Shown piece by piece: positions 1 through 64,000 of a stretch of DNA of 64,000 nucleotides. Source of the stretch: Alphaproteobacteria bacterium (lineage in GTDB: Bacteria > Pseudomonadota > Alphaproteobacteria > Micropepsales > Micropepsaceae); the NCBI GenBank assembly GCA_947467345.1, contig CANIHD010000001.1, forward strand, positions 124,001 to 188,000, given 5' to 3'. A model generated the notes under the pieces. The model did no database searches, was not told the origin of the DNA, and worked only from the letters and a program-made list of their open reading frames with translations. Both the position numbers and the translations under genes were made by a program. Position 1 is the first letter of the stretch. Each line of letters opens with the position of its first letter.

Positions 1-1311
1 GATTTCTCCAATGCTGCCGCGCGCTGCTACGAGGCGGCGGTTTCCGGCGCGCCTGGTCCGGTGATGCTAACGGCCGACGCCGATATGCAGGAAGAAGCGA
101 TCCACGAAGATCATAAAGCCGATTTGCGCCTGCCCAAGATCGGCCGGCGCATTCCCGCATCCGCCGATAGCGGCACGGTGCAGGAATTGGCGACCATGCT
201 CTGCAACGCCGAAAATCCGGTGCTGTCGCTGGACCGCTACGGCAATAACGACAAATCCATTCCGCTGATGGTGGAATTGGCGGAAGCGCTTCAAGCGCCG
301 GTTATCGATACGCGCGGACGCATGAACTTCCCCAATCGCCATCCGCTCAACGTCTCCGATATTGGCGGACCCTATTTGCGCAATGCCGATGTCGTTCTCG
401 CCGTCGAGCCGCGCGATCTGTTCGGCATGGTGATGGCGTTGGACGATGAAGACGTGCGCACGCCACGTCCGCGCATCGGCCAAAATACCAAAGTGGTGCG
501 CCTCGGTATTTCGCATACGTCGCAAAAGCCGAACTATGGCGGCTCGCAGCGTTATGCGCCGGCCGACCTCGACATTCAGGCCGACGCGCAAGGCACCATG
601 CCGGCGCTGATCGAAGCGGTGAAGCGCATGGCGAAGCCGAATTTCGCGGCACGCGGGGAGCGCATTGCCAATCAAACCAAGAATCTTTTGGAGCGCGCGA
701 AAGCGGAAGCTGCCTATGGCTGGGATGCGTCGCCGATTTCAACCGCGCGTCTCTGCGCCGAGATCTGGGACCAAATCAAAAACGAGGAATATACTGTCCC
801 GACTGAAACCAACTTCCTCAGCTCATGGCCGCAGCGTCTGTGGGTGATGGACAAATATTACAACTTTCTCGGCCGTTCCGGCGGCTGGGGCGTGGGCTAC
901 AATTCGGCAGCCGCGATCGGCGCCGCGTTGGCGAACAAGCCCCATGGCCGCGTGACCGTGGCCCTGGCCGGTGACGGCGACTTCATGATGGCGCCCGGCG
1001 TTATCTGGACCGCCGCGCATCACCAGATTCCCATCCTCTTCGTCATCCATAACAACCGCGGCTATCACCAGGAGACGATGCATTTGCAGCGCATGGCGAA
1101 TAGACGCAACCGCGCGGTGACCACTGCCGATATCGGCACCACCATCAAAGATCCGAACATGGATTTCGCGATGATGGCCAAGTCGATGGGCGTTTACAGC
1201 GAAGGCCCGGTCAGCAATCCGGTCGATCTTCGCCCGGCGATTCAACGCGCGCTTGCGGTTGTCAAACGTGGCGAACCCGCGGTGCTCGATATCGTCGCGC
1301 AGCCGCGCTAA
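1..1311 (+). CDS. Thiamine diphosphate-dependent enzyme, 5'-partial
   Basis: The reading frame is open from base 1, so the N-terminus lies outside the window; 436 residues are visible. The C-terminal ThDP-binding module is clear near window 967-1060: GDG, then 24 residues, then NN (starts GDGDFMMAPG, ends IHNN). A central domain resembling the TPP-enzyme M domain precedes it. The family includes acetolactate synthase, benzoylformate decarboxylase and benzaldehyde lyase, which split or join C-C bonds at 2-oxo acids or acyloins. The substrate cannot be read from this sequence. A small cytochrome c follows 25 bp downstream, so the two are probably co-transcribed. The neighbourhood suggests aromatic or acyloin catabolism, which is inference. 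Confidence 0.88.
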   Translation, partial: DFSNAAARCYEAAVSGAPGPVMLTADADMQEEAIHEDHKADLRLPKIGRRIPASADSGTVQELATMLCNAENPVLSLDRYGNNDKSIPLMVELAEALQAPVIDTRGRMNFPNRHPLNVSDIGGPYLRNADVVLAVEPRDLFGMVMALDDEDVRTPRPRIGQNTKVVRLGISHTSQKPNYGGSQRYAPADLDIQADAQGTMPALIEAVKRMAKPNFAARGERIANQTKNLLERAKAEAAYGWDASPISTARLCAEIWDQIKNEEYTVPTETNFLSSWPQRLWVMDKYYNFLGRSGGWGVGYNSAAAIGAALANKPHGRVTVALAGDGDFMMAPGVIWTAAHHQIPILFVIHNNRGYHQETMHLQRMANRRNRAVTTADIGTTIKDPNMDFAMMAKSMGVYSEGPVSNPVDLRPAIQRALAVVKRGEPAVLDIVAQPR

Positions 1312-1336
1312 TTCAAAAAGTTTCGGGGGGGTCTAC

Positions 1337-1687
1337 GTGCAAAAGAGTTTGTTCCTCGCGCTCGCGGGGGTGACGGGCATCGCGGTTACGGCAACGGCAT
1401 GGGCGCAAAACGCGCCGGGGGGAAATGCGGCCAACGGAAAAATGCTGTTCGAACATGTCGGCTGTTACCAGTGCCACGGCTTTGCAGGCCAAGGTGGCGC
1501 AGCGGGACCGAAATTGGTACCGGCGCTGGAGTTTGAACCCTTTGCGTTGCAGCTGCGCATGCCGCGTCAATTGATGCCGCCTTATTCGCCGCAAGCGCTT
1601 AGCGATCAACAAGTCGCCGACATCCATGCCTTCGTCAAATCGCTTCCGGGCCCTGTGAACCGCGCGAATGTTCCTTTGCTGCAGTAG
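1337..1687 (+). CDS. Small exported c-type cytochrome
   Basis: This is a 116-residue protein. A GTG start at 1337 is chosen because a G-rich ribosome site (1325-1331) lies just before it and translation from there gives a clean signal peptide ending near AWAQ. The haem attachment motif CYQCH follows at about residue 40, and a Met-Pro-Pro-Tyr segment (QLMPPYSP) near residue 83 is a likely axial methionine. It resembles monohaem class I cytochromes that accept electrons from periplasmic dehydrogenases. The gene follows the ThDP enzyme with a 25 bp gap. That enzyme looks cytoplasmic, so a direct redox partnership is uncertain. Confidence 0.85.
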   Translation: MQKSLFLALAGVTGIAVTATAWAQNAPGGNAANGKMLFEHVGCYQCHGFAGQGGAAGPKLVPALEFEPFALQLRMPRQLMPPYSPQALSDQQVADIHAFVKSLPGPVNRANVPLLQ

Positions 1688-1742
1688 AAGCGGACGGCGT
1701 TAAAGGCGTATCGTTTCTTCGCGGCGCGTTGCGGTTTGCATC

Positions 1743-2711
1743 ATGGTTGAAATTCCCGACAAACGCCCTCTGGGACGCTCCGGCATCGAAATCATGCCGC
1801 TGATGTTTGGCGGAAATGTCTTCGGCTGGACCGCCGACGAACAGCAATCTTTCGCATTGTTGGATGCATTCACCGGCGCCGGCTTGGACTCCATCGATAC
1901 AGCGGATGTCTATTCGCGCTTCGTTGAAGGCAATGAGGGCGGCGAATCGGAAACCATCATCGGCAATTGGATGGCGGCGCGAAAAAACCGAGAGTCGGTG
2001 GTGATCGCCACCAAGGTCGGCCACGACATGGGCCCGTTCGGCAAAGGCCTGTCGCGCAAGCACATCTTCAAATCGGTGGATGAATCTTTGCGGCGTCTGC
2101 GCACCGATTACATCGATCTCTATCAAGCGCATCGCGATGATCTGAATACGCCGATGGAAGAAACGCTTTCCGCCTTTGCGGAGTTAATCCGCGCCGGCAA
2201 AGTGCGCGCCATCGGTGCTTCCAATTTCACCGCAGCGCGGCTGCGCGAAGCGCTTGCGACGTCTGCGCGCCTTGGCCTGCCGCGTTACGAAACCTTGCAA
2301 CCGCGCTACAATCTTTATGATCGCGAGGAATTCGAAGCAGAGCTTTTGCCGCTGTGCCTTGACGAAGACATCGTGGTTATTCCCTTTTATGGATTGGCGG
2401 CAGGATTTCTCACCGGCAAATACCGTACCGAAGCCGATGCGGCGCAGAGCCCACGCGGCTCCAATGTGCAACGCTCATATCTCAATCCGCGCGGCCTTCG
2501 CATTTTGAAAGCGCTGGATGAAGTGGCGGAAGCATACGGCACAAGCCAAGCATCAATTGCGCTGGCGTGGCTGATGGCGCAGCCGACCATCGCAGCGCCC
2601 ATTGCGAGCGCTACAAAGCTTTCGCATATCGCGGATTTTGTGCAGGCGCTTCGGCTCGAACTTGGCGAATTCGCGCTCGACAAACTCAACGAAGCGAGCA
2701 ATCCGGCGTAA
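1743..2711 (+). CDS. Aldo/keto reductase
   Basis: A 322-residue protein with the AKR (beta/alpha)8 fold signature. The catalytic tetrad is visible: Asp and Tyr in SIDTADVY, Lys in VIATKVG and His in LYQAHRDD. A C-terminal NADPH-binding region contains the usual SAxxxxHI-type segment (here SATKLSHI). It should reduce aldehydes or ketones with NAD(P)H in the cytoplasm; the substrate is unknown. It resembles the YajO/Tas-like AKR group. It stands 55 bp after the cytochrome gene and converges with the dienelactone hydrolase gene, leaving only 5 bp between the stop codons. Confidence 0.9.
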   Translation: MVEIPDKRPLGRSGIEIMPLMFGGNVFGWTADEQQSFALLDAFTGAGLDSIDTADVYSRFVEGNEGGESETIIGNWMAARKNRESVVIATKVGHDMGPFGKGLSRKHIFKSVDESLRRLRTDYIDLYQAHRDDLNTPMEETLSAFAELIRAGKVRAIGASNFTAARLREALATSARLGLPRYETLQPRYNLYDREEFEAELLPLCLDEDIVVIPFYGLAAGFLTGKYRTEADAAQSPRGSNVQRSYLNPRGLRILKALDEVAEAYGTSQASIALAWLMAQPTIAAPIASATKLSHIADFVQALRLELGEFALDKLNEASNPA

Positions 2712-2716
2712 CTCCG

Positions 2717-3592
2717 CTACGCCAGATATTTCTTGAACCACGCCACCGTGCGGCCCCACGCCAACTCCGCTGCGTTGGCATGGTGGCGCTCGGTATTGGT
2801 GTTGTTGTTGAAGCCGTGCTGCGCACCGGGATAGACGTGGAATTCGTGAACCTTGCCGAGCTTCTTCAGCTCCTGCGCATAGAGTGCCGCTTCGCCGGTA
2901 TTGTTCATATCCAGCATCACGTCGGCATAGTTCATCAGAATCGGCGCATTCAGTTTCGGCGCCAGACTCGGATGCGGCGGCTGGCCATAGAACACCACGG
3001 CTGCATTCAGCGTTGGTTCGCTGATCGAAACATTTTGCGACACGCGCCCGCCCCAGCAGAATCCGACCACACCTACTTTCCCGTTCACATCGGCGCGGCC
3101 GCGCAAATATTTTACCGCTTCCACACCGTTGCCGGTCACTTGCGTCAGATCGAGAGCATTGATCGGATTGGGCGTGTTGGGTTGACGGCGTGCCATCACC
3201 TCGGCGGTGCCGCCCATGGGCGAGAGAAAGTCGACCGCAATGGCGACGAAGCCTTCCGAGGCCAGACGACGCGCCACGTCTTGTGTGTGCGCGTTGAGGC
3301 CCCCCGCTTCATGCACCACAACAACTGCGCCGTAACGTCCGGGTGCGCGCGGCCGCGCGACATAGCCCTTCACCTCGCCGGTGACGCCGCGAAAAGTGAC
3401 GTTCTCGGTGGCAATGCGCGGATCATTCTCGGCCACGGTTTGCGCCAGTGCGAAATCGCAATCGAGGACGGGAAGAAGCGCGGTTGCCGCCGCTATGCTG
3501 CCGACAATGCGCGCCGCCTGTTCGATGAATTTACGCCGGTCGCAATGGTGATGGACGTAGTCGTGGTGCAGATCGATTAGCTTCTGGTCCAT
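2717..3592 (-). CDS. Tat-exported dienelactone hydrolase family protein, copy 1
   Basis: A 291-residue protein. The start at 3592 matches the paralogue at 3906-4784, both beginning MDQKLIDLHHDY, and a GGAGGG ribosome site sits just upstream. Residues 19-24 carry a twin-arginine motif (DRRKFI) before a hydrophobic stretch, which suggests Tat export. The dienelactone hydrolase triad is visible: Cys in GFCWGG, Asp in the NYADVMLD segment and His in AQHGFNN. The family opens dienelactones or other lactones and esters. It lies in tandem with copy 2 across a repeat-rich spacer, so a local duplication is likely. The substrate is unknown. Confidence 0.9.
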   Translation of the reverse strand: MDQKLIDLHHDYVHHHCDRRKFIEQAARIVGSIAAATALLPVLDCDFALAQTVAENDPRIATENVTFRGVTGEVKGYVARPRAPGRYGAVVVVHEAGGLNAHTQDVARRLASEGFVAIAVDFLSPMGGTAEVMARRQPNTPNPINALDLTQVTGNGVEAVKYLRGRADVNGKVGVVGFCWGGRVSQNVSISEPTLNAAVVFYGQPPHPSLAPKLNAPILMNYADVMLDMNNTGEAALYAQELKKLGKVHEFHVYPGAQHGFNNNTNTERHHANAAELAWGRTVAWFKKYLA

Positions 3593-3905
3593 GAAACCCT
3601 CCCGGCGCGCATCGGCGCACGCGTCAACTCGGGCGCCACGTTCAACCAAATGCAGCGGCGAACGAAATCACACGCCTGTGAGCGGCGGGTTTCCCCCGTC
3701 ATCCTTCGAGACGCGCGGCTAGCGCGCGCTCCTCAGGATGAGGTGACATATAGAATACCCATGGTGAGGAGGCAGCGTCGTTCGAGACGCCCAACCAACT
3801 CATCCTGAGGGTAACCGTGGACCAATGGTCCGCGGTTACGTCTCGAAGGAGAGGTGGTTGGGCTCCTCACGATGAGGGCGTCCGTCTCGAACCATGAGGT
3901 CGCGC
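3593..3905. repeat. Spacer with palindromic REP-like repeats
   Basis: No gene is seen here. A palindromic unit at 3700-3743 has arms ATCCTTCGAGACGCGCG and CGCGCGCTCCTCAGGAT. A second, nested inverted repeat spans 3789-3863. Its outer arms are GCCCAACCA (3789-3797) and TGGTTGGGC (3855-3863), and its inner hairpin is at 3811-3839 (13 bp with one G-T pair). A further partial unit reaches about 3898. Similar CCTCATCCTGAGGAGCG-type palindromes are dispersed in many Hyphomicrobiales genomes. The element separates the two hydrolase paralogues. Confidence 0.75.
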
Positions 3906-4784
3906 CTAAGCCAGATATTTCTTGAACCAGGCGATGGTCCGGCTCCACGCCAATTTCGCCGCGTTTTCATTGTAGCGCGGCGTATTGGTCTCGTTGTTGA
4001 AACCGTGTTGGGCGCCGGCATAGGCGTAGAACTCGTGCACCTTGTTCAGCTTCTTCAGCTCCTGAACATAAAGCACCGCCTCGCCGGTATTGTTCATATC
4101 CAGCATGACATCTGCGTAGTTCATCAAAATGGGAGCATTCAGCTTGGGCGCCAGACTCGGGCTGGGCGGCTGCCCGTAGAAAACGACTACTGCGTTGAGA
4201 CTGGGATCGGTCACTGAAATGCTCTGCGCCACGCGGCCACCCCAGCAGAAGCCGACCACGCCGACCTTGCCGCTACAATCCGCGCGCGTCCGCAAATATT
4301 TCACCGCTTCCACGCCGTTGCCGACGGTTTCGACCGGGTTGAGCTTGTTGGCCAATTGGGCCACGCCACCGCCGCCGCCGCCCGCACCGGGCGGAGGCGT
4401 TCCCCCTGCGGGCGACAGAAAATCGACGCCCATGCCGATGAAGCCTTCGGCGGCGAGACGGCGCGCTAGGTCTTGCGTGTGCGGATTTAGGCCGCCGATT
4501 TCATGCACGATGACGACTGCGCCGTAGCGGCCCGGCGCACGCGGCTTCGCTATATAGGCTTTCACATCGCCGGTGATGCCCTTGAACGTCACCATCTCAG
4601 TAGTGATCCGAGGATCGCTCTCAGGCACGATTTCCGCCAGCGCGTAATTGTTATCGAGCACCGGGAGCAGCGCTGCGGCGGCGGCCGTCGTTCCGACAAT
4701 GCGCGAGGCCTGCTCCAGGAATTTACGCCGGTCGAAATGGTGATGGACGTAATCGTGGTGAAGGTCGATCAGCTTCTGATCCAT
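3906..4784 (-). CDS. Tat-exported dienelactone hydrolase family protein, copy 2
   Basis: A 292-residue protein that closely resembles copy 1 throughout. It begins MDQKLIDLHHDY, has the twin-arginine segment FDRRKFLEQ followed by a hydrophobic stretch, and keeps the nucleophile motif GFCWGG and the histidine motif AQHGFNN. It differs in a low-complexity proline/glycine stretch at about residues 145-160 (GGTPPPGAGGGGGG). That stretch replaces a normal loop and comes from a GC-rich microsatellite-like DNA tract near 4365-4395. The predicted role is lactone or ester hydrolysis outside the cytoplasm; the substrate is unknown. Confidence 0.9.
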   Translation of the reverse strand: MDQKLIDLHHDYVHHHFDRRKFLEQASRIVGTTAAAAALLPVLDNNYALAEIVPESDPRITTEMVTFKGITGDVKAYIAKPRAPGRYGAVVIVHEIGGLNPHTQDLARRLAAEGFIGMGVDFLSPAGGTPPPGAGGGGGGVAQLANKLNPVETVGNGVEAVKYLRTRADCSGKVGVVGFCWGGRVAQSISVTDPSLNAVVVFYGQPPSPSLAPKLNAPILMNYADVMLDMNNTGEAVLYVQELKKLNKVHEFYAYAGAQHGFNNETNTPRYNENAAKLAWSRTIAWFKKYLA

Positions 4785-4917
4785 AGCGGCGCTCCCGTGC
4801 TGTTTCTTACTAGCGTTATAGCAGGCCGGGCCAATACCTTAGAAGCGAAGCCTTGTGTCAGCCTTGTCATAGTTTAGCCTGCAGCCGTTCCTCAGGCTCC
4901 AATTGGTGGCACGTTCC

Positions 4918-5598
4918 ATGATCCTGCTTTATGACCTCGCGGCAGCTGATGGCCGCCGCTTCAGTCCCAATTGCTGGCGCACGCGCATGGCGCTGGCGCA
5001 TAAGGGCCTCTCTTACGAAACGCGCGCGACGCGATTCACCGACATCGCTGCCATTGACGGCGGAAAGCAAAAAACCGTTCCCGTCATCCACGACGGCGAG
5101 CATGTCATCGGCGATTCGCATGCCATCGCCGACTATTTGGAGAGGATGTATCCCGAGCGCCCATCGCTTTTCGGCGGTGCATCGGGTCAGGCCTTGACCG
5201 AGTTCATGCGCAATTGGGCGATCTCCACGCTGCATGTCGGATTGTTCGACATGATCGTTCTGGACATTCACGACGCGCTCGATTCGGCGGACCAAGTCTA
5301 TTTCCGCGAGAGCCGTGAAAAGCGGCTGGGCAAAAGCCTGGAAGCAGCACAGGCCGGACGCGAAGCGCGCCTTCCCGCTTTCCGCAAGAGCCTTGCGCCT
5401 TTGCGCGGCATGTTGGCGGAGCAGCCTTGGATTGGCGGCGCCGCGCCGCTCTATGCCGATTATCTCGTTTCCGGCCCGTTGCAATGGGCGCGTGTGATCA
5501 GCGATTTTCAGGTGCTGGCCGATGACGATCCGGTGGCGCACTGGTTCGAGCACTGCCTGGATTTGCACGACGGGCTGGGTCGGAAAATTTACGGCTAA
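4918..5598 (+). CDS. Glutathione S-transferase, LigE (beta-etherase)-like
   Basis: A 226-residue protein. The N-terminal thioredoxin-fold domain has ILLYDLAAADGRRFSPNCWRT, then TVPVIHDG (cis-Pro) and GDSHAIADYLE (the glutathione-contacting Asp-Ser), followed by an all-helical domain. The segment with FSPNCWRTRMALAHKG resembles LigE-type beta-etherases, which cleave lignin beta-aryl ethers, more than generic GSTs. A true etherase role is only a hypothesis. The ATG at 4918 is preferred over an in-frame TTG at 4903. The gene converges with the methyltransferase gene, with a 4 bp overlap at 5595-5598. Confidence 0.85.
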   Translation: MILLYDLAAADGRRFSPNCWRTRMALAHKGLSYETRATRFTDIAAIDGGKQKTVPVIHDGEHVIGDSHAIADYLERMYPERPSLFGGASGQALTEFMRNWAISTLHVGLFDMIVLDIHDALDSADQVYFRESREKRLGKSLEAAQAGREARLPAFRKSLAPLRGMLAEQPWIGGAAPLYADYLVSGPLQWARVISDFQVLADDDPVAHWFEHCLDLHDGLGRKIYG

Positions 5599-6098
5599 AG
5601 CTTCCGGCGCGGGGCCAGCGCCCGCTCTTCTTCGCGGATGCGCCAGAAGAGAATGCCGGCGTTGAGCAGCGAGAAAATCAGCGCCACCCAGATCTCGCCG
5701 AACGCCAAAGGCAGCATCGCGATTTCGCCGGCAACCACCACGTAGTTGGGGTGCCTCATCCAGCGATAGGGCCCGCGCTTCACCAGCTTCGCATTGGGCA
5801 GCGTGATAATGCGCGTGGTCCAGAACCGGCCCAGCGACGCGATCACCCAAATCCGCAAGGCTTGCAGGATGAAAAACAGAATAAGCGGAATTGGATAAAT
5901 GACCGTCGCTGCCGGCAGAGCCAATGCGATGGCAACAAGCCAGGCGGCGTGCAACAGAACGATCAAAGGATAGTGCCCGCTTCCCATTTCGACCGCGCCT
6001 TGGACGAGCAGCAGGCGCGTGTTGCGCATGGCATAGATCATTTCGCCAAGGCGCTGGGCCGCCACCACGGCAATGATGGCCAGTGCGAGATGATTCAT
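5595..6098 (-). CDS. ICMT-family membrane methyltransferase, PKS partner
   Basis: A 167-residue membrane protein with about four hydrophobic segments. It has the isoprenylcysteine carboxyl methyltransferase-like C-terminal signature, including GPYRWMRHPNYV and a closing RIREEERAL. This family uses SAM at the membrane. The start codon overlaps the stop of the type III polyketide synthase by 4 bp (ATGA, 6095-6098), so the two genes are translationally coupled. By analogy with known synthase-methyltransferase pairs such as BpsA/BpsB and the srs genes, it probably methylates the phenolic or pyrone lipid product. That function is inferred from family and context. Confidence 0.85.
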   Translation of the reverse strand: MNHLALAIIAVVAAQRLGEMIYAMRNTRLLLVQGAVEMGSGHYPLIVLLHAAWLVAIALALPAATVIYPIPLILFFILQALRIWVIASLGRFWTTRIITLPNAKLVKRGPYRWMRHPNYVVVAGEIAMLPLAFGEIWVALIFSLLNAGILFWRIREEERALAPRRKL

Positions 6099-7135
6099 GG
6101 TTCGATCATGAGAAAGGCCGCCGAGAATCCTGGGCCCAACGTGGTCATTAAACCGCGGCGGTGCTGTTCGCGAATGCGCATGCGCTGCAGCACGAAGAGC
6201 GCCGTCACCGCCGACATATTTCCATAGTCACGCAAAACACTGCGGCTGTCGGCAAGCCCGCCCGGCTTCATACCGAATGTCATTTCCAGCGCGTCCAAAA
6301 CCTTGGCGCCGCCGGGATGACAGGCAAAGCCCTCAATGTCGCTCAGCCGCAAATCATTCTTGCGCAAGAATTCCGAAAGAACGGGACCGAATTTCGTTTC
6401 GACCAGACTAGGAATGCTTTGTGAGAAAATCGGCTTCAGCCCGTCTTCGGCGACATCCCATCCCATGACATCGAGCGATTGCGGCCAGGTGTGCTCGCCT
6501 TGTACGCCAAGCTTCGGGCCATCGCCGGCCGTGGATATCACTGCGCCGGCGGCACCGTCGCCGAACAAAGCGGCGGCCACGATGTTCGATTTGGACAGAT
6601 CGTTCTTGCGGAATGTGAGCGCGCATAATTCCACGCAAAGAAACAACACGCGTGAATTCGGCGTAGCGCGCGCCATTGCGCCGGCGCGCGCAAGCCCCAT
6701 CACGCCGCCGGCACAGCCCAGGCCAAATATGGGAAGTCGTTCTATGTCGCGCCGAAGACCGAGCCGTTCGACGATGAGCGCATCGAGGCTGGGCGTTGCA
6801 ACGCCGGTGGTGGAGACCGTAACGATGGCGTCGATGTCTTCGGGTTCGAGTCCCGCCTCTGCAATGGCGGCGCGCGCAACCTTCTCAAGCAGATGAACCG
6901 CGTGTTCGATGTAGAGCGCGTTGCGGTCGGTCCAGCCGTGCGGTTCGAGATGCCACTCGATGGGCACGCAGGAATATCGCCGCGCGATGCCGGTGTTGGC
7001 GAATACCGGCATCAGCCGTTCAATATCACCGCGCCCGCCGAACAGAATGCGCGCGCCAGCAGCGACACTTTCCTGATCGAGAACGTGCGGCGGAACCGCC
7101 GTTTGCAGCGCGAGCAAGCGGGCCATCGGCAACAT
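6095..7135 (-). CDS. Type III polyketide synthase (chalcone/alkylresorcinol synthase-like)
   Basis: A 346-residue protein with the thiolase fold. The catalytic Cys-His-Asn triad is visible: Cys in GLGCAGG (about residue 140), His in FACHPGGAK (about 288) and Asn in DYGNMSA (about 321). Bacterial homologues extend an acyl starter with malonyl-CoA to make alkylresorcinols, alkylpyrones or naringenin-type products. Which of these is made cannot be told here. The start at 7135 is chosen because a GAGG ribosome site lies 8 bp upstream; the longer frame to 7171 has no better site. It forms a two-gene operon with the membrane methyltransferase downstream. Confidence 0.92.
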   Translation of the reverse strand: MLPMARLLALQTAVPPHVLDQESVAAGARILFGGRGDIERLMPVFANTGIARRYSCVPIEWHLEPHGWTDRNALYIEHAVHLLEKVARAAIAEAGLEPEDIDAIVTVSTTGVATPSLDALIVERLGLRRDIERLPIFGLGCAGGVMGLARAGAMARATPNSRVLFLCVELCALTFRKNDLSKSNIVAAALFGDGAAGAVISTAGDGPKLGVQGEHTWPQSLDVMGWDVAEDGLKPIFSQSIPSLVETKFGPVLSEFLRKNDLRLSDIEGFACHPGGAKVLDALEMTFGMKPGGLADSRSVLRDYGNMSAVTALFVLQRMRIREQHRRGLMTTLGPGFSAAFLMIEP

Positions 7136-7207
7136 GGTGCCAACCTCTAAATGGGCCCCGGGAAGCGGCAAGCGTAGCAGCCGCTTTACTCCATTGCCAT
7201 CGGCGGA

Positions 7208-7516
7208 TCAGTAATTCGCGGCGAGATAGGTTGCTATAATGGCAGCGTCCGCTTCAGATACGGGCGCGCCGTAGATATGGATCATCTTGGTGACGGAGGC
7301 CTGCCAGAAGGCGGCGCCCCGTCCTGGCGGCTGCGTGGTGATGTAGTCGACCGAGTGGCACAGACCGCATTGCGCCGACGCAACATCCGACCCTGGGCCC
7401 GCTTTCAATTCCGCGGTCTCACGCGGCAGGCGGTAAGGAACGGGCTCCGCGGCAACAACGACCGACGAAGCCGCGAGACAAAATGCGAGAAGCGGAACAT
7501 TTGCTTTCATGATCAT
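7208..7516 (-). CDS. Sulfite dehydrogenase cytochrome c subunit (SorB-like)
   Basis: A 102-residue exported protein with a signal peptide (residues 1-22, ending VVAA) and one haem c site, CGLCH, at about residue 50. It has little else besides a helical C-terminus with a possible axial Met near KMIHIYG. The start overlaps the stop of the molybdenum subunit by 4 bp (7513-7516), indicating coupled translation. Pairing with a sulfite oxidase-family subunit identifies it as the likely electron acceptor of a SorAB-type sulfite dehydrogenase, passing electrons to cytochrome c. Functional identity rests on this pairing. Confidence 0.85.
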   Translation of the reverse strand: MIMKANVPLLAFCLAASSVVVAAEPVPYRLPRETAELKAGPGSDVASAQCGLCHSVDYITTQPPGRGAAFWQASVTKMIHIYGAPVSEADAAIIATYLAANY

Positions 7517-8718
7517 GCCGCCGTGACACGCAGTGTTTCGATGACGTTGCGCATATAACCGGCGCCGTTCCAGAGCGGCATTTCAGGTTGCGTTTCGCCG
7601 CCGCGTCCTGTGGCGCGCACTTTCAATTCATGCGTACCGGCAGGTAGGCGCACATTTGCCTGCCAATGACGGAAAGCATAGCGGCCCATATCTTCACCGA
7701 GCCGCGTCTCGCTCCAACTGCGCCCGCCATCTGATGACAGCGAAACATTTGCAATGCCATGTCCTGAATCGAACGCGAAGCCGCGCACCGTTACATCGCG
7801 ATCTGCAACAACGCGGTCGCCCTCTTTCACATTGCTGATGAAGGAGCGGATGGTGAAACGGTTGATCGGAATAGTAGCGAGCGGCGCTGTTCCCGGCGCC
7901 ACGCAGGCGCACTCATTGTCAGGAATGCGATAGGCCGTCTTCATCCAATACCCATCGAAGACAGAATCGATGACGCGGATCTCATGTACGTGCTTCGTCC
8001 AATAGGTGCCGTAATAGCCCGGCACCACCAGGCGCAGCGGAAACCCGTTGAGCACCGGTAGATCTTCGCCGTTCATGGCGTAAGCCAGCATCACCTCGCC
8101 GTCATTGGCGTGGTCGATGTCGAGCGCCTTCACGAAATCGGGCACCGTATCGATAACCGGCGTGTCGAGCCCGTTGAATGTCACTTGCTTGGCGCCGGCA
8201 CGAATGCCGGCACGCGCCAGAAGCGTGGACAGCGCGACGCCGCGCCAGCGCGCGTTGCCCATGGCACCATGGCCGAGCTGCCCGCCGCCGACGCGCGGCT
8301 CGACAAAGCCGCGGCTATTGCCGGAGCACTGATTGACCGCGACCATCTCAATGGCAGGCAGGCGTCTGATCTCCGCCAGCGAAAGCCGGAGCGGCGTGTC
8401 GACGCTGCCGGTCAGTTCGAGGGCAAAATTTTCGGGATCGATGGCGAGCGGCACATTCGCCAGATGATAGCGAACGAAGAAAGCGTCGTTCGGCGTCAGA
8501 ACGCTTTCATCGAACACCGAGAAAGGCGTCTCCAATTGCGGTGGGCGCGACGTGAGCTGGATGAGCGGCCGCTTTTGCGGGTATGTCACCAGACGCCGTT
8601 CGCCACCGGCGAACGGCAGAGTCAGCTCCGCCTGAGCCAACTGGGCCAAAACCGGCCGGGCTCCGAGGAGCAGTGCGGCGCCGACCGCGCCCTTCAACAC
8701 AAATCGCCGGCTAGGCAT
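7513..8718 (-). CDS. Sulfite oxidase-family molybdopterin subunit (SorA-like)
   Basis: A 401-residue protein. The ATG at 8718 begins MPSRRFVLKG, a Tat signal with the twin-arginine motif SRRFVLKG and cleavage near VLAQ. The sulfite oxidase fold follows: a molybdopterin domain whose cysteine ligand is in AVNQCSGNSRG, then a C-terminal dimerisation domain (residues about 285-395). It probably oxidises sulfite in the periplasm, releasing electrons to the downstream SorB-like cytochrome. Sulfite could come from sulfonate or thiol degradation. A longer frame from a TTG at 8745 would spoil the signal peptide and is not used. Confidence 0.9.
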   Translation of the reverse strand: MPSRRFVLKGAVGAALLLGARPVLAQLAQAELTLPFAGGERRLVTYPQKRPLIQLTSRPPQLETPFSVFDESVLTPNDAFFVRYHLANVPLAIDPENFALELTGSVDTPLRLSLAEIRRLPAIEMVAVNQCSGNSRGFVEPRVGGGQLGHGAMGNARWRGVALSTLLARAGIRAGAKQVTFNGLDTPVIDTVPDFVKALDIDHANDGEVMLAYAMNGEDLPVLNGFPLRLVVPGYYGTYWTKHVHEIRVIDSVFDGYWMKTAYRIPDNECACVAPGTAPLATIPINRFTIRSFISNVKEGDRVVADRDVTVRGFAFDSGHGIANVSLSSDGGRSWSETRLGEDMGRYAFRHWQANVRLPAGTHELKVRATGRGGETQPEMPLWNGAGYMRNVIETLRVTAA

Positions 8719-8896
8719 TGAATTCTCAATAAACAATTTGTGCAATTACGCCGCAAAAGTCTTTATCCCGCAAGGGGCAATGCGCTCAATCTCTACTAGT
8801 TTGGTTACAGTTATGCGTTCGATTGACCCCCAATGGGGGGCGCGTTAGCTAGGCGCGGCCCGCCCTATAAGAAGCGGCCCACGCGGAGGATATGCC

Positions 8897-10462
8897 TTGC
8901 CCTTTATCGAGACCAATGGTGTCAATTTTCACTACAAGCTCGAGGGCAGCTCGGGACCGACCGTGATTTTGCTGCACGAGATCGGCGGTTCGCTGGACAG
9001 CTGGGACGAGATCGTTCCCGGCCTTGCCGCAAGCGCCCGCGTGTTCCGCTACGACCAGCGCGGCTTCGGCCTCACCGAAAAAGTGCGCCAGGGCTATAGC
9101 CAGAGCGATCTGGTGGACGATCTCGACGCGCTGATCCGCGAGCTGAAACTGGCGCCGCCCTTCCACATCGTCTCGCTTGCCGCGTCGTCGATGCAGGCAC
9201 TCACCTTTAATGACCGGCACCCGAGCGACGTCGGCTCACTGATTTTCTGCAACCCCGCCCCTGGCGTGCCGCCTGAGCGCGCCGCCGCGCTGGAGAGCGT
9301 TGCAGCCCAAGCCGAGCAAGGCGGCATTCGCGCCATCATGGGTGGGATGCTGGATAAATCCTATCCGCCGAGCCTCTCCGACCGTCACACCTACGATGCC
9401 TATCGCGGGCGCTATTACGCCAATGACCCGGTAGGCTTCGCACACGCTTTCCGCATGATGGCGCGCACCAACATGATGGCCTCGCTGGGCAACATCAAAG
9501 CACCGACGCTCGTGATTGCCGGACGGCAGGATTTCATCCGCGCGGTCTCCGTCACCGAAGGCATTGCCGCAAAGATTGCGGGCGCGCGGTTTGAGACCAT
9601 CGATGGCGGCCATTTCCTTCCCACCACATCGCCGCACGCGCTTCTGTCGCTGCTGCTCGATTTTCTCCCCGGCGGTGCCGGCACACGCGCCAAAATCAAC
9701 GACATCACCATCAATTACCGCGTTGAGGGCAAAGAGGGCGCGCCCTGGGTAGTGTTCTCCAACTCGCTCGCAACTGACCTTTCCATGTGGGACGATCAGG
9801 TGGCGGCGCTGAAAGACCGCTATCGAATCTTACGTTACGACCATCGGGGCCATGGCGGCACGGATGCACCGGCAGGCGCGTATAATTTCTCCACGCTCGT
9901 CTCAGATGTCGTCGGCCTCTTCGATCATCTCGGCATCGAGCGCGCGCATTTTGTCGGCCTTTCGATGGGCGGCATGACGGCATTGGGTCTCGCGCAACAG
10001 CATCCGAACCGCGTCGGAAAAATCATTGTCGCCGATTGCGGCGGTGCCTCGACGCCGGCCGGCGCAGCGCAATGGCAAGAGCGCATGCAGGTAGCGACCG
10101 AAAAGGGCATGGAAGCTCTGGTCGAACCGACTTTAGGCCGCTGGTTTCCGGCGGAATTCATCGCCAAGAACCCGCCCGTGCTCGACAAGGTTCGCGCCAT
10201 GATTCGCCGCACGCCGGTGAACGGCTTCAATGGCTGCGCCGCCGCGCTCTCGGATTTCGATTTCCGCGCCGGGCTCGCTGGCATGAAAATGCCGACGCTT
10301 TTCCTCTGCGGCACCAAAGACGCAGCCTTCGGCGGCTTGAAAGCGCTTCACGCAGGTGTTGCGGGTTCAAAACTGGCGGAATTGGACGGCGCCGGGCATA
10401 TTTCCAACCTGGAACAGCCGGCGAATTTCACCCAATCCATCGCCACTTTCCTGGATTCCTAG
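8897..10462 (+). CDS. Double alpha/beta hydrolase, enol-lactonase-like
   Basis: A 521-residue protein containing two alpha/beta hydrolase domains joined at about residue 260. The second domain is complete: nucleophile Ser in VGLSMGG, Asp in CGTKDAAF and His in GAGHISN, with strong resemblance to 3-oxoadipate enol-lactonase (PcaD). In the first domain the equivalent motif reads VSLAASSM, so the nucleophile serine is replaced by alanine, although Asp (GRQDFIR) and His (DGGHFLP) remain. A TTG start at 8897 is used, with GGAGG at 8885-8889. The only nearby ATG (8892) is out of frame. The substrate is unknown; context suggests aromatic catabolism. Confidence 0.88.
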   Translation: MPFIETNGVNFHYKLEGSSGPTVILLHEIGGSLDSWDEIVPGLAASARVFRYDQRGFGLTEKVRQGYSQSDLVDDLDALIRELKLAPPFHIVSLAASSMQALTFNDRHPSDVGSLIFCNPAPGVPPERAAALESVAAQAEQGGIRAIMGGMLDKSYPPSLSDRHTYDAYRGRYYANDPVGFAHAFRMMARTNMMASLGNIKAPTLVIAGRQDFIRAVSVTEGIAAKIAGARFETIDGGHFLPTTSPHALLSLLLDFLPGGAGTRAKINDITINYRVEGKEGAPWVVFSNSLATDLSMWDDQVAALKDRYRILRYDHRGHGGTDAPAGAYNFSTLVSDVVGLFDHLGIERAHFVGLSMGGMTALGLAQQHPNRVGKIIVADCGGASTPAGAAQWQERMQVATEKGMEALVEPTLGRWFPAEFIAKNPPVLDKVRAMIRRTPVNGFNGCAAALSDFDFRAGLAGMKMPTLFLCGTKDAAFGGLKALHAGVAGSKLAELDGAGHISNLEQPANFTQSIATFLDS

Positions 10463-10481
10463 GGCTGGTGCGGTGGATTGC

Positions 10482-10585
10482 CCCGGGTCTAGATTTAACT
10501 TGAAAGCCTCCCGACCCGGGAAGAGAGTATAATAATAGTTGTGGACTCAACTGTAGCCGCACGAATGACCTGAGGAGACACGCAG
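10482..10585 (+). promoter_or_regulatory. Leader of the gentisate dioxygenase-like gene with inverted repeats
   Basis: The leader has two inverted repeats. CCCGGGTC (10482-10489) pairs with GACCCGGG (10513-10520). AGTTG (10537-10541) pairs with CAACT (10548-10552) across a 6 bp spacer and directly follows a TATAAT at 10528-10533. The latter repeat sits where a repressor would cover the transcription start. No -35 box lies at normal spacing; the nearest, TTGAAA at 10500, is 22 bp away. A TGAGGAGA ribosome site precedes the ATG at 10586. The operator role is a guess. Confidence 0.4.
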
Positions 10586-11791
10586 ATGACCGCCCAAACT
10601 CAGCACAATCGCCCCACCTCCGCGGCCGAATTGCTAGACCAGCTAAACACCGAGACCCCGAAGCTACACGTCTGGATTCGTACGCAGGCGAACTCGCCGG
10701 CGCAGCGTCCGTGGTTCGCGGATGCGGGCGGCGCGAGCGGCATGGGCGATCTGGCGAAGGGCCGTGTGGCCGCCAATCAAATGGCCATGGCCGCGCATCG
10801 CTGGCGCTGGAGCGACATCAAACCCTATCTCGACAAGATCGGTGAGATTGCCCGCGCCGCCGACGTGAAGCCGCTGGAGACCACCGACCGTCAGGGCATT
10901 CTGCTCACCAACCCCGGTCTCGGCGGACGGTTGCAGATCACCAACACCACCCGCGCCGCCATCGCCATCTACAATCCCGGCGATGTCGCGCCCGCGCACA
11001 TCCACAGCCCCAATGCCAGCCGCACGATTCTCTCCGAGAAGGGCGGCTACACCAATGTCGAGGGCGAGCGCTGCGATTGTCATCGCGGCGACATCGTGTT
11101 CACCCCGAACGGCACCTGGCACGATCACGGAAACGAAGACACGGCGCCGATGATCTGGATCGACGTGCTCGACTGGCCGCTGATGGAATATCTCAACTGC
11201 GTGTGGGTCGATCAGGAATATCGCGATCCCAAGGGCGGCAATTCCAAATCGCAATCCGTCGTTCATGCCGACGGACATTCCACGCGGCTTTACGGCAATG
11301 GCGGATTGAAGCCGGTGTTCGGCTCCAATCAACGGGGCTGGGGCCATGACATGTCGCCGATGTTCCATTTCCGCGGCGCCGATGTGCGGGCCGCTTTGCA
11401 TGCGCTTCGCGGCGAAGCCGGCGATCCCTATGAAGGGATCAAGATGCAATTCGTGAACCCGATCACCGGCAAGTCGATCTATCCGACGCTGGAATATTCG
11501 GCGCAGCTTATCCGCCCGGGCGAGGAACTGCGCTTCAAGCGCGAAACGAGCGGCATGTTCGGCGTTGTGCTCGAAGGCAAAGGCTTCTCGGAAATCGGCG
11601 GCCAGCGCTTCGAATGGGAAAAGAACGACATCATGGCGTTCCCCAATTTTGCTTGGCGCCGCCACGTCAATACCGGCAGCACCGATGCGGTGATCTATAC
11701 CGTTTCGGATTCGGCACTGCTGAAGAATATCGGCCAGTACCGCGCGCAAGGGCGCGGCGCCGACGGCAGCATCACCCAGATCGTACAGTAG
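10586..11791 (+). CDS. Gentisate 1,2-dioxygenase-like bicupin
   Basis: A 401-residue protein with two cupin domains. The first contains the metal-binding histidines in PAHIHSPNASR (about residue 132) and later the WHDHGNED segment. The second cupin (about residues 290-375) is degenerate and has a closing RRHVN motif. Size and motifs match the gentisate 1,2-dioxygenase / 1-hydroxy-2-naphthoate dioxygenase family. Those Fe(II) enzymes open hydroxylated aromatic rings next to the carboxylate to give maleylpyruvate. A fumarylacetoacetate hydrolase-family gene lies 3 kb away and could act later in the same route. The exact substrate is not decided. Confidence 0.82.
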   Translation: MTAQTQHNRPTSAAELLDQLNTETPKLHVWIRTQANSPAQRPWFADAGGASGMGDLAKGRVAANQMAMAAHRWRWSDIKPYLDKIGEIARAADVKPLETTDRQGILLTNPGLGGRLQITNTTRAAIAIYNPGDVAPAHIHSPNASRTILSEKGGYTNVEGERCDCHRGDIVFTPNGTWHDHGNEDTAPMIWIDVLDWPLMEYLNCVWVDQEYRDPKGGNSKSQSVVHADGHSTRLYGNGGLKPVFGSNQRGWGHDMSPMFHFRGADVRAALHALRGEAGDPYEGIKMQFVNPITGKSIYPTLEYSAQLIRPGEELRFKRETSGMFGVVLEGKGFSEIGGQRFEWEKNDIMAFPNFAWRRHVNTGSTDAVIYTVSDSALLKNIGQYRAQGRGADGSITQIVQ

Positions 11792-11894
11792 ATAGGCGCG
11801 TTCTCTCCCCTCGTTGAAAGACGGGGGGAGCACTACTTTATTTGGGTGGCCGAGCTTCCAAAAGCGTCGTCGATATCTCGTGCGGGTGTGCCCG

Positions 11895-12296
11895 ATGCAT
11901 TCGACCAATTATCTGTCCACGCTGATTACCGTCTCATCGGATACTAAGGCGACAGCGGGTCTCGTCCCGACCAAACCTGGCACCATTGCCGCGCTTCAAT
12001 ACGAACTCGTCGCAAAGGCGCCGCACACATACACCAGCGACGATATTCTCTTTCTCGTCCATGCGCGGCGCACGGAAACGAAGCCGACACAAAAGGCTCG
12101 TGCGGCATTCTTCTCGAAACCACAGGCGTGTTTGCGCTGCTCGCCGCTGGCCCGTTCGCATGGCTTCGGGATTCTGCACGACGAATCGGGACGAATTGCG
12201 TTGGTTGAGATGGGAACGAAGAAATACGAAAGTTTGGTCGCCGACCCGACGGTTAAGAAAGTGCCTGCGATGCGCAAATCGCGAGCGTCACTATAG
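11895..12296 (+). CDS. DUF6157 family protein
   Basis: A 133-residue soluble protein starting MHSTNYLSTLITVS. It carries conserved text of the DUF6157 family as I recall it: a YTSDDILFLVHARR segment, FFSKPQACLRCSPLARS and GFGILHDESGRIALVE. No enzymatic motif or membrane segment is seen, and the function of the family is unknown to me. The ATG at 11895 is chosen because homologous text starts there; the frame upstream to 11814 looks random. It stands alone and converges with the mprF-like remnant. Confidence 0.7.
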   Translation: MHSTNYLSTLITVSSDTKATAGLVPTKPGTIAALQYELVAKAPHTYTSDDILFLVHARRTETKPTQKARAAFFSKPQACLRCSPLARSHGFGILHDESGRIALVEMGTKKYESLVADPTVKKVPAMRKSRASL

Positions 12297-12325
12297 GTCG
12301 AAGGTCCGGCGGCTAAGGCGCGGTT

Positions 12326-12344
12326 CTGTTCATTTCGTGAACAG
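12326..12344. terminator. Hairpin between convergent genes
   Basis: CTGTTCA (12326-12332) and TGAACAG (12338-12344) form a perfect 7 bp stem with a 5-base loop. It overlaps the stop codon of the mprF-like remnant and lies 30 bp after the DUF6157 gene. No clear T-tract follows on either strand, so a terminator role is only possible. Confidence 0.35.
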
Positions 12345-13743
12345 TTCTCGGACGCCGCCGGATACCAGCGCGGCGGTATCGATGAGAATGCGCGGGACTG
12401 CCAATCCGCCCGGCGCGGCGAGATATTTCGGCCGCCAATGCGGATTGAACTTGTCCTTGTAGCGGCGCAAACCCAGAAAATTATAATAGCGGTTGGAGTG
12501 GATAAAAATCAGATTCCCGATTCTGCTCCACAGCGGCGCAAGACGGTCGCTGCTCAGGCCCGACAGCGGCGACATCCCGAAATTGAAATTTCGGAATCCG
12601 GAAGCCGCACCCCACAGTAACAACTCGACGAAGAGATAATCCATCGTGCCGGGCGGCCCATCGGAGCGATGGCGCATAAGATCGACGGAAAGTTCGTGTT
12701 TGTCCGCGCCTTCCAGAAGATTGGTGAACGCGACGATCCGGCCCTCACGGCGCGCAACGGCGATGGAACCGGCGGTAAGATATGCTGCATTGAACGAACC
12801 GACGCTGAACCCCTTCTCATGCCCTTCGCGGCTTTTGAGCCAGTCGTCGGAAATGTTCTTCAACTCGTTCAGCAGCGCAGGATCAGATTGGGGGGGAACG
12901 ATCTCGAAACTGAGGCCCTCGCGTTCGCCTTTGTTCTTGGCGCCGCGCAATTCTTTGCGCGCGCTGCCCTCCAGCGTAAAGCCATCGATGGGGAGAATGG
13001 CCTCCTCGCCAAGCTTGTAAACGCCAAGACCGAGATCGAGATAGAGCGGCAAATGCTCGGCACCGACTTGATAGAAGGCAATGCGCCCATTGTTGCGATC
13101 GACAAGATTGCGAAACGCCCAGAGCAATTCACGCCATTCGCTTTGCGGACCCGACCGGATTTCCGAGCGCCACCCAGCTTCGCCCGCGCACGCCATACAT
13201 GATGAAGCTCTTGCCCGACGCGCTGAAGAGAAAGGATTTGTCGCCAAGCAATGCGAGATGCGCCGTTGTTTCGGGCGAGGTCGCCACAACCCCGCGCGCA
13301 TGTGCAAGTTCGCTAGCGCCCGGAAGAGATTGGCGCGGACGAGGCGGCCCCATGAGAGCCAGCACGCCGAAGCCAATGGCAATAAACGCGATTGCTAGGC
13401 TCGCGCGCAAGAAACGCGGCGCATCGGCGCTGAAAGCAAGTGTCGTCCACAACTCGCCGGAATAAGCGAGGTTGCGATGCTCGAAAAAGCCAACCCATGT
13501 GACGCCCGCGACCACCACCGCGATGGAGATCAGCCAATTCGGCGTCAACGGTTCCGTCAGCAACGCGGACTGACGATAGAACGCGCCCCGGCTCGTGAAG
13601 AGAATCGCCAAGATCGCGCAGCACACCCGCGCCTCTTCATAGTCGAACCCCTTCATTAGCGAGAACACCGCGCCGCTGGTCAGCGCAAGGAGCGTCAAAT
13701 AATAGGCGCCGCTGAGCCGCCGAAATAGGCCGCGCGCACACAC
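12330..13743 (-). pseudogene. mprF-like phosphatidylglycerol lysyltransferase, truncated and frameshifted
   Basis: Only the C-terminal part of an MprF-type protein remains. It has about four membrane segments (coded 13330-13730) and then the GNAT-like synthase domain (DUF2156). Family text includes GFDYEEA, APRFLRA, SFIMYGVRGRSWVALGNPVG, NGRIAFYQVG and the closing LRRYKDKFNPHWRPKYLA. A full MprF has roughly 850 residues; here about 470 codons remain. The 5' end stops at about 13740, where an O-GlcNAc transferase fragment begins on the other strand. One extra G in the run complementary to 13150-13152 shifts the frame after GNPVG; removing it joins PVGPQSEWRELLWAF smoothly. MprF modifies membrane lipids with amino acids; this copy is probably inactive unless the shift is a sequencing error. 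Confidence 0.8.
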
Positions 13744-14634
13744 GGGATCGACATCGCGGTCGATCTCAAGGGTTTCACCAAGGATAGCAGGCCCGGCATT
13801 TTCGCCGCCCGCGCCGCCCCCATACAGGTGAATTATCTAGGCTATCCCGGAACCATGGGCGCTGACTTTATCGACTATATCATCACTGATCCGACAATCG
13901 TTCCGGATGAGCATCGCGTATTCTATTCCGAGAAAACTGTCTCACTGCCTTATTCCTATCAGGTCAATGATCGCAAGCGCGCCATAGCGTTACACGAATT
14001 TTTCCGAGAGGAATGCGGCCTGCCCGAACAGGGATTCGTCTTTTGCTGCTTCAACAACATCTACAAAATCACGCCGCAAATGTTCGACATCTGGATGCGT
14101 CTCTTGGGCGGCATCGAGGGCAGCGTTCTGTGGCTCTTGAGCAGCAATGAAAGCGCCATCCGGAATCTGAAGGCTTCCGCAGAGGCGCGTGGTATTTCTC
14201 CCGAACGCTTGGTTTTCGCAAAACCGATGGAGCTGCCCGAACATCTCGCGCGTCATCGCCTGGCCGATCTGTTTCTGGATACGCTGCCTTACAACGCGCA
14301 CACCACGGCAAGCGATGCGCTGTGGGCGGGCCTGCCGATTCTCACCTGCCTCGGCGAAACCTTCGCCGGCCGGGTCGCAGCAAGCCTCTTAAATGCCGTC
14401 GTTCTTCCCGAATTGATTGAGCGCGACCTGCCCGACTACGAAGCCCGCGCCTTTCATCTGGCGCAAGATGCTCGCGAGCTTTCGGCCCTGCACGCGAAGC
14501 TTGAAAGCAATCGCCTCACGGCGCCTCTATTCAACACGCCGCTTTTCGCGCGCCACATCGAGGCCGCTTACAAAAAAATGTGGGAGCGCCACATTGCAGC
14601 GCTCCCACCTGATCATATCCAGATTACGGACTGA
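13729..14634 (+). pseudogene. O-GlcNAc transferase (SPINDLY/GT41-like), C-terminal fragment
   Basis: The frame is open from just after a TAG at 13726-13728 and encodes the C-terminal catalytic half of a GT41 O-linked GlcNAc transferase. Recognisable text includes GIDIAVDLKGFT, SRPGIFAARAAPIQVNYLGYPGTMGA, the nucleotide-sugar region FVFCCFNNIYKITPQ, and DTLPYNAHTTASDALWAGLPI. The N-terminal TPR array and first catalytic lobe are absent. Text matching the family begins before any plausible start (GTG 13828), which shows 5' truncation rather than a short gene. Full homologues exceed 600 residues. A perfect 9 bp inverted repeat (14581-14589 with 14599-14607) lies near the 3' end. Confidence 0.8.
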
Positions 14635-14646
14635 ACGCGTGCGCTT

Positions 14647-15492
14647 CTACCGCTCGCCCACAACATGCGAGCGCAAGATTCCGATTTGCGAAATCTCCAC
14701 CTCGACCACGTCGCCGTTTTTCATCCATACCGGCGGGGTACGCTTAGCGCCGATGCCTTCCGGCGTGCCGGTGGAAATAATATCGCCCGGTCCTAAAGCC
14801 GTGAAATTGGAGCAATAGGCGATCAGCTGCGGCACGTTATGAATCAACATGTCCGTGCCGGAGCGCTGCATTTCCTGGCCGTTGAGACGCGTCACCAATG
14901 TCAGGCGCGACGGATCGGGAATTTCGTCCGCCGTTACCATCCACGGGCCGATCGGCGTCGAAGCCGGAAAATTCTTTCCGGTGATCAGCGAGTGCTTGAT
15001 GAAATCGCGCACCGAACCATCATTGCAACAGGTGTAGCCGGCAACGTGGGACAGCGCGTTTTCTTCTTTGATGTAACGCCCGGGCTTACCGATGATGACG
15101 GCAAGCTCGCCCTCGAAATCGAATGCCACCGAAATCTTCGGCCGCAATATGTCGCCGTTATGGCCGACAACGCAGTCGTGGAATTTGGTGAAGATGTTCG
15201 GCTTCTCGGCTGCCGCATGTCCCGATTCCGCCGCATGGGCGCGGTAGTTGATGCCCACGCAAAGGAATTTATCGAAGTTCGGAATCAGTGGCAGGAATTG
15301 CACCGCTTTGATGTCGTGATCGGGGCGCGCGCCCTGACAGGCGCGCCTGATATCCGCAATCGCCTGTCCAGCGATCGCGTCTTTCAACGTCGGATATTGC
15401 GTCCGCAGGCGGTCGGGAATCCCGACCACCCCGCCATCGGAGACAACGCCATAGGTGCGTTGTCCGTCGGCGATATAGCTTGCCAATCTCAA
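14647..15492 (-). CDS. Fumarylacetoacetate hydrolase family protein
   Basis: A 281-residue protein with the FAH catalytic fold. Visible family text includes CVGINYRAHAAE, the metal ligands in FDFEGELAVIIGK, the segment ending in TGKNFPASTPIGPWMV, and the end-motif PGDIISTGTPEGIG. The family hydrolyses fumarylacetoacetate, fumarylpyruvate, acylpyruvates or related C-C bonds using Mg2+. With a gentisate dioxygenase-like gene nearby, maleylpyruvate or fumarylpyruvate hydrolysis is the natural guess, but the family is broad. The class II aldolase gene lies 22 bp upstream on the same strand and is probably co-transcribed. Confidence 0.9.
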   Translation of the reverse strand: MRLASYIADGQRTYGVVSDGGVVGIPDRLRTQYPTLKDAIAGQAIADIRRACQGARPDHDIKAVQFLPLIPNFDKFLCVGINYRAHAAESGHAAAEKPNIFTKFHDCVVGHNGDILRPKISVAFDFEGELAVIIGKPGRYIKEENALSHVAGYTCCNDGSVRDFIKHSLITGKNFPASTPIGPWMVTADEIPDPSRLTLVTRLNGQEMQRSGTDMLIHNVPQLIAYCSNFTALGPGDIISTGTPEGIGAKRTPPVWMKNGDVVEVEISQIGILRSHVVGER

Positions 15493-15514
15493 TGTATGTC
15501 GTCCTTGCCTTGAA

Positions 15515-16264
15515 CTATTTCTTCTCGGTGTCCGGCTTCGTCACCATGTGGCCGCAGCCGCATTTGTTGGCCCAATATTCCCAGGCGCGCCACGTTTCCG
15601 GCGAATAGGGGCTATAGCCGCGATTGCGTGCGTCGATTTCGCCCTGGCGCAGATATGTGATGTCGCCGCCGAGATCGCGAGCACGCGATAGTGCGCGCGC
15701 GTTGCGCGGCAGATAGACCGACATGCGCACCACTTCGATGAGCGAGCGGCCGGCAGCGGCAAAGCCGTGGCCGCGCATCAGCGCCACATTGTTCGACCCG
15801 AGCGTCTTGGCCAAATCGCGGCCCTGCTCGACATTGGCGACCAGAAGGTTGGTGTCGCCGAAGCGGTCGGCGATATCCCACACCGGCACATGCGCGCCGA
15901 TGAAGCTACCGGAATGGATGACCGGGCGAAGCGGCGTGCCGTTGGCGATGCCGAAGGGCAACGTGTCTTCGGCATGGGCGTGGACAACGGCCATGACATC
16001 GGGGCGCGACTCGAAAATGGCGCCGTGGATGAAACGCTCGAGATAAGGCTGCCGCGTGTCCTTCACGGGCTGGCTTTCCAGATCGTGCTCTATGATGTCG
16101 TCTTTGGTGATCAGCTCGGGCGCCAGGCTGCGTGCCAGGAAGAAGCGCTTCGGATTGTCCGGATGACGGATGCTGACATGGCCGTAGGCGTCAACGACGT
16201 CCTCTTTGGCGAGGATGCGGTTGGCGATGACGAGGTCGTTAATGACGCGATCGAGAGCGTTCAT
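15515..16264 (-). CDS. Class II aldolase/adducin family protein
   Basis: A 249-residue protein. The ATG at 16264 is preceded by AGGA and begins MNALDRVINDLVIANRILA. Zinc-binding histidines are in VHAHAED and RGHGFAAAG, and the AYGHVSIRHP segment is typical of the fold. Members include L-fuculose-phosphate aldolase, ribulose-5-phosphate epimerase and aromatic-acid decarboxylases such as dihydroxyphthalate decarboxylases. With FAH-family, cupin and dioxygenase neighbours, an aromatic or keto-acid decarboxylase or aldolase is more likely than a sugar aldolase. This is inference. It is probably in an operon with the FAH-family gene. Confidence 0.87.
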   Translation of the reverse strand: MNALDRVINDLVIANRILAKEDVVDAYGHVSIRHPDNPKRFFLARSLAPELITKDDIIEHDLESQPVKDTRQPYLERFIHGAIFESRPDVMAVVHAHAEDTLPFGIANGTPLRPVIHSGSFIGAHVPVWDIADRFGDTNLLVANVEQGRDLAKTLGSNNVALMRGHGFAAAGRSLIEVVRMSVYLPRNARALSRARDLGGDITYLRQGEIDARNRGYSPYSPETWRAWEYWANKCGCGHMVTKPDTEKK

Positions 16265-16394
16265 GGGTCCTTCCTGGAGAGGCTTTTTCTGACGATTGCC
16301 CCGGGAACCCGGGGTCGGCCGGCACACTAAAGGCTCCGCGCATTGCTTGCCAATGGCGAGACGCTATGGTGCAGAAAATTCGTGGAGGAACCCC

Positions 16395-17624
16395 GTGCAC
16401 GACGTCACCGGAAGGCTAGAAAACACCACCCATTGGCATGAACCCAAGGCTGGCCAGCGCGCCGGCTTCGGCAAATGGGGCCGGGTGAAGACCCCCTATG
16501 ACGAATTCATGGAATCCGAGGGAATTCCCTGTTTCCGCGATATCGGCATCTCCAAGGTCCAGAACCTGCCTTTGATGCCGTGGAAACGAACCGGCGGGCG
16601 CGGAACCTACATCCAACTCCACGGCACCGAATCGAAATGGGGCAATTTCCTTATCGAGGTTCCCGGCGCCGGCGCTCTGAACGTCGAAAAGCACCTCTAC
16701 GAAAAGATCATGTTCGTGGTCGAGGGCCGCGGCACGACCGAGGTCTGGCTGGACGGCGAGACCAAGAAACACGTGTTTGAGTGGCAAGCTGGATCGATGT
16801 TCTCGATTCCGATGAACGCCATGCACCGCATCGTTAACGCCAGCTCCTCGCCGGCATTGCTCTTGGCCGGAACAACGGCGCCCATCATCATGAACACGCT
16901 GCAGAGCGTGGACGCCATCTTCAACTGCCCGATGCAGTTCCGCGACCGCTTCTCCGGCGCCGACGATTATTACAAATACAAAGACGATGTGGAGCCCGAT
17001 CCGGTGCGCGGCCTTGCCATGCGCCGCACGAATTTCATTCCCGACGTCGTCAATTGCGACCTGCCGCTGGACAATCGCCGTTCACCGGGCTTTCGCCGCG
17101 TCGAACCCTTCATGACCAACAATTCGTTCTATTATTGGATCGGCCAGCACGAAACCGGGCGCTATTCCAAGGCGCACGCGCACACGTCGGCCGCCGTTCT
17201 GATTTGCATTAAGGGCAAGGGTTACACGCACACCTGGCCGGAACGCCTCGGCACCGCGCCGTGGAAAGACGGCAACGCCGATCAAATCCGCCGCATCGAT
17301 TATGAACCCGTCGGTATGATCTCCGCGGCGCCGGGTGGCGCGCGCTGGTTCCATCAGCATTTCGGCGTGTCGAAAGATCCGCTGCGTTTGATGGCGTGGT
17401 TCGGTCCGTGGAATCCTGGCCGCGAACCTGGACCGCCGGGCGAGAAGCACATCGACTATACCGGCATGGATATTCCGGAAGGCGGCTCGGCCATTCCCTA
17501 TTGGATGGAAGACGCGCATGTCGCGCAGGATTTCCAGGCGGCGTTGAAGCGCGAAGGCGTACCCAACCGCATGAAGCCGGAATATTATGATCCCAACTAC
17601 AAGGGCGAACTGCCGAAGGAATAA
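16395..17624 (+). CDS. Bicupin protein of unknown substrate
   Basis: A 409-residue protein starting with GTG at 16395, with GGAGG at 16384-16388. Two cupin domains are visible. The first is at about residues 85-170 (EKIMFVVEGRG, then GSMFSIPMNAMH). The second is at about residues 265-340 (SKAHAHTSAAVLICIKGKGYT, closing with WFHQHFG). The second has the fuller set of metal histidines. It is not an obvious match to a characterised dioxygenase. It is divergent from the class II aldolase gene across a 130 bp shared promoter region, so it may serve the same catabolic pathway. Confidence 0.78.
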   Translation: MHDVTGRLENTTHWHEPKAGQRAGFGKWGRVKTPYDEFMESEGIPCFRDIGISKVQNLPLMPWKRTGGRGTYIQLHGTESKWGNFLIEVPGAGALNVEKHLYEKIMFVVEGRGTTEVWLDGETKKHVFEWQAGSMFSIPMNAMHRIVNASSSPALLLAGTTAPIIMNTLQSVDAIFNCPMQFRDRFSGADDYYKYKDDVEPDPVRGLAMRRTNFIPDVVNCDLPLDNRRSPGFRRVEPFMTNNSFYYWIGQHETGRYSKAHAHTSAAVLICIKGKGYTHTWPERLGTAPWKDGNADQIRRIDYEPVGMISAAPGGARWFHQHFGVSKDPLRLMAWFGPWNPGREPGPPGEKHIDYTGMDIPEGGSAIPYWMEDAHVAQDFQAALKREGVPNRMKPEYYDPNYKGELPKE

Positions 17625-17633
17625 TCGGCCGCC

Positions 17634-18098
17634 TTACTTCGCCGTTTTGGCATGCCTCTCTTTGAGATGCTCCAGCGTTTTGGCTGCGAGTTCGCAATAA
17701 GATTCGTGCAGCGCTCTGAGCTCGTGCTCGGAGAGGTCTTCCGCTGTCGCCAGCCTGTTCTTCGCGCCCTTCATGGCGATGATCAATTCAGCAAGCTTGA
17801 TCTGCGCCGCCATGGTATCGCGGTTCTGGCTCTGCTGAATCAGGAACACCATCAGGAAGGTAACGATGGTGGTGCCGGTATTGATCGCCAATTGCCACGT
17901 GTCGCTGTAGTCGAAGAGCGGCCCGGTGACGACCCAAATCAGAACGACCAGGACCGCAATGACAAAGGCGTAAGGCCGTCCCACCATGATCGCAGTGCGA
18001 TGCGCGAAGCGTTCGAAAAATGCCGGCCCGTTATAATTTTGCGTTTCGATCTCTTTATGCCGCGCGTGATGCGCGGCTTGGGCCTTGCGTTCGCTCAT
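17634..18098 (-). CDS. Low-affinity iron permease family membrane protein
   Basis: A 154-residue protein with two membrane segments at about residues 40-60 and 72-90. It shows the family text of small bacterial low-affinity iron permease (Fet4-like) proteins: [50 protein letters not shown] and [10 protein letters not shown]-like [12 protein letters not shown] transport role in bacteria is assumed from the family name and not shown. Its ATG overlaps the gshB stop by 4 bp (18095-18098), so it is the downstream gene of a gshB operon. Confidence 0.82.
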
Positions 18099-19051
18099 GT
18101 TGGCTTCGCCGCTTTACGGCGCAGCTCAATGGCATCCCAGATCAGACTTGCGATATCGGCGCCGCCGAACCGTTTCACCTCGCGAATGCCGGTGGGCGAG
18201 GTTACGTTGATCTCGGTCAAATAATTTCCGATCACGTCGATGCCGGCAAAGATGAGTCCGCGCCGTTTCAGTTCCGGGCCGATTGTAGCGCAGATTTCGC
18301 GGTCCCGCGGCGACAGATCGACCGCTTCGGCGCGCCCACCAACATGAAGATTGGAGCGCGCCTCGCCTTCGGCGGGAACGCGATTGACGGCGCCCGCAGG
18401 CACGCCATCCACCAATATGATGCGTTTGTCGCCTTTACGCACGTCGGGGACATAACGCTGCACCACCACAGGCTCGCGGTAGAACTGTGTGAACATCTCT
18501 AAGAGTGATGCCAGATTTTCGTCGCCGGCCACGATGCGGAAAACGCCGGCGCCGCCATTGCCGAATAGCGGTTTCACGATGATGTCTTTGTGCCGCGCGC
18601 GAAATTCGCGGATCTCCTCACGGTCGGAGGAAATCAATGTCGGCGGCATCACGCCGTCGAATTCGGTGACGAAAAGTTTTTCCGGTGCGTTGCGCACATG
18701 GAATGGATCGTTCACCACCAAAGTCTTGGGGTGAATGCGCTCCAGCATATGGGTGGCGGTGATGTAGGACATGTCGAAAGGCGGGTCCTGGCGCATCAAG
18801 ACCACATCGGCTTCGGCAAGATCGTAGGTCTTGATCTCGCCCAACGTGAAATGATCGCCGATCTTTTCGCGCACGCTGAGAGAGCGAACGCGCGCGGTGA
18901 CTTTGCCTTCCTGCAGGCTGAGTTCGCGCGGGCCGTAATAGATGAGCTCATGCCCGCGGGCCTGCGCCTCCAACGCCAGCGCGAAGGTGGAATCGCCCCT
19001 GATATCGATGCGCTCGATGGGGTCCATTTGTATGGCGACAGTCAGGGGCAT
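18095..19051 (-). CDS. gshB: Glutathione synthetase
   Basis: A 318-residue cytoplasmic ATP-grasp ligase that joins gamma-glutamylcysteine and glycine in glutathione synthesis. The N-terminal substrate domain begins [11 protein letters not shown], and [10 protein letters not shown] is a GshB signature. The ATP-grasp domain has [29 protein letters not shown] and ending [13 protein letters not shown]. Length and motifs match the family. The location near rsmI, yraN and the LpoA-like gene is a common alphaproteobacterial arrangement. The product would supply glutathione for the LigE-like transferase at 4918. Confidence 0.96.
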
Positions 19052-19090
19052 GAGTCCTCGCTCGGGCGGTAGGCTGTTCTAAGGGCTATT

Positions 19091-19942
19091 CTAGTTCAGG
19101 CGGCGTTTGAGGGAGTTTAACGCAAGGCTTGCTTCATTGCTGGTGGCATCGTCGCCTTTGGCCAGGCAATTTTCGAACGAGGCTCGCGCCGCGCCCAGTG
19201 CGCCATTGGCCTCTTGCAGCCGACCCCACTCCAGCCAGAGCGGTGCCCGAGCCGGCGCGATCAGCACCATACGAGAAAGAATGTCGGCGGCGCGCACGAC
19301 ATTGCCTACCTGAAGCGCGCGCGTTTTGATGTTGTTCTCGAGGCGCAGCAGCACGTCGATATCGCTGACCGGAGAAAGGCTGGAAGATTCCCATGGCTTT
19401 CCTGCCACCGTCAGTAGAGGCGGCCCCTTCAATTGGTCGCGCTCCATTGCGATGCCCGCACTGAAGGGATCGAGCACAGCATCGCTGCCGCTCGCCCGTA
19501 TCATCAGAAGAAAATGCCCCGGCGACAAAAGCCCACGCGCTTCCAGCCCCGCGCCTCGCGCGGCATGGATGTAGAGAATTCCGAGCGCCACCGGCAGACC
19601 ACGGCGGCGGTGAATCACCGACATCAGATCGGCATTCTCGGGATTGTCGTACTGCGTGCGGTCGCCGTCATAGCCGAAGCGCGTCGTCATGATGCGCGCG
19701 AGTCCAAGCGCGGCTTGAGTGACATTAGCCGCATAGGCGATCTCATTTCGCACCGCTTCGCCAAGTTCGGCAAGATGCGCGCGAAACGGTTCGAGCTTGG
19801 TGCCCGGATGATCGAAGGACGCGAGCATCAGCGCCGCAGTCGCGATATCATGCGGACCATCGCCGCCCGCGCAGATGCGTGACAGAAATTCGCGTGCTTC
19901 AGCGTCCTGCATGCGAGCGACCGCTCCCCGCGCAATTGCCAT
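19091..19942 (-). CDS. SirB1/transglutaminase-like family protein
   Basis: A 283-residue protein. Its N-terminal part matches SirB1-type transglutaminase-like proteins, including NADLMSVIHRRRGLPVALGILYIHAARGAGL, and has the GLLSPGHFLLMI segment that carries the usual His. The usual catalytic Cys position appears replaced, as is common in this family. The C-terminal part (about residues 195-283) looks like helical TPR-type repeats. Biochemical function is unknown. It is cytoplasmic with no signal peptide. It lies 39 bp upstream of gshB on the same strand and may be co-transcribed. Confidence 0.83.
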   Translation of the reverse strand: MAIARGAVARMQDAEAREFLSRICAGGDGPHDIATAALMLASFDHPGTKLEPFRAHLAELGEAVRNEIAYAANVTQAALGLARIMTTRFGYDGDRTQYDNPENADLMSVIHRRRGLPVALGILYIHAARGAGLEARGLLSPGHFLLMIRASGSDAVLDPFSAGIAMERDQLKGPPLLTVAGKPWESSSLSPVSDIDVLLRLENNIKTRALQVGNVVRAADILSRMVLIAPARAPLWLEWGRLQEANGALGAARASFENCLAKGDDATSNEASLALNSLKRRLN

Positions 19943-20012
19943 TTCGGCGCGGGGAATTTAGTCGCGATTGCAGCGTAAGGAAATCGCTATTGAGCGATTC
20001 TTCCGGCGCTCT

Positions 20013-20627
20013 CTACAATTGCGGCGCCGCGAAATAACGCTGCGGATCGTCCTTGAGAACGACGTAATTTTCCACCCGCTTCACGCCTTGGAAGCGCTGC
20101 GCCCGTGCAATCACGCGATCGATTTCCGCCTGGTCCTGCCCGACGCCGACCAAATAGACGACGCCGTTCACGACATCGATCGTGTAGTTCACGTCGCGAA
20201 TCGAGCGGTCGCGCAAAATATCGGCCGCGATTTCAGTGCGAATGAAAATATCCTTCGGCCGGTCGAGCCAGCCGGAATTGTCGATCACCTCGATGGCATT
20301 ATCGACTTTGCGCACGCCCTGAACGCGCCAGGCATCGCGCGTCGCATTGAGACGCTCTTGCGGATCGGCGATGCGGCCCGTCAGCAATACACGTCCTTCA
20401 ATAACCGTTGTGGACACGTTGAGGAAGTGCGCCGCCGAGCGTTTGCTGAGCGCCCCCTGAATTTCGGTTCTGATGCGAATATCATCGACGGCATCGCCGA
20501 CGGAACGTTCCTGCCGCGCGGCGGACATGCCCGCGACAACACCAGTCGCGGCAACAGCAACGCAGCCCGACAGCACGGGCGCGAGTGCCAAAGCGGCGAG
20601 CGCCGCGAAAATCGCATTCTTGTTCAT
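20013..20627 (-). CDS. BON-domain lipoprotein (DolP/OsmY-like)
   Basis: A 204-residue protein. The ATG at 20627, with GGAGGA upstream, gives a lipoprotein signal peptide ending LAPVLSGC. Two BON domains follow: about residues 45-110, with text including LNVSTTVIEGRVLLTGRIADP, and 120-190, with YTIDVVNGVVYLVGVGQDQ. DolP-type proteins sit in the outer membrane or periplasm and support envelope integrity. The frame is open further upstream, but that part overlaps the yraN remnant and has no matching homologous text. The same yraN-dolP neighbourhood occurs in other Proteobacteria. Confidence 0.9.
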   Translation of the reverse strand: MNKNAIFAALAALALAPVLSGCVAVAATGVVAGMSAARQERSVGDAVDDIRIRTEIQGALSKRSAAHFLNVSTTVIEGRVLLTGRIADPQERLNATRDAWRVQGVRKVDNAIEVIDNSGWLDRPKDIFIRTEIAADILRDRSIRDVNYTIDVVNGVVYLVGVGQDQAEIDRVIARAQRFQGVKRVENYVVLKDDPQRYFAAPQL

Positions 20628-20668
20628 CGGTTCCTCCAGAAATAACGCACCTGCAAGAACCCCACCCA

Positions 20669-21040
20669 TCACCTCTCCGGGCGCCAGGCATCTTGAACGT
20701 GCCTTGGCCAATGTCCGGGAGCGATATAGATCACATCGAATCAGACACCATTGTGGCGCATTCGGGGCCGGGAACCCAAGTAAAGCAATGCGGCGCGCGA
20801 AATTCGCTCCCGCTGGCGCGCCGTTACCGCCTCTGCCGCTTGTGCCGTGTCGGGCCGCGCCTTCACTTCGACAAAGCAGATCAGCCCTTTGGGCGAGCGC
20901 GCCACCAGATCGATTTCGCCTAGAGGCGTGCGCACCCGCCAGCCCGATATACGATAGAATTTGCAAGCCAACCAGACCGCCGCCAGAAATTCCGCACGGC
21001 GCCCGGAGCTTTCATGCGCGCGCCTAGTCGGGCGTGGCAT
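20669..21040 (-). pseudogene. yraN: yraN (UPF0102 endonuclease-like), interrupted by in-frame UGA
   Basis: Starting at the ATG at 21040, the frame encodes a YraN-type protein with the nuclease-fold motif GEIDLVA followed by ICFVEVKAR. The frame hits TGA at 20741-20743 after MRHNGV, about 100 residues in. In the same frame the next 23 codons read FDVIYIAPGHWPRHVQDAW and RPER before a TGA at 20669-20671. That is the conserved YraN tail, so the UGA replaces one internal codon, most simply CGA (Arg). The gene starts inside the 3' end of rsmI (17 bp overlap). It is either a nonsense mutation or a sequencing error; the short product might keep the nuclease core. Confidence 0.8.
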
Positions 21041-21908
21041 CGGTATTTTTAAGTGCCAGCGCGCGCGTATAGACGGCGCGGCGCGGCGCTCCCGTGGCTT
21101 CCGCAACCAGCGCGGCCGCCGCGTTCACCGGCATGTGAGGCAATGCCATGAGAAGCAGACCATCGACCTTGGAATGGTCCGGCTCTTCGCCTTCCGGCGG
21201 GGCCACAAGAAGTGTGATCTCGCCTTTGGGCGCGTCGCCGCCATAGGTTTCGGCTAAGTGCGCAAGTGTCCCCCGCCGAATGTCTTCGTGCATCTTGGTG
21301 AGTTCACGCGCCACCACCGCTTCGCGCGCCCCGAAGATTTCCGCCATGTCCGCCAGCGTGGCGCCGATACGGTTGGGGGATTCGTAGAACACCAAAGTGG
21401 CCGGGATCGCCTTCAATTCCCGCAACATGGTCTGCCGCTCGCCATGTTTTGACGGCAAAAAGCCCACGAAAAAGAAGCGGTCGGTGGGCAACCCAGCGAC
21501 GCTGAGCGCCGCCACTGCCGCCGAAGGGCCCGGAACCGGGAATACCGCAATCCCTTCCTCGATGGCCGCGCGCACCAGCCTGTGGCCGGGGTCGGAGATC
21601 AGCGGCGTGCCGGCATCGCTGACCAAAGCGAGGCGCTCTCCCGCTTGGAGGCGCGCCAGCAATTTGGGACGGATCGCGGGGGCGTTGTGATCGTTATAGG
21701 TTAGGAGAGGGCGGCTGATTCCATGGATAGACAGAAGGCGGGACGTTACCCTGGTGTCCTCCACCACGATGGCATCGCAGGCTTTCAGCACGCGCATGGC
21801 GCGCAAGGAAAGATCGCTGGCGTTGCCGATGGGGGTGGCGGTGACGTAGAGACCTGGGGCCAGGACCATGCTTGGCGATTCGCCCTCCGGGCTGTCGCCT
21901 TGCCCCAT
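21024..21908 (-). CDS. rsmI: 16S rRNA 2'-O-ribose C1402 methyltransferase
   Basis: A 294-residue SAM methyltransferase of the tetrapyrrole-methylase fold that methylates C1402 of 16S rRNA. Family text is clear: LYVTATPIGNASDLSLRA, VEDTRVTSRLL, LVSDAGTPLISDPG, PVPGPSAAVAAL and ARELTKMHEDIRRG. The start at 21908 follows an AAGGCGG ribosome site. The 3' end overlaps the yraN start, and the gene diverges from the LpoA-like lipoprotein gene with a short shared promoter region. The rsmI-yraN-gshB order is typical. Confidence 0.95.
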   Translation of the reverse strand: MGQGDSPEGESPSMVLAPGLYVTATPIGNASDLSLRAMRVLKACDAIVVEDTRVTSRLLSIHGISRPLLTYNDHNAPAIRPKLLARLQAGERLALVSDAGTPLISDPGHRLVRAAIEEGIAVFPVPGPSAAVAALSVAGLPTDRFFFVGFLPSKHGERQTMLRELKAIPATLVFYESPNRIGATLADMAEIFGAREAVVARELTKMHEDIRRGTLAHLAETYGGDAPKGEITLLVAPPEGEEPDHSKVDGLLLMALPHMPVNAAAALVAEATGAPRRAVYTRALALKNTDATPD

Positions 21909-21964
21909 TCTCGCCGCCTTAGAGGAGACAATCTCCGGGCCGCGGGCAGAAGGAGTAGCCGGTA

Positions 21965-23260
21965 ATGTTTTTCCTCGGTGGCGCGACACGGCCAGCCACT
22001 CCCTCGTCTTACGTCCGGCGCTTCGAATCGCGGCTCAAACTCTGTGCCCTTCTAACAGGTGTTGCGATAGGTGTGGCCTCCTGTGTGACCAAGCCGGTCG
22101 CCGAAGCCCCGCCCCCACCGCCCCCACCGGTGGCAGAGGTCCCGCCCGTCTTCGTGCCACCGCCGAGCCTGCCGCAGCGTTCCGACCAGCCGGGCTATTT
22201 GCGCCTGCGCGGCACGCCGGGCGGAACCGTTCCGGTACGCGTCGCCATGCTTTTGCCGCTCACCAATCCGGCCGCCGATACGCGCAATGTGGCTTTGGCT
22301 CTGCAGCGAGCCGCGGAAATGGCCCTTTTCGATTCTCGCAACGCCAATATCATTCTTATGCCGCGCGATGACGGCGGTTCGCCCGACCGCGCCGCTGCTG
22401 CTGCAGCCGCAGCCATCGCCGATGGCGCTGAAATCATTCTCGGGCCTCTGTTCGCGCAATCCGTGGCGGCTGTCCGTCCCGTCGCCCGCCGTGAAAACGT
22501 GCCCGTCATCGCGTTCTCCACCGACCGCGCCTCAGGCGGCAACGGCGTCTATCTCCTCAGCTTCCAAGCCGAGACGGAGGTCGATCGCATCGTCACCTAT
22601 GGTACGCGCGCCGGCCACTCGACCTTCGCCGCGTTGGTGCCGCAAAGCCAATATGGTCAGATCGTCGGCGAAGCCTTCCGGCAGACCGTCGCGCGCCGGG
22701 GCGGTACGGTTACCTCTGTTCAGACCTATCAGAACCGCCCCGAAACGATCGGCGATCAAGTGCGCCAAGTCGCAGGGACACGTCCCGATGCAATTCTGCT
22801 TGGCGACGGCGGCGTGATGCTGCACGCCCTCGGCGGTCAATTGGCGGTGAACGGCGCCACAAATGAAACGGTGAAATTCCTCGGCACCGGACTTTGGAAT
22901 GATCCGGGTTTACAGCGCGAACCGATGCTGCGCGGCGGCTGGTTTGCGGCGCCCAATCCCGATGGCTGGAATCGTTTCGTCACGCGCTACCGCGCCGCCT
23001 ACAACGCCGCACCGCCGCGCATCGCGCCGCTCGCCTATGACGCCATGTCGCTGGTGGCGCTGCTTGCCCGAGGACAGGCTTACAATCGTTACACCGCGGC
23101 CGCGCTCACCGATCCGAATGGCTTCACCGGCATTGACGGCATCTTCCGCTTCCGCGCCGATGGCGCTGCGGAACGCGGTCTTGCCGTGCTGCAGGTGGAC
23201 GAAAATGGTTTCAGCGTCGTCGATCCGGCGCCGCGCACCTTTCAGGGCGCGCAATACTAG
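21965..23260 (+). CDS. Penicillin-binding protein activator, LpoA-like lipoprotein
   Basis: A 431-residue protein. The N-terminus is a lipoprotein signal (hydrophobic CALLTGVAIGVASC, lipobox ending at Cys about residue 40). A proline-rich linker follows (about 48-70), then a type I periplasmic binding fold, with IILGPLFAQSVAAV and VPVIAFSTDRASGG. The family includes the LpoA C-terminal domain, which stimulates class A penicillin-binding proteins, and relatives of leucine-binding proteins. Divergence from rsmI is the usual arrangement for this gene. AAGGAG lies about 9 bp before the ATG. It probably acts at the outer membrane in cell wall synthesis. Confidence 0.87.
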   Translation: MFFLGGATRPATPSSYVRRFESRLKLCALLTGVAIGVASCVTKPVAEAPPPPPPPVAEVPPVFVPPPSLPQRSDQPGYLRLRGTPGGTVPVRVAMLLPLTNPAADTRNVALALQRAAEMALFDSRNANIILMPRDDGGSPDRAAAAAAAAIADGAEIILGPLFAQSVAAVRPVARRENVPVIAFSTDRASGGNGVYLLSFQAETEVDRIVTYGTRAGHSTFAALVPQSQYGQIVGEAFRQTVARRGGTVTSVQTYQNRPETIGDQVRQVAGTRPDAILLGDGGVMLHALGGQLAVNGATNETVKFLGTGLWNDPGLQREPMLRGGWFAAPNPDGWNRFVTRYRAAYNAAPPRIAPLAYDAMSLVALLARGQAYNRYTAAALTDPNGFTGIDGIFRFRADGAAERGLAVLQVDENGFSVVDPAPRTFQGAQY

Positions 23261-24414
23261 GCGGCCAATTCCGCGATTACCGCGTTCAGCACCAATCGCC
23301 CCTTGGGCGTGACGCGAAGCCGCGTGCCGTTCTGCATCACCAGCCCGTGCGCCCACAAACCTTGGATTTGCGATTCCTGAGGCGCTTGGCCCCAACGCGC
23401 TTTGTATTCGCCAAGATCCAATCCTTCGGAGAGACGCAACACCATCAAGAGATGTTCGCGCGCGCCTTCGTCCCTGGGAATTTCCGTTAGCACCAGGCTG
23501 CTGCCGTTTTTATCGACGGCATCGAGCCAACGTTCCGGCAGACGCTCGGCGACAGTAGCGAAACGCTTTCCATCGATGCTGAGACGACCATGTGCGCCGG
23601 GACCGACGCCGGCGTAATCGCTATAGCGCCAATAGGTGAGATTGTGTCGGCTCTCGGCGCCCGCCCGCGCGTGGTTGGAAACTTCATAAGCCGGCAGGCC
23701 CGCACGCTCGCAGCGTTCCTGCGTGGCTTCGAAAAAGGCGGCGGCTTTGTCTTCGTGCGGCAATATCAGTTTGCCTTGCCGCGCCAGCGTCGCGAATGAC
23801 GTGCCCGGTTCAAGGGTGAGCTGATAAAGCGACAAATGCTCGGTGCCGAATTGAAGCGCTTCTTCCAGTTCGGCCTGCCACGCCTCCAAGCTTTGATCGG
23901 GGCGCGCATAGATCAGATCGAAATTCACGCGCCCGAAGATCTCTTGCGCCATGCGGATGGCGACGCGCGCTTCGTCGGCGCCATGAAGCCGCCCCAGTGC
24001 TTTCAACGACGCATCGTCGAGAGCCTGAACGCCAATGGAGATGCGGTTGACGCCGGCCGCATGATAATCGCGAAAACGATTTTGTTCGGCGCTGTTGGGA
24101 TTGGCTTCGAGTGTAATCTCGGCGTTTTTTGAAACAGGCCATAACCGCGCGATGGTTTCCAACACCGTGCCGACGGCGCGACCGCTCATCAATGACGGCG
24201 TGCCGCCGCCAAAGAAAATGCTGGCGACTTCGGGGCGCTCGCTCTGCATCGCTGCAATCGCTTCCAGCTCACGCGCAATTCCACGGCTCCAACGCGTCTC
24301 GTTGAAATCGGTGCGCACATGCGAATTGAAATCGCAATACGGGCACTTGGCCGCACAGATCGGCCAATGCACATAGACGCCGAATTCAGAAATGCCGGTT
24401 TTTGATGCGCTCAT
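23257..24414 (-). CDS. hemW: Radical SAM haem chaperone
   Basis: A 385-residue protein. The radical SAM cluster motif is [11 protein letters not shown], with the cysteines spaced 3 and 2. The HemW segments [14 protein letters not shown] and [14 protein letters not shown] follow, and the HemW C-terminal domain (HemN_C) ends with [19 protein letters not shown]. HemW is homologous to coproporphyrinogen dehydrogenase but lacks its fourth N-terminal cysteine arrangement and acts in haem delivery. It overlaps rdgB by 4 bp in the rph-rdgB-hemW operon. Its stop overlaps the convergent LpoA-like gene. Confidence 0.94.
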
Positions 24415-25004
24415 CGCAAAGCTTGCGCGACGAATTTTTCGAACGCCTTTGCGCGATGGCTGATCGCGTGTTTGGCGTCCGGATCCATTTCGCCGAAGGT
24501 GAAGCGCTGCGCCTCCGGAATAAAAATGGGATCGTAGCCGAAGCCGCGCATCCCGCGCGGCGGGAAAGTCAGCGTGCCGTAGACGCGGCCTTCATAGGTT
24601 TCGCAATTCCCATCGGGCGCCGCCAGCGCAAGCACGCAGACAAAATGCGCGCGTCTATCGGGATTGCCGCCAAGCTCTTTCTCGATACGCGCCATGGCGA
24701 AAGGGAAATCCTTCGTGGGTCCCGCCCAGCGCGCGGAATAGATTCCCGGCGCGCCGTTCAGCCCATCGACCACAAGGCCGGAATCGTCGGACAACGCGTA
24801 AAACCCGGTCGCCAATGCAGCCGCACGCGCTTTCAAAATGGCGTTCTCGGCGAAGGTCACGCCGGTTTCTTCCGGCTCGGCGAGATTCAACGCTGCCGCG
24901 CCCAGCGTTTCGATTCCGAACGGAGCCAACAGCGCATTGATCTCGCGCACCTTGCCTTCATTATGGCTGGCGACGACAAGCTTCGCGTGTTGCGGCAGCT
25001 TCAC
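24411..25004 (-). CDS. rdgB: RdgB/HAM1 purine NTP pyrophosphatase
   Basis: A 197-residue protein that hydrolyses dITP, XTP and ITP to monophosphates to keep them out of nucleic acids. Motifs are [13 protein letters not shown] at the N-terminus, [45 protein letters not shown] and the C-terminal SHRAKAF. The length is normal. It lies between rph, 10 bp upstream, and hemW, with a 4 bp overlap. That order (rph-rdgB-hemW) is standard in alphaproteobacteria. Confidence 0.96.
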
Positions 25005-25014
25005 AGTTTTAGTC

Positions 25015-25743
25015 TCACAGCTTTAGGGCCACTTTCTGCAATTGTACCAATTCGCCGATTCCTTTTTTCGCGAGGGCCAAAAGTTCGCCTAGCTCCGCTT
25101 CACTGAACGGCGCTCCTTCCGCGGTGCCTTGCACTTCGACCAGACCACCAGTTCCGGTGATGACAAAATTGGCGTCGGTCTGAGCGTTCGAATCCTCCGG
25201 GTAGTCGAGATCGAGAACCGGCATGCCTTCATAAATTCCGCAAGAAACCGCCGCGACATGATCCTTAATGGCATTGCGCGCGATAAGCCCCGTGCCCGTC
25301 ATGAAGCGCATCGCCTGATAGAGCGCCACAAAGCCGCCGGTGATCGACGCCGTGCGCGTGCCGCCATCCGCCTGCAATACGTCGCAGTCGATGATGATCT
25401 GGCGCTCGCCGAGAACGGCAAGATCGGTGACGGCGCGTAAGGAGCGCCCGATCAGACGCTGAATTTCTTGCGTGCGCCCGGATTGCTTGCCGGCCGCCGC
25501 CTCGCGGCGCATGCGTTCGCCGGTGGCGCGTGGCAGCATGCCGTATTCCGCCGTCACCCAGCCCTTCCCCGAACCGCGCAAAAAGGGCGGCGGACTGTTC
25601 TCGACGCTGGCCGTGCACAGCACCCGCGTATTGCCGAAACTGACCAGGCAGGAGCCTTCGGCATGTTTGAGAACTGAAGGTTCCAGGGTGACTTGGCGCA
25701 AGGCGTCGGGCAGGCGCCCCGAGGGGCGGGCAAAGGCGGCCAT
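25015..25743 (-). CDS. rph: Ribonuclease PH
   Basis: A 242-residue phosphorolytic 3'-5' exoribonuclease that trims tRNA 3' ends. The start at 25743 begins [18 protein letters not shown], which is the normal family start; the upstream open frame to 25896 is non-coding in appearance. Motifs include [55 protein letters not shown] and [16 protein letters not shown]. It is first in the rph-rdgB-hemW operon and divergent from hrcA across 168 bp. Confidence 0.96.
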
Positions 25744-25911
25744 AGGGAGACTCTCTTGAAGTTCGGGGTGGCGCTGGTTACCTAGCGGCGTGCGGCCCGT
25801 CCTGCAAACCTCAAAGCCGGCTTTTGGCCCGGCGCCCGGCCCGGTACCCGGATTCAGCCCGCGCGTTGCGAGAACTGAAGTCCACCGCAACCACACGCCG
25901 GAGGACTAACA

Positions 25912-26988
25912 ATGGACACCCGCAATACGAGACCCGATATTTCAGACATTCCCGAGCGTTCCCGCGAGATTTTCCGGCGCTTGGTGGAGGAATATCTGGG
26001 TTCCGGCGGCCCCGTGGGTTCGCGCACCCTTTCCCAGCGCCTCCCCATAAACCTCTCGCCCGCCTCCATCCGCAACGTCATGGCCGATCTGGAGCGCATG
26101 GGCCTGCTTTACGCCCCCCATACCAGCGCCGGCCGGGTTCCGACCGAGCGGGGCCTGCGCCTTTTCGTCGATGGCATGCTGGAAGTGGGCGATCTGACCC
26201 GGGAGGAACGCGCCGCCATCGAGGAGCAAGTGGCCGCCTCCGGGCGCCCAGTGGAAGATGTCCTGTCTCAGGCCACCAAATTGCTCTCGGGACTTTCGAG
26301 CTGCGCCGGCCTTCTGGTGGCGGAAAAGCAGGAACGCACTGCCCTGCGCCATATCGAATTCATTGCCGTCAGCCCCGGCAAGGCTTTGGCCGTGCTGGTA
26401 GGCGAGGACGGCACGGTGGAAAACCGCCTGATCGACGTTCCGCTCGGCCTGCCGCCTTCAGCCCTGGTCGAGGCCACCAATTACGTGAACTCCAAATTAC
26501 GCGGGCGGACGCTGGAAGCCGCGCGCGCCGATATCATGGCCGAGATCGACGCCCAGCGCGCCGAACTGGACGCGCTTACCACCCAGATCGTTTCCGAGGG
26601 CCTGGCCACGCTGAGCGTGCGGCCGCGCGAAGGCGCTTCGGACGACAAGATTTTGATCGTGCGCGGTGCTTCCAAGCTTTTGGACGAAGCCGATGGCCAA
26701 TTCGACCTCAGCCGGATACGGACTTTGTTCGACGATATCGAACGCAAGAACGATCTCATCGGCCTCCTGGAAATGGCCAAGGCCGGCGAAGGGGTGCGCA
26801 TCTTCATCGGCTCGGAGAATAAGCTGTTCAGCCTCTCCGGGTCTTCGTTGGTCGCCGCCCCCTATGCCGATGCTAAAGGCAAGGTGGTCGGGGTTATTGG
26901 TGTTATAGGCCCGACCAGATTGAACTATGCCCGCATCGTTCCCATGGTCGATTATACAGCGCGTGTGGTTGGCCGGTTGCTGGCGTAA
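25912..26988 (+). CDS. hrcA: Heat-inducible transcription repressor HrcA
   Basis: A 358-residue repressor of chaperone operons. The N-terminal winged helix contains RRLVEEYLGSGGPVGSRTLS and LSPASIRNVMADLERMGLLYAPHTSAGRVPT, the DNA-contacting part. A GAF-like middle domain and a C-terminal domain follow (ending VPMVDYTARVVGRLLA). Length matches the family. GGAGG lies before the ATG. It is followed by grpE 31 bp downstream, as in many alphaproteobacteria. No CIRCE element (TTAGCACTC, 9 bases, GAGTGCTAA) was found by eye in the 168 bp upstream. Confidence 0.96.
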   Translation: MDTRNTRPDISDIPERSREIFRRLVEEYLGSGGPVGSRTLSQRLPINLSPASIRNVMADLERMGLLYAPHTSAGRVPTERGLRLFVDGMLEVGDLTREERAAIEEQVAASGRPVEDVLSQATKLLSGLSSCAGLLVAEKQERTALRHIEFIAVSPGKALAVLVGEDGTVENRLIDVPLGLPPSALVEATNYVNSKLRGRTLEAARADIMAEIDAQRAELDALTTQIVSEGLATLSVRPREGASDDKILIVRGASKLLDEADGQFDLSRIRTLFDDIERKNDLIGLLEMAKAGEGVRIFIGSENKLFSLSGSSLVAAPYADAKGKVVGVIGVIGPTRLNYARIVPMVDYTARVVGRLLA

Positions 26989-27019
26989 TGCGTTAAGACA
27001 TGTTCGAAGGAGTTCCCCC

Positions 27020-27619
27020 ATGCCCGCAGAAGACAACGACGAGACGAACGATACGGCGCCCGAAGGCATAACCGCCGTTGACGAGGTGCCTGTCCTGAAA
27101 GCCGAAATCGCGGTGCTGAAGGACCGCGCTTTGCGCGCCTATGCCGAGGCCGAGAATATTCGCAAGCGCGCCGATCGCGACCGCGCCGACGATCGCCTTT
27201 ATGCGATCTCCAATTTCGCCCGCTCGCTTTTGCCGGTTTCGGACAATTTCGACCGCGCTATGGCGGCGATCACGCCCGAAGCGCGCGCCAAACTCGACGA
27301 CACGATGAAGCCCATCATCGAAGGCGTCGACGCCATCGCGCGGCAATTGCAGGCGGCGCTGGAAAGCCATGGCGTGAAACCAATCCGTGCCGAAGGCCAG
27401 CGCTTCGATCCCAATCTGCATCAGGCCATCGCCGAAGTGCCGGCCGAAGGGCGCGCGCCCGGAACCGTGGTCAATGTGGTGCAAGGCGGTTACACGATCG
27501 GCGAGCGTCTTCTCCGGCCCGCTATGGTCACGATCGCGAAAGCCGGAGCCGCGCCAAGCTCATCCAATGGCGCTGGTTCGGATGAAGCGCGCGGCGGGCG
27601 CTTTGACTCTTCAGTGTAA
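27020..27619 (+). CDS. grpE: Nucleotide exchange factor GrpE
   Basis: A 199-residue protein that releases ADP from DnaK. The start at 27020 has GAAGGAG 8 bp upstream and begins MPAEDNDETND. The N-terminus is acidic and disordered. A long coiled coil follows (about residues 25-85, KDRALRAYAEAENIRKRADRDR). The beta domain then has GVKPIRAEGQRFDPNLHQAIAEV and VVQGGYTIGERLLRPAMV. The gene is in an operon with hrcA, and dapB follows 30 bp on. Confidence 0.96.
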   Translation: MPAEDNDETNDTAPEGITAVDEVPVLKAEIAVLKDRALRAYAEAENIRKRADRDRADDRLYAISNFARSLLPVSDNFDRAMAAITPEARAKLDDTMKPIIEGVDAIARQLQAALESHGVKPIRAEGQRFDPNLHQAIAEVPAEGRAPGTVVNVVQGGYTIGERLLRPAMVTIAKAGAAPSSSNGAGSDEARGGRFDSSV

Positions 27620-27649
27620 CGGTCAGCTCAGCAAATTGGGGACAAGCGC

Positions 27650-28447
27650 ATGAGCAGCGTACGCGTCACCATCGCCGGTGCCTCGGGCCGCATGGGTCAA
27701 GCTTTGATCCGCGCCGTCGCGGAATCGAATGATCTTGTGTTGGCCTATGCGCTGGAACGCGAAGGCCATCCCGGTCTCGGCAGTGGCGCCGGCGTGGATG
27801 CCGGCGGTGTGCGGCTCACCGATGATCCGCTGACGGCGCTGGCGAAATCAGATGTGGTGCTGGATTTCACCGCGCCCGCATCGACGCTGGTGCTGGCCGA
27901 TCTGGCGGCGCAGGCGCGCATTGTCCATGTCATCGGCACCACCGGCATAAGCGATGCCAACCTTGCGCGCATTCGCGCGGCGGCACGCCATGCCGTCATC
28001 GTCAAATCCGGCAATATGAGTCTGGGCGTCAATTTGCTCGCAGCTTTGGTGCGCGAGGCGGCGAAGGTGCTGCCGAATTACGACATCGAAATTGTCGAGA
28101 TGCATCACCGCATGAAAGTCGACGCGCCGTCCGGCACCGCTTTGTTGCTCGGCGAAGCCGCCGCCGAAGGACGCGCGGTTGCTTTAGCCGAGCATCGCGT
28201 TCCCGCCCGCGAAGGACATACCGGCGCGCGCGCCGATGGCGCTATCGGCTTTGCATCGCTTCGCGGCGGTACCGTCGTCGGCGACCACACCGTGACGTTG
28301 GCCGGACCACATGAGCGCATCGAACTCACACACCGGGCCGAAGACCGCATGATCTTCGCGCGCGGTGCGGTTGCCGCCGCACGCTGGGGCCAAGGCAAGA
28401 AGCCCGGCCTCTATGGCATGAGCGACGTGTTGGGATTGCCCGTATAA
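27650..28447 (+). CDS. dapB: 4-hydroxy-tetrahydrodipicolinate reductase
   Basis: A 265-residue NAD(P)H-dependent enzyme of the lysine and diaminopimelate pathway. The Rossmann start is [23 protein letters not shown] is present, and the catalytic segment is [18 protein letters not shown]. The C-terminal part has [15 protein letters not shown] and ELTHRAEDR. Length is normal. It follows grpE closely and may share its transcript. The last 37 bp overlap the convergent DUF2244 gene. Confidence 0.96.
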
Positions 28448-28914
28448 GGCGCTCCTCGCGCGTCGCGCAGCTTCTCGCGCAACAATTGCGCCAGCGCGGC
28501 ACGCTCTTCGGCGCCTAAAAAACTTCCGATCACCCAGCGCCGCCCGCGCATGGCCAGCGCCAGCGGCGTCCCGATTCCTTCGGGGTCGTCATGCTCGACG
28601 CGCAGCCAATAAGGATTGATCTCTTCGCGCCAAATGCGCCCATTGGGGCTGATTCGTTGCAGCGTCAGGCTTTCGCGCGTCAATGACAGGATTTCGCGCC
28701 GGCGCGCGCGACGCGCCACAGAACGAAACGCGAAGGCCAGCAGCACAACATCCGCACCAAGGAATGGCGTCACCGGCCAGGCACCGCGCAGGACAAACAC
28801 CATGCCGGCGATGAAACTCAGCAGCGCCACGCCGCCGAGCACGAAATACACACCGCGCGACGGCAGCGGCGGATTGGGCTCCAGCACAATGTCGAGCAGC
28901 TTTTCGTCGCTCAT
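28411..28914 (-). CDS. DUF2244 family membrane protein
   Basis: A 167-residue protein starting at 28914 ([21 protein letters not shown]). It has two membrane segments at about residues 22-40 and 47-63, then a soluble C-terminal domain with [14 protein letters not shown] and a conserved-looking [19 protein letters not shown] end. This matches the DUF2244 family, found widely in alphaproteobacteria beside nth. The function is unknown. It is divergent from nth (128 bp gap), and its 3' end overlaps dapB by 37 bp on the other strand. Confidence 0.82.
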
Positions 28915-29041
28915 GCGGCACCGAAAACTTGGCCCATCAAAGATGCCGCCAAACTCCGGTCTCGGCAAGGTAGGCGGGAAGATGAATTCACCAGCAAGAA
29001 CCCGGCTTTCATCTCCCGGCAAGGATCATTAGGTTACCGCA

Positions 29042-29782
29042 ATGCCCAAGCCCGCAAGCAAACCTGCGAATAAAAAACCTGCGCGCCGCCTTTCACCGCA
29101 AGAGGTGGAAACGTTTTTCGCACGGTTGGCAAAGGCGAACCCCGAGCCGCGTACGGAGCTTGTCTATATCAATCCGTATACGTTGCTTGTCGCGGTGGTG
29201 CTTTCGGCGCAGGCCACCGATAAAGGCGTCAACAAAGCGACCGGCCCTCTTTTCGCACGCGCCGACACGCCTGAGAAAATGCTGGCGCTCGGCGAAGACG
29301 AGGTGCGCGACGCCATTAAGACCATCGGCCTCTACCGCAACAAAGCGAAGAACGTAATTCTTCTCTCCCGCGCGCTGATCGAAAAACACGCCGGTCAGGT
29401 TCCGCGCACGCGCGAAGAGCTGGAAGAGTTGCCTGGCGTCGGACGCAAGACCGCGAATGTGGTGCTCAATGTCGTATTTGATGAACCGACCATGGCGGTG
29501 GATACGCATATTTTCCGCGTCGGCAATCGCACCGGCCTGGCGCCTGGGAAAACACCTTTAGAGGTAGAGCTTGGCCTTCTGAAAATCATACCCGGAAATT
29601 ATATGCGCTATGCGCATCATTGGCTGATTTTGCATGGGCGTTACATTTGCGTGGCGCAGACGCCCAAATGTTGGATCTGCCCGGTGGTGGATATCTGCCG
29701 CTACGACGCCAAGACAATTGCCGTCGAGAAGACTGCCGCGAAAATCAAATCCCCCGCTAAGCGCGCGGCAAAGAAAACCTAA
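29042..29782 (+). CDS. nth: Endonuclease III
   Basis: A 246-residue DNA glycosylase/AP lyase that removes oxidised pyrimidines. The helix-hairpin-helix and catalytic Lys are in ELPGVGRKTANVVLN, and the catalytic Asp in MAVDTHIFRV. The 4Fe-4S loop near residues 199-215 has cysteine spacing 6, 2, 5 (CVAQTPKCWICPVVDIC). The N-terminus is lysine-rich (KPASKPANKKPARR), and the C-terminal tail carries extra lysines beyond the cluster. It converges with a lipoprotein gene with a 4 bp overlap (29779-29782). Confidence 0.96.
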   Translation: MPKPASKPANKKPARRLSPQEVETFFARLAKANPEPRTELVYINPYTLLVAVVLSAQATDKGVNKATGPLFARADTPEKMLALGEDEVRDAIKTIGLYRNKAKNVILLSRALIEKHAGQVPRTREELEELPGVGRKTANVVLNVVFDEPTMAVDTHIFRVGNRTGLAPGKTPLEVELGLLKIIPGNYMRYAHHWLILHGRYICVAQTPKCWICPVVDICRYDAKTIAVEKTAAKIKSPAKRAAKKT

Positions 29783-30231
29783 GAGGCTTTGCGCGCGCGA
29801 ATACCTGCGACGCACGTTTCATCGGCGGCTTCATTGGCGGCCTTGGGCAGCGTTTCCATGTGGCGGACAAGAATCGTTTCGTTTTCGCGATAGAGAAATA
29901 CAAACAGCGCGCAGTTGACGCCGTCATAACGCCACATCTCGGATTGCGCCTCTTTGCGCACGAGGCGGGGCTCGCCAAATGCGGCACGGACGCCGGCTTC
30001 GTCGCGCGGGGGTGCGGGCGGTGCTTGTGGAATTGCTGGTATCGATGGAGCAATCGCAGTTTGTGCTCGCGGCTGGGCGCGGGGTGCCGGTGCAACCGGC
30101 GCCGCATTCACAGGCGGAGGCACCACACTGACCGGAGCGCCCGGCTGTGTCGCAACCGTATTGGCACAGGACGCCAGCAAAGGCGGGACAAGGATCATCA
30201 ACGTTAAGCGGAGCGGCCCACTTGCAAACAT
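29779..30231 (-). CDS. Proline-rich putative lipoprotein
   Basis: A 150-residue protein of unknown function. It begins MFASGPLRLTLMILVPPLLASC, a lipoprotein signal with lipobox LLASC. A long Pro/Ala-rich linker follows (about residues 28-75), then a small globular domain with AFGEPRLVRKEAQSEMWRYDGVNCALFVFLYRE. That domain resembles the OmlA/SmpA-like fold in layout, although I cannot assign it firmly. It is divergent from the adenosine kinase-like gene and probably sits at the cell envelope. Confidence 0.75.
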   Translation of the reverse strand: MFASGPLRLTLMILVPPLLASCANTVATQPGAPVSVVPPPVNAAPVAPAPRAQPRAQTAIAPSIPAIPQAPPAPPRDEAGVRAAFGEPRLVRKEAQSEMWRYDGVNCALFVFLYRENETILVRHMETLPKAANEAADETCVAGIRARKAS

Positions 30232-30294
30232 CCGCGCTGATCCCTAAGCCGTTTTATGTCCCGAGAGGCGGCCCTTATACAGGAGCACGCGCTC

Positions 30295-31317
30295 ATGAAC
30301 CAATCCTACATAAGGGCGCTGAGCGTGAACAATTCCTACGACGTCGCTTCCATCGGCAACGCCATTGTGGACGTGATCCAACCGGCGACGGACGAATTTC
30401 TTCTGGAACACGGAATCGCCAAAGGCGTCATGACGCTGATCGACGAGTTCCGTGCCGCCAAATTGGTGGCCGCGCTTAAAGGAACCAAGGAAACATCCGG
30501 TGGTTCCGCGGCGAATACGATGGCGGGCATCGCCTCATTCGGCGGCAGCGGATATTTTGTCGGCAAGATCAAAAACGACCGCCTCGGAAATAGTTTTGCC
30601 GATGATTTGAAACGCATTGGCGTTCACTTCGAAACGCCGGCGGCGGCGGATGGTCCCGGAACCGCGTGCTGCGTGATCGCGGTGACGCCTGACGGTCAGC
30701 GCAGCATGAGCACCTATCTCGGTGCGTGCCGCGAATTGCACCCGCACGATGTGAATACACACGCGGTAGCAAAAGCGAAAATTCTCTACATCGAAGGCTA
30801 TCTTTGGGATGCGGACGGCGCTAAAGCGGCAATCCGCAAAGCCATCGCCGCGATCAAGAAAGCCGGCGGCAAAGTGGCTTTCACATTGTCAGATCCGTTC
30901 TGCGTTGGTCGCTATCGTGATGAGTTTCTGGAGCTGATGCGCGAGGACGTGGGTATTCTCTTCGCCAATGAAGACGAAGTGAAGGCCCTCTATGAAGTCG
31001 ATGAATTCGACGCAGCGCTGCAAAAGGCGCTGCAATGGAACGGCGTGGCCGCGCTGACGCGTTCGGCCAAAGGTTGCGTCGTCGCCGCTGATGGCGAGGT
31101 GCATGTGCTCGATGCCGAAAAAATCGATCGCGTCGTCGATACCACCGGTGCCGGCGATCAATTCGCGGCGGGATTTCTATACGGACACGCGCGTGGGATG
31201 AACTTCAACTCCTGCGGCCGGCTCGGCGCTATCGCGGCAGCGGAAGTGATTTCGCATTACGGCGCGCGGCCAGAAACCTCGTTGAAGGCGCTCGCGCAAA
31301 AAGCCGGTATTGTTTGA
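30295..31317 (+). CDS. PfkB-family sugar/nucleoside kinase, adenosine kinase-like
   Basis: A 340-residue ribokinase-fold enzyme. The start at 30295 has AGGAG about 10 bp upstream. Motifs are GNAIVDVI at the N-terminus, GGSAANTMAGIASFGG (the first PfkB signature) and the catalytic DTTGAGDQFAAGFLYG near residue 283. This subfamily in alphaproteobacteria is annotated as adenosine kinase and would phosphorylate a nucleoside or sugar with ATP. The substrate is not proven by the sequence. Confidence 0.88.
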   Translation: MNQSYIRALSVNNSYDVASIGNAIVDVIQPATDEFLLEHGIAKGVMTLIDEFRAAKLVAALKGTKETSGGSAANTMAGIASFGGSGYFVGKIKNDRLGNSFADDLKRIGVHFETPAAADGPGTACCVIAVTPDGQRSMSTYLGACRELHPHDVNTHAVAKAKILYIEGYLWDADGAKAAIRKAIAAIKKAGGKVAFTLSDPFCVGRYRDEFLELMREDVGILFANEDEVKALYEVDEFDAALQKALQWNGVAALTRSAKGCVVAADGEVHVLDAEKIDRVVDTTGAGDQFAAGFLYGHARGMNFNSCGRLGAIAAAEVISHYGARPETSLKALAQKAGIV

Positions 31318-31324
31318 GCGCGCT

Positions 31325-31744
31325 CTACGCGCCGATGACGTGCAGCGCGATTTCACGCGGCTGCCCGGCATCGCGGTGCTCAAAGAGATAGATCGCCTGC
31401 CAGATACCCAGCATCAGCGCGCCTTTGGCAATCGGTATCGACAGCGATGTTTGCGTAAGCGCAGCGCGAATATGCGCCGGCATGTCGTCAGGCCCTTCCG
31501 TCGTATGGCGGTAAAGCCCAGGCCCGCGCGGAACGAGACGCGCGAAGAATTGCCCTAAATCGCTCAGCACATCGTTATCGGCATTTTCCTGAATCAAAAG
31601 CGATGCTGAGGTGTGGCGCACGAACACCGTGAGAACGCCCTCGCCTATACCGGACGCCGTCACGAAATCGGCGATCTCGCGCGTGACGTCCGTGAACCCT
31701 TGCGAGGCTGTGACGATCGTCAAAGTTTGGCTGCGCTGTTTCAT
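31325..31744 (-). CDS. YjbQ family protein
   Basis: A 139-residue protein of the UPF0047/YjbQ family. Characteristic text includes LTVFVRHTSASLLIQENADNDVLSDL, GPDDMPAHIRAALTQTSLSIPIAKGALMLGIWQAIYLFEHRD and a conserved HTSA. Members have weak thiamine-phosphate synthase activity in vitro; the physiological role is unclear. The start overlaps the Smr gene stop by 4 bp (31741-31744), making it the last gene of the tim44-mltA-smr-yjbQ operon. Confidence 0.9.
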   Translation of the reverse strand: MKQRSQTLTIVTASQGFTDVTREIADFVTASGIGEGVLTVFVRHTSASLLIQENADNDVLSDLGQFFARLVPRGPGLYRHTTEGPDDMPAHIRAALTQTSLSIPIAKGALMLGIWQAIYLFEHRDAGQPREIALHVIGA

Positions 31745-32229
31745 CTCGCGCGCGCCCGCCGAATGGCGATGTAAAACGCACCGGAGCCGCCATGGCGCGC
31801 ATGGGCTTCGCCGATACCGCTGGCCAATTGCGCAAACTCAGGCTCCGCCAGCCAGCGCGGTAGCATAGTGCGGAGAATTCCGCCTTTGCCGGTGATGACC
31901 AGCACGTTGTGCTGCCCCTCATTATGCGCGCGGCTCAGAAACTGAAAAAGCGCGCGAAACCCGGATTCCTGCGTCATACCGTGGAGATCGAGCCGCGATT
32001 CCGGCTCCAGCCGCCCGCGGCGCATATGCGCGCTGCGATGACCGCCAATGGCTTCCGCCTCCCGCGCGACATAGACCGGCAATGTGGGCGGTGGCGCGCG
32101 GAACGGTGTGGGCGCTTCGGGTTTTGCCGGCGGCGCAATGGCGCGGCGTTTGACCAGAGGCTTTGCCGTTTTCACGACTTCCTGAAAGAGGCGCGTCTCT
32201 TCTTCGGTGACCGGCCGCTTGCGTGTCAT
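31741..32229 (-). CDS. Smr-domain protein
   Basis: A 162-residue protein. The N-terminal half is charged and proline-rich. The C-terminal Smr domain (about residues 75-160) has LDLHGMTQESGFRALFQFL, then VLVITGKGG and GGSGAFYIAIRR. Smr domains, as in MutS2, can have nuclease activity; alphaproteobacterial members act on RNA or DNA in unknown pathways. The start at 32229 overlaps the mltA stop by 4 bp. The conserved mltA-smr coupling is common in this class. Confidence 0.92.
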   Translation of the reverse strand: MTRKRPVTEEETRLFQEVVKTAKPLVKRRAIAPPAKPEAPTPFRAPPPTLPVYVAREAEAIGGHRSAHMRRGRLEPESRLDLHGMTQESGFRALFQFLSRAHNEGQHNVLVITGKGGILRTMLPRWLAEPEFAQLASGIGEAHARHGGSGAFYIAIRRARAR

Positions 32230-33491
32230 GTTCCGGGCCCTGCTGTGGCGCCCGGAAATTCCGCCCGTGGTCCGAGGCGGGCGGCAACCATGCGCGGCAG
32301 CAAGACCGTCAGCGTGCCGGTGCCGCGCATACGCCCGGCGATCGAGCCGGGACCGGCGCCGAAGCCCCAATAGACATCTCCGCGCACCGGTCCGCGGATG
32401 GCGCCGCCGGTGTCCTGAGCGACCACAAGCCGTGTGAAGCGGCGATCCGGCACGCCCTCTTGGGGACCGGGCACGTTGGTTTCCAACCACAGCGGCACAC
32501 CGAGAGGATGGATGGTGATATCGACCGCCAGACTGGCTTCAGGGGTCAGAGGAACGCCTTCGGCACCATTTGCCCCCAATGCAGGATCGCCGAGCGGATT
32601 GACGCGGAAAAAGACATAGGAGGCGTTGCGGTCCAGAAGCGCCGCCGCCCGGTCGGGATGCGCCGCCAGCCAGGTGCGAATGGTCTGCATCGAGACCTGC
32701 TCGCGCTGGAGCTCGCCCATCTCGATCAAGACCGCGCCGATGGCGGTGTAGGGATGGCCGTTTTGTCCGGCATAGGCGGCGCGCACCACGCTACCGTCGT
32801 CGAGCACAATCCGGCCTGATCCCTGGACGTGGAGAAAGAAGGCATCCACCGGATCGTCGACAAAGACCAATGCCTGGGCGGCCGGGAGACCCTTCTGCAC
32901 GATCTCGGCGCGGGGCGCATAGGGCACAAGGGCGCTGCCCGCGACCCGACCGGCGAGGCGCTGGCCGCGCAGGGCCTCGCGGAATTGGCCCAAATCGATG
33001 GTAACGAGGTCGGAAGGCACCCCGTAAAGCGGCGTTTGATAGGGACCATGCTTGGTCCGGCTGCCGCGCAATTCCGGCTCGTAATAGCCGGTGAAGAGGC
33101 CCTCCGGCGCCTCGCCCCGCGAAATCCGGTAAGGCACGAAACCGCGCTCGAAGAATTGACGGCGGGCGACGGGATCGTTCGCTACCCCGACCGCCTCCGC
33201 GCACGGCGCACGCCAATCCCCCGCAGTGGCGGCGTAAGACGCAGCCAGCAGCATCTCGCCATCCGCCTTCTCAGCGAATTTCCGGCAGGAGCGGACAAAG
33301 GCCGACATCCCGGCGGCGAGATCGGCAGTCGCCCATCCGGCCAAATCGGTGAAACGCATTTGTGTTAGGCGCAGCGTTGGCGCGGCGGGGGTAATTGAGG
33401 GCGGTGGTGTGCACGCGGCAAGCGATGCTGCCATCAGGCAAAGCACCGCGGCCACCATGCGCCGCAAGGCTTTTGTCCGATCTCCCGACAT
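32226..33491 (-). CDS. mltA: Membrane-bound lytic murein transglycosylase A
   Basis: A 421-residue protein. The start at 33491 gives a signal peptide with lipobox LAAC. The MltA domain (about 120-290) includes GYYEPELRGSRT and FFLHVQGSGRI. The C-terminal 3D domain has PLWLETNVPG, RLVVAQDTGGAIRGPVRGDVYWG with its conserved Asp. It cleaves glycan strands of peptidoglycan. It lies between the Tim44-like gene, 7 bp upstream, and smr. Confidence 0.94.
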   Translation of the reverse strand: MSGDRTKALRRMVAAVLCLMAASLAACTPPPSITPAAPTLRLTQMRFTDLAGWATADLAAGMSAFVRSCRKFAEKADGEMLLAASYAATAGDWRAPCAEAVGVANDPVARRQFFERGFVPYRISRGEAPEGLFTGYYEPELRGSRTKHGPYQTPLYGVPSDLVTIDLGQFREALRGQRLAGRVAGSALVPYAPRAEIVQKGLPAAQALVFVDDPVDAFFLHVQGSGRIVLDDGSVVRAAYAGQNGHPYTAIGAVLIEMGELQREQVSMQTIRTWLAAHPDRAAALLDRNASYVFFRVNPLGDPALGANGAEGVPLTPEASLAVDITIHPLGVPLWLETNVPGPQEGVPDRRFTRLVVAQDTGGAIRGPVRGDVYWGFGAGPGSIAGRMRGTGTLTVLLPRMVAARLGPRAEFPGATAGPGT

Positions 33492-33498
33492 GGAAACT

Positions 33499-34161
33499 CT
33501 AACCGCCGGCTGTAGCGACAAGCGTCCAATTGGGATCGCGCGCCTTGGTATCGCGCGCGAAGGTCCAGATGTCGGTGACACGATTGGGCGTCTTGGCTTC
33601 ACCTTCCACCAGCCGTCCATTAGGATCGTAAACGGCCTGAATGACATCACTCTCGAACGTGACCGTAACCTCGGCGGTTTTGCCCTTCATTTCGGCTCCG
33701 CTGATGCGCGCGGTGTTCAGACCCACGAACGTAAAGTCCACGCGTTCGTTGCGTTGCTCACGCCCTTTAATGGCGGAATCGAAGGCGGCAAAAACATCAT
33801 CGGCGACCAGGGGCTCCAAAGTAGCGCGGTCGCCTTTGGCGAAGGCCGTTACAATCATTTCATGAGCGGCACGGGCGCCCTCGACGAATTTTTGTTCGTC
33901 GAAGCTACGGTCAGCAAGCTTGATGTCCATCAGCGCACGCGCAACGGGTGTGGACGGCGCGGCCACGGTCGCGCCGCGTTCCGGCAAGGGAATGACATTG
34001 TCTTTCGCAGACGCATTGGCCCGGGCAGCATCAGGGACGCGAACCTGTTCTTCAGGCGTGCGCTCATTTCCAGTGCGGCGTCCGAGCGCCGAATACAGCC
34101 GGAACGCGATGAATCCGGCGATCATCGCAAGCAGAATTATATCGACGAATTGACTGGGCAT
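33499..34161 (-). CDS. Tim44-like domain protein
   Basis: A 220-residue protein with an N-terminal membrane segment (MPSQFVDIILLAMIAGFIAFRLYSALG), a charged linker and a Tim44-like domain (about residues 75-215) with FVEGARAAHEMIVTAFAKGDRATLEPLVADDVFAAF and VTDIWTFARDTKARDPNWTL. Homologues, called TimA in some bacteria, are inner-membrane proteins related to mitochondrial Tim44. They may work with envelope biogenesis or translocation. The gene is first in the operon with mltA, smr and yjbQ. It is divergent from secB. Confidence 0.93.
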   Translation of the reverse strand: MPSQFVDIILLAMIAGFIAFRLYSALGRRTGNERTPEEQVRVPDAARANASAKDNVIPLPERGATVAAPSTPVARALMDIKLADRSFDEQKFVEGARAAHEMIVTAFAKGDRATLEPLVADDVFAAFDSAIKGREQRNERVDFTFVGLNTARISGAEMKGKTAEVTVTFESDVIQAVYDPNGRLVEGEAKTPNRVTDIWTFARDTKARDPNWTLVATAGG

Positions 34162-34511
34162 CTCAAACCTTCGCTCGCCACAAGGGCAACGTCCCCGTCA
34201 CATATGGCCATCGTCTATGACCATCACAACCGGACAGGGCGCGCCCGCAAAATACACATTCGACCGAGCACCAAACCTCAACCCTATTCCCGCGCGTGGG
34301 CCGGGTCCAGCCGCAGCGTTCCGGAATCGCTAACAAAGGGAAACAGGCCATCACCTTCACGAAAGGCCGGTCGAGGTTCCGCCATCCAATGGGCCAGGAT
34401 CGCCTAATCCCGCTGCCGCAGCGCTGGATCGCTTGTCACCCCGCACACATCCATGGTAGCGCCCAGCCGCGACTGGCTTTCCACACCCACCTCCTTCACG
34501 GAAAAGAGACT
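34162..34511. other. 350 bp gap between tim44-like gene and secB
   Basis: This must hold the promoters for two divergent transcription units. I see no convincing gene; the short open frames lack homologous text and have unlikely composition. A near-palindrome ATGGCCA...TGACCAT lies at about 34204-34219. No strong -35/-10 pair stands out. A GGAAAAGAG ribosome site precedes secB. Confidence 0.5.
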
Positions 34512-34988
34512 ATGGCCGAAGACAACACCAACGGCGGCGGACTGAACCCGCAAGTCGGACAGGAACCCTCCCTGCAACTCGTCGGCCAATATGTGAAGGA
34601 TTTGTCCTTCGAAAACCCCGGCCTCGGAAATCAGGTGCAGCGGCCGCAGATCGACCTCGCGGTCGACCTCCAGGCCCGGCGCAACGGCGACAGCAATCAA
34701 TATGAAGTCATGCTCAAGCTGCGCGTGAACGCCACCGACGAACAGCGCCCGATGTTTCTTCTCGAACTCGCCTATGGCGGCATGTTCGCGTTGAACAACG
34801 TTCCGGAAGATTCCATCCAGCCGATCCTCTTGATCGAATGCCCGCGCCTTCTCTTCCCGTTCGCGCGCCGCATTGTGGCCGATGTCGTTCGCGATGGCGG
34901 CCTGCCCCCGCTGATGATCGAGCCGATCGATTTCGTGACGCTCTATCGCAACAAGGTCGCGGAAGCGACCGGCCAACGCGCTAGCTAG
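34512..34988 (+). CDS. secB: Protein-export chaperone SecB
   Basis: A 158-residue chaperone that keeps secretory proteins unfolded and passes them to SecA. It starts MAEDNTNGGGLNPQ, with family text VGQYVKDLSFENPG, VMLKLRVNATDEQRPMFLLELAYGGMF and ECPRLLFPFARRIVADVVRDGGLPPLMIEPIDF. Length is typical for alphaproteobacteria. Position next to dnaQ, aroE, coaE, maf and ppsR is the conserved left side of the origin region. It converges with dnaQ, with 6 bp between the genes. Confidence 0.96.
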   Translation: MAEDNTNGGGLNPQVGQEPSLQLVGQYVKDLSFENPGLGNQVQRPQIDLAVDLQARRNGDSNQYEVMLKLRVNATDEQRPMFLLELAYGGMFALNNVPEDSIQPILLIECPRLLFPFARRIVADVVRDGGLPPLMIEPIDFVTLYRNKVAEATGQRAS

Positions 34989-34994
34989 TTCGCG

Positions 34995-35720
34995 TCAATT
35001 GGCTTTCGCTGCCGGCGCGAGCGCTTCCGGCGACGGCCAATTCCACACGATATCGCCTTTCAGTTCGGCGGCGAGGAAGCGCGCATGCGCTTCGCGTTCG
35101 CCAGCGTCGAGACGATCTTCCAGCGGAATCGGCCTTGGCCGCGCTATACGCACGACGTTTTGCGCCAAATCCGCAACCCCGTCGCCGGGTGCCAATTCGA
35201 GCCTCGCCTGACGGCCGCCGACGAGTTCCAGATAGACCTCGGTGAGAAGATCGGTATCGATCAGCGCGCTATGTTTGGTGCGCGCCGACAGATCGATGCT
35301 GAACCGGCGGCAGAGCTCGTCCAGCGAATAACGTGAGCCTGGAAAGCGGCGTTTGGCGATCGCGATGGTGTCGATCGCGCGCGACAGCGGCAATAATGGT
35401 TTGCCGCAACGCGTGAATTCGGCATTGAGAAATTTAATATCGAATTCCGCGTTGTGGATGACCAGCGTCGAATCGCCGATAAAAGCCAGAAGCTCATCGA
35501 CAATAGCCGCAAAGAGCGGCGCTTCGGCGACCTTATCCAGCGTGATTCCATGAATCCGTATCGATTCTTCCGGAATGTCGCGTTCGGGATGGATCAGCGT
35601 ATGAAAAACCTTGCCGGTACGGACATGGTTTTCCATTTCGATGCAGCAGACTTCGATAATCCGATGGCCGGACGACGCATCAAGGCCGGTTGTTTCCGTA
35701 TCGAGGGCAATTTCCCGCAA
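34995..35720 (-). CDS. dnaQ: DNA polymerase III epsilon subunit
   Basis: A 241-residue 3'-5' proofreading exonuclease. DEDDh motifs are visible: REIALDTETTGLD (ExoI), VIHNAEFDIKFLN (ExoII), and KHSALIDTDLLTEVYLEL (ExoIII, His and Asp). The C-terminal tail beyond residue 190 is variable, as usual for the part that contacts the polymerase. It lies 3 bp after the aroE-coaE fusion and is part of the same leftward operon. Confidence 0.96.
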   Translation of the reverse strand: MREIALDTETTGLDASSGHRIIEVCCIEMENHVRTGKVFHTLIHPERDIPEESIRIHGITLDKVAEAPLFAAIVDELLAFIGDSTLVIHNAEFDIKFLNAEFTRCGKPLLPLSRAIDTIAIAKRRFPGSRYSLDELCRRFSIDLSARTKHSALIDTDLLTEVYLELVGGRQARLELAPGDGVADLAQNVVRIARPRPIPLEDRLDAGEREAHARFLAAELKGDIVWNWPSPEALAPAAKAN

Positions 35721-35723
35721 AAT

Positions 35724-37232
35724 CTATTTCCCTTTAGGCGCACGGTTTTTCGTTACGCGCTCGCGTAAATCTGACACGACGCGCTCGACCATAGCAGACG
35801 CGTGCGCGAGGCCTTCGCCGGTTTCAACAATATAGTCCGCTTTTGCACGCTTTTCAGCGTCGGGGGTTTGACGGGCTGCAATCGCCGCAAATTTCTCTTC
35901 CGTCATTCCAGACCGCGCCATCACCCGCTGGCGTTGGACTTCTCCTGGCGCGGAAGCGACGACGATCACATCGACCTCCTTCTCACTCTCCGTTTCGAAC
36001 AAAAGCGGAATATCGAGAACCACGATGTCGTGGCCCTCACCCAGCGCCCGCGCCAGGAACTCCTCCCGTTTGGCGCGCACCAAAGGATGGACGATCGCAT
36101 TCACAAGCTCGAAAGCCGATGGATCGGCGGTCAGATGTTTCGCCAAAGCCGCGCGGTCTACCGCCTCGCCCATCACGACATTTGGAAATGCCGCTCGCAG
36201 CGGATCCACAGCGGCACCCTTCGCGCCGTAGAGGTCATGCACAACATTGTCGGAATCATGAACGGGAATACCGAGACGTCCGAACATCTTACCGGTTTCG
36301 GTTTTGCCCATGCCGATGGAACCGGTGAGACAAACGACCAAGGGACGACGCGCGCCCATCTCTTTGTGCTTCGGCTTCGCCGACAGCGCGTCTTCCAGTT
36401 CGCTGCGCAAATCCGCAGTGACTTCGGGCAAAACGCCGAACCAGGCCGCAAATGCCGGCACGGCCTGATGCATCAGCATGCCCAGCCCATCCACAATCCT
36501 GTTGCCGCGCGCGCGGGCGCGCACCAGAAGATCGGTCTGCAGCGGGTTGTAGACAATATCCGCGACAATGGCGGATTTCGGCAGCGCGCCTAGCGGCAAG
36601 TCCAAGCGATCTTTGCCGGTCATGCCAAGCGCAGTGGTGTTGACCAGAAGATTGGCGCCTGAAAGCGCAAGATCCCGTTCGGTCCAATCGAGTGCCGAAA
36701 TATTTGCCTGTCCCGCGAATAATCCCGCCAGCGCTTCCGCGCGCGGCTTGGTGCGGTTGAGAATACGGATCTCTTTGACGCCCAAACGGATGAGCGCCAA
36801 CGCGATGGACCGCGCCGCGCCGCCGGCGCCCAGTACAACGGTGGGACCTTTGCGGATGGCAGTGGCACCGACGCTTTGCTCCAGATGCGCGGCGAAACCG
36901 CGGACATCGGTGTTGTGTCCGTGAACAACGCCGTCCCGGAACACCAGCATATTGACCGCGCCCGTCGCCTTGGCGTCTTCGTCTAGAACCGAGGATAGCG
37001 CGAAGGCGGCTTCCTTATGCGGCACAGTGACATTGGCGCCGACAAAACCCATCAGTGGCAAAATCCCGATCACCTTGCCGAAATCCTCCGGCTTCACGGG
37101 AAGCGCTACGTAGGCGCCCGCTATCTCGTGTTGCCGCAGCCAATGCCCATGAAGGATGGGCGACATGGATTGGCGGACCGGCCAACCGATGACGCACGCC
37201 AATTTGACCCCGGAGGAGACCGGCTCGCTCAT
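35724..37232 (-). CDS. Fused shikimate dehydrogenase and dephospho-CoA kinase
   Basis: A 502-residue single frame carrying two complete enzymes. Residues 1-285 are AroE: VIGWPVRQSMSPILHG, NVTVPHKEAA (catalytic Lys), GHNTD, and the NADP-binding VVLGAGGAARSIALAL. After a short linker, KPKHKEMGARR, residues 296-495 are CoaE: P-loop TGSIGMGKTETG at about 303-314, HDSDNVVHDLYG and VLDIPLLFET. The two genes are adjacent but separate in Caulobacter. The internal ATG at 36359 has a poor ribosome site (AAAGAG directly abutting), so fusion is the simplest reading. The gene overlaps maf by 4 bp. Confidence 0.92.
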   Translation of the reverse strand: MSEPVSSGVKLACVIGWPVRQSMSPILHGHWLRQHEIAGAYVALPVKPEDFGKVIGILPLMGFVGANVTVPHKEAAFALSSVLDEDAKATGAVNMLVFRDGVVHGHNTDVRGFAAHLEQSVGATAIRKGPTVVLGAGGAARSIALALIRLGVKEIRILNRTKPRAEALAGLFAGQANISALDWTERDLALSGANLLVNTTALGMTGKDRLDLPLGALPKSAIVADIVYNPLQTDLLVRARARGNRIVDGLGMLMHQAVPAFAAWFGVLPEVTADLRSELEDALSAKPKHKEMGARRPLVVCLTGSIGMGKTETGKMFGRLGIPVHDSDNVVHDLYGAKGAAVDPLRAAFPNVVMGEAVDRAALAKHLTADPSAFELVNAIVHPLVRAKREEFLARALGEGHDIVVLDIPLLFETESEKEVDVIVVASAPGEVQRQRVMARSGMTEEKFAAIAARQTPDAEKRAKADYIVETGEGLAHASAMVERVVSDLRERVTKNRAPKGK

Positions 37233-37828
37233 GGTTTCGTTACGCCTTCGGCACGCAACGCTTCCAGGACCGGCAATAGCGGCATGCCGCGAACGACGAA
37301 TTGATCGCCTCTAACCTCGGAAAAAAGCTGCACGCCCATCGCTTCGATCCGATAGCAACCGACCGAGCCGAGAATATGCTCGCCCTCGACGGCAAGATAT
37401 TGCTCGAGAAATTCTTCGGAAAAACTGCGCATGGTCATGTAGGCGTTCTCGGTGGCGCGCCAGATCGCAGCCCCGTCCCGCGCCAGCACGGCCGCGCTGA
37501 TAAGCCGATGCGATTTGCCGCGCAAGGCGCGCAAGGTTTCGCGCGCGCCGTGCATGTCCACAGCCTTGGTGAAAAGCCGTCCTTCGCATTCGAGGATTTG
37601 ATCGGAGCCTAGGACCACCGCACCTGGGATATTGGCCGACATCGCGACAGCCTTCAATTCCGCCAACGCCGCCGCGATGGCTTCCGGCGTTGCGCTCTGG
37701 GCACGCAATTTCTCTTTGGTCGCGGCTTCATCAACATTCGGCACGATCTTTTCAAACCGAATTTCGGCTCCCGCAAGCATTGCCTGCCGGCTGGCACTGC
37801 CTGATGCGAGGATGAAGCGCGTAGTCAC
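37229..37828 (-). CDS. maf: Maf-family nucleotide pyrophosphatase
   Basis: A 199-residue protein. Motifs are FILASGSASRQAML at the start, LGSDQILECEGRLFTKA, and YLAVEGEHILGSVGCYRIEAMGVQLFSEVRGD. Maf proteins hydrolyse modified or canonical nucleoside triphosphates and affect septation when overproduced. The gene sits between ppsR, 6 bp upstream, and aroE-coaE, with a 4 bp overlap, in the conserved origin-proximal operon. Confidence 0.94.
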   Translation of the reverse strand: MTTRFILASGSASRQAMLAGAEIRFEKIVPNVDEAATKEKLRAQSATPEAIAAALAELKAVAMSANIPGAVVLGSDQILECEGRLFTKAVDMHGARETLRALRGKSHRLISAAVLARDGAAIWRATENAYMTMRSFSEEFLEQYLAVEGEHILGSVGCYRIEAMGVQLFSEVRGDQFVVRGMPLLPVLEALRAEGVTKP

Positions 37829-37834
37829 CTGGCG

Positions 37835-38668
37835 CTACACCAGCTCGCCAGCGGCGCGAAGGGCCCGCTCCGCCAAAAGATTGAGCACTGTGGCGGCCGT
37901 CTCTTCGATCGAGCGCCGCGAAACATCAAGCGAGGGCCAATCGTGCCGCTCATAAAGCTTGCGCGCACTCGCAATCTCCGCGCGAATGGCTTCTTCGTCA
38001 ACATAGTCCGAACTCTTGGTTTCCCCCATAGTGACAAGTCGGTTCCGGCGCACTTGCAGCAAACGCTCAGGCGAAGCCCACAATCCGACAATCAGCGGTT
38101 TGGTGGCGGAGAAAAGCGCAGGGGGAAGTTCGACGCCGGGAACGAACGGAACATTCGCCGCGCGCACGCCGCGAATCGCGAGGTAGACGCAAGTCGGCGT
38201 TTTCGATGTGCGGCTGGGCCCGACCAACACAACATCTGCGGAGGTAACATAGTCGCTGTTCTGCCCGTCATCCTGATGGATGGCGAAGTTCACCGCTTCC
38301 ACCCGCTCCATGTAACGTGAATCCACTTGATGCTGTCCGCCCGGACGATGGCTTTCCTCAGCGCCGAGATATTTGCCCAGCACTTCGACCGCACGATCCA
38401 GTATGGAGACACACGGACAGCCGATGCGCGCGCATTCCGATTCCAGCGTTTCGCGCAATGCGGTGTTCACCAGCGTGAAGAACACAACACCTGGATGCGC
38501 CTCGATCTGTTCTACAGCGCGCGTCAGTTGGCGCTTGTTTCGTACCAACGCGTAAATATGCTCGCGTGCCTCGATATCCTCGAACTGCGCGCTTACCGCG
38601 CGTGCAACCGTGTTGAGGGTTTCGCCGGTGGCGTCCGAAACTAGGTGCAAATGATACTGCCGAGACAT
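37835..38668 (-). CDS. ppsR: Pyruvate, water/phosphate dikinase regulatory protein
   Basis: A 277-residue bifunctional kinase/phosphotransferase family protein (DUF299) that switches PEP synthase or pyruvate phosphate dikinase on and off. Motifs include YHLHLVSDATGETLNTVARA at the N-terminus, the P-loop-like VLVGPSRTSKTPTCVYLAIRG, and HDWPSLDVSRRSIEETAA. The start at 38668 follows a GGATGGA site. In Caulobacter and Rickettsia the gene beside the origin opposite hemE (RP001 type) is believed to be this family. It reads away from the presumed origin. Confidence 0.93.
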   Translation of the reverse strand: MSRQYHLHLVSDATGETLNTVARAVSAQFEDIEAREHIYALVRNKRQLTRAVEQIEAHPGVVFFTLVNTALRETLESECARIGCPCVSILDRAVEVLGKYLGAEESHRPGGQHQVDSRYMERVEAVNFAIHQDDGQNSDYVTSADVVLVGPSRTSKTPTCVYLAIRGVRAANVPFVPGVELPPALFSATKPLIVGLWASPERLLQVRRNRLVTMGETKSSDYVDEEAIRAEIASARKLYERHDWPSLDVSRRSIEETAATVLNLLAERALRAAGELV

Positions 38669-38882
38669 GATTCCATCCCAAATTCGTCCACAACCGACGG
38701 CAAACCCTAACCCCTTTCGGTATAAGCATGCATCACGGATTTCCTTATCCCCAGGCCCGGTCAGGGACCCGGACTTGCACAAGTCGCTGCGACAGGCGTA
38801 TTCCAGCGCCCGCCAGACAAGTTTTCCACATTTCCCCCCGGCAACAGCATCACCATCAAAGAATCTTAGAGTCTCATTGACT
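38669..38882. other. Putative chromosomal replication origin (oriC)
   Basis: This is the 214 bp gap between divergent ppsR and hemE, the conserved origin position in Caulobacter and Rickettsia. DnaA-box-like sequences are TTATCCCCA (38745-38753) and TTTTCCACA (38822-38830), each one mismatch from TTATCCACA, and TCGTCCACA (38684-38692, two mismatches). Four GANTC sites lie at 38669, 38861, 38869 and 38885 (the last just inside hemE). The right end (38855-38900) is AT-richer and could unwind. Genes to the left run leftward and genes to the right run rightward. No perfect DnaA box or clear CtrA pair (TTAA-N7-TTAA) was found. Confidence 0.72.
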
Positions 38883-39926
38883 ATGAGTCTGAACGTTAAA
38901 ACCAGTTCTATGATTTCGATCTTGGAAGGTAGCAGTGTGTCGCCACCCCCCCTGTGGTTGATGCGCCAAGCTGGCCGCTATCTGCCGGAGTACCAGGCAA
39001 CGCGTCGCCGCGCCGGATCGTTCTGGACCATGTGCATGACGCCGCAACTTGCGGTCGAGGTCACGCTGCAGCCGATAACGCGTTTCGATCTCGATGCCGC
39101 GATCCTTTTTTCGGATATTTTGGTAGTGCCCTTTGCGCTCGGGCAGAATGTGACATTCGAAGACGGCATTGGTCCGCGTCTTGCTTCCTTTCCAGGCGTT
39201 GATGGCTTGGAACGCAATCGTGATGCTTGGGCTAAAAAACTCGCACCCGTTTATGAAGCGATGGCAACGACACGCGCCACGCTTGCGCCGACTAAGGCGA
39301 TGATTGGTTTCGCCGGGGCGCCGTGGACTCTTGCCGCCTATATGCTGGAGGGTCAGGGTTCGCCTGATCAGCGGAAGGCGAAGTTATTTGGCTATCGCAC
39401 GCCGGAAGAATTCGCGAAGTTGCTCGATGTGCTCGCCGAAGCGGTGGCCTGGCACCTTATCCAGCAAATCGATGCCGGTGCCGATGTCGTGCAGATTTTC
39501 GATTCCTGGGCCGGCGGCTTAACCGATGCGCAATTCCGCGCCTGGAGTGTCGAACCGACAAAGCGGATTGTCGCAATGGTGAAAACCGAACGGCCGGGCG
39601 CGCGCATTATCGGTTTTCCGCGCGCCACATCGCAGGAAGGCTACACCGCCTATTTGGAAACAGGCGTTGATGCGATCGGAATTGATACCGCGACGTCGAT
39701 CGGATGGGCGGCAAAGACGCTGACCCCTCGCGTTGCGGTGCAGGGCAATCTCGATCCTATCGCATTGATTGCGGGCGGTGACGCGCTGGACAGAGCTGTG
39801 GATACGATCCTTGAGCAAACCAAGGGCGCCCGGTTTATTTTCAATCTTGGCCACGGTGTGCTTCCTGAAACGCCGCCTGAAAATGTCGCCCGCGTGGTTG
39901 CGCGCTTACGCGGAGAACGTCCGTGA
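38883..39926 (+). CDS. hemE: Uroporphyrinogen decarboxylase
   Basis: A 347-residue haem-pathway enzyme that converts uroporphyrinogen III to coproporphyrinogen III. Motifs are PPLWLMRQAGRYLPEYQ at the N-terminus, FSDILVVPFALGQ, GFAGAPWTLAAYMLEG, QIFDSWAGGL and FNLGHGVLPETPPENV. The ATG at 38883 is used; another ATG at 38910 is possible, and neither has a strong ribosome site. hemE flanks the origin and overlaps hemH by 4 bp. Confidence 0.96.
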   Translation: MSLNVKTSSMISILEGSSVSPPPLWLMRQAGRYLPEYQATRRRAGSFWTMCMTPQLAVEVTLQPITRFDLDAAILFSDILVVPFALGQNVTFEDGIGPRLASFPGVDGLERNRDAWAKKLAPVYEAMATTRATLAPTKAMIGFAGAPWTLAAYMLEGQGSPDQRKAKLFGYRTPEEFAKLLDVLAEAVAWHLIQQIDAGADVVQIFDSWAGGLTDAQFRAWSVEPTKRIVAMVKTERPGARIIGFPRATSQEGYTAYLETGVDAIGIDTATSIGWAAKTLTPRVAVQGNLDPIALIAGGDALDRAVDTILEQTKGARFIFNLGHGVLPETPPENVARVVARLRGERP

Positions 39927-40945
39927 AGCTTGCGGTTGTTCTGTTCAACCTTGGTGGCCCCGACAGTCTCGAGGCGGTTGAGCCGTTCCTGACCAATCTG
40001 TTTTCGGACCCTGCCATCATTAAGGTGCCGAATTTCATTCGTTATGCGCTGGCGCGGCTGATTGCGAAGCGCCGCGGCCAGATCGCACGAAACATCTATG
40101 CGCAAATGGGCGGCCGTTCGCCTATCGTTCCGGAAACCGAGATGCAGGCGCGGGCATTGGAAGCAGCCTTGGCCGCGCGTGGCGTGAATGCGAAATGTTT
40201 TATTGCGATGCGCTACTGGAATCCGCTGACCATGGAAGCGGCCAAAGCCGTGAAGGAATGGGCGCCCGACCAGATCGTGCTGCTGCCGCTCTATCCGCAA
40301 TATTCGACAACGACCACGGCCTCGTCGCGGAGCGAATGGGAACGCTGCGTGAAAGCGCTGCGCATGGACATCCGGCAAAACGCGATTTGTTGCTATCCCA
40401 CTGAAGAGGGATTTCTAGAAGCGGTTGCCGAGGGCGTGCGCGAGGCCGGCGCCGCCATGAAGCCGGGCCTCTCTTATCGCGTTTTATTTTCCGCGCATGG
40501 TCTGCCCAAGCGGATTGTCGATGCCGGCGATCCCTACCAGATGCATGTCGAACAGACAGTGGCCGGCGTTCTGAAACGTCTTAAGATGCCCGACCTCGAT
40601 TGGAGCATCTGCTATCAGAGCCGAGTCGGGCCGCTGGAATGGATCGGTCCCGCCACTGACGCCGAGGTGAAGCGGGCCGGCGCAGACCGCAAAGGTCTGA
40701 TTGTTGTGCCGGTTGCCTTTGTTTCAGAACATTCAGAAACCAAGGTTGAACTCGACATCGAATATGCCCATCTGGCGAAGCAATCGGGCGTGCCGGATTA
40801 TATTCGCGTGCGGACGGTGCGCAGTTCACCCAAATTCATTCAGGGGCTGACGGGCCTTACCATTGCGGCAATGAACGCGTCGCGTTCGGTTACCTGCACG
40901 GCAGGCCGCGTCTGTCCGCCGGATCGTGTGTGCGGGCATGGCTGA
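39923..40945 (+). CDS. hemH: Ferrochelatase
   Basis: A 340-residue enzyme inserting Fe2+ into protoporphyrin IX, the last step of haem synthesis. Text includes VVLFNLGGPDSLEAVEPFLTNLF, PLYPQYSTTTTASS, the catalytic His in FSAHGLPKRIVDAGDPY, CYQSRVGPLEWIGP and SEHSETKVELDIEY. It ends with a cysteine-containing tail ([16 protein letters not shown]) that could be a metal or Fe-S site, as seen in some ferrochelatases. It overlaps hemE by 4 bp and hemJ by 8 bp. Confidence 0.96.
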   Translation: MKLAVVLFNLGGPDSLEAVEPFLTNLFSDPAIIKVPNFIRYALARLIAKRRGQIARNIYAQMGGRSPIVPETEMQARALEAALAARGVNAKCFIAMRYWNPLTMEAAKAVKEWAPDQIVLLPLYPQYSTTTTASSRSEWERCVKALRMDIRQNAICCYPTEEGFLEAVAEGVREAGAAMKPGLSYRVLFSAHGLPKRIVDAGDPYQMHVEQTVAGVLKRLKMPDLDWSICYQSRVGPLEWIGPATDAEVKRAGADRKGLIVVPVAFVSEHSETKVELDIEYAHLAKQSGVPDYIRVRTVRSSPKFIQGLTGLTIAAMNASRSVTCTAGRVCPPDRVCGHG

Positions 40946-41369
40946 GTATTATCTCTGGATCAAAGCCTTCCACATCATGGCGGTGATCGCATGGATGGCG
41001 GCGCTTCTCTATTTGCCGCGGCTTTTCGTTTATCACACGGAAACCATACCGGGATCGGCGGAGTCCGAACGTTTCAAGATCATGGAGCGCCGATTGCTGC
41101 GGGGCATCATGACCCCGGCCATGCTGGCGGCGTGGATTCTCGGTCTTACCCTGATCTTTACCGGACCCTACGGGACCGCCGGCTGGCTTCACGCCAAACT
41201 TGCCTTTGTTTTGGGCTTGAGCGGCATGCACGGAATTTTCGCCAAATTCACGAAGGATTTCGCTAGCGATGCGAATAAGCATTCGCAACGCTTCTATCGT
41301 TTGCTAAATGAAGTACCCGCCCTTCTGATGGTGGCGATCGTCATCCTCGCGGTCGTCAAGCCTTTTTAG
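40938..41369 (+). CDS. hemJ: Protoporphyrinogen oxidase HemJ
   Basis: A 143-residue membrane protein with about four helices. Text matches Hem[34 protein letters not shown], with the essential His near residue 11, then [19 protein letters not shown] and [17 protein letters not shown]. HemJ oxidises protoporphyrinogen IX in many bacteria lacking HemG or HemY. The start at 40938 overlaps the hemH stop. With hemE and hemH it forms a complete late-haem operon. Confidence 0.94.
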
Positions 41370-41451
41370 GTGCGGCCGCAACCCTTCGACGGCTCTTTGC
41401 CGGTCCGGAACGAAGGGATTTCCAATCACCCCAAAACACGTTAGAAGTCCA

Positions 41452-42944
<1,493 letters not shown>

Positions 42945-42945
<1 letters not shown>

Positions 42946-42972
42946 GTTTTGGCCGCCGCCGCGGCCAAAACT
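42945..42972. terminator. Strong hairpin after rho
   Basis: A perfect 12 bp stem with arms AGTTTTGGCCGC and GCGGCCAAAACT and loop CGCC begins at the last base of the rho stop codon. The A/T-ended arms give a T-run or A-run on either strand, so it may terminate both rho and the opposing toxin-antitoxin remnant. Confidence 0.75.
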
Positions 42973-42981
42973 GCGCCGCGA

Positions 42982-43098
42982 CTACGCCAGTTTCAGGCCG
43001 CAATGTTTCGCGAAGTGCCGGAAATCTGACTCCCGTGTGATCAATGACACGTCATGGTCGATGCATGATTGCGCGATGAGTGCGTCGGGGGCGTTCAT
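42982..43098 (-). pseudogene. vapC-like PIN toxin, C-terminal remnant
   Basis: A 38-codon frame starting with ATG overlapping the antitoxin stop. It reads MNAPDALIAQSCIDHDVSL, then ITRESDFRHFAKHCGLKLA and a stop. This is the C-terminal end of a PIN-domain toxin (the ADALIA...LITRxxDF pattern). The N-terminal part with the first catalytic acidic residues, usually about 90 residues, is missing. An internal deletion seems to have joined the toxin start to its tail. No toxin activity is expected. Confidence 0.72.
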
Positions 43099-43301
43099 TC
43101 GCGATCGTGGCGAAGCTCATCCAGGGTCATCGAAAATCTGACTTTGCCGCGCAGCTTTCGTGCTTCCGCTTCCGCGCCGACGGAAACGAGCCCTTTAAGA
43201 CCCTCGCGCACTGTCTCGGTTACACCCTCGCCGGTGAAGGCCTGCGCTTTTTCGAGCAGTTTCTTCGGCACCTGGACCGTGATTTTTCGCAGTTCGCCCA
43301 T
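43095..43301 (-). CDS. VapB-like antitoxin
   Basis: A 68-residue protein beginning MGELRKITVQVPKKLLEKAQ, a ribbon-helix-helix type DNA-binding N-terminus. It is followed by TGEGVTETVREGLKGL and a C-terminal toxin-binding-type tail ending LDELRHDRE. AGGA lies 8 bp before the ATG at 43301. The stop overlaps the ATG of the toxin remnant (GAATGA), as in intact vapBC operons. With the toxin deleted, the antitoxin is an orphan that might still repress its promoter. Confidence 0.8.
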   Translation of the reverse strand: MGELRKITVQVPKKLLEKAQAFTGEGVTETVREGLKGLVSVGAEAEARKLRGKVRFSMTLDELRHDRE

Positions 43302-43327
43302 GCCAGCAGTCCTGTCTTTTTTCGTCT

Positions 43328-43852
43328 TCAATGCTGAGATTCGCCGGCCTTCTCCGCCAGATAATCCATAAAGGCGAGCAGCACGCCTGAGACCACGAAG
43401 GTCAGGTGGATCGCGATCAGCAGAATGATGTGCTCTTGGGTGTAATCGTCGATCGCCATGAATGCCTTCAGAAGATGGATGGCGGAAATGGCGACGATGG
43501 AGGCCACCAGCTTGAGCTTCATGGCTGAGAAATCGATCTTGCCCATCCATTCGGGGCGGTCGGGGTGGCCTTCGGTTTCAAGCTTGGAGACGAAATTTTC
43601 GTACCCGGCGAAAATCACCATGACGAGGAGATTGGCCGCGAGTGAGAGGTCGATCAGGGTGAGGACCCAGAGGATGACCCCGGTTTCGTCGAGCGTGAAG
43701 ATCAGCGGTAGCTCGTTGAAAATGTCGTGAACAAACACGATCATGAGCACGATCAACGCCAGCACCAGCCCGAGATAAAACGGCGCCATCACCCAGCGGC
43801 TGGCAAACAGGAAGCTTTCGAGGGCCCGCTCCAGCTTTTTCGATTTACTCAT
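43328..43852 (-). CDS. UPF0114/YqhA family membrane protein
   Basis: A 174-residue inner-membrane protein with about four helices (residues 20-42, 58-80, 110-130, 140-160). Text such as FLFASRWVMAPFYLGL, VLTLIDLSLAANLLVMVIFAGYENFVS and KLKLVASIVAISAIHLLKAFM matches the TIGR00645/YqhA family. Function is unknown. It lies in the block of opposite-strand genes between rho and mnmE. Confidence 0.88.
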   Translation of the reverse strand: MSKSKKLERALESFLFASRWVMAPFYLGLVLALIVLMIVFVHDIFNELPLIFTLDETGVILWVLTLIDLSLAANLLVMVIFAGYENFVSKLETEGHPDRPEWMGKIDFSAMKLKLVASIVAISAIHLLKAFMAIDDYTQEHIILLIAIHLTFVVSGVLLAFMDYLAEKAGESQH

Positions 43853-43943
43853 GTCGTTAACTTCTCCGGTGAGACGGCAACGCTCCGCTACTGGCGGTGC
43901 TCCTATCGTGCGTGTTTGGTGAAATCAAATGGGACGGCGCAAT

Positions 43944-44660
43944 TCACGGCGATCGCGGATCGACGATCCGGCCCGAAATCATGACGCGCCAGCCTTTGAG
44001 CGCAAAATATCCGGCCATCGCGCCTCCGATCACCAAATCGGGAATGTTCGAGAGCGTGAGGGCAACCAGCGCGCCGGCCGCAACGACGGCGACATTGCTG
44101 ACGGCATCCGAGGTGGAAAGTTTCCACACCGCGGCCAAAGTGGAGGCGGCGTTCCGTTGGCGTAAGACGATGGCGCTGCAGGTCAGGCTGGCGCCCGGCG
44201 CCAGGAGGCCCAGGAGCATCATGGTGGCCGGGCGCGGCGCGCTGCCGATATAGACGCGGCGGACGACGGCAGCGAGCACAGCAGCGCCCAGAAGCAGCAT
44301 GACGAAGCCTTGTAGCCGGATCACCAATGGGCTGCGGGTGAATTTTCCCGTGAGCGTCCACGAGATGATCGTGGCGCTGGCCGAGTGGTTCACGAAAATC
44401 AGCGCGTCGGCGAGCATCGCGGTGGAGCCTGCGCGCATCGACAGCACGCCTTGGATGCAACCCATGAACCCGGTGATGATGGCGATGAAGGCCAATGCGG
44501 CACGTTGATCATCGACCAAGGGAAGCGGCCTCTTTCGGAGACGGCGCCCAAAGGCGGCGCCTATTGCGAGTGCCGCGAACCGAAACTTGGTGGTCAGAGC
44601 CCTGAGTTCAGGGAATGAGCACCGTGGCTCCCGTGGTCGCGCGGGCCTGCAATGCTTCAT
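43944..44660 (-). CDS. CDF-like cation transporter with altered metal sites
   Basis: A protein of up to 238 residues with about five or six membrane segments, whose layout matches cation diffusion facilitators. MLADALIFVNHSAS occupies the position of the usual ADALHNLSD, and STSDAVSN that of the usual HxxxD motif. Normally these motifs hold the His/Asp zinc ligands; here the first keeps one Asp and the second keeps one Asp. Transport activity is therefore doubtful, and a different ion or a regulatory role is possible. The start is uncertain: 44660 overlaps the upstream quinone reductase gene by 53 bp, and an in-frame CTG lies further downstream. Confidence 0.55.
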   Translation of the reverse strand: MKHCRPARPREPRCSFPELRALTTKFRFAALAIGAAFGRRLRKRPLPLVDDQRAALAFIAIITGFMGCIQGVLSMRAGSTAMLADALIFVNHSASATIISWTLTGKFTRSPLVIRLQGFVMLLLGAAVLAAVVRRVYIGSAPRPATMMLLGLLAPGASLTCSAIVLRQRNAASTLAAVWKLSTSDAVSNVAVVAAGALVALTLSNIPDLVIGGAMAGYFALKGWRVMISGRIVDPRSP

Positions 44661-45582
44661 GTGCCGCCCGCGCCTGGTCAAGTGCGAAGCGCTGATGAAT
44701 GGCAATCTTCACCGCGCCTGACAGGATCACAGAAAAGAGATCGGCCGCTGCCTCGCCGATTTCTTCAGCGCTGCGCGTATAGGACGCCAATGTTGGCCGC
44801 GTGAGGAACAACGAGCCTTTATGCGTCAGCGTGTGAATGTCGAGCGGCGGCACCGGGCCCGATGCATTGCCGAAGCAAACCATCAGACCGCGCACCTGAA
44901 GAGAATCGAGCGAGGACTCGAAACTCTCTTTGCCGACGCCGTCATACACAACTGGAACGCCAACACCGCCGGTGAGTTCGCGCACCGTTTTCGCGATCGC
45001 GTCGGTGCGCGAGTTCAGCACGTGTTGGCAGCCATTGGCGCGCGCGAGTTCCATCTTGGCTTCGGAGCCCGCCGTGCCAATCACAATGGCGCCCAGATGA
45101 TTGGCCCATTGGCAAATGATTTGCCCCGTGGCGCCGGCCGCGGCATGCACGAGGATCGTCTGCCCCGGGCGCACAGTGTAGAGCCGCTTCAAGAGGTACT
45201 GGGCGGTGAGACCCTTTAGAAGCGACGCCGCAGCGGTTTCATCGGAAACGCCCTCAGGCACCTTCACGACGCGCCAGGCAGGAATATTTGCCGCTTCCGC
45301 ATAGGCACCGGGGACCATCGCGTACGCCACGCGGTCGCCGGGTTTGAGTGCGGTGCCGGCATTGGGGCCGATCGCTTCAACGATGCCGGCGGCTTCCGAA
45401 CCAATGCCCGCAGGCAACGGCAATTTGTAGAGGCCCGAGCGGTGATAGGTGTCGATGAAATTGACGCCGATGGCCGTGTGCTTCACGCGCACCTGACCCT
45501 CGCCCGGCGGCGGCAGCTCGATGGTTTCGAACTGCATAACCTCCGGGCCGCCGGTCTGGTGAATGCGTATGGCTTTGACCAA
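44608..45582 (-). CDS. NADPH:quinone reductase (zinc-independent MDR family)
   Basis: A 324-residue medium-chain dehydrogenase/reductase. The TTG start at 45582 has AGGAG 8 bp upstream and begins (M)VKAIRIHQTGGPEVM, the standard QOR start. Other motifs are GVNFIDTYHRSGLYKLPLPAGIGSEAAG and the NADPH-binding VHAAAGATGQIICQWANHLGA. It ends ARATTGATVLIP. It lacks the zinc-binding cysteines. It probably reduces quinones or enones, giving some protection against reactive electrophiles. It is 10 bp downstream of a dienelactone hydrolase gene on the same strand. Confidence 0.93.
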   Translation of the reverse strand: MVKAIRIHQTGGPEVMQFETIELPPPGEGQVRVKHTAIGVNFIDTYHRSGLYKLPLPAGIGSEAAGIVEAIGPNAGTALKPGDRVAYAMVPGAYAEAANIPAWRVVKVPEGVSDETAAASLLKGLTAQYLLKRLYTVRPGQTILVHAAAGATGQIICQWANHLGAIVIGTAGSEAKMELARANGCQHVLNSRTDAIAKTVRELTGGVGVPVVYDGVGKESFESSLDSLQVRGLMVCFGNASGPVPPLDIHTLTHKGSLFLTRPTLASYTRSAEEIGEAAADLFSVILSGAVKIAIHQRFALDQARAAHEALQARATTGATVLIP

Positions 45583-45592
45583 GGCGCGGCTC

Positions 45593-46291
45593 CTAACCGA
45601 GATTTTGTTTGAAGAAAGCTTCGGTCCGCGAATTGGCAAGATCGGCGCTGGCCTTGTTGTAATTGTCGCCGGCCGTGCGTGCGAACGCATGATTCACGCC
45701 GGCATAAGAATGCAGCGTGACTTTGGAATTGCCCTTCAGGCCGTCGATAATCTGCGCCTGTGCTTCCGGCGGCACGAATTGGTCGTCGCCGGCGATGTGC
45801 AGCATCAAGGGCTTCTTGATGTTGTTGGCTTCGCCGAGACGCGTTTGAATATAGACGCCGTAATAGCCGACAGTGGCATCAACATCTGTGCGTGTGGCCG
45901 CGAGGAAGGCAAGCTGGCCGCCGAGGCAATAGCCAACGGCGCCGACTTTTCCACTTACGCCCGGAACGCCGCGCAGATGTGTGATCGACGTCTGAATGTC
46001 GGTAACGCCCTTATCGATGTCGAAGCGCTGCATGAAGCCGAATGCCTTCTGCCAATCTTCCGGCGTTTTGTCGGTGAGATTGACGTTGGGCTCCATGCGC
46101 CAGAACAGATCGGGCGCCAGCGCGAAATAGCCACGCGCGGCGTAAGCATCGGCCACTTCCTTGACGAAGGAATTGATGCCGAAGATTTCCTGAATGATGA
46201 TGATGCCAGGTCCCTTGCCCGACGCCGGCGACGCGAGATAGCCGCCGAAACTTCCGTCAGCGCCTTTGAGGGTGATCATCTTTCCGGTCAT
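45593..46291 (-). CDS. Dienelactone hydrolase family protein, copy 3 (cytoplasmic)
   Basis: A 232-residue carboxymethylenebutenolidase-like protein without signal peptide. The triad is visible: Cys in AVGYCLGGQL, Asp in HIAGDDQFVPP and His in YAGVNHAF. N-terminal text includes PGIIIIQEIFGINSFVKEVAD. The normal family reaction is hydrolysis of dienelactone to maleylacetate in aromatic degradation, but many members act elsewhere. It is distinct from the Tat-exported pair at 2717-4784. Confidence 0.92.
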   Translation of the reverse strand: MTGKMITLKGADGSFGGYLASPASGKGPGIIIIQEIFGINSFVKEVADAYAARGYFALAPDLFWRMEPNVNLTDKTPEDWQKAFGFMQRFDIDKGVTDIQTSITHLRGVPGVSGKVGAVGYCLGGQLAFLAATRTDVDATVGYYGVYIQTRLGEANNIKKPLMLHIAGDDQFVPPEAQAQIIDGLKGNSKVTLHSYAGVNHAFARTAGDNYNKASADLANSRTEAFFKQNLG

Positions 46292-46324
46292 GCGTGATTC
46301 CTTTTTCGCTTTGCGTGAAATGAA

Positions 46325-48394
46325 TTAGTTCTGGCCAACCGGCATGGTGGCTTGCTGCACTGGCGTCTGTGCGCGCGGGAGCTGTAGCACCTGACTCAAT
46401 TGCACGGCGCTGGTCACCGCCGGTGAGCAGCTATTGCCCTGACAGATATAAGCGGTCGGTTGTCCGTTCTGCATCGTCTTCCCGAAGGCCGGATGATTGT
46501 TCGGCAGCTGATCTTCCGGCGGCACCACGATGAGCACGCGATTGGGGAGACTTCGTCCCTGCACCGCGTTGATCAGATCATGTGTGCGCGGATCTTTATT
46601 GGGACCGACAATGACAATCTGAATGGCCGAGATGCAGAATTCGAAGCCGCTGAGATAAGTCGGCATCTGCATGAAAGCTTTCGGCGCGTCGCCGGCGAAG
46701 GCGGTGACCAAGGCATTGACGCGGTCGCCATAGGTCTGCTCGCCGGTGATGAAGAAGAGCCGCCCCAGAACTTCGAGCATCATGGCATTCGCCGACGGCG
46801 TCTGATTGTCGAAGGCTGTGCGAATGCGCACAGTGACGGGCTCGTCGCTCGGTGGGCTGAAGGCGTATCCCGAAAGAGCGAGGTCCCAGAAATTCTCGTC
46901 GAGCATGCGCACCCAGGTCTTGGCCCATTCCAGGAAAGTCTTTTCGCCGGTGACTTCCCAAAGGACGAGAGCTGCGCGCGCCATATTCGCATAGTCGTCG
47001 GAGAAGCCCGGCTGGCTGCGCTTGCCGCCGCTATAGCTGTGATAGAGGTCGGTGCCGTTGCCGAGTTTCTCGGTGACGAAATTAAAGGCGCGCCGCGCCA
47101 TATCGATCCAGCGCGGTTCGCGGAACACGGCGCCCGCATTGGCGAGAGCAGCGATCATCATGCCGTTGACGTCGGCGAGAACCTTATCGTCACGTTGCGG
47201 ACGCGGACGGTTTTCACGTGCCTTGAGCAGACGCTGGCGTTGCGTGCGCATCAGATTTTCGTCGGCCTGTGTCAGACCGGGCAACGGAATGAAGCGATGG
47301 AGAATATTCCGCCCCTGGAACATTCCGTCTTTCGTAACGCCGTAAGCCTGTTTGAATCGCGGGATCAGCGTGCCTTGCAGCGCGCTGTCGAGCTCGGCTT
47401 CGCTCCAGGTGTAGAAGCGTCCTTCTTCACCCTCGCTGTCGGCGGAGAGGCTGGATGCAAAGCCAGCGCCTTCGACGAGCATCTCGCGCGCCACCCATTC
47501 GATGGTGTCGTCGAGGCGGTCGCGATACATGGCCTGGCGATTGTGCTGCCAGACAAGCGTCAGCGTATCGATCGTATGCGCGTTGTCGGAAATCATCTTC
47601 TCGAAATGCGGCACCAGCCAACGTTCATCGGTGGCGTAGCGTGCGAACCCACCGCCGACATGATCGTAAATGCCGCCGCGGCACATCGCATCGAGTGTCG
47701 TCAGAACGATCTGGCGAAATTGCGGAATGCCGGAGCGCAAAAATGAGCGCCACACAAAATTCAGCGACGGGACGCTGGGAAATTTCGGCGTGCCGAGAAT
47801 GCCGCCGTAGAAAATGTCATATCGCTGCGCGGTAGCGACGGCGATTTGTTCCAGCGCGAGCACATCCATGCGTCCCGAGCGGTTCTCGCCCCACGCGCGA
47901 TCCATGACCTGCGCGATCTGGCGGATATTCGATTCGATCGATTGCGGATTGTCGCGTTGACGCGCCGCGACTTCGCGCAAAACGGTTTTAAATGCTGGGC
48001 CATTAGGGCCGTCGTTTTTGGGAAAATATGTTCCCGCGAAATAAGGTTCGCCGCGCGGCGTGAGAAACGCGTTCAGCGGCCAGCCGCCGCTCCTGCCGCT
48101 TACGGCAACAGCGGTCTGCAACCAATTGTCGAGATCGGGGCGTTCTTCGCGGTCGACTTTGACCGGAATGAAAAGCTCGTTGATGACATTCGCGGTTTCG
48201 ACGTCTTCGAAGCTTTCGCGGGCCATGACATGGCACCAATGACAAGCCGTGTAGCCCACCGAGACAAGCAGCGGCTTGTTTTCGCGCGCAGCTTCTTCGA
48301 GCGCCTGCTTCCCCCACGGCCGCCAATGCACCGGGTTGTCCTTATGCTGCAGGAGATACGGGCTTGTTTCTTCAGCGAGTTGATTGCGCGACAT
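46325..48394 (-). CDS. YyaL/SSP411-like thioredoxin-domain protein
   Basis: A 689-residue protein. The N-terminal thioredoxin-like domain (DUF255) begins [24 protein letters not shown] and has the redox-like CHWCHVM near residue 50. The C-terminal (alpha/alpha)6-barrel region has [28 protein letters not shown] and [11 protein letters not shown]. Family members resemble glycosidases or epimerases plus a thioredoxin fold; the true reaction is unknown. It is oriented against the flanking rho-mnmE row. Confidence 0.92.
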
Positions 48395-48590
48395 GAGGTC
48401 TTCCGAAGCGAGGCTTTTCGCGTTCCTGAGAACGTTGCCGGGTTGGGCGGGGATTGCTTCGTAGCGCTTCTCGCAGCGCGTTCACAAGGCGCTGTTAACG
48501 CTGCACTGCACGATGCGCGAGGCCGGCTTTGCGGGCGATAGCGGACTCTATAAGTTGCCCCCGCTTGCAGCGGGAAAGGCCGGCGGAGCA

Positions 48591-49910
48591 ATGAACCGCG
48601 ACACCATATATGCACGCGCCAGCGGCCAGGGCTCGGCGGGGGTAGCGATTATCCGCATCTCCGGCCCCAATGCCGACGCCGCATTGGCAGCGCTGTCGCG
48701 TGCAAAATTGCCAGCTGCGCGACAAGCTGCAATCCGAACACTGTACGGTAAAGAGAACAAGGGTGTTCTCGATAAGGCTTTGGTGCTGCGATTTCCGGCG
48801 CCGCATTCCTATACCGGCGAAGATATTGTTGAAATTCAAGGGCATGGCGGTCCAGCGGTGGTTTCTGCCCTGCTTGTCCAACTGGGAAAATTGCCTGGTT
48901 TGCGGCTGGCAGAGCCGGGGGAGTTTACCCGCCGCGCCGTAGAAGCCGGTCGTATGGACCTCGTTCAGGCCGAAGCGCTGGCTGATCTCGTAGCCGCCGA
49001 AACGGAAGCGCAACGCTGGCAGGCTCTGCGCCAGTTCGGCGGGGGTCCGTCGGCGATATATGAGGAGTGGCGTTCGCGGCTCATCCGGGCCGGTGCGTGG
49101 CTGGAAGCCGTGATCGACTTTCCCGACGAGGAAATTCCACCCGAAGCCATTTCCGACAGCCGGCGAGCCCTGGCGGTTCTGGCGGCGGATATCAGCAAAT
49201 ATCTGGACGACGGAAGGCGCGGCGAAATTGTGCGCGACGGATTTCGGGTGGCGATCATCGGCCCGCCCAATGCGGGCAAAAGTTCGCTGTTGAATGCCCT
49301 CGCCCGCCGAGACGTCGCCATTGTTTCAGCCACGCCGGGCACCACGCGCGACATCATCGAGGTGCACCTCGACCTCCAGGGAATGCCAGTCATCCTGGCG
49401 GATACGGCGGGGTTGCGAACCTCCTCCGACGAGATCGAGCAGGAAGGCGTGCGCCGGTCTAAAGCCTTGGCGGATCTTGCAGATATGCGATTGCTGGTTT
49501 TGGACGGTGCGGCCTCGGAGCCTCTGCAGGGCGTTCCCCGAAGCTTGAAGGAGAGCGCTGAGATCACGGTCTGGAACAAGGCGGATTTGGCGAACCATGC
49601 AGATAGGATGGGCATCTCGATTTCTGCCCGTACCGGCGACGGTTTGCCCCAGCTTATTGCGGCGATTGCCGAGCGAGCTGGGTCCGTTCCGAATGGCGAG
49701 GGGGCCTTAGTGACGCGTGCGCGGCACCGCGAGGCTCTGGCCGCGGCAGTGGAAAATCTCCAGGCCGCGCTTGCCGTTCCCGCACAGGCCCAGGAATTGG
49801 CGGCGGAGCATGTGCGCCGCGCCACACGGGACATTGGCCGGATCACTGGGCGGGTAGATCTTGACGAACTTCTCGACGTGGTCTTCCGCGACTTCTGCAT
49901 CGGCAAGTAA
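48591..49910 (+). CDS. mnmE: tRNA uridine-5-carboxymethylaminomethyl(34) synthesis GTPase
   Basis: A 439-residue protein. It begins [25 protein letters not shown]. The G domain has [18 protein letters not shown] (G1), the G3 motif DTAGLRTS and the G4-like NKAD. The C-terminal end is FRDFCIGK, the conserved CxGK. MnmE and MnmG together modify U34 of tRNAs. GGAG precedes the ATG at 48591. Only 43 bp, containing parS, separate it from mnmG. Confidence 0.96.
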
Positions 49911-49926
49911 TGTTTCACGTGAAACA
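49911..49926. promoter_or_regulatory. parS: parS centromere site 1
   Basis: This 16 bp perfect palindrome (TGTTTCACGTGAAACA) is the consensus ParB-binding site. Symmetry continues two further bases on each side (49909-49928). It starts directly after the mnmE stop codon and lies about 11 kb from the putative origin and 3.3 kb from parB. Confidence 0.96.
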
Positions 49927-49953
49927 TTGGTCGTGTTGCGATATGGGTCCGCC

Positions 49954-51808
<1,855 letters not shown>

Positions 51809-51819
<11 letters not shown>

Positions 51820-52444
51820 CCCCTGCGGCCCGGAAGAGTTCGCGGCAGACACCAATGTTTCACGTGAAACATTGGATCGGCTGAAGATCTATGCCGCCAT
51901 TCTGGAAGACGCGAGCGCGCTGCATAATCTGGTGTCGCGCTCCACCCTGCCCGATCTCTGGCGACGCCACCTCCTTGATTCTGCTCAGCTTCTGCCCTTC
52001 GTTCCGGCGAACGCGCGGTCTCTGGTCGACCTCGGGTCGGGCGCTGGATTTCCCGGTCTCGTGTTGGCCGAGCTACTGCGGGATCGCCCTAAATTCCGCA
52101 CGGTGCTCTATGAATCCACAGGGAAGAAGGCGCAATTCCTGAAAGACGTCGCGGATCGCTTAGGTCTCCGCGTTGATGTCCGAAATGCCCGTGCGGAGGC
52201 GGCGGAACCGGAAGCCTTTGATGTCATTTCTGCTAGAGCCTTGGCGCCATTGCCGAAATTACTGTCCTATGCACAAAATTTCTGGAGCACGCACACGATC
52301 GGGCTGTTTCTGAAGGGACAAAATGTAGAGGGTGAATTGACGGAAGCCCGTAAATCTTGGAGGATGACAGTGGCTAGGCATGAGAGCCGGTCCGATCCAT
52401 CCGGCGTGATTTTGGAAGTCCGGGAGTTGCATCGTGCAAACTGA
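51809..52444 (+). CDS. rsmG: 16S rRNA G527 N7-methyltransferase
   Basis: A 211-residue SAM methyltransferase. The N-terminus ([25 protein letters not shown]) has NVSRETL encoded by a parS site; HNLVSRS and the SAM-binding [16 protein letters not shown] and [11 protein letters not shown] follow. The ATG at 51809 overlaps mnmG; a GTG at 51794 is an alternative. The last 11 bp overlap parA. The order mnmE-mnmG-rsmG-parA-parB is classic. Confidence 0.95.
51856..51871. promoter_or_regulatory. parS: parS centromere site 2, inside rsmG
   Basis: This second perfect TGTTTCACGTGAAACA lies inside the rsmG coding region, where it encodes Asn-Val-Ser-Arg-Glu-Thr. The perfect symmetry extends to 24 bp (51852-51875). 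It lies 1.4 kb from parB. Two perfect sites 1.9 kb apart are enough to load ParB near the origin. Confidence 0.96.
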
Positions 52445-53252
52445 ATCCGCCCCGCCTCGCAAACGTCCAAGGGTCCTGGTTGTGGCCAATCAGAAGGGCG
52501 GCGTTGGCAAAACCACGACAGCCATCAATCTTGGAACCGCTTTAGCAGCGGTCGGCCAGCGCACTCTGGTGATCGATCTCGACCCACAAGGCAATGCCTC
52601 TACCGGTCTCGGCATTCCGCGCTCCCAGCGCAACGTGACCTCATACGACGTATTGATGGGGAACGCCGATCTTTCGGAAGCCATTGTTCCGACAAAGATT
52701 CCTAACCTTTCCATCGTCCCGTCCACGGTTGATCTCTCGGGCGCTGAAATCGAATTGTTCAGCGTCGCCCGCCGAAATTATCGGCTGCGGGACGCTATCT
52801 CCGCCTCAGCCGGCGCCGAAGAATTCGCTTATGTGCTGATCGACTGCCCGCCTTCGCTGAATGTGCTGACGGTCAACGCCATGGTGGCGGCGGACGCCGC
52901 CGTGGTGCCGTTGCAATGCGAGTTCTTTGCTTTGGAGGGGCTTTCGCAGCTTCTCAAGACGATTGAGCTGGTGCGCGGGGGGCTGAATCCGAATCTGGAA
53001 ATTCAGGGCATTATCCTAACAATGTTCGATAAACGGAACAATCTTTCAGACCAGGTGGCCGCCGATGTGCGCTCGCATATGGGTGATAAGGTCTATCAGA
53101 CCGTAATCCCGCGCAATGTGCGGGTTTCTGAGGCTCCGAGCCATGGGCTCCCTGCCCTCGTCTATGACATGCGCTGCCCGGGAAGCCAGGCTTACATCAA
53201 ACTTGCCGGTGAGCTCATTCAGCGCGAGCGCGCCCGGAACATGGGACGTTAG
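52434..53252 (+). CDS. parA: Chromosome partitioning ATPase ParA (Soj)
   Basis: A 272-residue deviant Walker ATPase. Text includes VLVVANQKGGVGKTTTAINLG, with the signature Lys before the GKT, then VIDLDPQGNASTGLG, DCPPSLNVLTVNAM and PLQCEFFALEGLSQLL. It moves ParB-parS complexes apart. A GTG start at 52434 is used, with GGGAG 8 bp upstream, overlapping rsmG by 11 bp. parB follows 19 bp downstream. Confidence 0.96.
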   Translation: MQTESAPPRKRPRVLVVANQKGGVGKTTTAINLGTALAAVGQRTLVIDLDPQGNASTGLGIPRSQRNVTSYDVLMGNADLSEAIVPTKIPNLSIVPSTVDLSGAEIELFSVARRNYRLRDAISASAGAEEFAYVLIDCPPSLNVLTVNAMVAADAAVVPLQCEFFALEGLSQLLKTIELVRGGLNPNLEIQGIILTMFDKRNNLSDQVAADVRSHMGDKVYQTVIPRNVRVSEAPSHGLPALVYDMRCPGSQAYIKLAGELIQRERARNMGR

Positions 53253-53271
53253 CGGCATGAAGGAAGCAAGC

Positions 53272-54147
53272 ATGGCCGATGAAAGCCGCCATCGCGGCCT
53301 GGGGCGTGGGCTTTCAGCCCTTTTGGACGAAGCACCCGCGACGGCACTCTCGCCCGCCAATGATTCGAGCGCGCGGCCGCGCAGCCTGCCCGTCGCCTTT
53401 CTGAAGCCCAATAAGAACCAGCCGCGCAAGCTGTTCCGCGCCGAAGATCTCAAGGACCTCACTGATTCCGTTAAAGAAAAAGGCGTTTTGCAGCCGATTC
53501 TGGTGCGCCCCACCGGCAATCCCGACTCATTCGAGATTGTTGCCGGTGAGCGGCGCTGGCGCGCGGCGCAACTGGCCAAGCTGCACGAAGTCCCGGTTAT
53601 CGTACGCGCCTTTACCGACGCCGAATCGCTGGAAGTCGCGATCATCGAGAACGTCCAGCGCGCGGATCTCAACGCCGTTGAAGAAGCCGCCGCCTATCTC
53701 GAGCTAATGAACCAGTTCAAATATACGCAGGACCGGCTGTCTGAATTGGTTGGGAAAAGCCGCAGCCATGTCGCGAATACGCTTCGCCTATTGAAGCTGC
53801 CGCAATCGGTTCAATCCTTTATTGTCGAAGGAAAGTTGACGGCTGGTCACGCTCGAACGTTGATCGGTATTCCAGACCCTGAAAAGCGTGCCAATGAGAT
53901 CATCAGTACAGGGCTCAACGTTCGGCAGGCTGAACGTAAAGGAAAAATTCCGAAGAAGCCTGCGCTAAAGATCAACAAAGACGCCGATACGCGCGCGCTT
54001 GAGCAGAGCATTTCGAACGCTTTGGGCATGAAAGTGGAAGTCGAGCACGGCGGCGCCAAAGGCGGAATGGTGCATATCCACTATAAAACGCTGGAGCAGC
54101 TCGACGATATTATGCATCGCCTGAGCTCGTTCGTTGGAGTAGATTAA
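53272..54147 (+). CDS. parB: Chromosome partitioning CTPase ParB (Spo0J)
   Basis: A 291-residue protein. It starts MADESRHRGLGRGLSALLDE, the arginine/glycine-rich ParA-interacting end. The CTP-binding ParB/sulfiredoxin domain has NPDSFEIVAGERRWRAAQLA and VAIIENVQRADLNAVEEA. The helix-turn-helix reads RLSELVGKSRSHVANTLRLLKLP, and a C-terminal dimer domain follows. AAGGAAG precedes the ATG at 53272; an ATG at 53257 is a weaker option. It binds the parS sites at 49911 and 51856. Confidence 0.96.
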   Translation: MADESRHRGLGRGLSALLDEAPATALSPANDSSARPRSLPVAFLKPNKNQPRKLFRAEDLKDLTDSVKEKGVLQPILVRPTGNPDSFEIVAGERRWRAAQLAKLHEVPVIVRAFTDAESLEVAIIENVQRADLNAVEEAAAYLELMNQFKYTQDRLSELVGKSRSHVANTLRLLKLPQSVQSFIVEGKLTAGHARTLIGIPDPEKRANEIISTGLNVRQAERKGKIPKKPALKINKDADTRALEQSISNALGMKVEVEHGGAKGGMVHIHYKTLEQLDDIMHRLSSFVGVD

Positions 54148-54165
54148 CAGCGCAATTTCAGAAGC

Positions 54166-54885
54166 TTAGCTAGCCAAGGCAAGAGCTTCGGTGGGCGAAA
54201 TTCGGCCATCATAAAGCCCCCGGCCGATTACCACACCGGCGATTTTCGCGTCGGACTCGGCAAGTAACTGAATATCCCGAACGCCGTTCACTCCACCGCT
54301 GGCGATTACCGGAATCGAGATCGCCTGGGCCAATTTGGCGGTCGCGGCGACATTCACACCCTGCATCATTCCGTCCCGGGCGATGTCGGTGAAGATGATA
54401 GCGGCCACGCCGGCGTCTTCGAAGCGCTTAGCGAGGTCTTCGGCCGTGAGGGTAGACGCTTCCGCCCAGCCTTCGACCGCCACCATGCCATTGCGGGCAT
54501 CGATGCCGACGACGATTTGGCCCGGATGCGCTTTCGCGGCGTCGCGCACCAATTGCGGATCACGCACCGCGACGGTGCCGAGGATCACACGCGCCACGCC
54601 GGCGTCGAGCCAGGTGGCGATCCCCGCGCGGTCGCGAATGCCGCCGCCAAGCTGAACCGGGATGGTGAGTTTCGCCAGAATGGCGCGGATCGCGGGGCCG
54701 TTGGCCGAGCGGCCCTCAAAGGCGCCGTTCAAATCGACGCAATGCAGCCATTGAAAGCCCTGATTCTGAAAGGAGAGGGCTTGCGCCGCGGGATCCTCGC
54801 CGAACACGGTGGCCTGTGCCATGTCGCCCTGACGCAGGCGCACGCAGCGTCCGTCTTTGAGATCGATAGCGGGGAAAAGAATCAT
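54166..54885 (-). CDS. hisA: Phosphoribosylformimino-5-aminoimidazole carboxamide ribotide isomerase
   Basis: A 239-residue (beta/alpha)8 enzyme of histidine synthesis. Motifs are [18 protein letters not shown] with the catalytic Asp, [37 protein letters not shown] with the second catalytic Asp, and VIASGGV. It converges with parB. hisH lies 75 bp upstream on the same strand, so the two are probably co-transcribed. The rest of the his operon is not in the window. Confidence 0.96.
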
Positions 54886-54960
54886 GGCGTCACGCGGGCT
54901 TCAGTTAGCGGGGGAGGTGTAGCCACGAACCCGCCAACGGTTCAATGGCAGCAGGTGATC

Positions 54961-55620
54961 TTACGGGCGCCAGGTCAGAAAACGACCCAGCAGGCCGAGG
55001 CCCACAGCCTGGCTTTTTTCGGGGTGGAATTGCGTGCCGGCAATGTTGTCGCGCCCGACCATCGCGGCAAGCGCGCCGCCGTAATCGGTCGTCGCCAAAA
55101 CATGCGCCGGATTGTCCGTATGCAGACGATAGGAGTGCACGAAATAAGCATGCGCTCCGGGTTCGACATTTTGCAGCAGCGGATGCGGACGCGAGATACT
55201 CAACGCATTCCAACCCATATGCGGAATTTTTAACGCGGATCCATCAGAAGCGGGCAGGGGCTTGATCTTCACGACTTCGCCTGGAATCCATCCCAAACCT
55301 TTGTGATCGCCATGTTCGCGTCCCCATGTCGCAAGCAATTGCATGCCGACACAGATGCCAAGAAAAGGCCGTCCGCGTTTCAACACGGCGTCTTCCAATG
55401 CGGCCACCATGCCTGGAATAGAAGAAAGCCCGCTCATGCAATCCGCGAATGCCCCGACGCCGGGTAGTACTATGCGTTCAGCGCTTAAAACAATTTCCGG
55501 ATCGGACGTCACCACAACGGAATGATTGCTAGTGGTTTCGCTCGCCGCGCGCGCCATCGCTTTTTCGGCGGAACGCAAATTCCCCGAACCATAATCAATG
55601 ATGGCGACAATTGGCGGCAC
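54961..55620 (-). CDS. hisH: Imidazole glycerol phosphate synthase glutaminase subunit
   Basis: A 219-residue class I glutamine amidotransferase that supplies ammonia to HisF. It begins MPPIVAIIDYGSGNLRSAEKA. The catalytic Cys is in FLGICVGMQLL and the His-Glu pair in AGTQFHPEKSQAVG. Length is typical. hisF is not seen next to hisA here (parB follows instead), so the usual hisH-hisA-hisF order is broken. Confidence 0.95.
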   Translation of the reverse strand: MPPIVAIIDYGSGNLRSAEKAMARAASETTSNHSVVVTSDPEIVLSAERIVLPGVGAFADCMSGLSSIPGMVAALEDAVLKRGRPFLGICVGMQLLATWGREHGDHKGLGWIPGEVVKIKPLPASDGSALKIPHMGWNALSISRPHPLLQNVEPGAHAYFVHSYRLHTDNPAHVLATTDYGGALAAMVGRDNIAGTQFHPEKSQAVGLGLLGRFLTWRP

Positions 55621-55647
55621 GCGCGATGTCCTAGAAGTGGTGCGAAC

Positions 55648-57450
55648 CTAGTCCGCGTCCATTTTCAGCGCGGCGATGAAGGCTTCCTGCGGAATATCGA
55701 CCTTGCCGAACTGCCGCATCTTCTTTTTGCCTTCCTTCTGCTTGTCCAGAAGTTTGCGCTTACGGCTGATGTCGCCACCATAGCATTTGGCGGTAACGTC
55801 TTTGCGCATGGCGCTAATGGTCTCGCGTGCCACGACCTTGCCGCCGATCGCGGCTTGGATCGGAATCTGGAAAAGGTGGCGCGGGATAAGCTCTTTCAGC
55901 TTCTCGCACATGGCGCGGCCACGCGTTTCAGCGCGGGCCCGGTGCACAACCATGGAAAGCGCATCAACTGGTTCGCCATTGACCAAAATGGTCATCTTCA
56001 CCAGATCGCCTTCGAGATACGCTTCGATGTGATAGTCGAAACTGGCATAGCCGCGGCTGACCGATTTCAAACGGTCGTAAAAATCGAACACGACTTCGTT
56101 CAGTGGCAGACTGTAAACCACCATGGCGCGATTGCCGGCATAGGTGAGCTCGATCTGGCGGCCTCGGCGATCCTCGCAAAGTTTCAGCACGGCGCCGAGA
56201 TGTTCGTCCGGCACCAGAATGGTGGCTTTGATCCACGGCTCTTCAATGCGGTAGATGCGCACCGTGTCAGGCATGTCGGCGGGATTGTGCATCTCGATCA
56301 TTGAGCCATCAGTGAGATGGATGCGATAGATGACCGACGGCGCAGTGGCGATCAGCTCGATACTGAATTCACGGTCGAGGCGCTCGCGAACGATTTCGAG
56401 ATGCAACAGGCCGAGAAAGCCGCAGCGAAAGCCGAAGCCCAAAGCGGCTGAGGTTTCCATTTCATAGGTAAAGCTGGCGTCGTTCAAATGCAGCCGGGCC
56501 AATGCTTCGCGCAGGCTTTCGAACTCCGCCGCATCCACCGGGAAAAGTCCGCAGAACACGACTTGCTGCACCGGCTTGAAGCCGGGGAGGGGAGACGCCG
56601 TGCCCTTCTTCTCATCGGTGATGGTGTCGCCGACTTGCGTGTCGGCCACTTGCTTGATGGCGGCGGTGAGAAAGCCGACTTCGCCCGGTCCCAGGCGCTC
56701 CACGGTTTCCTGCTTAGGCGTGAACACGCCGACGCGCTCGACCTGATAGACCGCGTCGGCAGCCATCATGCGGATGCGCTGGCCGCGCTTCAATTCACCG
56801 TCGACAATGCGAACGAGCACGACGACGCCGAGATAGGTGTCATACCAGGAATCGACCAGCAGGGCTTTCAGCGGTGCCGAGGCATCACCCTTGGGCGAGG
56901 GCAGCTTGGCCACCACAGCTTCCAGAACCTGATCGATATTGAGGCCGGTCTTGGCCGAAATGCCGATGGCTTCGGACGCGTCTATGCCAATCACATCTTC
57001 AATTTGCTGGCGCACGCGCTCGGGCTCGGCCGCCGGCAGGTCGATTTTGTTGAGAACGGGGACGATCTCGAGGCCGCCATCCATGGCGAGATAGACATTG
57101 GCGAGGGTCTGGGCTTCCACGCCCTGGCTGGCATCGACGACCAGAAGCGCGCCTTCGCAGGCGGCAAGACAGCGCGAGACCTCATAGGCGAAGTCCACAT
57201 GGCCCGGCGTGTCCATCAGATTGAGGATATATTCCTGGCCGCTCTGGGCTTTGTATTTCAGGCGAACCGTCTGCGCCTTGATAGTGATCCCGCGCTCGCG
57301 CTCGATATCCATCGAATCGAGCACCTGATCCTTCATTTCGCGCGCCGTCAGCCCGCCGCAAAATTGGATGAGGCGGTCGGCCAGGGTCGATTTGCCGTGG
57401 TCGATATGGGCCACGATCGAGAAATTGCGAATATGGGCGAGATCGGTCAT
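55648..57450 (-). CDS. lepA: Elongation factor 4
   Basis: A 600-residue translational GTPase. The N-terminus is [27 protein letters not shown] (G1), then [12 protein letters not shown] (G3) and NKIDLPAA (G4). The LepA-specific C-terminal domain has [25 protein letters not shown] and [29 protein letters not shown]. It acts on stalled or mis-translocated ribosomes. It is divergent from the methyltransferase gene across 127 bp. hisH lies 27 bp downstream on the same strand. Confidence 0.97.
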
Positions 57451-57577
57451 AGGGCGCGTGTTGTAGCGGGCGGCTTTGGGGGCGTCCAGTGACGGCTCCC
57501 GGGGGCGGGGCCTGCACCTCGGATTCCCTATCCAAAAGCCTATATAGAGTTCGGCGAACTTAGGTTTTCAGGTGGTC

Positions 57578-58402
57578 ATGGCGCGTAAAGAAAAATCGGA
57601 ACAGCCGGAACGGAAGGAAGGGCTCGCCGATTTGTGGCCGGGGCAGTCGATTCCGCTTCTGAAGGCGCTCCACATTCTGACGCGGGACGGCGCTCTGAAC
57701 GCCGATTCCCGGCGCAAGCTCAAACAGGTTCAGCATCTGACGCAATTGCTGCGGCCTGCCCTTGAGTCGGCCCTCAGTCAGGAATCGCCCGTGATCGTCG
57801 ATCTGGGGTCGGGGAAATCCTATCTGGGTTTCATTCTCTACGATCTCGTTGTCGGCCCAGCAGGCCACGGCCAAGTCGTGGGCGTCGAGGCGCGCGAAGA
57901 TTTGGTGGAGCGCGCGCGGGCGCTCGCAAAGGAGTCGCGGTTCTCACGCATGGACTTCGTCCAAGGCGCGATTGCGGAGACGTATTTGCCGGACGGTCGC
58001 GCCGATATGGTGACCGCGCTCCATGCCTGCGACACCGCCACCGACGACGCCATCCGCTTCGCGCTCAGGCACAATGCCAAATACATCGCGCTGGTTCCGT
58101 GCTGTCAGGCGGAGATGCCGCGTCTTTTGGAAGGAAGCGCTGGTTCCATGCGCCAGCTTTGGCGTCATCCCATTCAGCGGCGCGAATTCGGCGCTCATGT
58201 CACCAATGTCATTCGCGGGCTTTATCTCGAAGCACACGGCTACAAGGTGCGCGTCACCGAACTGACCGGCTTGGAACATTCACTGAAGAACGAATTGATT
58301 TTGGCCGAGCGTCATCAGATGTCGAACAAAATGGCGCAAGCGGAACTCGACGCGCTGTTGGATCAGCTTGGTGTGCGGCCGGCGTTGGTGGACGCCGCCT
58401 AA
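57578..58402 (+). CDS. Class I SAM-dependent methyltransferase
   Basis: A 274-residue cytoplasmic protein. The SAM-binding motif I is VIVDLGSGKSYLGFILYDLV (about residue 70). VVGVEAREDLVERARALA corresponds to motif post-I, and the conserved LHACDTATDDAI and VPCCQAEM match the methyltransferase 32 / GSTCD-like group. Some relatives modify RNA or protein, but the target is unknown. The ATG at 57578 follows AGGTGG; a GTG at 57572 is also in frame. The last 4 bp overlap the convergent msrQ-like gene. Confidence 0.84.
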   Translation: MARKEKSEQPERKEGLADLWPGQSIPLLKALHILTRDGALNADSRRKLKQVQHLTQLLRPALESALSQESPVIVDLGSGKSYLGFILYDLVVGPAGHGQVVGVEAREDLVERARALAKESRFSRMDFVQGAIAETYLPDGRADMVTALHACDTATDDAIRFALRHNAKYIALVPCCQAEMPRLLEGSAGSMRQLWRHPIQRREFGAHVTNVIRGLYLEAHGYKVRVTELTGLEHSLKNELILAERHQMSNKMAQAELDALLDQLGVRPALVDAA

Positions 58403-59283
58403 GCAGCGCGCGGCGCTGGCCTGAGACGCACAAGCGCCACAAGAAAAATGGCGGCGCCGAACATCAGCACATACCAGCCGGGACGAATGCCGGCGTCGAA
58501 GGTGAAGTTCGCGCTCAGGATCAACCAGGGATCGACGCCCAGGCTGAGGTCAAGACCGAACGATTCGAAGAGCATCACCAAAAACGCTGTGGCAATGGCC
58601 AGCGCGCCGAGGAACCACAACGGCAATTCGCCGTCTTCGCGCAGGAAACTGCGCGGCAATGTCCAATGCGCGATGCGGTAGAGCATCATCCAGGCGAATA
58701 TGCCGCCGAGCACGGTGGGCTCGAACACATTCAATTTCGACTGCATGAAATAATGGATCACCGCGAGCGTGGTGATCACATAGGTGAGCTGATGCAGCTT
58801 GCGCCAGCGCACACCACCAAGTTTGCGCGTCATGTAATCGTTTGATGTCAGGGCCAGCGCGAACAGGCCGAGCCAAGCGACGAATCCGATGGTCAGATAA
58901 ATTCGGAGCACGATTTCCGACGCGACCTTGGCGAGGTCGTAAGACTGATCGACGATGTACAGCGTGAAATGCAAAGCGATATAGAGAAAACAGGCGACGC
59001 CGATCATGCGCCGCACATCGACGAGTTTGGCGTAGCGGGCCATGCGGCGCAGCGGCGTGACGGCCAGAGTTGCTACCAGAAAGCGTATCGACCACAGGCC
59101 GACAAAATGGATGGCTTCGTTTACGGGCCGCGGCCCCAGTCCCTCAACCGGGTTGGCGACGGCCGCCGCCATCAATCCGCCGCTGACCGTCAGATAGACA
59201 AGATAAAGAAACGGCGTCAGCAAAGCCGCGAGCGTGCCGGCCCTGAGGGGCGAAAATCGTCCGCGTCGGTCGTTCCAAAGCAT
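58399..59283 (-). CDS. MsrQ/YedZ-like haem-binding membrane protein
   Basis: A 294-residue membrane protein with about seven helices and ferric reductase-like haem histidines (LYIALHFTLYIVD, RKLHQLTYVITTLAVIHYFM). Text such as ATLAVTPLRRMARYAKLVDVRRMIGV matches MsrQ, which passes electrons to the periplasmic methionine sulfoxide reductase MsrP. No msrP gene lies beside it in this window. The only molybdopterin protein of that fold here is the SorA-like protein at 7513. Confidence 0.88.
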   Translation of the reverse strand: MLWNDRRGRFSPLRAGTLAALLTPFLYLVYLTVSGGLMAAAVANPVEGLGPRPVNEAIHFVGLWSIRFLVATLAVTPLRRMARYAKLVDVRRMIGVACFLYIALHFTLYIVDQSYDLAKVASEIVLRIYLTIGFVAWLGLFALALTSNDYMTRKLGGVRWRKLHQLTYVITTLAVIHYFMQSKLNVFEPTVLGGIFAWMMLYRIAHWTLPRSFLREDGELPLWFLGALAIATAFLVMLFESFGLDLSLGVDPWLILSANFTFDAGIRPGWYVLMFGAAIFLVALVRLRPAPRAA

Positions 59284-59333
59284 CGACTCTTGTAACGGGT
59301 CGGACGGCTGCTTGTCGAAGGCTGCAGAGAAAA

Positions 59334-60323
59334 TTACTTCGTCGCCGCCGCTTTCAGCGCCGCAATGGTTTCCGGCGGCTGGTTCAGCGCGCGCAGGACC
59401 ATGGCCTGCACCATGGTTCCGTGAGCCGGGTCGAGCGCCATATAGAGCTTGTTGGCCTCGGCGACATAGCCGGGGTCTTTCATCGTGGCGAAAAACGCAT
59501 CGCGCAAGGCGGCCAGCCGGTCAGCAGGGATGCCCGGCGGCGCGGCGGTCAGCCTTCCCATCTGAGACAGCGTCGAGACGAGGTCGAGCAGGCGCTTGCC
59601 GCGTTCGTCCTTAGCGTAAGCCGATGCGCGCGGAATTCCGGGATAGGTGTCGGTGTCGGAAAGCACCAGCGCGAAAAAGCCGCCGCCGCGTTTCGCGAAG
59701 GGCTCGAGTGACCCGGCTGTGCCGACCTGCGCGACGATTTCGCCGCGCAGCATGCTGAGATCGGCTTCGGTGCCTTCAAAGCCGGTGACGAGTTGCAAGG
59801 GCAGGCGCAAGGCATCTTCGACAATGCGTGTTTCGATATAGGAGGCCGAACCGATGCCGGCGGCGCCGAACTTCACCGGCGTCGGCGACATATAGAGACT
59901 CTCAAAACTCTTGAAGCCGGAATTCGCCGCGACCATCAGCACGCGCGTGTCGTTGGTCGCCTTCGCGACGAAATGCATTTTCTTCAGATCGAAGCGTGCG
60001 CCTGGACGCCCTAACAGCTGATCGTAGATGAGCCCGGTGTTAAAGGTAGCGATAGTGAGCCCATCGGGCTTCGACACGTAGAGCGTGTTGGCGCCGACGA
60101 TATGCCCAGCGCCGGGCACGTTCTTCACCAGCACACGCGAGACCGGCAAATATTTCGGAAGGAAGCGCGCCATCAACCGCGCCTGTAAATCATAGACGCC
60201 GCCTGGACCTGTCGCGACAATGTAGGTGAGCGTTTGGCCGCGGTAGAAATCGGCGCCTGCCGCGCTCGCAGGCGCGGCGACAAGGCACATGCAGAGAGCG
60301 AGCGCCACGATGCGGTCAAGCAT
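59334..60323 (-). CDS. TctC/Bug-family periplasmic substrate-binding protein
   Basis: A 329-residue exported protein with a signal peptide ending PASA. It has the tripartite tricarboxylate transporter receptor (Bug) fold: VATGPGGVYDLQARLMARFLPKYLP, VKNVPGAGHIVGANTLYVSKPDG, and the ligand-loop region VTGFEGTEADLSMLRGEIVAQVG. It would bind a carboxylic acid in the periplasm. The TctA/TctB membrane genes are not adjacent, as is common for Bug proteins, so its transporter partner is unknown. Confidence 0.86.
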   Translation of the reverse strand: MLDRIVALALCMCLVAAPASAAGADFYRGQTLTYIVATGPGGVYDLQARLMARFLPKYLPVSRVLVKNVPGAGHIVGANTLYVSKPDGLTIATFNTGLIYDQLLGRPGARFDLKKMHFVAKATNDTRVLMVAANSGFKSFESLYMSPTPVKFGAAGIGSASYIETRIVEDALRLPLQLVTGFEGTEADLSMLRGEIVAQVGTAGSLEPFAKRGGGFFALVLSDTDTYPGIPRASAYAKDERGKRLLDLVSTLSQMGRLTAAPPGIPADRLAALRDAFFATMKDPGYVAEANKLYMALDPAHGTMVQAMVLRALNQPPETIAALKAAATK

Positions 60324-60412
60324 GCGCCAAGCCTAGGCAATCGCACCCAGGGCGGCAATCGCAGCGCGAGGCGCAAACGTACACATGGCCGCGAGGAGCT
60401 GCCTCGCGAAGC

Positions 60413-62809
60413 TTAAGCCCGCAGTGTTCCGCCGGTTGCCTTAGTGACGGCGGCAACGATCTTCTGCGCGATCGCTTCGATCTCGGCTTCGGTCAGTGTC
60501 TTGGCTTTGGGCTGCAGCCGAACCGCGATGGCGAGCGATTTCTTGCCTTCGGGCACGCCTTTGCCTTCATAGACATCGAAGATCCCGACGCGCTCGATCA
60601 ATTGCCGGTCGACGCCGCGTGCGGCGCGCACAATCGCGTCAGCGGTGGTTTTTGCATCCACCACAAAGGCAAAATCGCGTTCCACCGCCGGAAAATCGGA
60701 GATCTCCAGCGGCGGGCGGGTCTTCGTTCCGCGGGTTTTCGGTTCCGGAATGGCGTCGAGAAAGATTTCGAACGCTGAAACCGGCCCTTTCAGATCGAAC
60801 GCCGCCGCGATGCGCGGATGGAGTTCGCCGAAATAGGCAAGATGTTTGGGTCCCATGGCGAGCACGCCCGAACGGCCTGGGTGGTACCAAGCGGGTGCGC
60901 CGGCTTGCGCCGGAACGGTCACCTCTTGGCCCCACGCCGCTTCAAGCGTCGCCAGCATTTCGGATTTCGCCGTCATCACGTCGGCGCGGATACCGGCCTT
61001 GGTCCAATGGCGCGGCGGTTCGCCTGCGATCACGCCGGCGGCGACGTTTGTCTGATCGCCCGGTTTGCCGCTGGCAAATTGGGCGCCGATTTCAAACAGA
61101 GTCACTTGCGCGGCGCCGCGCGCCTGATTGCGCTGAATGGCGGCGAGCAGCGACGGCAAAAGGCTGGGACGCAACGCATCGAGATCGGCGGAGATCGGAT
61201 TCTCTAATTGGCGGCTGTCGTCGCCACCGCCGAAATGCGCCGCTTGTGCTCTCGAGATGAAAGAGAAATGCACCGCTTCATGAAATCCGCGTGCGGCTAG
61301 CGCGCGCCGCGCAGTGCCGACACGGCGTTGCGCCGGCGTCAGCACGCTACGCGCCACGGCATGGGGGTGCGGCATCGGGGTCGCGACAATTTCCGCGAGC
61401 CCGCGAATGCGGACAATTTCTTCCACGAGATCGGCTTGGCCGTGAATGTCGCTGCGCCAGGACGGCGGCGTGACGCGAAGCTGGCCGGTGCCCTCCACGG
61501 CAAAGCCGAGCGCTTTCAGAATGCGGATGATTTCGCTTTCGGAAACATTCAGTCCGCTAAGGCGTGCAACGCGTGCAGGATCGAACGCAATCGCACGACG
61601 CCATTCCGGTACGCCGCCCGCAATGACGACCTCCGAAGCTTCACCGCCACAAAATTCGAGAATGAGTTTGGTCGCGAGTTCCAACCCCGGCAGAACGAAT
61701 TCCGGATCGACGCCGCGCTCGAAGCGATAACGCGCATCCGACATGATACCGAGTTTACGCCCGGCGCGCGCAATGCGTGCAGGGTCGAACAGAGCGGATT
61801 CGATGAAGACGTCGGTTGTCGCTTCGGTACAGCCGGTATCTTCACCACCCATCACGCCGGCAATGCCACGCGCTGCCGCGTCGTCGGCAATCACAATCAT
61901 ATCGGCATCGAGCGTGTAGTCGCGACCATCGAGCGCTTTGACAGTTTCGCCGTCACGCGCCAGCCGGGCGCGTATGTTGCCTTTGAGCTTGGCGGCATCG
62001 AACACATGCAGCGGCCGGCCGCGATCATGCGCGATCAGATTGGTGACATCGACCAGCGCGGAGATCGGGCGAAGCCCGATGGCTTTCAGCCGCTTCTGCA
62101 CCCAGTCCGGGCTCGGGTCGTTTTTGACGCCGCGCACATAGCGGCCGGCGAACATCGGTGCGGGTATCGGCGTACCCGCAGCGAAATCTAATGCTGTTGT
62201 GATGGGCGAGGGATAGCCCCCCTTCACCGGCGCGACGCGCGCATCTTTCAACGTTCCAAGGCCGGCGGCGGCAAGGTCGCGCGCAATGCCATAGACCGAG
62301 GTGCAATCGCTGCGATTGGGCGTGATGGCGACATCGATGACCGGATCATTCAACCCGAGGGCTTCGGCGGCGGGACTTCCGACCACCGCATCTGCATTCA
62401 GCTCGATGATGCCGTCATGCTCGGTGCTGAGTTCGAGCTCGCGCTCCGAACACATCATGCCGCGCGATTCCACGCCGCGAATGGCGGCGATCTTCAACAC
62501 CATGTTGGAGCCAGGAATGAAGGTTTCCGGCGGCGCGAAAACGACTTTCAAATCGGCGCGCGCATTCGGTGCGCCGCATACGACCTGCACGGTCTCTTTG
62601 CCGGTATCGACCATGCAGAGTTTCAGGCGGTCGGCATTCGGATGCGTTTCGGCCGAGACCACGCGCGCCACCGTGAAGGCGGCCAGCGACTTCGCTTTGT
62701 CTTCGACGCTTTCGACTTCGAGACCGATCGACGTCAATTTCTCGGCAATCGTCCCCGCATCGGCAGTCGTATCGAGGTGGTCCTTGAGCCAGGAGAGCGA
62801 GAATTTCAT
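60413..62809 (-). CDS. pheT: Phenylalanyl-tRNA synthetase beta subunit
   Basis: A 798-residue subunit. It starts at 62809 ([25 protein letters not shown]). The tRNA-binding OB domain, the B3/B4 editing region ([26 protein letters not shown]) and the B5 domain are visible, and a C-terminal anticodon-binding domain ends [25 protein letters not shown]. It charges tRNA-Phe with PheS. It overlaps pheS by 4 bp. The frame upstream of 62809 overlaps pheS and is not coding. Confidence 0.97.
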
Positions 62810-63882
62810 CGGCTCAACCCTCCGTCGATGGAGGGCGCGTCGAAGGCGCCGAAGCCGTAATGGCGCAGCCAGCGCACATCGGAATCGAAGAACGGGCGCA
62901 AATCGGGAATGCCGTATTTCAACATGGCGAGGCGGTCGATACCCATGCCGAAGGCGAAGCCCTGATAGATTTCCGGATCGACACCACACATTTCGAGCAC
63001 ACGCGGATGCACCATGCCGGCGCCGGCAATTTCAAGCCAATCCTTGCCTTCGCCGAATTTGATCTGCGCGCCGGAACGGTCGCATTGGATGTCGACTTCC
63101 AGCGAAGGTTCGGTGAACGGGAAATGCGACGGGCGAAAGCGCATGCCGACATTCGGCACTTCGAAGAACGCTTTGCACAATTCTTCCAACACCCATTTCA
63201 AATAGCCGAGATGGGTGTGCTCGTCGATGACAAGACCTTCGACCTGATGAAACATCGGTGAATGGGTGGCATCGGAATCGCAGCGATAGGTGCGCCCCGG
63301 TGCGATGATCCGGATCGGAGGTTTCTGGCTCAGCATGGTGCGCACCTGCACCGGGCTGGTATGCGTGCGCAGAAGCGACCGCGTGCCGTCCGCTTGCGGC
63401 TTCATATAAAACGTATCGTGCATTTGCCGCGCCGGGTGATCGGCCGGCATGTTCAGACGCGTGAAATTGTAATCGTCGCTCTCGACGTCGGGACCTTCTG
63501 CCACGGCGAAGCCGAGGTCGGCGAGAATGAGCGTCACTTCGCTCTGCACCTGGGACACCGGATGAATGGTGCCGCGTACGATTTCGGGAGCGGGCAGGGT
63601 GACATCGACGCGTTCCTGCGCGAGGCGGGCATCGAGCGCGCCTGCTTCCAGCGCGGTCTTGCGGGTGGCGATGGCTTCGGCCACGCGGTCGCGCAACCCG
63701 TTGATCAGCGGACCCTGGATTTTGCGCTCATCGGGGCTTAGCCCGCCGAGTGTTTTCAGAAGTTCGCTGACGCTGCCCTTTTTACCGAGCGCGGCGACGC
63801 GCAAGGATTCGAGCGCAGGCTCGTCACCGGCGGCAGCGATCCGCTCGGTGAGCTCGCGCTCCAGGCTTGCAATATCGGTCAT
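62806..63882 (-). CDS. pheS: Phenylalanyl-tRNA synthetase alpha subunit
   Basis: A 358-residue catalytic subunit. The N-terminal coiled coil is at about 1-85. The class II core has [43 protein letters not shown] (motif 1 region), [33 protein letters not shown] and [22 protein letters not shown] (motif 3). With pheT it makes the alpha2-beta2 enzyme. It starts at 63882, after a leader containing a hairpin. Confidence 0.97.
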
Positions 63883-63913
63883 GGATCACCCCAGTCTCGG
63901 AACGGCTTCAATC

Positions 63914-63940
63914 ACGGGCTTGGACAAATGCCAAGCCCGT
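63914..63940 (-). terminator. Hairpin in the pheS leader
   Basis: ACGGGCTTGG (63914-63923) and CCAAGCCCGT (63931-63940) form a perfect 10 bp stem with a 7-base loop. It lies 32 bp before pheS and 31 bp after the upstream gene. No T-run follows on the minus strand, so it could be a processing site, an attenuator or a weak terminator. Confidence 0.5.
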
Positions 63941-63971
63941 TCGCTCCGATGGCTGGGACGCGTCGAAACGC

Positions 63972-64000
63972 TTAAGCCGACGCCGCGTTGATTTGTGCCA
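63972..64000 (-). CDS. 3' end of an upstream gene, possibly rplT
   Basis: Nine codons and a TAA stop (63972-63974) are visible, reading AQINAASA at the C-terminus. In most bacteria rplT precedes pheS, and the position fits. The visible peptide is too short to confirm it, so this call rests on gene order. Confidence 0.35.

Follow-up and report, generated by a model that had tools for sequence, protein, structure and literature searches.

A BpsA-BpsB-type synthase-methyltransferase gene pair in an alphaproteobacterium is a common cassette of its class and a probable lipid pathway

The window analysed here, a stretch of 64,000 nucleotides from an alphaproteobacterium of the family Micropepsaceae, contains a type III polyketide synthase gene that overlaps the gene of a predicted membrane methyltransferase of the ICMT superfamily. 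Judged by sequence, the pair is of the BpsA-BpsB type. The pairing is old and almost obligatory in the class. We read it as a two-gene lipid pathway of this type, with a probability of about 0.72, and its products would most likely be O-methylated alkylpyrones, possibly with some alkylresorcinol. The reading is based directly on the intact genes, the catalytic triad, the predicted folds, the conserved pairing and the clade membership of the synthase; we infer the acyl-CoA starter, the chain length, the preference for pyrone over resorcinol, the position of methylation and the role of the product as a membrane lipid or a signal.

Results

The gene pair

Both reading frames of the pair are complete and undisrupted in the window (Table 1), and the synthase opens with an ATG preceded by GAGG about 8 nt upstream. 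An earlier note, made from the letters of this DNA, had described a complete synthase tied to an ICMT-family gene by a 4 bp overlap at positions 5595-7135; the coordinates proved exact, and the ATGA junction between two intact frames bears out the description. The overlap would allow translational coupling of synthase and methyltransferase.

Table 1. Positions of the gene pair and adjoining genes in the window
Feature	Position	Strand	Details
Glutathione S-transferase-like gene	4903..5598	+	converges on the pair, 3' ends overlap by 4 bp
Predicted ICMT-superfamily integral-membrane O-methyltransferase	5595..6098	-	167 aa, BpsB type
Start/stop overlap ATGA, 4 bp	6095..6098	-	read from the synthase/ICMT junction
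Type III polyketide synthase	6095..7135	-	346 aa, BpsA type; Cys141, His273, Asn306
sorB, c-type cytochrome subunit of sulfite dehydrogenase	7208..7516	-	NCBIfam SorB equivalog 114.7 bits, cut-off 93
sorA, molybdopterin sulfite dehydrogenase	7513..8745	-	NCBIfam SorA equivalog 663.7 bits, cut-off 600

Family, fold and residues of the two enzymes

The synthase has both CHS-like domains (Pfam Chal_sti_synt_N, 4.5e-27; Chal_sti_synt_C, 2.2e-15), and all 72 synthases of the alignment, which takes in five PDB references and omits the fragment L059, keep the Cys-His-Asn triad. The AlphaFold2 model (pLDDT 95.3) displays the CHS/thiolase fold, with Pks11 of Mycobacterium tuberculosis as the top Foldseek match (4jap, E 5.7e-40, TM 0.94); Pks11 is also the closest solved relative by sequence (8.7e-55). 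The DpgA model (NCBIfam NF042429) gives 157.3 bits, under its cut-off of 425. A search of the window genome for the chalcone/stilbene synthase N-domain family gave one match only.

Cys171 aligns with the Pks18 tunnel residue C205, is a small residue kept in 60 of 64 family members, and is compatible with a long acyl tunnel; further Pks18 tunnel sites differ in the window synthase, such as Phe175 in place of A209. Trp226 is invariant among the 64 members, in a column that we equate with Trp281 of ArsB by way of Pks18 L266, which falls in the same column of an alignment that contains no ArsB sequence. The CHS numbering, as we assume it to run, is an additional basis for this equation. L266 itself is placed from a figure legend of PMC6274091, and a figure legend of PMC9927152 implies that the M. 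tuberculosis enzyme has the same Trp. Since the alignment puts this Trp also in Pks11 and in the BpsA-type synthase of locus L100, Trp226 does not decide the ring type, and we dropped it as a diagnostic switch between pyrone and resorcinol.

The methyltransferase matches the Pfam family ICMT (PF04140; 4.5e-30, 104.4 bits against a cut-off of 24) and also PEMT, and reaches 32.5 bits against a cut-off of 160 with the model of true isoprenylcysteine methyltransferases (isopcys_mtase, NCBIfam NF040696). Its structural model shows the long helices of an ICMT/PEMT-type membrane protein. The first three fold matches are all ICMT structures, headed by 4a2n (TM 0.69, probability 1.00, Foldseek E 7.4e-3), and the Foldseek search gave no match at E 0.001 or better. 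Residues R16, E19, G34, H50, R82, L89, H116-P117-N118-Y119, R153 and E157 are kept in at least 61 of 62 pair-linked ICMTs. Two ICMT-domain matches lie above cut-off in the window genome, that of the pair itself (2.4e-30) and a weak one (2.0e-5).

Conservation of the pairing

Removal of four near-duplicates from 72 loci (L032-L102 and the window) left a set of 68. The shorter loci L001-L031 include two from the window itself and 20 that were fetched again at greater length as L075-L094. The remaining nine stayed outside the long set: L017, a locus with the pair, and L024-L031, distant matches of type III polyketide synthase or FabH-like kind. An ICMT gene adjoins the synthase in 62 of the 68 de-duplicated loci, and a start codon at the -4 offset is on offer in 40 of these 62 pairs, the window counted; together the two counts place the pairing beyond chance. 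The six loci lacking an ICMT gene comprise L066 and L068, where the contig ends, the distant synthases L092-L094 (30-34% identity), which we take by impression to be ArsB-like, and L095 on plasmid p42d of Rhizobium etli.

In a survey of 289 genomes of the class, with the synthase called at E 1e-50 or better and the ICMT at E 1e-12 or better, all 56 genomes with a synthase also have an ICMT, none has the synthase alone and three have the ICMT alone (two at 46-47% identity, one at 31%). The co-occurrence has a Fisher p of 1e-56, uncorrected for phylogeny. The ICMT gene lies directly downstream on the same strand in 55 of the 56, with a largest gap of 609 bp; the exception is G181, whose synthase sits at a contig edge. 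Pairwise distances of synthases and ICMTs are correlated over 61 pairs (r 0.75, against 0.30 for the best of 2000 shuffles); a shared history of the species could by itself account for part of this. The earlier note's view of the two enzymes as a functional pair is thus supported by conserved adjacency, by the tree and by the two predicted folds.

Solitary members of both families also occur. Loci L108 (G116) and L109 (G234) each carry a BpsB-like ICMT at 46-47% identity, with no synthase match within the fetched 9 kb. L095 (R. etli CFN 42 p42d, 4986-6038) is a type III synthase of the window's clade; neither an ICMT gene nor a remnant was found within its fetched 11 kb, and its nearest rows in the tree, L102 and L117, have the ICMT.

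Synthase phylogeny and known systems

The maximum-likelihood tree has 75 rows, the added BpsA-type and Srs-like rows included and L091 and CUS left out; in an earlier tree that held these two, long branches joined. BpsA is represented by the N-terminally truncated Bacillus velezensis copy and the Lysinibacillus-type L100 in place of B. subtilis BpsA; the actual sequences of SrsA, ArsB/ArsC, RpsA and RePKS are likewise absent, and several reference branches are long. In this tree the window synthase belongs to a 66-row clade (support 99/94) together with the B. velezensis and Lysinibacillus-type synthases, each of which is followed by an ICMT gene. Pks11, CylI, a Streptomyces SrsABC-like enzyme and a Nonomuraea enzyme make up the neighbouring group (86/75); THNS branches outside the two groups (99/92). 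Identity to the window synthase is 39% for L100, 37% for B. velezensis, 36% for the Streptomyces enzyme, 34% for Pks11 and 31% for THNS. A presence of the ICMT next door, as labelled in the tree, was verified for 65 of 67 rows, the contigs of L066 and L068 stopping at the synthase. A grouping with non-lipid synthases had been named beforehand as evidence against a lipid product; the tree places the synthase in the BpsA-type clade, with THNS outside.

The BpsA-BpsB pair of the Bacillus subtilis group resembles the window pair in its two-gene order, in the ICMT-type partner of about 167 aa, in the clade of its synthase and, as seen in L100, in the Trp at the ArsB-281 site. It differs in sequence, at 37-39% identity for the BpsA-type rows of a comparison that does not include B. 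subtilis BpsA itself, and in the junction, which is a 1-bp gap in L096 and L100 but a 4-bp overlap in the window, whose host is Gram-negative. In the O-methyl alkylresorcinol pathway SrsA-SrsB-SrsC of Streptomyces griseus, represented here by L113, a type III synthase is likewise followed by an ICMT-family methyltransferase (PMC6669644), but in the tree the synthase of L113 sits with Pks11, in the group next to that of the window. No counterpart of the third Srs gene, an FAD-dependent oxidoreductase, was found adjoining the window pair, whose neighbours are sorB and the GST-like gene; the control L113 has one. Pks11, closest among solved structures in both sequence and fold, belongs to a different clade. 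ArsB/ArsC of Azotobacter vinelandii, unplaced in the tree, share with the window enzyme the type III, long-chain character and the Trp/Gly switch position as equated above, whereas no type I fatty acid synthase was found among the ten window proteins scanned with Pfam.

Locus L100 (CP031730.1) is recorded as a Stenotrophomonas rhizophila plasmid. Its region is of Bacillaceae type, with rpmG and a BpsA/BpsB-type pair; its synthase is more than 96% identical to a Lysinibacillus one, and CP065518.1 gives the same match values. The region is probably misassigned DNA.

Additional genes in the loci of relatives

Some relatives carry a longer cassette (L034:3203-5746, L036, L038, L076, L078-L081 and others, with L117 outside the 68). 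A gene for an AlkB-type alkane 1-monooxygenase is present in 8 of 68 loci (best PDB match 8f6t, 1.4e-54) and one for a DHA2/EmrB exporter in 21 of 68 (TIGR00711 above cut-off); the exporter gene adjoins the pair or is separated from it by the AlkB gene only. Within the window's 16-row clade, 13 members have the exporter and eight the hydroxylase, and neither is found in the window, in L075 of the same genus or in L032, whose contig stops 1.5 kb downstream. An AlkB query found no match in the window genome, G004 or G018, and matched in six of nine related genomes in the same search, the G029 copy being on a contig other than that of the pair. The DHA2-type matches of the window genome are distant, the best at 32%. 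These genes point to chain oxidation and export of the product in some relatives. No description of an AlkB/DHA2 extension of the pair was found in the open-licence literature, and the association appears to be new, as a genomic one.

Neighbouring genes

SorB and sorA lie upstream of the synthase on the same strand, 72 bp separating sorB from the synthase ATG. Of the 68 loci, the window is the only one to have them beside the pair; 53 of the 68 extend for at least 3 kb on each side. At the syntenic locus L075 of the same genus (G004), homologues of the window's hydrolases abut the synthase with no sorAB between them, and GST-like and DLH genes follow further downstream. SorA was detected at E 1e-60 in 3 of 13 genomes, the window's counted; the G018 copy is on a different contig from the pair. 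No terminator-like site was found between sorB and the synthase; the scan returned no more sites than shuffled sequences did, so this silence says little, and a sigma-70 scan gave nothing above shuffles. Because sorAB accompany the pair in a single locus and are missing from L075, they are probably bystanders; the 72 bp gap leaves room for co-transcription with the synthase, but a functional tie to the pair is unlikely. The redox genes near the pair, whose role had been left open, are thus identified as sorAB, and in none of the other loci seen are they linked with the pair. The GST-like gene scores 198 bits with a beta-etherase model, under its cut-off of 440, and turns up in 2 of the 68 loci within the length fetched.

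Discussion

In the proposed pathway, the cytosolic synthase would load a fatty acyl-CoA on Cys141, extend the acyl chain by two (or three) malonyl units and close the ring; the main product would be a triketide alkyl-2-pyrone, perhaps with a share of tetraketide alkylresorcinol. The alkyl product would partition into the membrane and be methylated on a ring hydroxyl with SAM by the multi-helix ICMT-type enzyme, and coupling through the 4-bp overlap would keep the two enzymes in proportion. An alkylpyrone-type lipid is favoured by Pks11, an alkylpyrone synthase, being the best solved relative in both sequence and fold, and an alkyl chain also fits the AlkB alkane hydroxylase in the cassette of relatives. 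Several observations weigh against the pathway: the identities to the two BpsA-type rows (37-39%) against that to the Srs-like row (36%), the weak E-value of the ICMT fold match, and the R. etli relative L095 with its synthase and no ICMT. Trp226 would favour resorcinols over pyrones by the ArsB/ArsC rule, with the same Trp present in Pks11.

The main product might instead be an alkylresorcinol methyl ether, as in SrsAB, and oxidation by an enzyme encoded elsewhere might then give a quinone that serves as a redox lipid. Trp226 at the ArsB Trp281 site in 64 of 64 members and the ICMT-family membership of SrsB (PMC6669644) speak for this, but no FAD monooxygenase adjoins the window pair, in contrast to L113 from Streptomyces, in which a gene for an FAD-binding oxidoreductase comes straight after those of the synthase and the ICMT; the tree groups the window with BpsA-type enzymes, apart from the Pks11/Srs-like group; and BpsA-type L100 also has the Trp, yet bpsA is reported to give mainly pyrones. 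We regard a resorcinol as the main product as unlikely, though worth keeping in view. Less probable again is a short non-lipid pyrone from acetyl- or malonyl-CoA, methylated by the membrane enzyme and exported by DHA2 transporters in relatives. The excerpted text of PMC6274091 describes R. etli RePKS, which may or may not be L095, as making a heptaketide pyrone from acetyl- and malonyl-CoA and as accepting C4-C18 acyl-CoAs too, and DHA2/EmrB exporters occur in 21 of 68 loci; an alkyl chain is the better fit, however, to the AlkB-type hydroxylase in 8 of 68 loci and to the relationship with Pks11 and BpsA, and THNS is outside the clade.

Two further readings seem very improbable. An operon of sorAB and the pair, with a lipid made under or used in sulfite oxidation, would suit the common strand, the 72 bp gap and the terminator-like site not found between sorB and the synthase, but among 68 loci sorAB adjoin the pair in the window alone, the syntenic L075 lacks them, and sorA is present in 3 of 13 genomes, on a contig other than the pair's in G018. 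Slightly less credible still is a methyltransferase acting on a prenylated protein or a phospholipid, with its place beside the synthase incidental. The Pfam ICMT and PEMT matches and the three genomes with an ICMT and no synthase (two at 46% identity) agree with this; set against it are the adjacency of the genes in 55 of 56 genomes, the isopcys_mtase score of 32.5 bits, where the cut-off is 160, and the distance correlation.

The BpsA-BpsB-type reading could be widened for the class as a whole, where the two-gene core might belong to a larger export pathway, with AlkB oxidising the chain and DHA2 releasing the product as an extracellular signal or antagonist; the window genome would then keep the core and make a membrane-held form. 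We offer this as a tentative scheme, more doubtful than the core pathway, and equally tentative, as part of the same scheme, is a released product in the form of a methylated, chain-hydroxylated pyrone. The AlkB and DHA2 genes of relatives make it a testable extension of the pathway.

The link between an ICMT-family enzyme and a type III polyketide synthase product is already known. In the portions of PMC5686519 consulted, bpsA-bpsB of B. subtilis yields triketide pyrones with small amounts of alkylresorcinols and bpsB is the methyltransferase partner of bpsA; the ICMT-family membership of bpsB comes from our locus comparison and not from that source. SrsB is an ICMT-family enzyme tied to a type III synthase product (PMC6669644), and a similar cluster is described in PMC8779670. 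The statement of the earlier note that such pairs make O-methylated phenolic or pyrone lipids in other bacteria agrees with bpsA-bpsB (PMC5686519) and srsA-srsB (PMC6669644). Type III synthase clusters have been counted in Acetobacteraceae (PMC8776678) and Paracoccus (PMC8273931), the excerpts of which do not mention an ICMT partner; those of PMC3098273 and PMC12795557 hold nothing further on the pair. We found no paper describing the ICMT pairing in Alphaproteobacteria in the open-licence literature. A two-gene lipid pathway known from Bacillus thus has its counterpart in a cassette that is old and common in the class of the window, being present in 56 of the 289 genomes sampled. The window pair itself is an ordinary annotation for its lineage, with one correction: the redox genes next to it probably have no connection with it. 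The observation from which the analysis started was correct and its interpretation largely right.

An EcfG-like general-stress promoter upstream of the synthase was considered and dropped for the window, where the motif GGAAC-N15-19-GTT is absent. Ten of the 68 loci have the motif ahead of the synthase gene (L035, L044, L054, L063, L069-L071, L085, L090 and L097, three of the ten being close relatives), with about 0.03 expected per 460-bp stretch, or about 2 in 68, and may point to a possible general-stress link in some relatives.

A single 521-aa reading frame at 8897-10462 (+) joins in frame two PcaD-like alpha/beta hydrolases, which are two separate adjacent frames in L075 of the same genus. 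Positions 2717-3649 and 3906-4784 (-) encode tandem paralogues of the dienelactone hydrolase family, about 73% identical and under the cut-off of the YghX model.

Follow-up and report, generated by a model that had tools for sequence, protein, structure and literature searches.

In the relatives of the uncultured alphaproteobacterium considered here, shikimate dehydrogenase (AroE) and dephospho-CoA kinase (CoaE) are encoded by separate genes, usually direct neighbours. In contrast, a single open reading frame in the 64,000-nucleotide stretch of DNA that was analysed (the window) appears to encode both. This arrangement raises the questions whether the fusion is real or an error of assembly, whether its product is one chain or two, and whether the joining of enzymes from different pathways has any functional meaning.

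Two enzyme domains in one reading frame

The fused gene lies on the minus strand, where an ATG at 37232 and a TAG stop at 35726-35724 bound the ORF (Table 1). Codons 1-502 contain no internal stop, and the frame is uninterrupted across both domains. The preliminary description had placed AroE and CoaE in a single 502-residue frame, without giving the strand, and had called the linker short; both points hold, with about 10 flexible residues between the two domains. This ORF contains two full-length family domains and is not a product of chance.

Table 1. Features of the aroE::coaE locus, in coordinates of the window
Feature	Coordinates	Strand	Basis or remark
aroE::coaE fused ORF	35724..37232	-	502 aa; ORF listing and domain scans
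AroE domain, residues 1-285	36378..37232	-	Pfam/NCBIfam, alignment A2, AlphaFold2 ordered to residue 285
Linker, residues 286-297 (SAKPKHKEMGARRP region)	36342..36377	-	AlphaFold2 pLDDT; AroE ends and CoaE starts of relatives map here
Internal ATG, codon 292 (Met292), ancestral coaE start position	36357..36359	-	anti-Shine-Dalgarno energy
CoaE domain, residues 298-502	35727..36341	-	Pfam/NCBIfam, alignments to solved CoaE structures and A2
maf (Maf-like protein), upstream neighbour	37229..37828	-	Pfam Maf 1.3e-37, profile 1-186/187
dnaQ-type exonuclease, downstream neighbour	34995..35720	-	Pfam RNase_T 8.9e-37, full profile

Both family assignments stand above curated cut-offs. In the N-terminal part, Pfam Shikimate_dh_N (PF08501) matches residues 14-95 (1.9e-20), Shikimate_DH residues 130-200 and SDH_C, under its cut-off, residues 249-271. 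The NCBIfam AroE equivalog NF001312 covers residues 8-279 with 336 bits (cut-off 295), and the AroE profile TIGR00507 scores 226 bits (cut-off 200). The C-terminal part is matched by Pfam CoaE (PF01121) at residues 298-471 (3.2e-34; 118.6 bits, cut-off 27) and by NCBIfam CoaE TIGR00152 at residues 299-477 (95.7 bits, cut-off 65.6). The N-terminal enzyme would thus produce shikimate from 3-dehydroshikimate and NADPH, and the C-terminal one would produce CoA from dephospho-CoA and ATP.

All residues that are invariant in alignment A2, a set of 24 rows into which in-frame relatives were entered by reading through their stop, are kept in the fused protein. Its AroE half retains the catalytic K73 and D109, the substrate residues S22, S24, T69 and N94, and also Q256, invariant in A2. 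K73 is the counterpart of the catalytic K69 of Mycobacterium tuberculosis shikimate dehydrogenase, in which S18, S20, T65 and N90 are likewise equivalents of AroE residues of the fused protein (PMC2789096). The CoaE half keeps the P-loop GSIGMGKT (residues 304-311, including K310), the DXD motif (residues 326-328, with D326 and D328), L410 and R436. In an alignment to 6n39, K310, D328, L410 and R436 correspond to K14, D32, L114 and R140 of M. tuberculosis CoaE, which have been probed by mutagenesis (PMC3019153). Across the two enzymes, the M. tuberculosis counterparts are thus residues that were either mutated or observed in contact with substrate (PMC3019153, PMC2789096). Codon 301 (36330-36332, minus strand), just before the LTGSIGMGK P-loop motif, encodes Cys at a position where Gly is nearly invariant among the CoaE relatives of A2.

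The branch of the fused protein in the tree has a length of 0.49, inside the range of the tips of its genus (0.20-0.55), and neither half is therefore decaying. AlphaFold2 yields two confident domains (mean pLDDT 91.6, pTM 0.63), with pLDDT values below 50 only at residues 1-3, 287-294 (linker) and 498-502. The model fits a protein in which two rigid domains are joined by a free hinge, the linker 287-294 being predicted to be disordered and the orientation of the domains not to be fixed.

The genome is a draft of 2.49 Mb in 25 contigs, 96.3% complete, and a whole-genome search with the fused protein, PF01121 and PF08501 found no second aroE or coaE, the fused locus being the sole match. This one gene must therefore supply both activities. 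CoaE is an essential enzyme, and as it is present in a sole copy, the fused gene must deliver its activity, unless the internal start does. Its essentiality has been stated for M. tuberculosis (PMC2765170). As sole copies with catalytic residues kept and a normal evolutionary rate, both the AroE and the CoaE halves look functional.

Distribution among relatives and origin of the fusion

The fused gene is found in one of the seven genomes of the genus, all of which have matches, and in one of the 93 family genomes with a match. Among the matches listed, it occurs in 1 of 334 in the class sample and 1 of 389 in the phylum sample; both samples have weaker-scoring matches beyond those listed, so that a fusion of highly diverged sequence could have escaped the search. 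The fusion is also absent from all 80 loci found when one genome per species was scanned for 84,980 species. It is confined to a single genome among the genus, family, class and phylum searches and does not recur in independent genomes. A survey of how widely the architecture is spread, as proposed in the preliminary description, thus places it in this genome alone among those searched, and the statement made there that aroE and coaE are usually separate neighbours is matched by the loci of the relatives. Full-length search hits that looked like fusions in relatives were rejected, as each has one in-frame stop at the junction.

In most relatives, the two genes overlap by 4, 8 or 11 bp. In the six other members of the genus, the two genes are read in different frames, with 8-bp or 4-bp overlaps. 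A common frame interrupted by one stop occurs in 5 of the 93 family genomes and in 22 of the full-length class-sample matches listed; such junctions (loci L005-L009, L002 and L114-L130) are found in a minority of Alphaproteobacteria. With this layout, gene callers or read-through would give the same fusion, and similarity hits look fused until the stop is noticed. The ppsR-maf-aroE-coaE-dnaQ cluster of Alphaproteobacteria resembles the locus in gene families, catalytic residues and gene order, which reads ppsR-maf-aroE::coaE-dnaQ on the minus strand here, with 37-62% identity. In contrast with the one ORF of this genome, however, its aroE and coaE are separate ORFs that overlap by 4-11 bp or leave a short gap.

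In a tree of both domains, the fused sequence is the first branch of its genus (support 100/99), the other members of which have out-of-frame overlaps. Within the family, there is free variation in the frame of coaE relative to aroE, and layouts that are one base from a fusion exist. Most likely, the fused gene arose by an accidental merging of two operon neighbours that lay very close together and were coupled in translation, giving a "beads on a string" protein. In this group aroE and coaE typically overlap by 4-11 bp or share a frame with only one stop in between, a packing so close that one or two small mutations there could merge them. From an out-of-frame overlapping ancestor, a small indel in the last aroE codons, just before the overlapping stop, would fuse the genes, and the old stop would then be free to decay. 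Substitution of the stop would suffice only if the ancestor was in frame, a layout that occurs elsewhere in the family and not in the six other members of the genus. Both routes appear to fit, and the sequence gives no choice between them. The old overlapping stop has vanished from the sequence, a hint that the event is not very recent. The preliminary description had considered a stop-codon loss fixed in a lineage: such a loss is just one of the two routes, and fixation is not upheld, as no other genome of the genus or family is fused. Following the merger, continuous translation would replace the former coupling by termination and re-initiation, fixing a 1:1 ratio of the two enzymes, and the fusion may be selectively neutral.

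Alternative readings of the locus

Although it is represented by one draft genome, the locus is probably a genuine, lineage-restricted fusion, one polypeptide that carries two independent enzymes and implies neither channelling nor a new activity. It is improbable that the genes are really separate and that an assembly or consensus error, a wrong base or an indel at the junction, masks the aroE stop. Such an error would be in keeping with a singleton (one genome of 7 in the genus and of 93 in the family) from a draft in 25 contigs. Moreover, the GAG of codon 291 aligns near the TAG of L005, an in-frame family relative whose tail reads ALRAKQKQA-stop-G-M where the fused protein reads ALSAKPKHKE-M, and an in-frame stop in which one base had been substituted by error would look identical to a fusion. 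The indel version is contradicted by a measurement, at 127 comparison loci, of how far the aroE stop lies from the LTGSIG motif of CoaE (P-loop). At every one of the 127, 8 bases or more separate the end of the aroE stop from the motif (median 14), whereas in the fused gene the two other frames next meet a stop at ORF offsets 941 and 1057. These stops lie about 66-68 and 180-184 bases past the internal ATG, which begins at offset 873, and fall more than 35 and more than 150 bases past the first base of the motif. If an indel had masked it, the true aroE stop should sit close by in another frame. A single-base indel artefact was therefore rejected, and the fusion is not reducible to an error of this kind at the junction. 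All flanking genes are intact and match their family profiles over the full length or nearly so, which also argues against a faulty assembly. Only an in-frame substitution would do, and in-frame substitution errors are rare in consensus sequence.

Granting a genuine fusion, the main product is likely, to judge from the sequence, to be a single 53-kDa chain, since the internal site is weak and no upstream frame terminates there. The internal ATG (36359), which the preliminary description had said to lack a good ribosome site, indeed has an anti-Shine-Dalgarno energy of only -0.7 kcal/mol. The aroE, dnaQ, tim44 and hemH genes of the window reach -4.0 to -6.6 kcal/mol, and coaE in most relatives -1.5 to -11.3 kcal/mol. 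The principle that weak start sites can work via termination-re-initiation at gene overlaps has been described (PMC3711429). As no stop lies upstream of Met292, however, re-initiation is impossible, and a start at this codon would have to be made from scratch. It is thus unlikely that a separate CoaE starting at Met292 accompanies the full-length fusion or is the chief product, even though the ATG persists at the ancestral coaE start and the Shine-Dalgarno sequence of coaE is weak in some relatives too (also -0.7 kcal/mol in L015). The CoaE domain, for its part, does not need a start at Met292. A functional bifunctional enzyme had also been envisaged in the preliminary description. That both domains look functional agrees with this reading, but nothing points to cooperation between AroE and CoaE. 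As had been remarked there, the two have no obvious shared substrate: their domain identities assign them to different pathways, with neither consecutive reactions nor a shared intermediate that could be channelled. Metabolic enzymes that are fused often belong to the same pathway, both domains here are intact and under selection, and the adjacency of aroE and coaE is long-standing in the DNA of relatives. An adaptive enzyme, in which regulation or proximity would tie NADPH/ATP-dependent aromatic and CoA synthesis by way of the adenine-ribose-phosphate nucleotides that both use, is nevertheless extremely unlikely: there is neither a common substrate nor a consecutive step, nothing in the disordered linker or the low pTM hints at a fixed interface, and the fusion does not recur in the other genomes checked, whereas a useful one would be expected to recur under selection. 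Very unlikely, too, is an undescribed architecture in which a non-pathway fusion is of functional value to a small-genome, freshwater-type alphaproteobacterium, be it because their stoichiometry is fixed, because the two enzymes stabilise each other, or because nucleotide pools regulate aromatic and CoA synthesis jointly.

Known fusions and genomic surroundings

COASY, the PPAT-DPCK fusion of animals, is a bifunctional enzyme with a C-terminal DPCK domain, like AroE-CoaE, and its partner domain acts one step earlier in CoA synthesis. CoaE is fused to a second domain in the CoaE-UPF0157 proteins as well (NF002879; PDB 6n39), but there the extra domain is C-terminal and belongs to another family, whereas the partner in AroE-CoaE is an N-terminal enzyme. 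The extra domain of the mycobacterial CoaE-UPF0157 (GrpB) protein has been reported to assist folding (PMC2765170). AroE domains joined to a second enzyme are known from the AroD-AroE fusion (dehydroquinate dehydratase/shikimate dehydrogenase; PDB 2gpt) of plants, Planctomycetes, Acidobacteria and some archaea, and from the AroE-AroK fusion of Methanomicrobiales (PMC11237513). These two unite consecutive partners of the shikimate pathway and are widespread in their groups; in contrast, AroE-CoaE is a singleton with a partner from another pathway. Chorismate mutase-AroE (PDB 3fbt) and the pentafunctional AROM (PDB 6hqv) are also multidomain proteins with AroE, but their partners belong to the same pathway. 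In the collection of papers that was searched for shikimate dehydrogenase, dephospho-CoA kinase and fusion together, no relevant report of an AroE-CoaE fusion was found. Within the searched data the architecture is new, and no priority is claimed.

As an accidental merger, AroE-CoaE would be a clean example of overlapping, coupled neighbours becoming one essential protein without a functional link, and it warns against the "Rosetta stone" logic by which fused domains are read as functional partners. If one chain provides the only AroE and the only CoaE of the organism, the tether is tolerated by both enzymes. For annotation, the fused protein should bear the names of both AroE and CoaE.

The maf stop overlaps the ATG start of aroE::coaE by 4 bp (37229-37232), and the dnaQ-type gene begins 3 bases after the end of the fused gene. 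On the plus strand nearby are hemE-hemH-rho and mnmE-mnmG-rsmG-parA, and secB is also present in the region. This gene set, together with a minimum of the cumulative GC skew in the window at about 40-44 kb, places the fused gene in an origin-like region, in agreement with its initial assignment to an origin-proximal operon. Between rho and mnmE, positions 46325-48394 (minus strand) encode a protein of 689 aa whose N-terminus is DUF255/thioredoxin-like and which weakly resembles glycosyl hydrolase family 76. The same origin-proximal cluster contains a 244-codon open frame without a Pfam match (45563-46297, plus strand), which may not be a gene, since a similarly long ORF overlaps it on the opposite strand.
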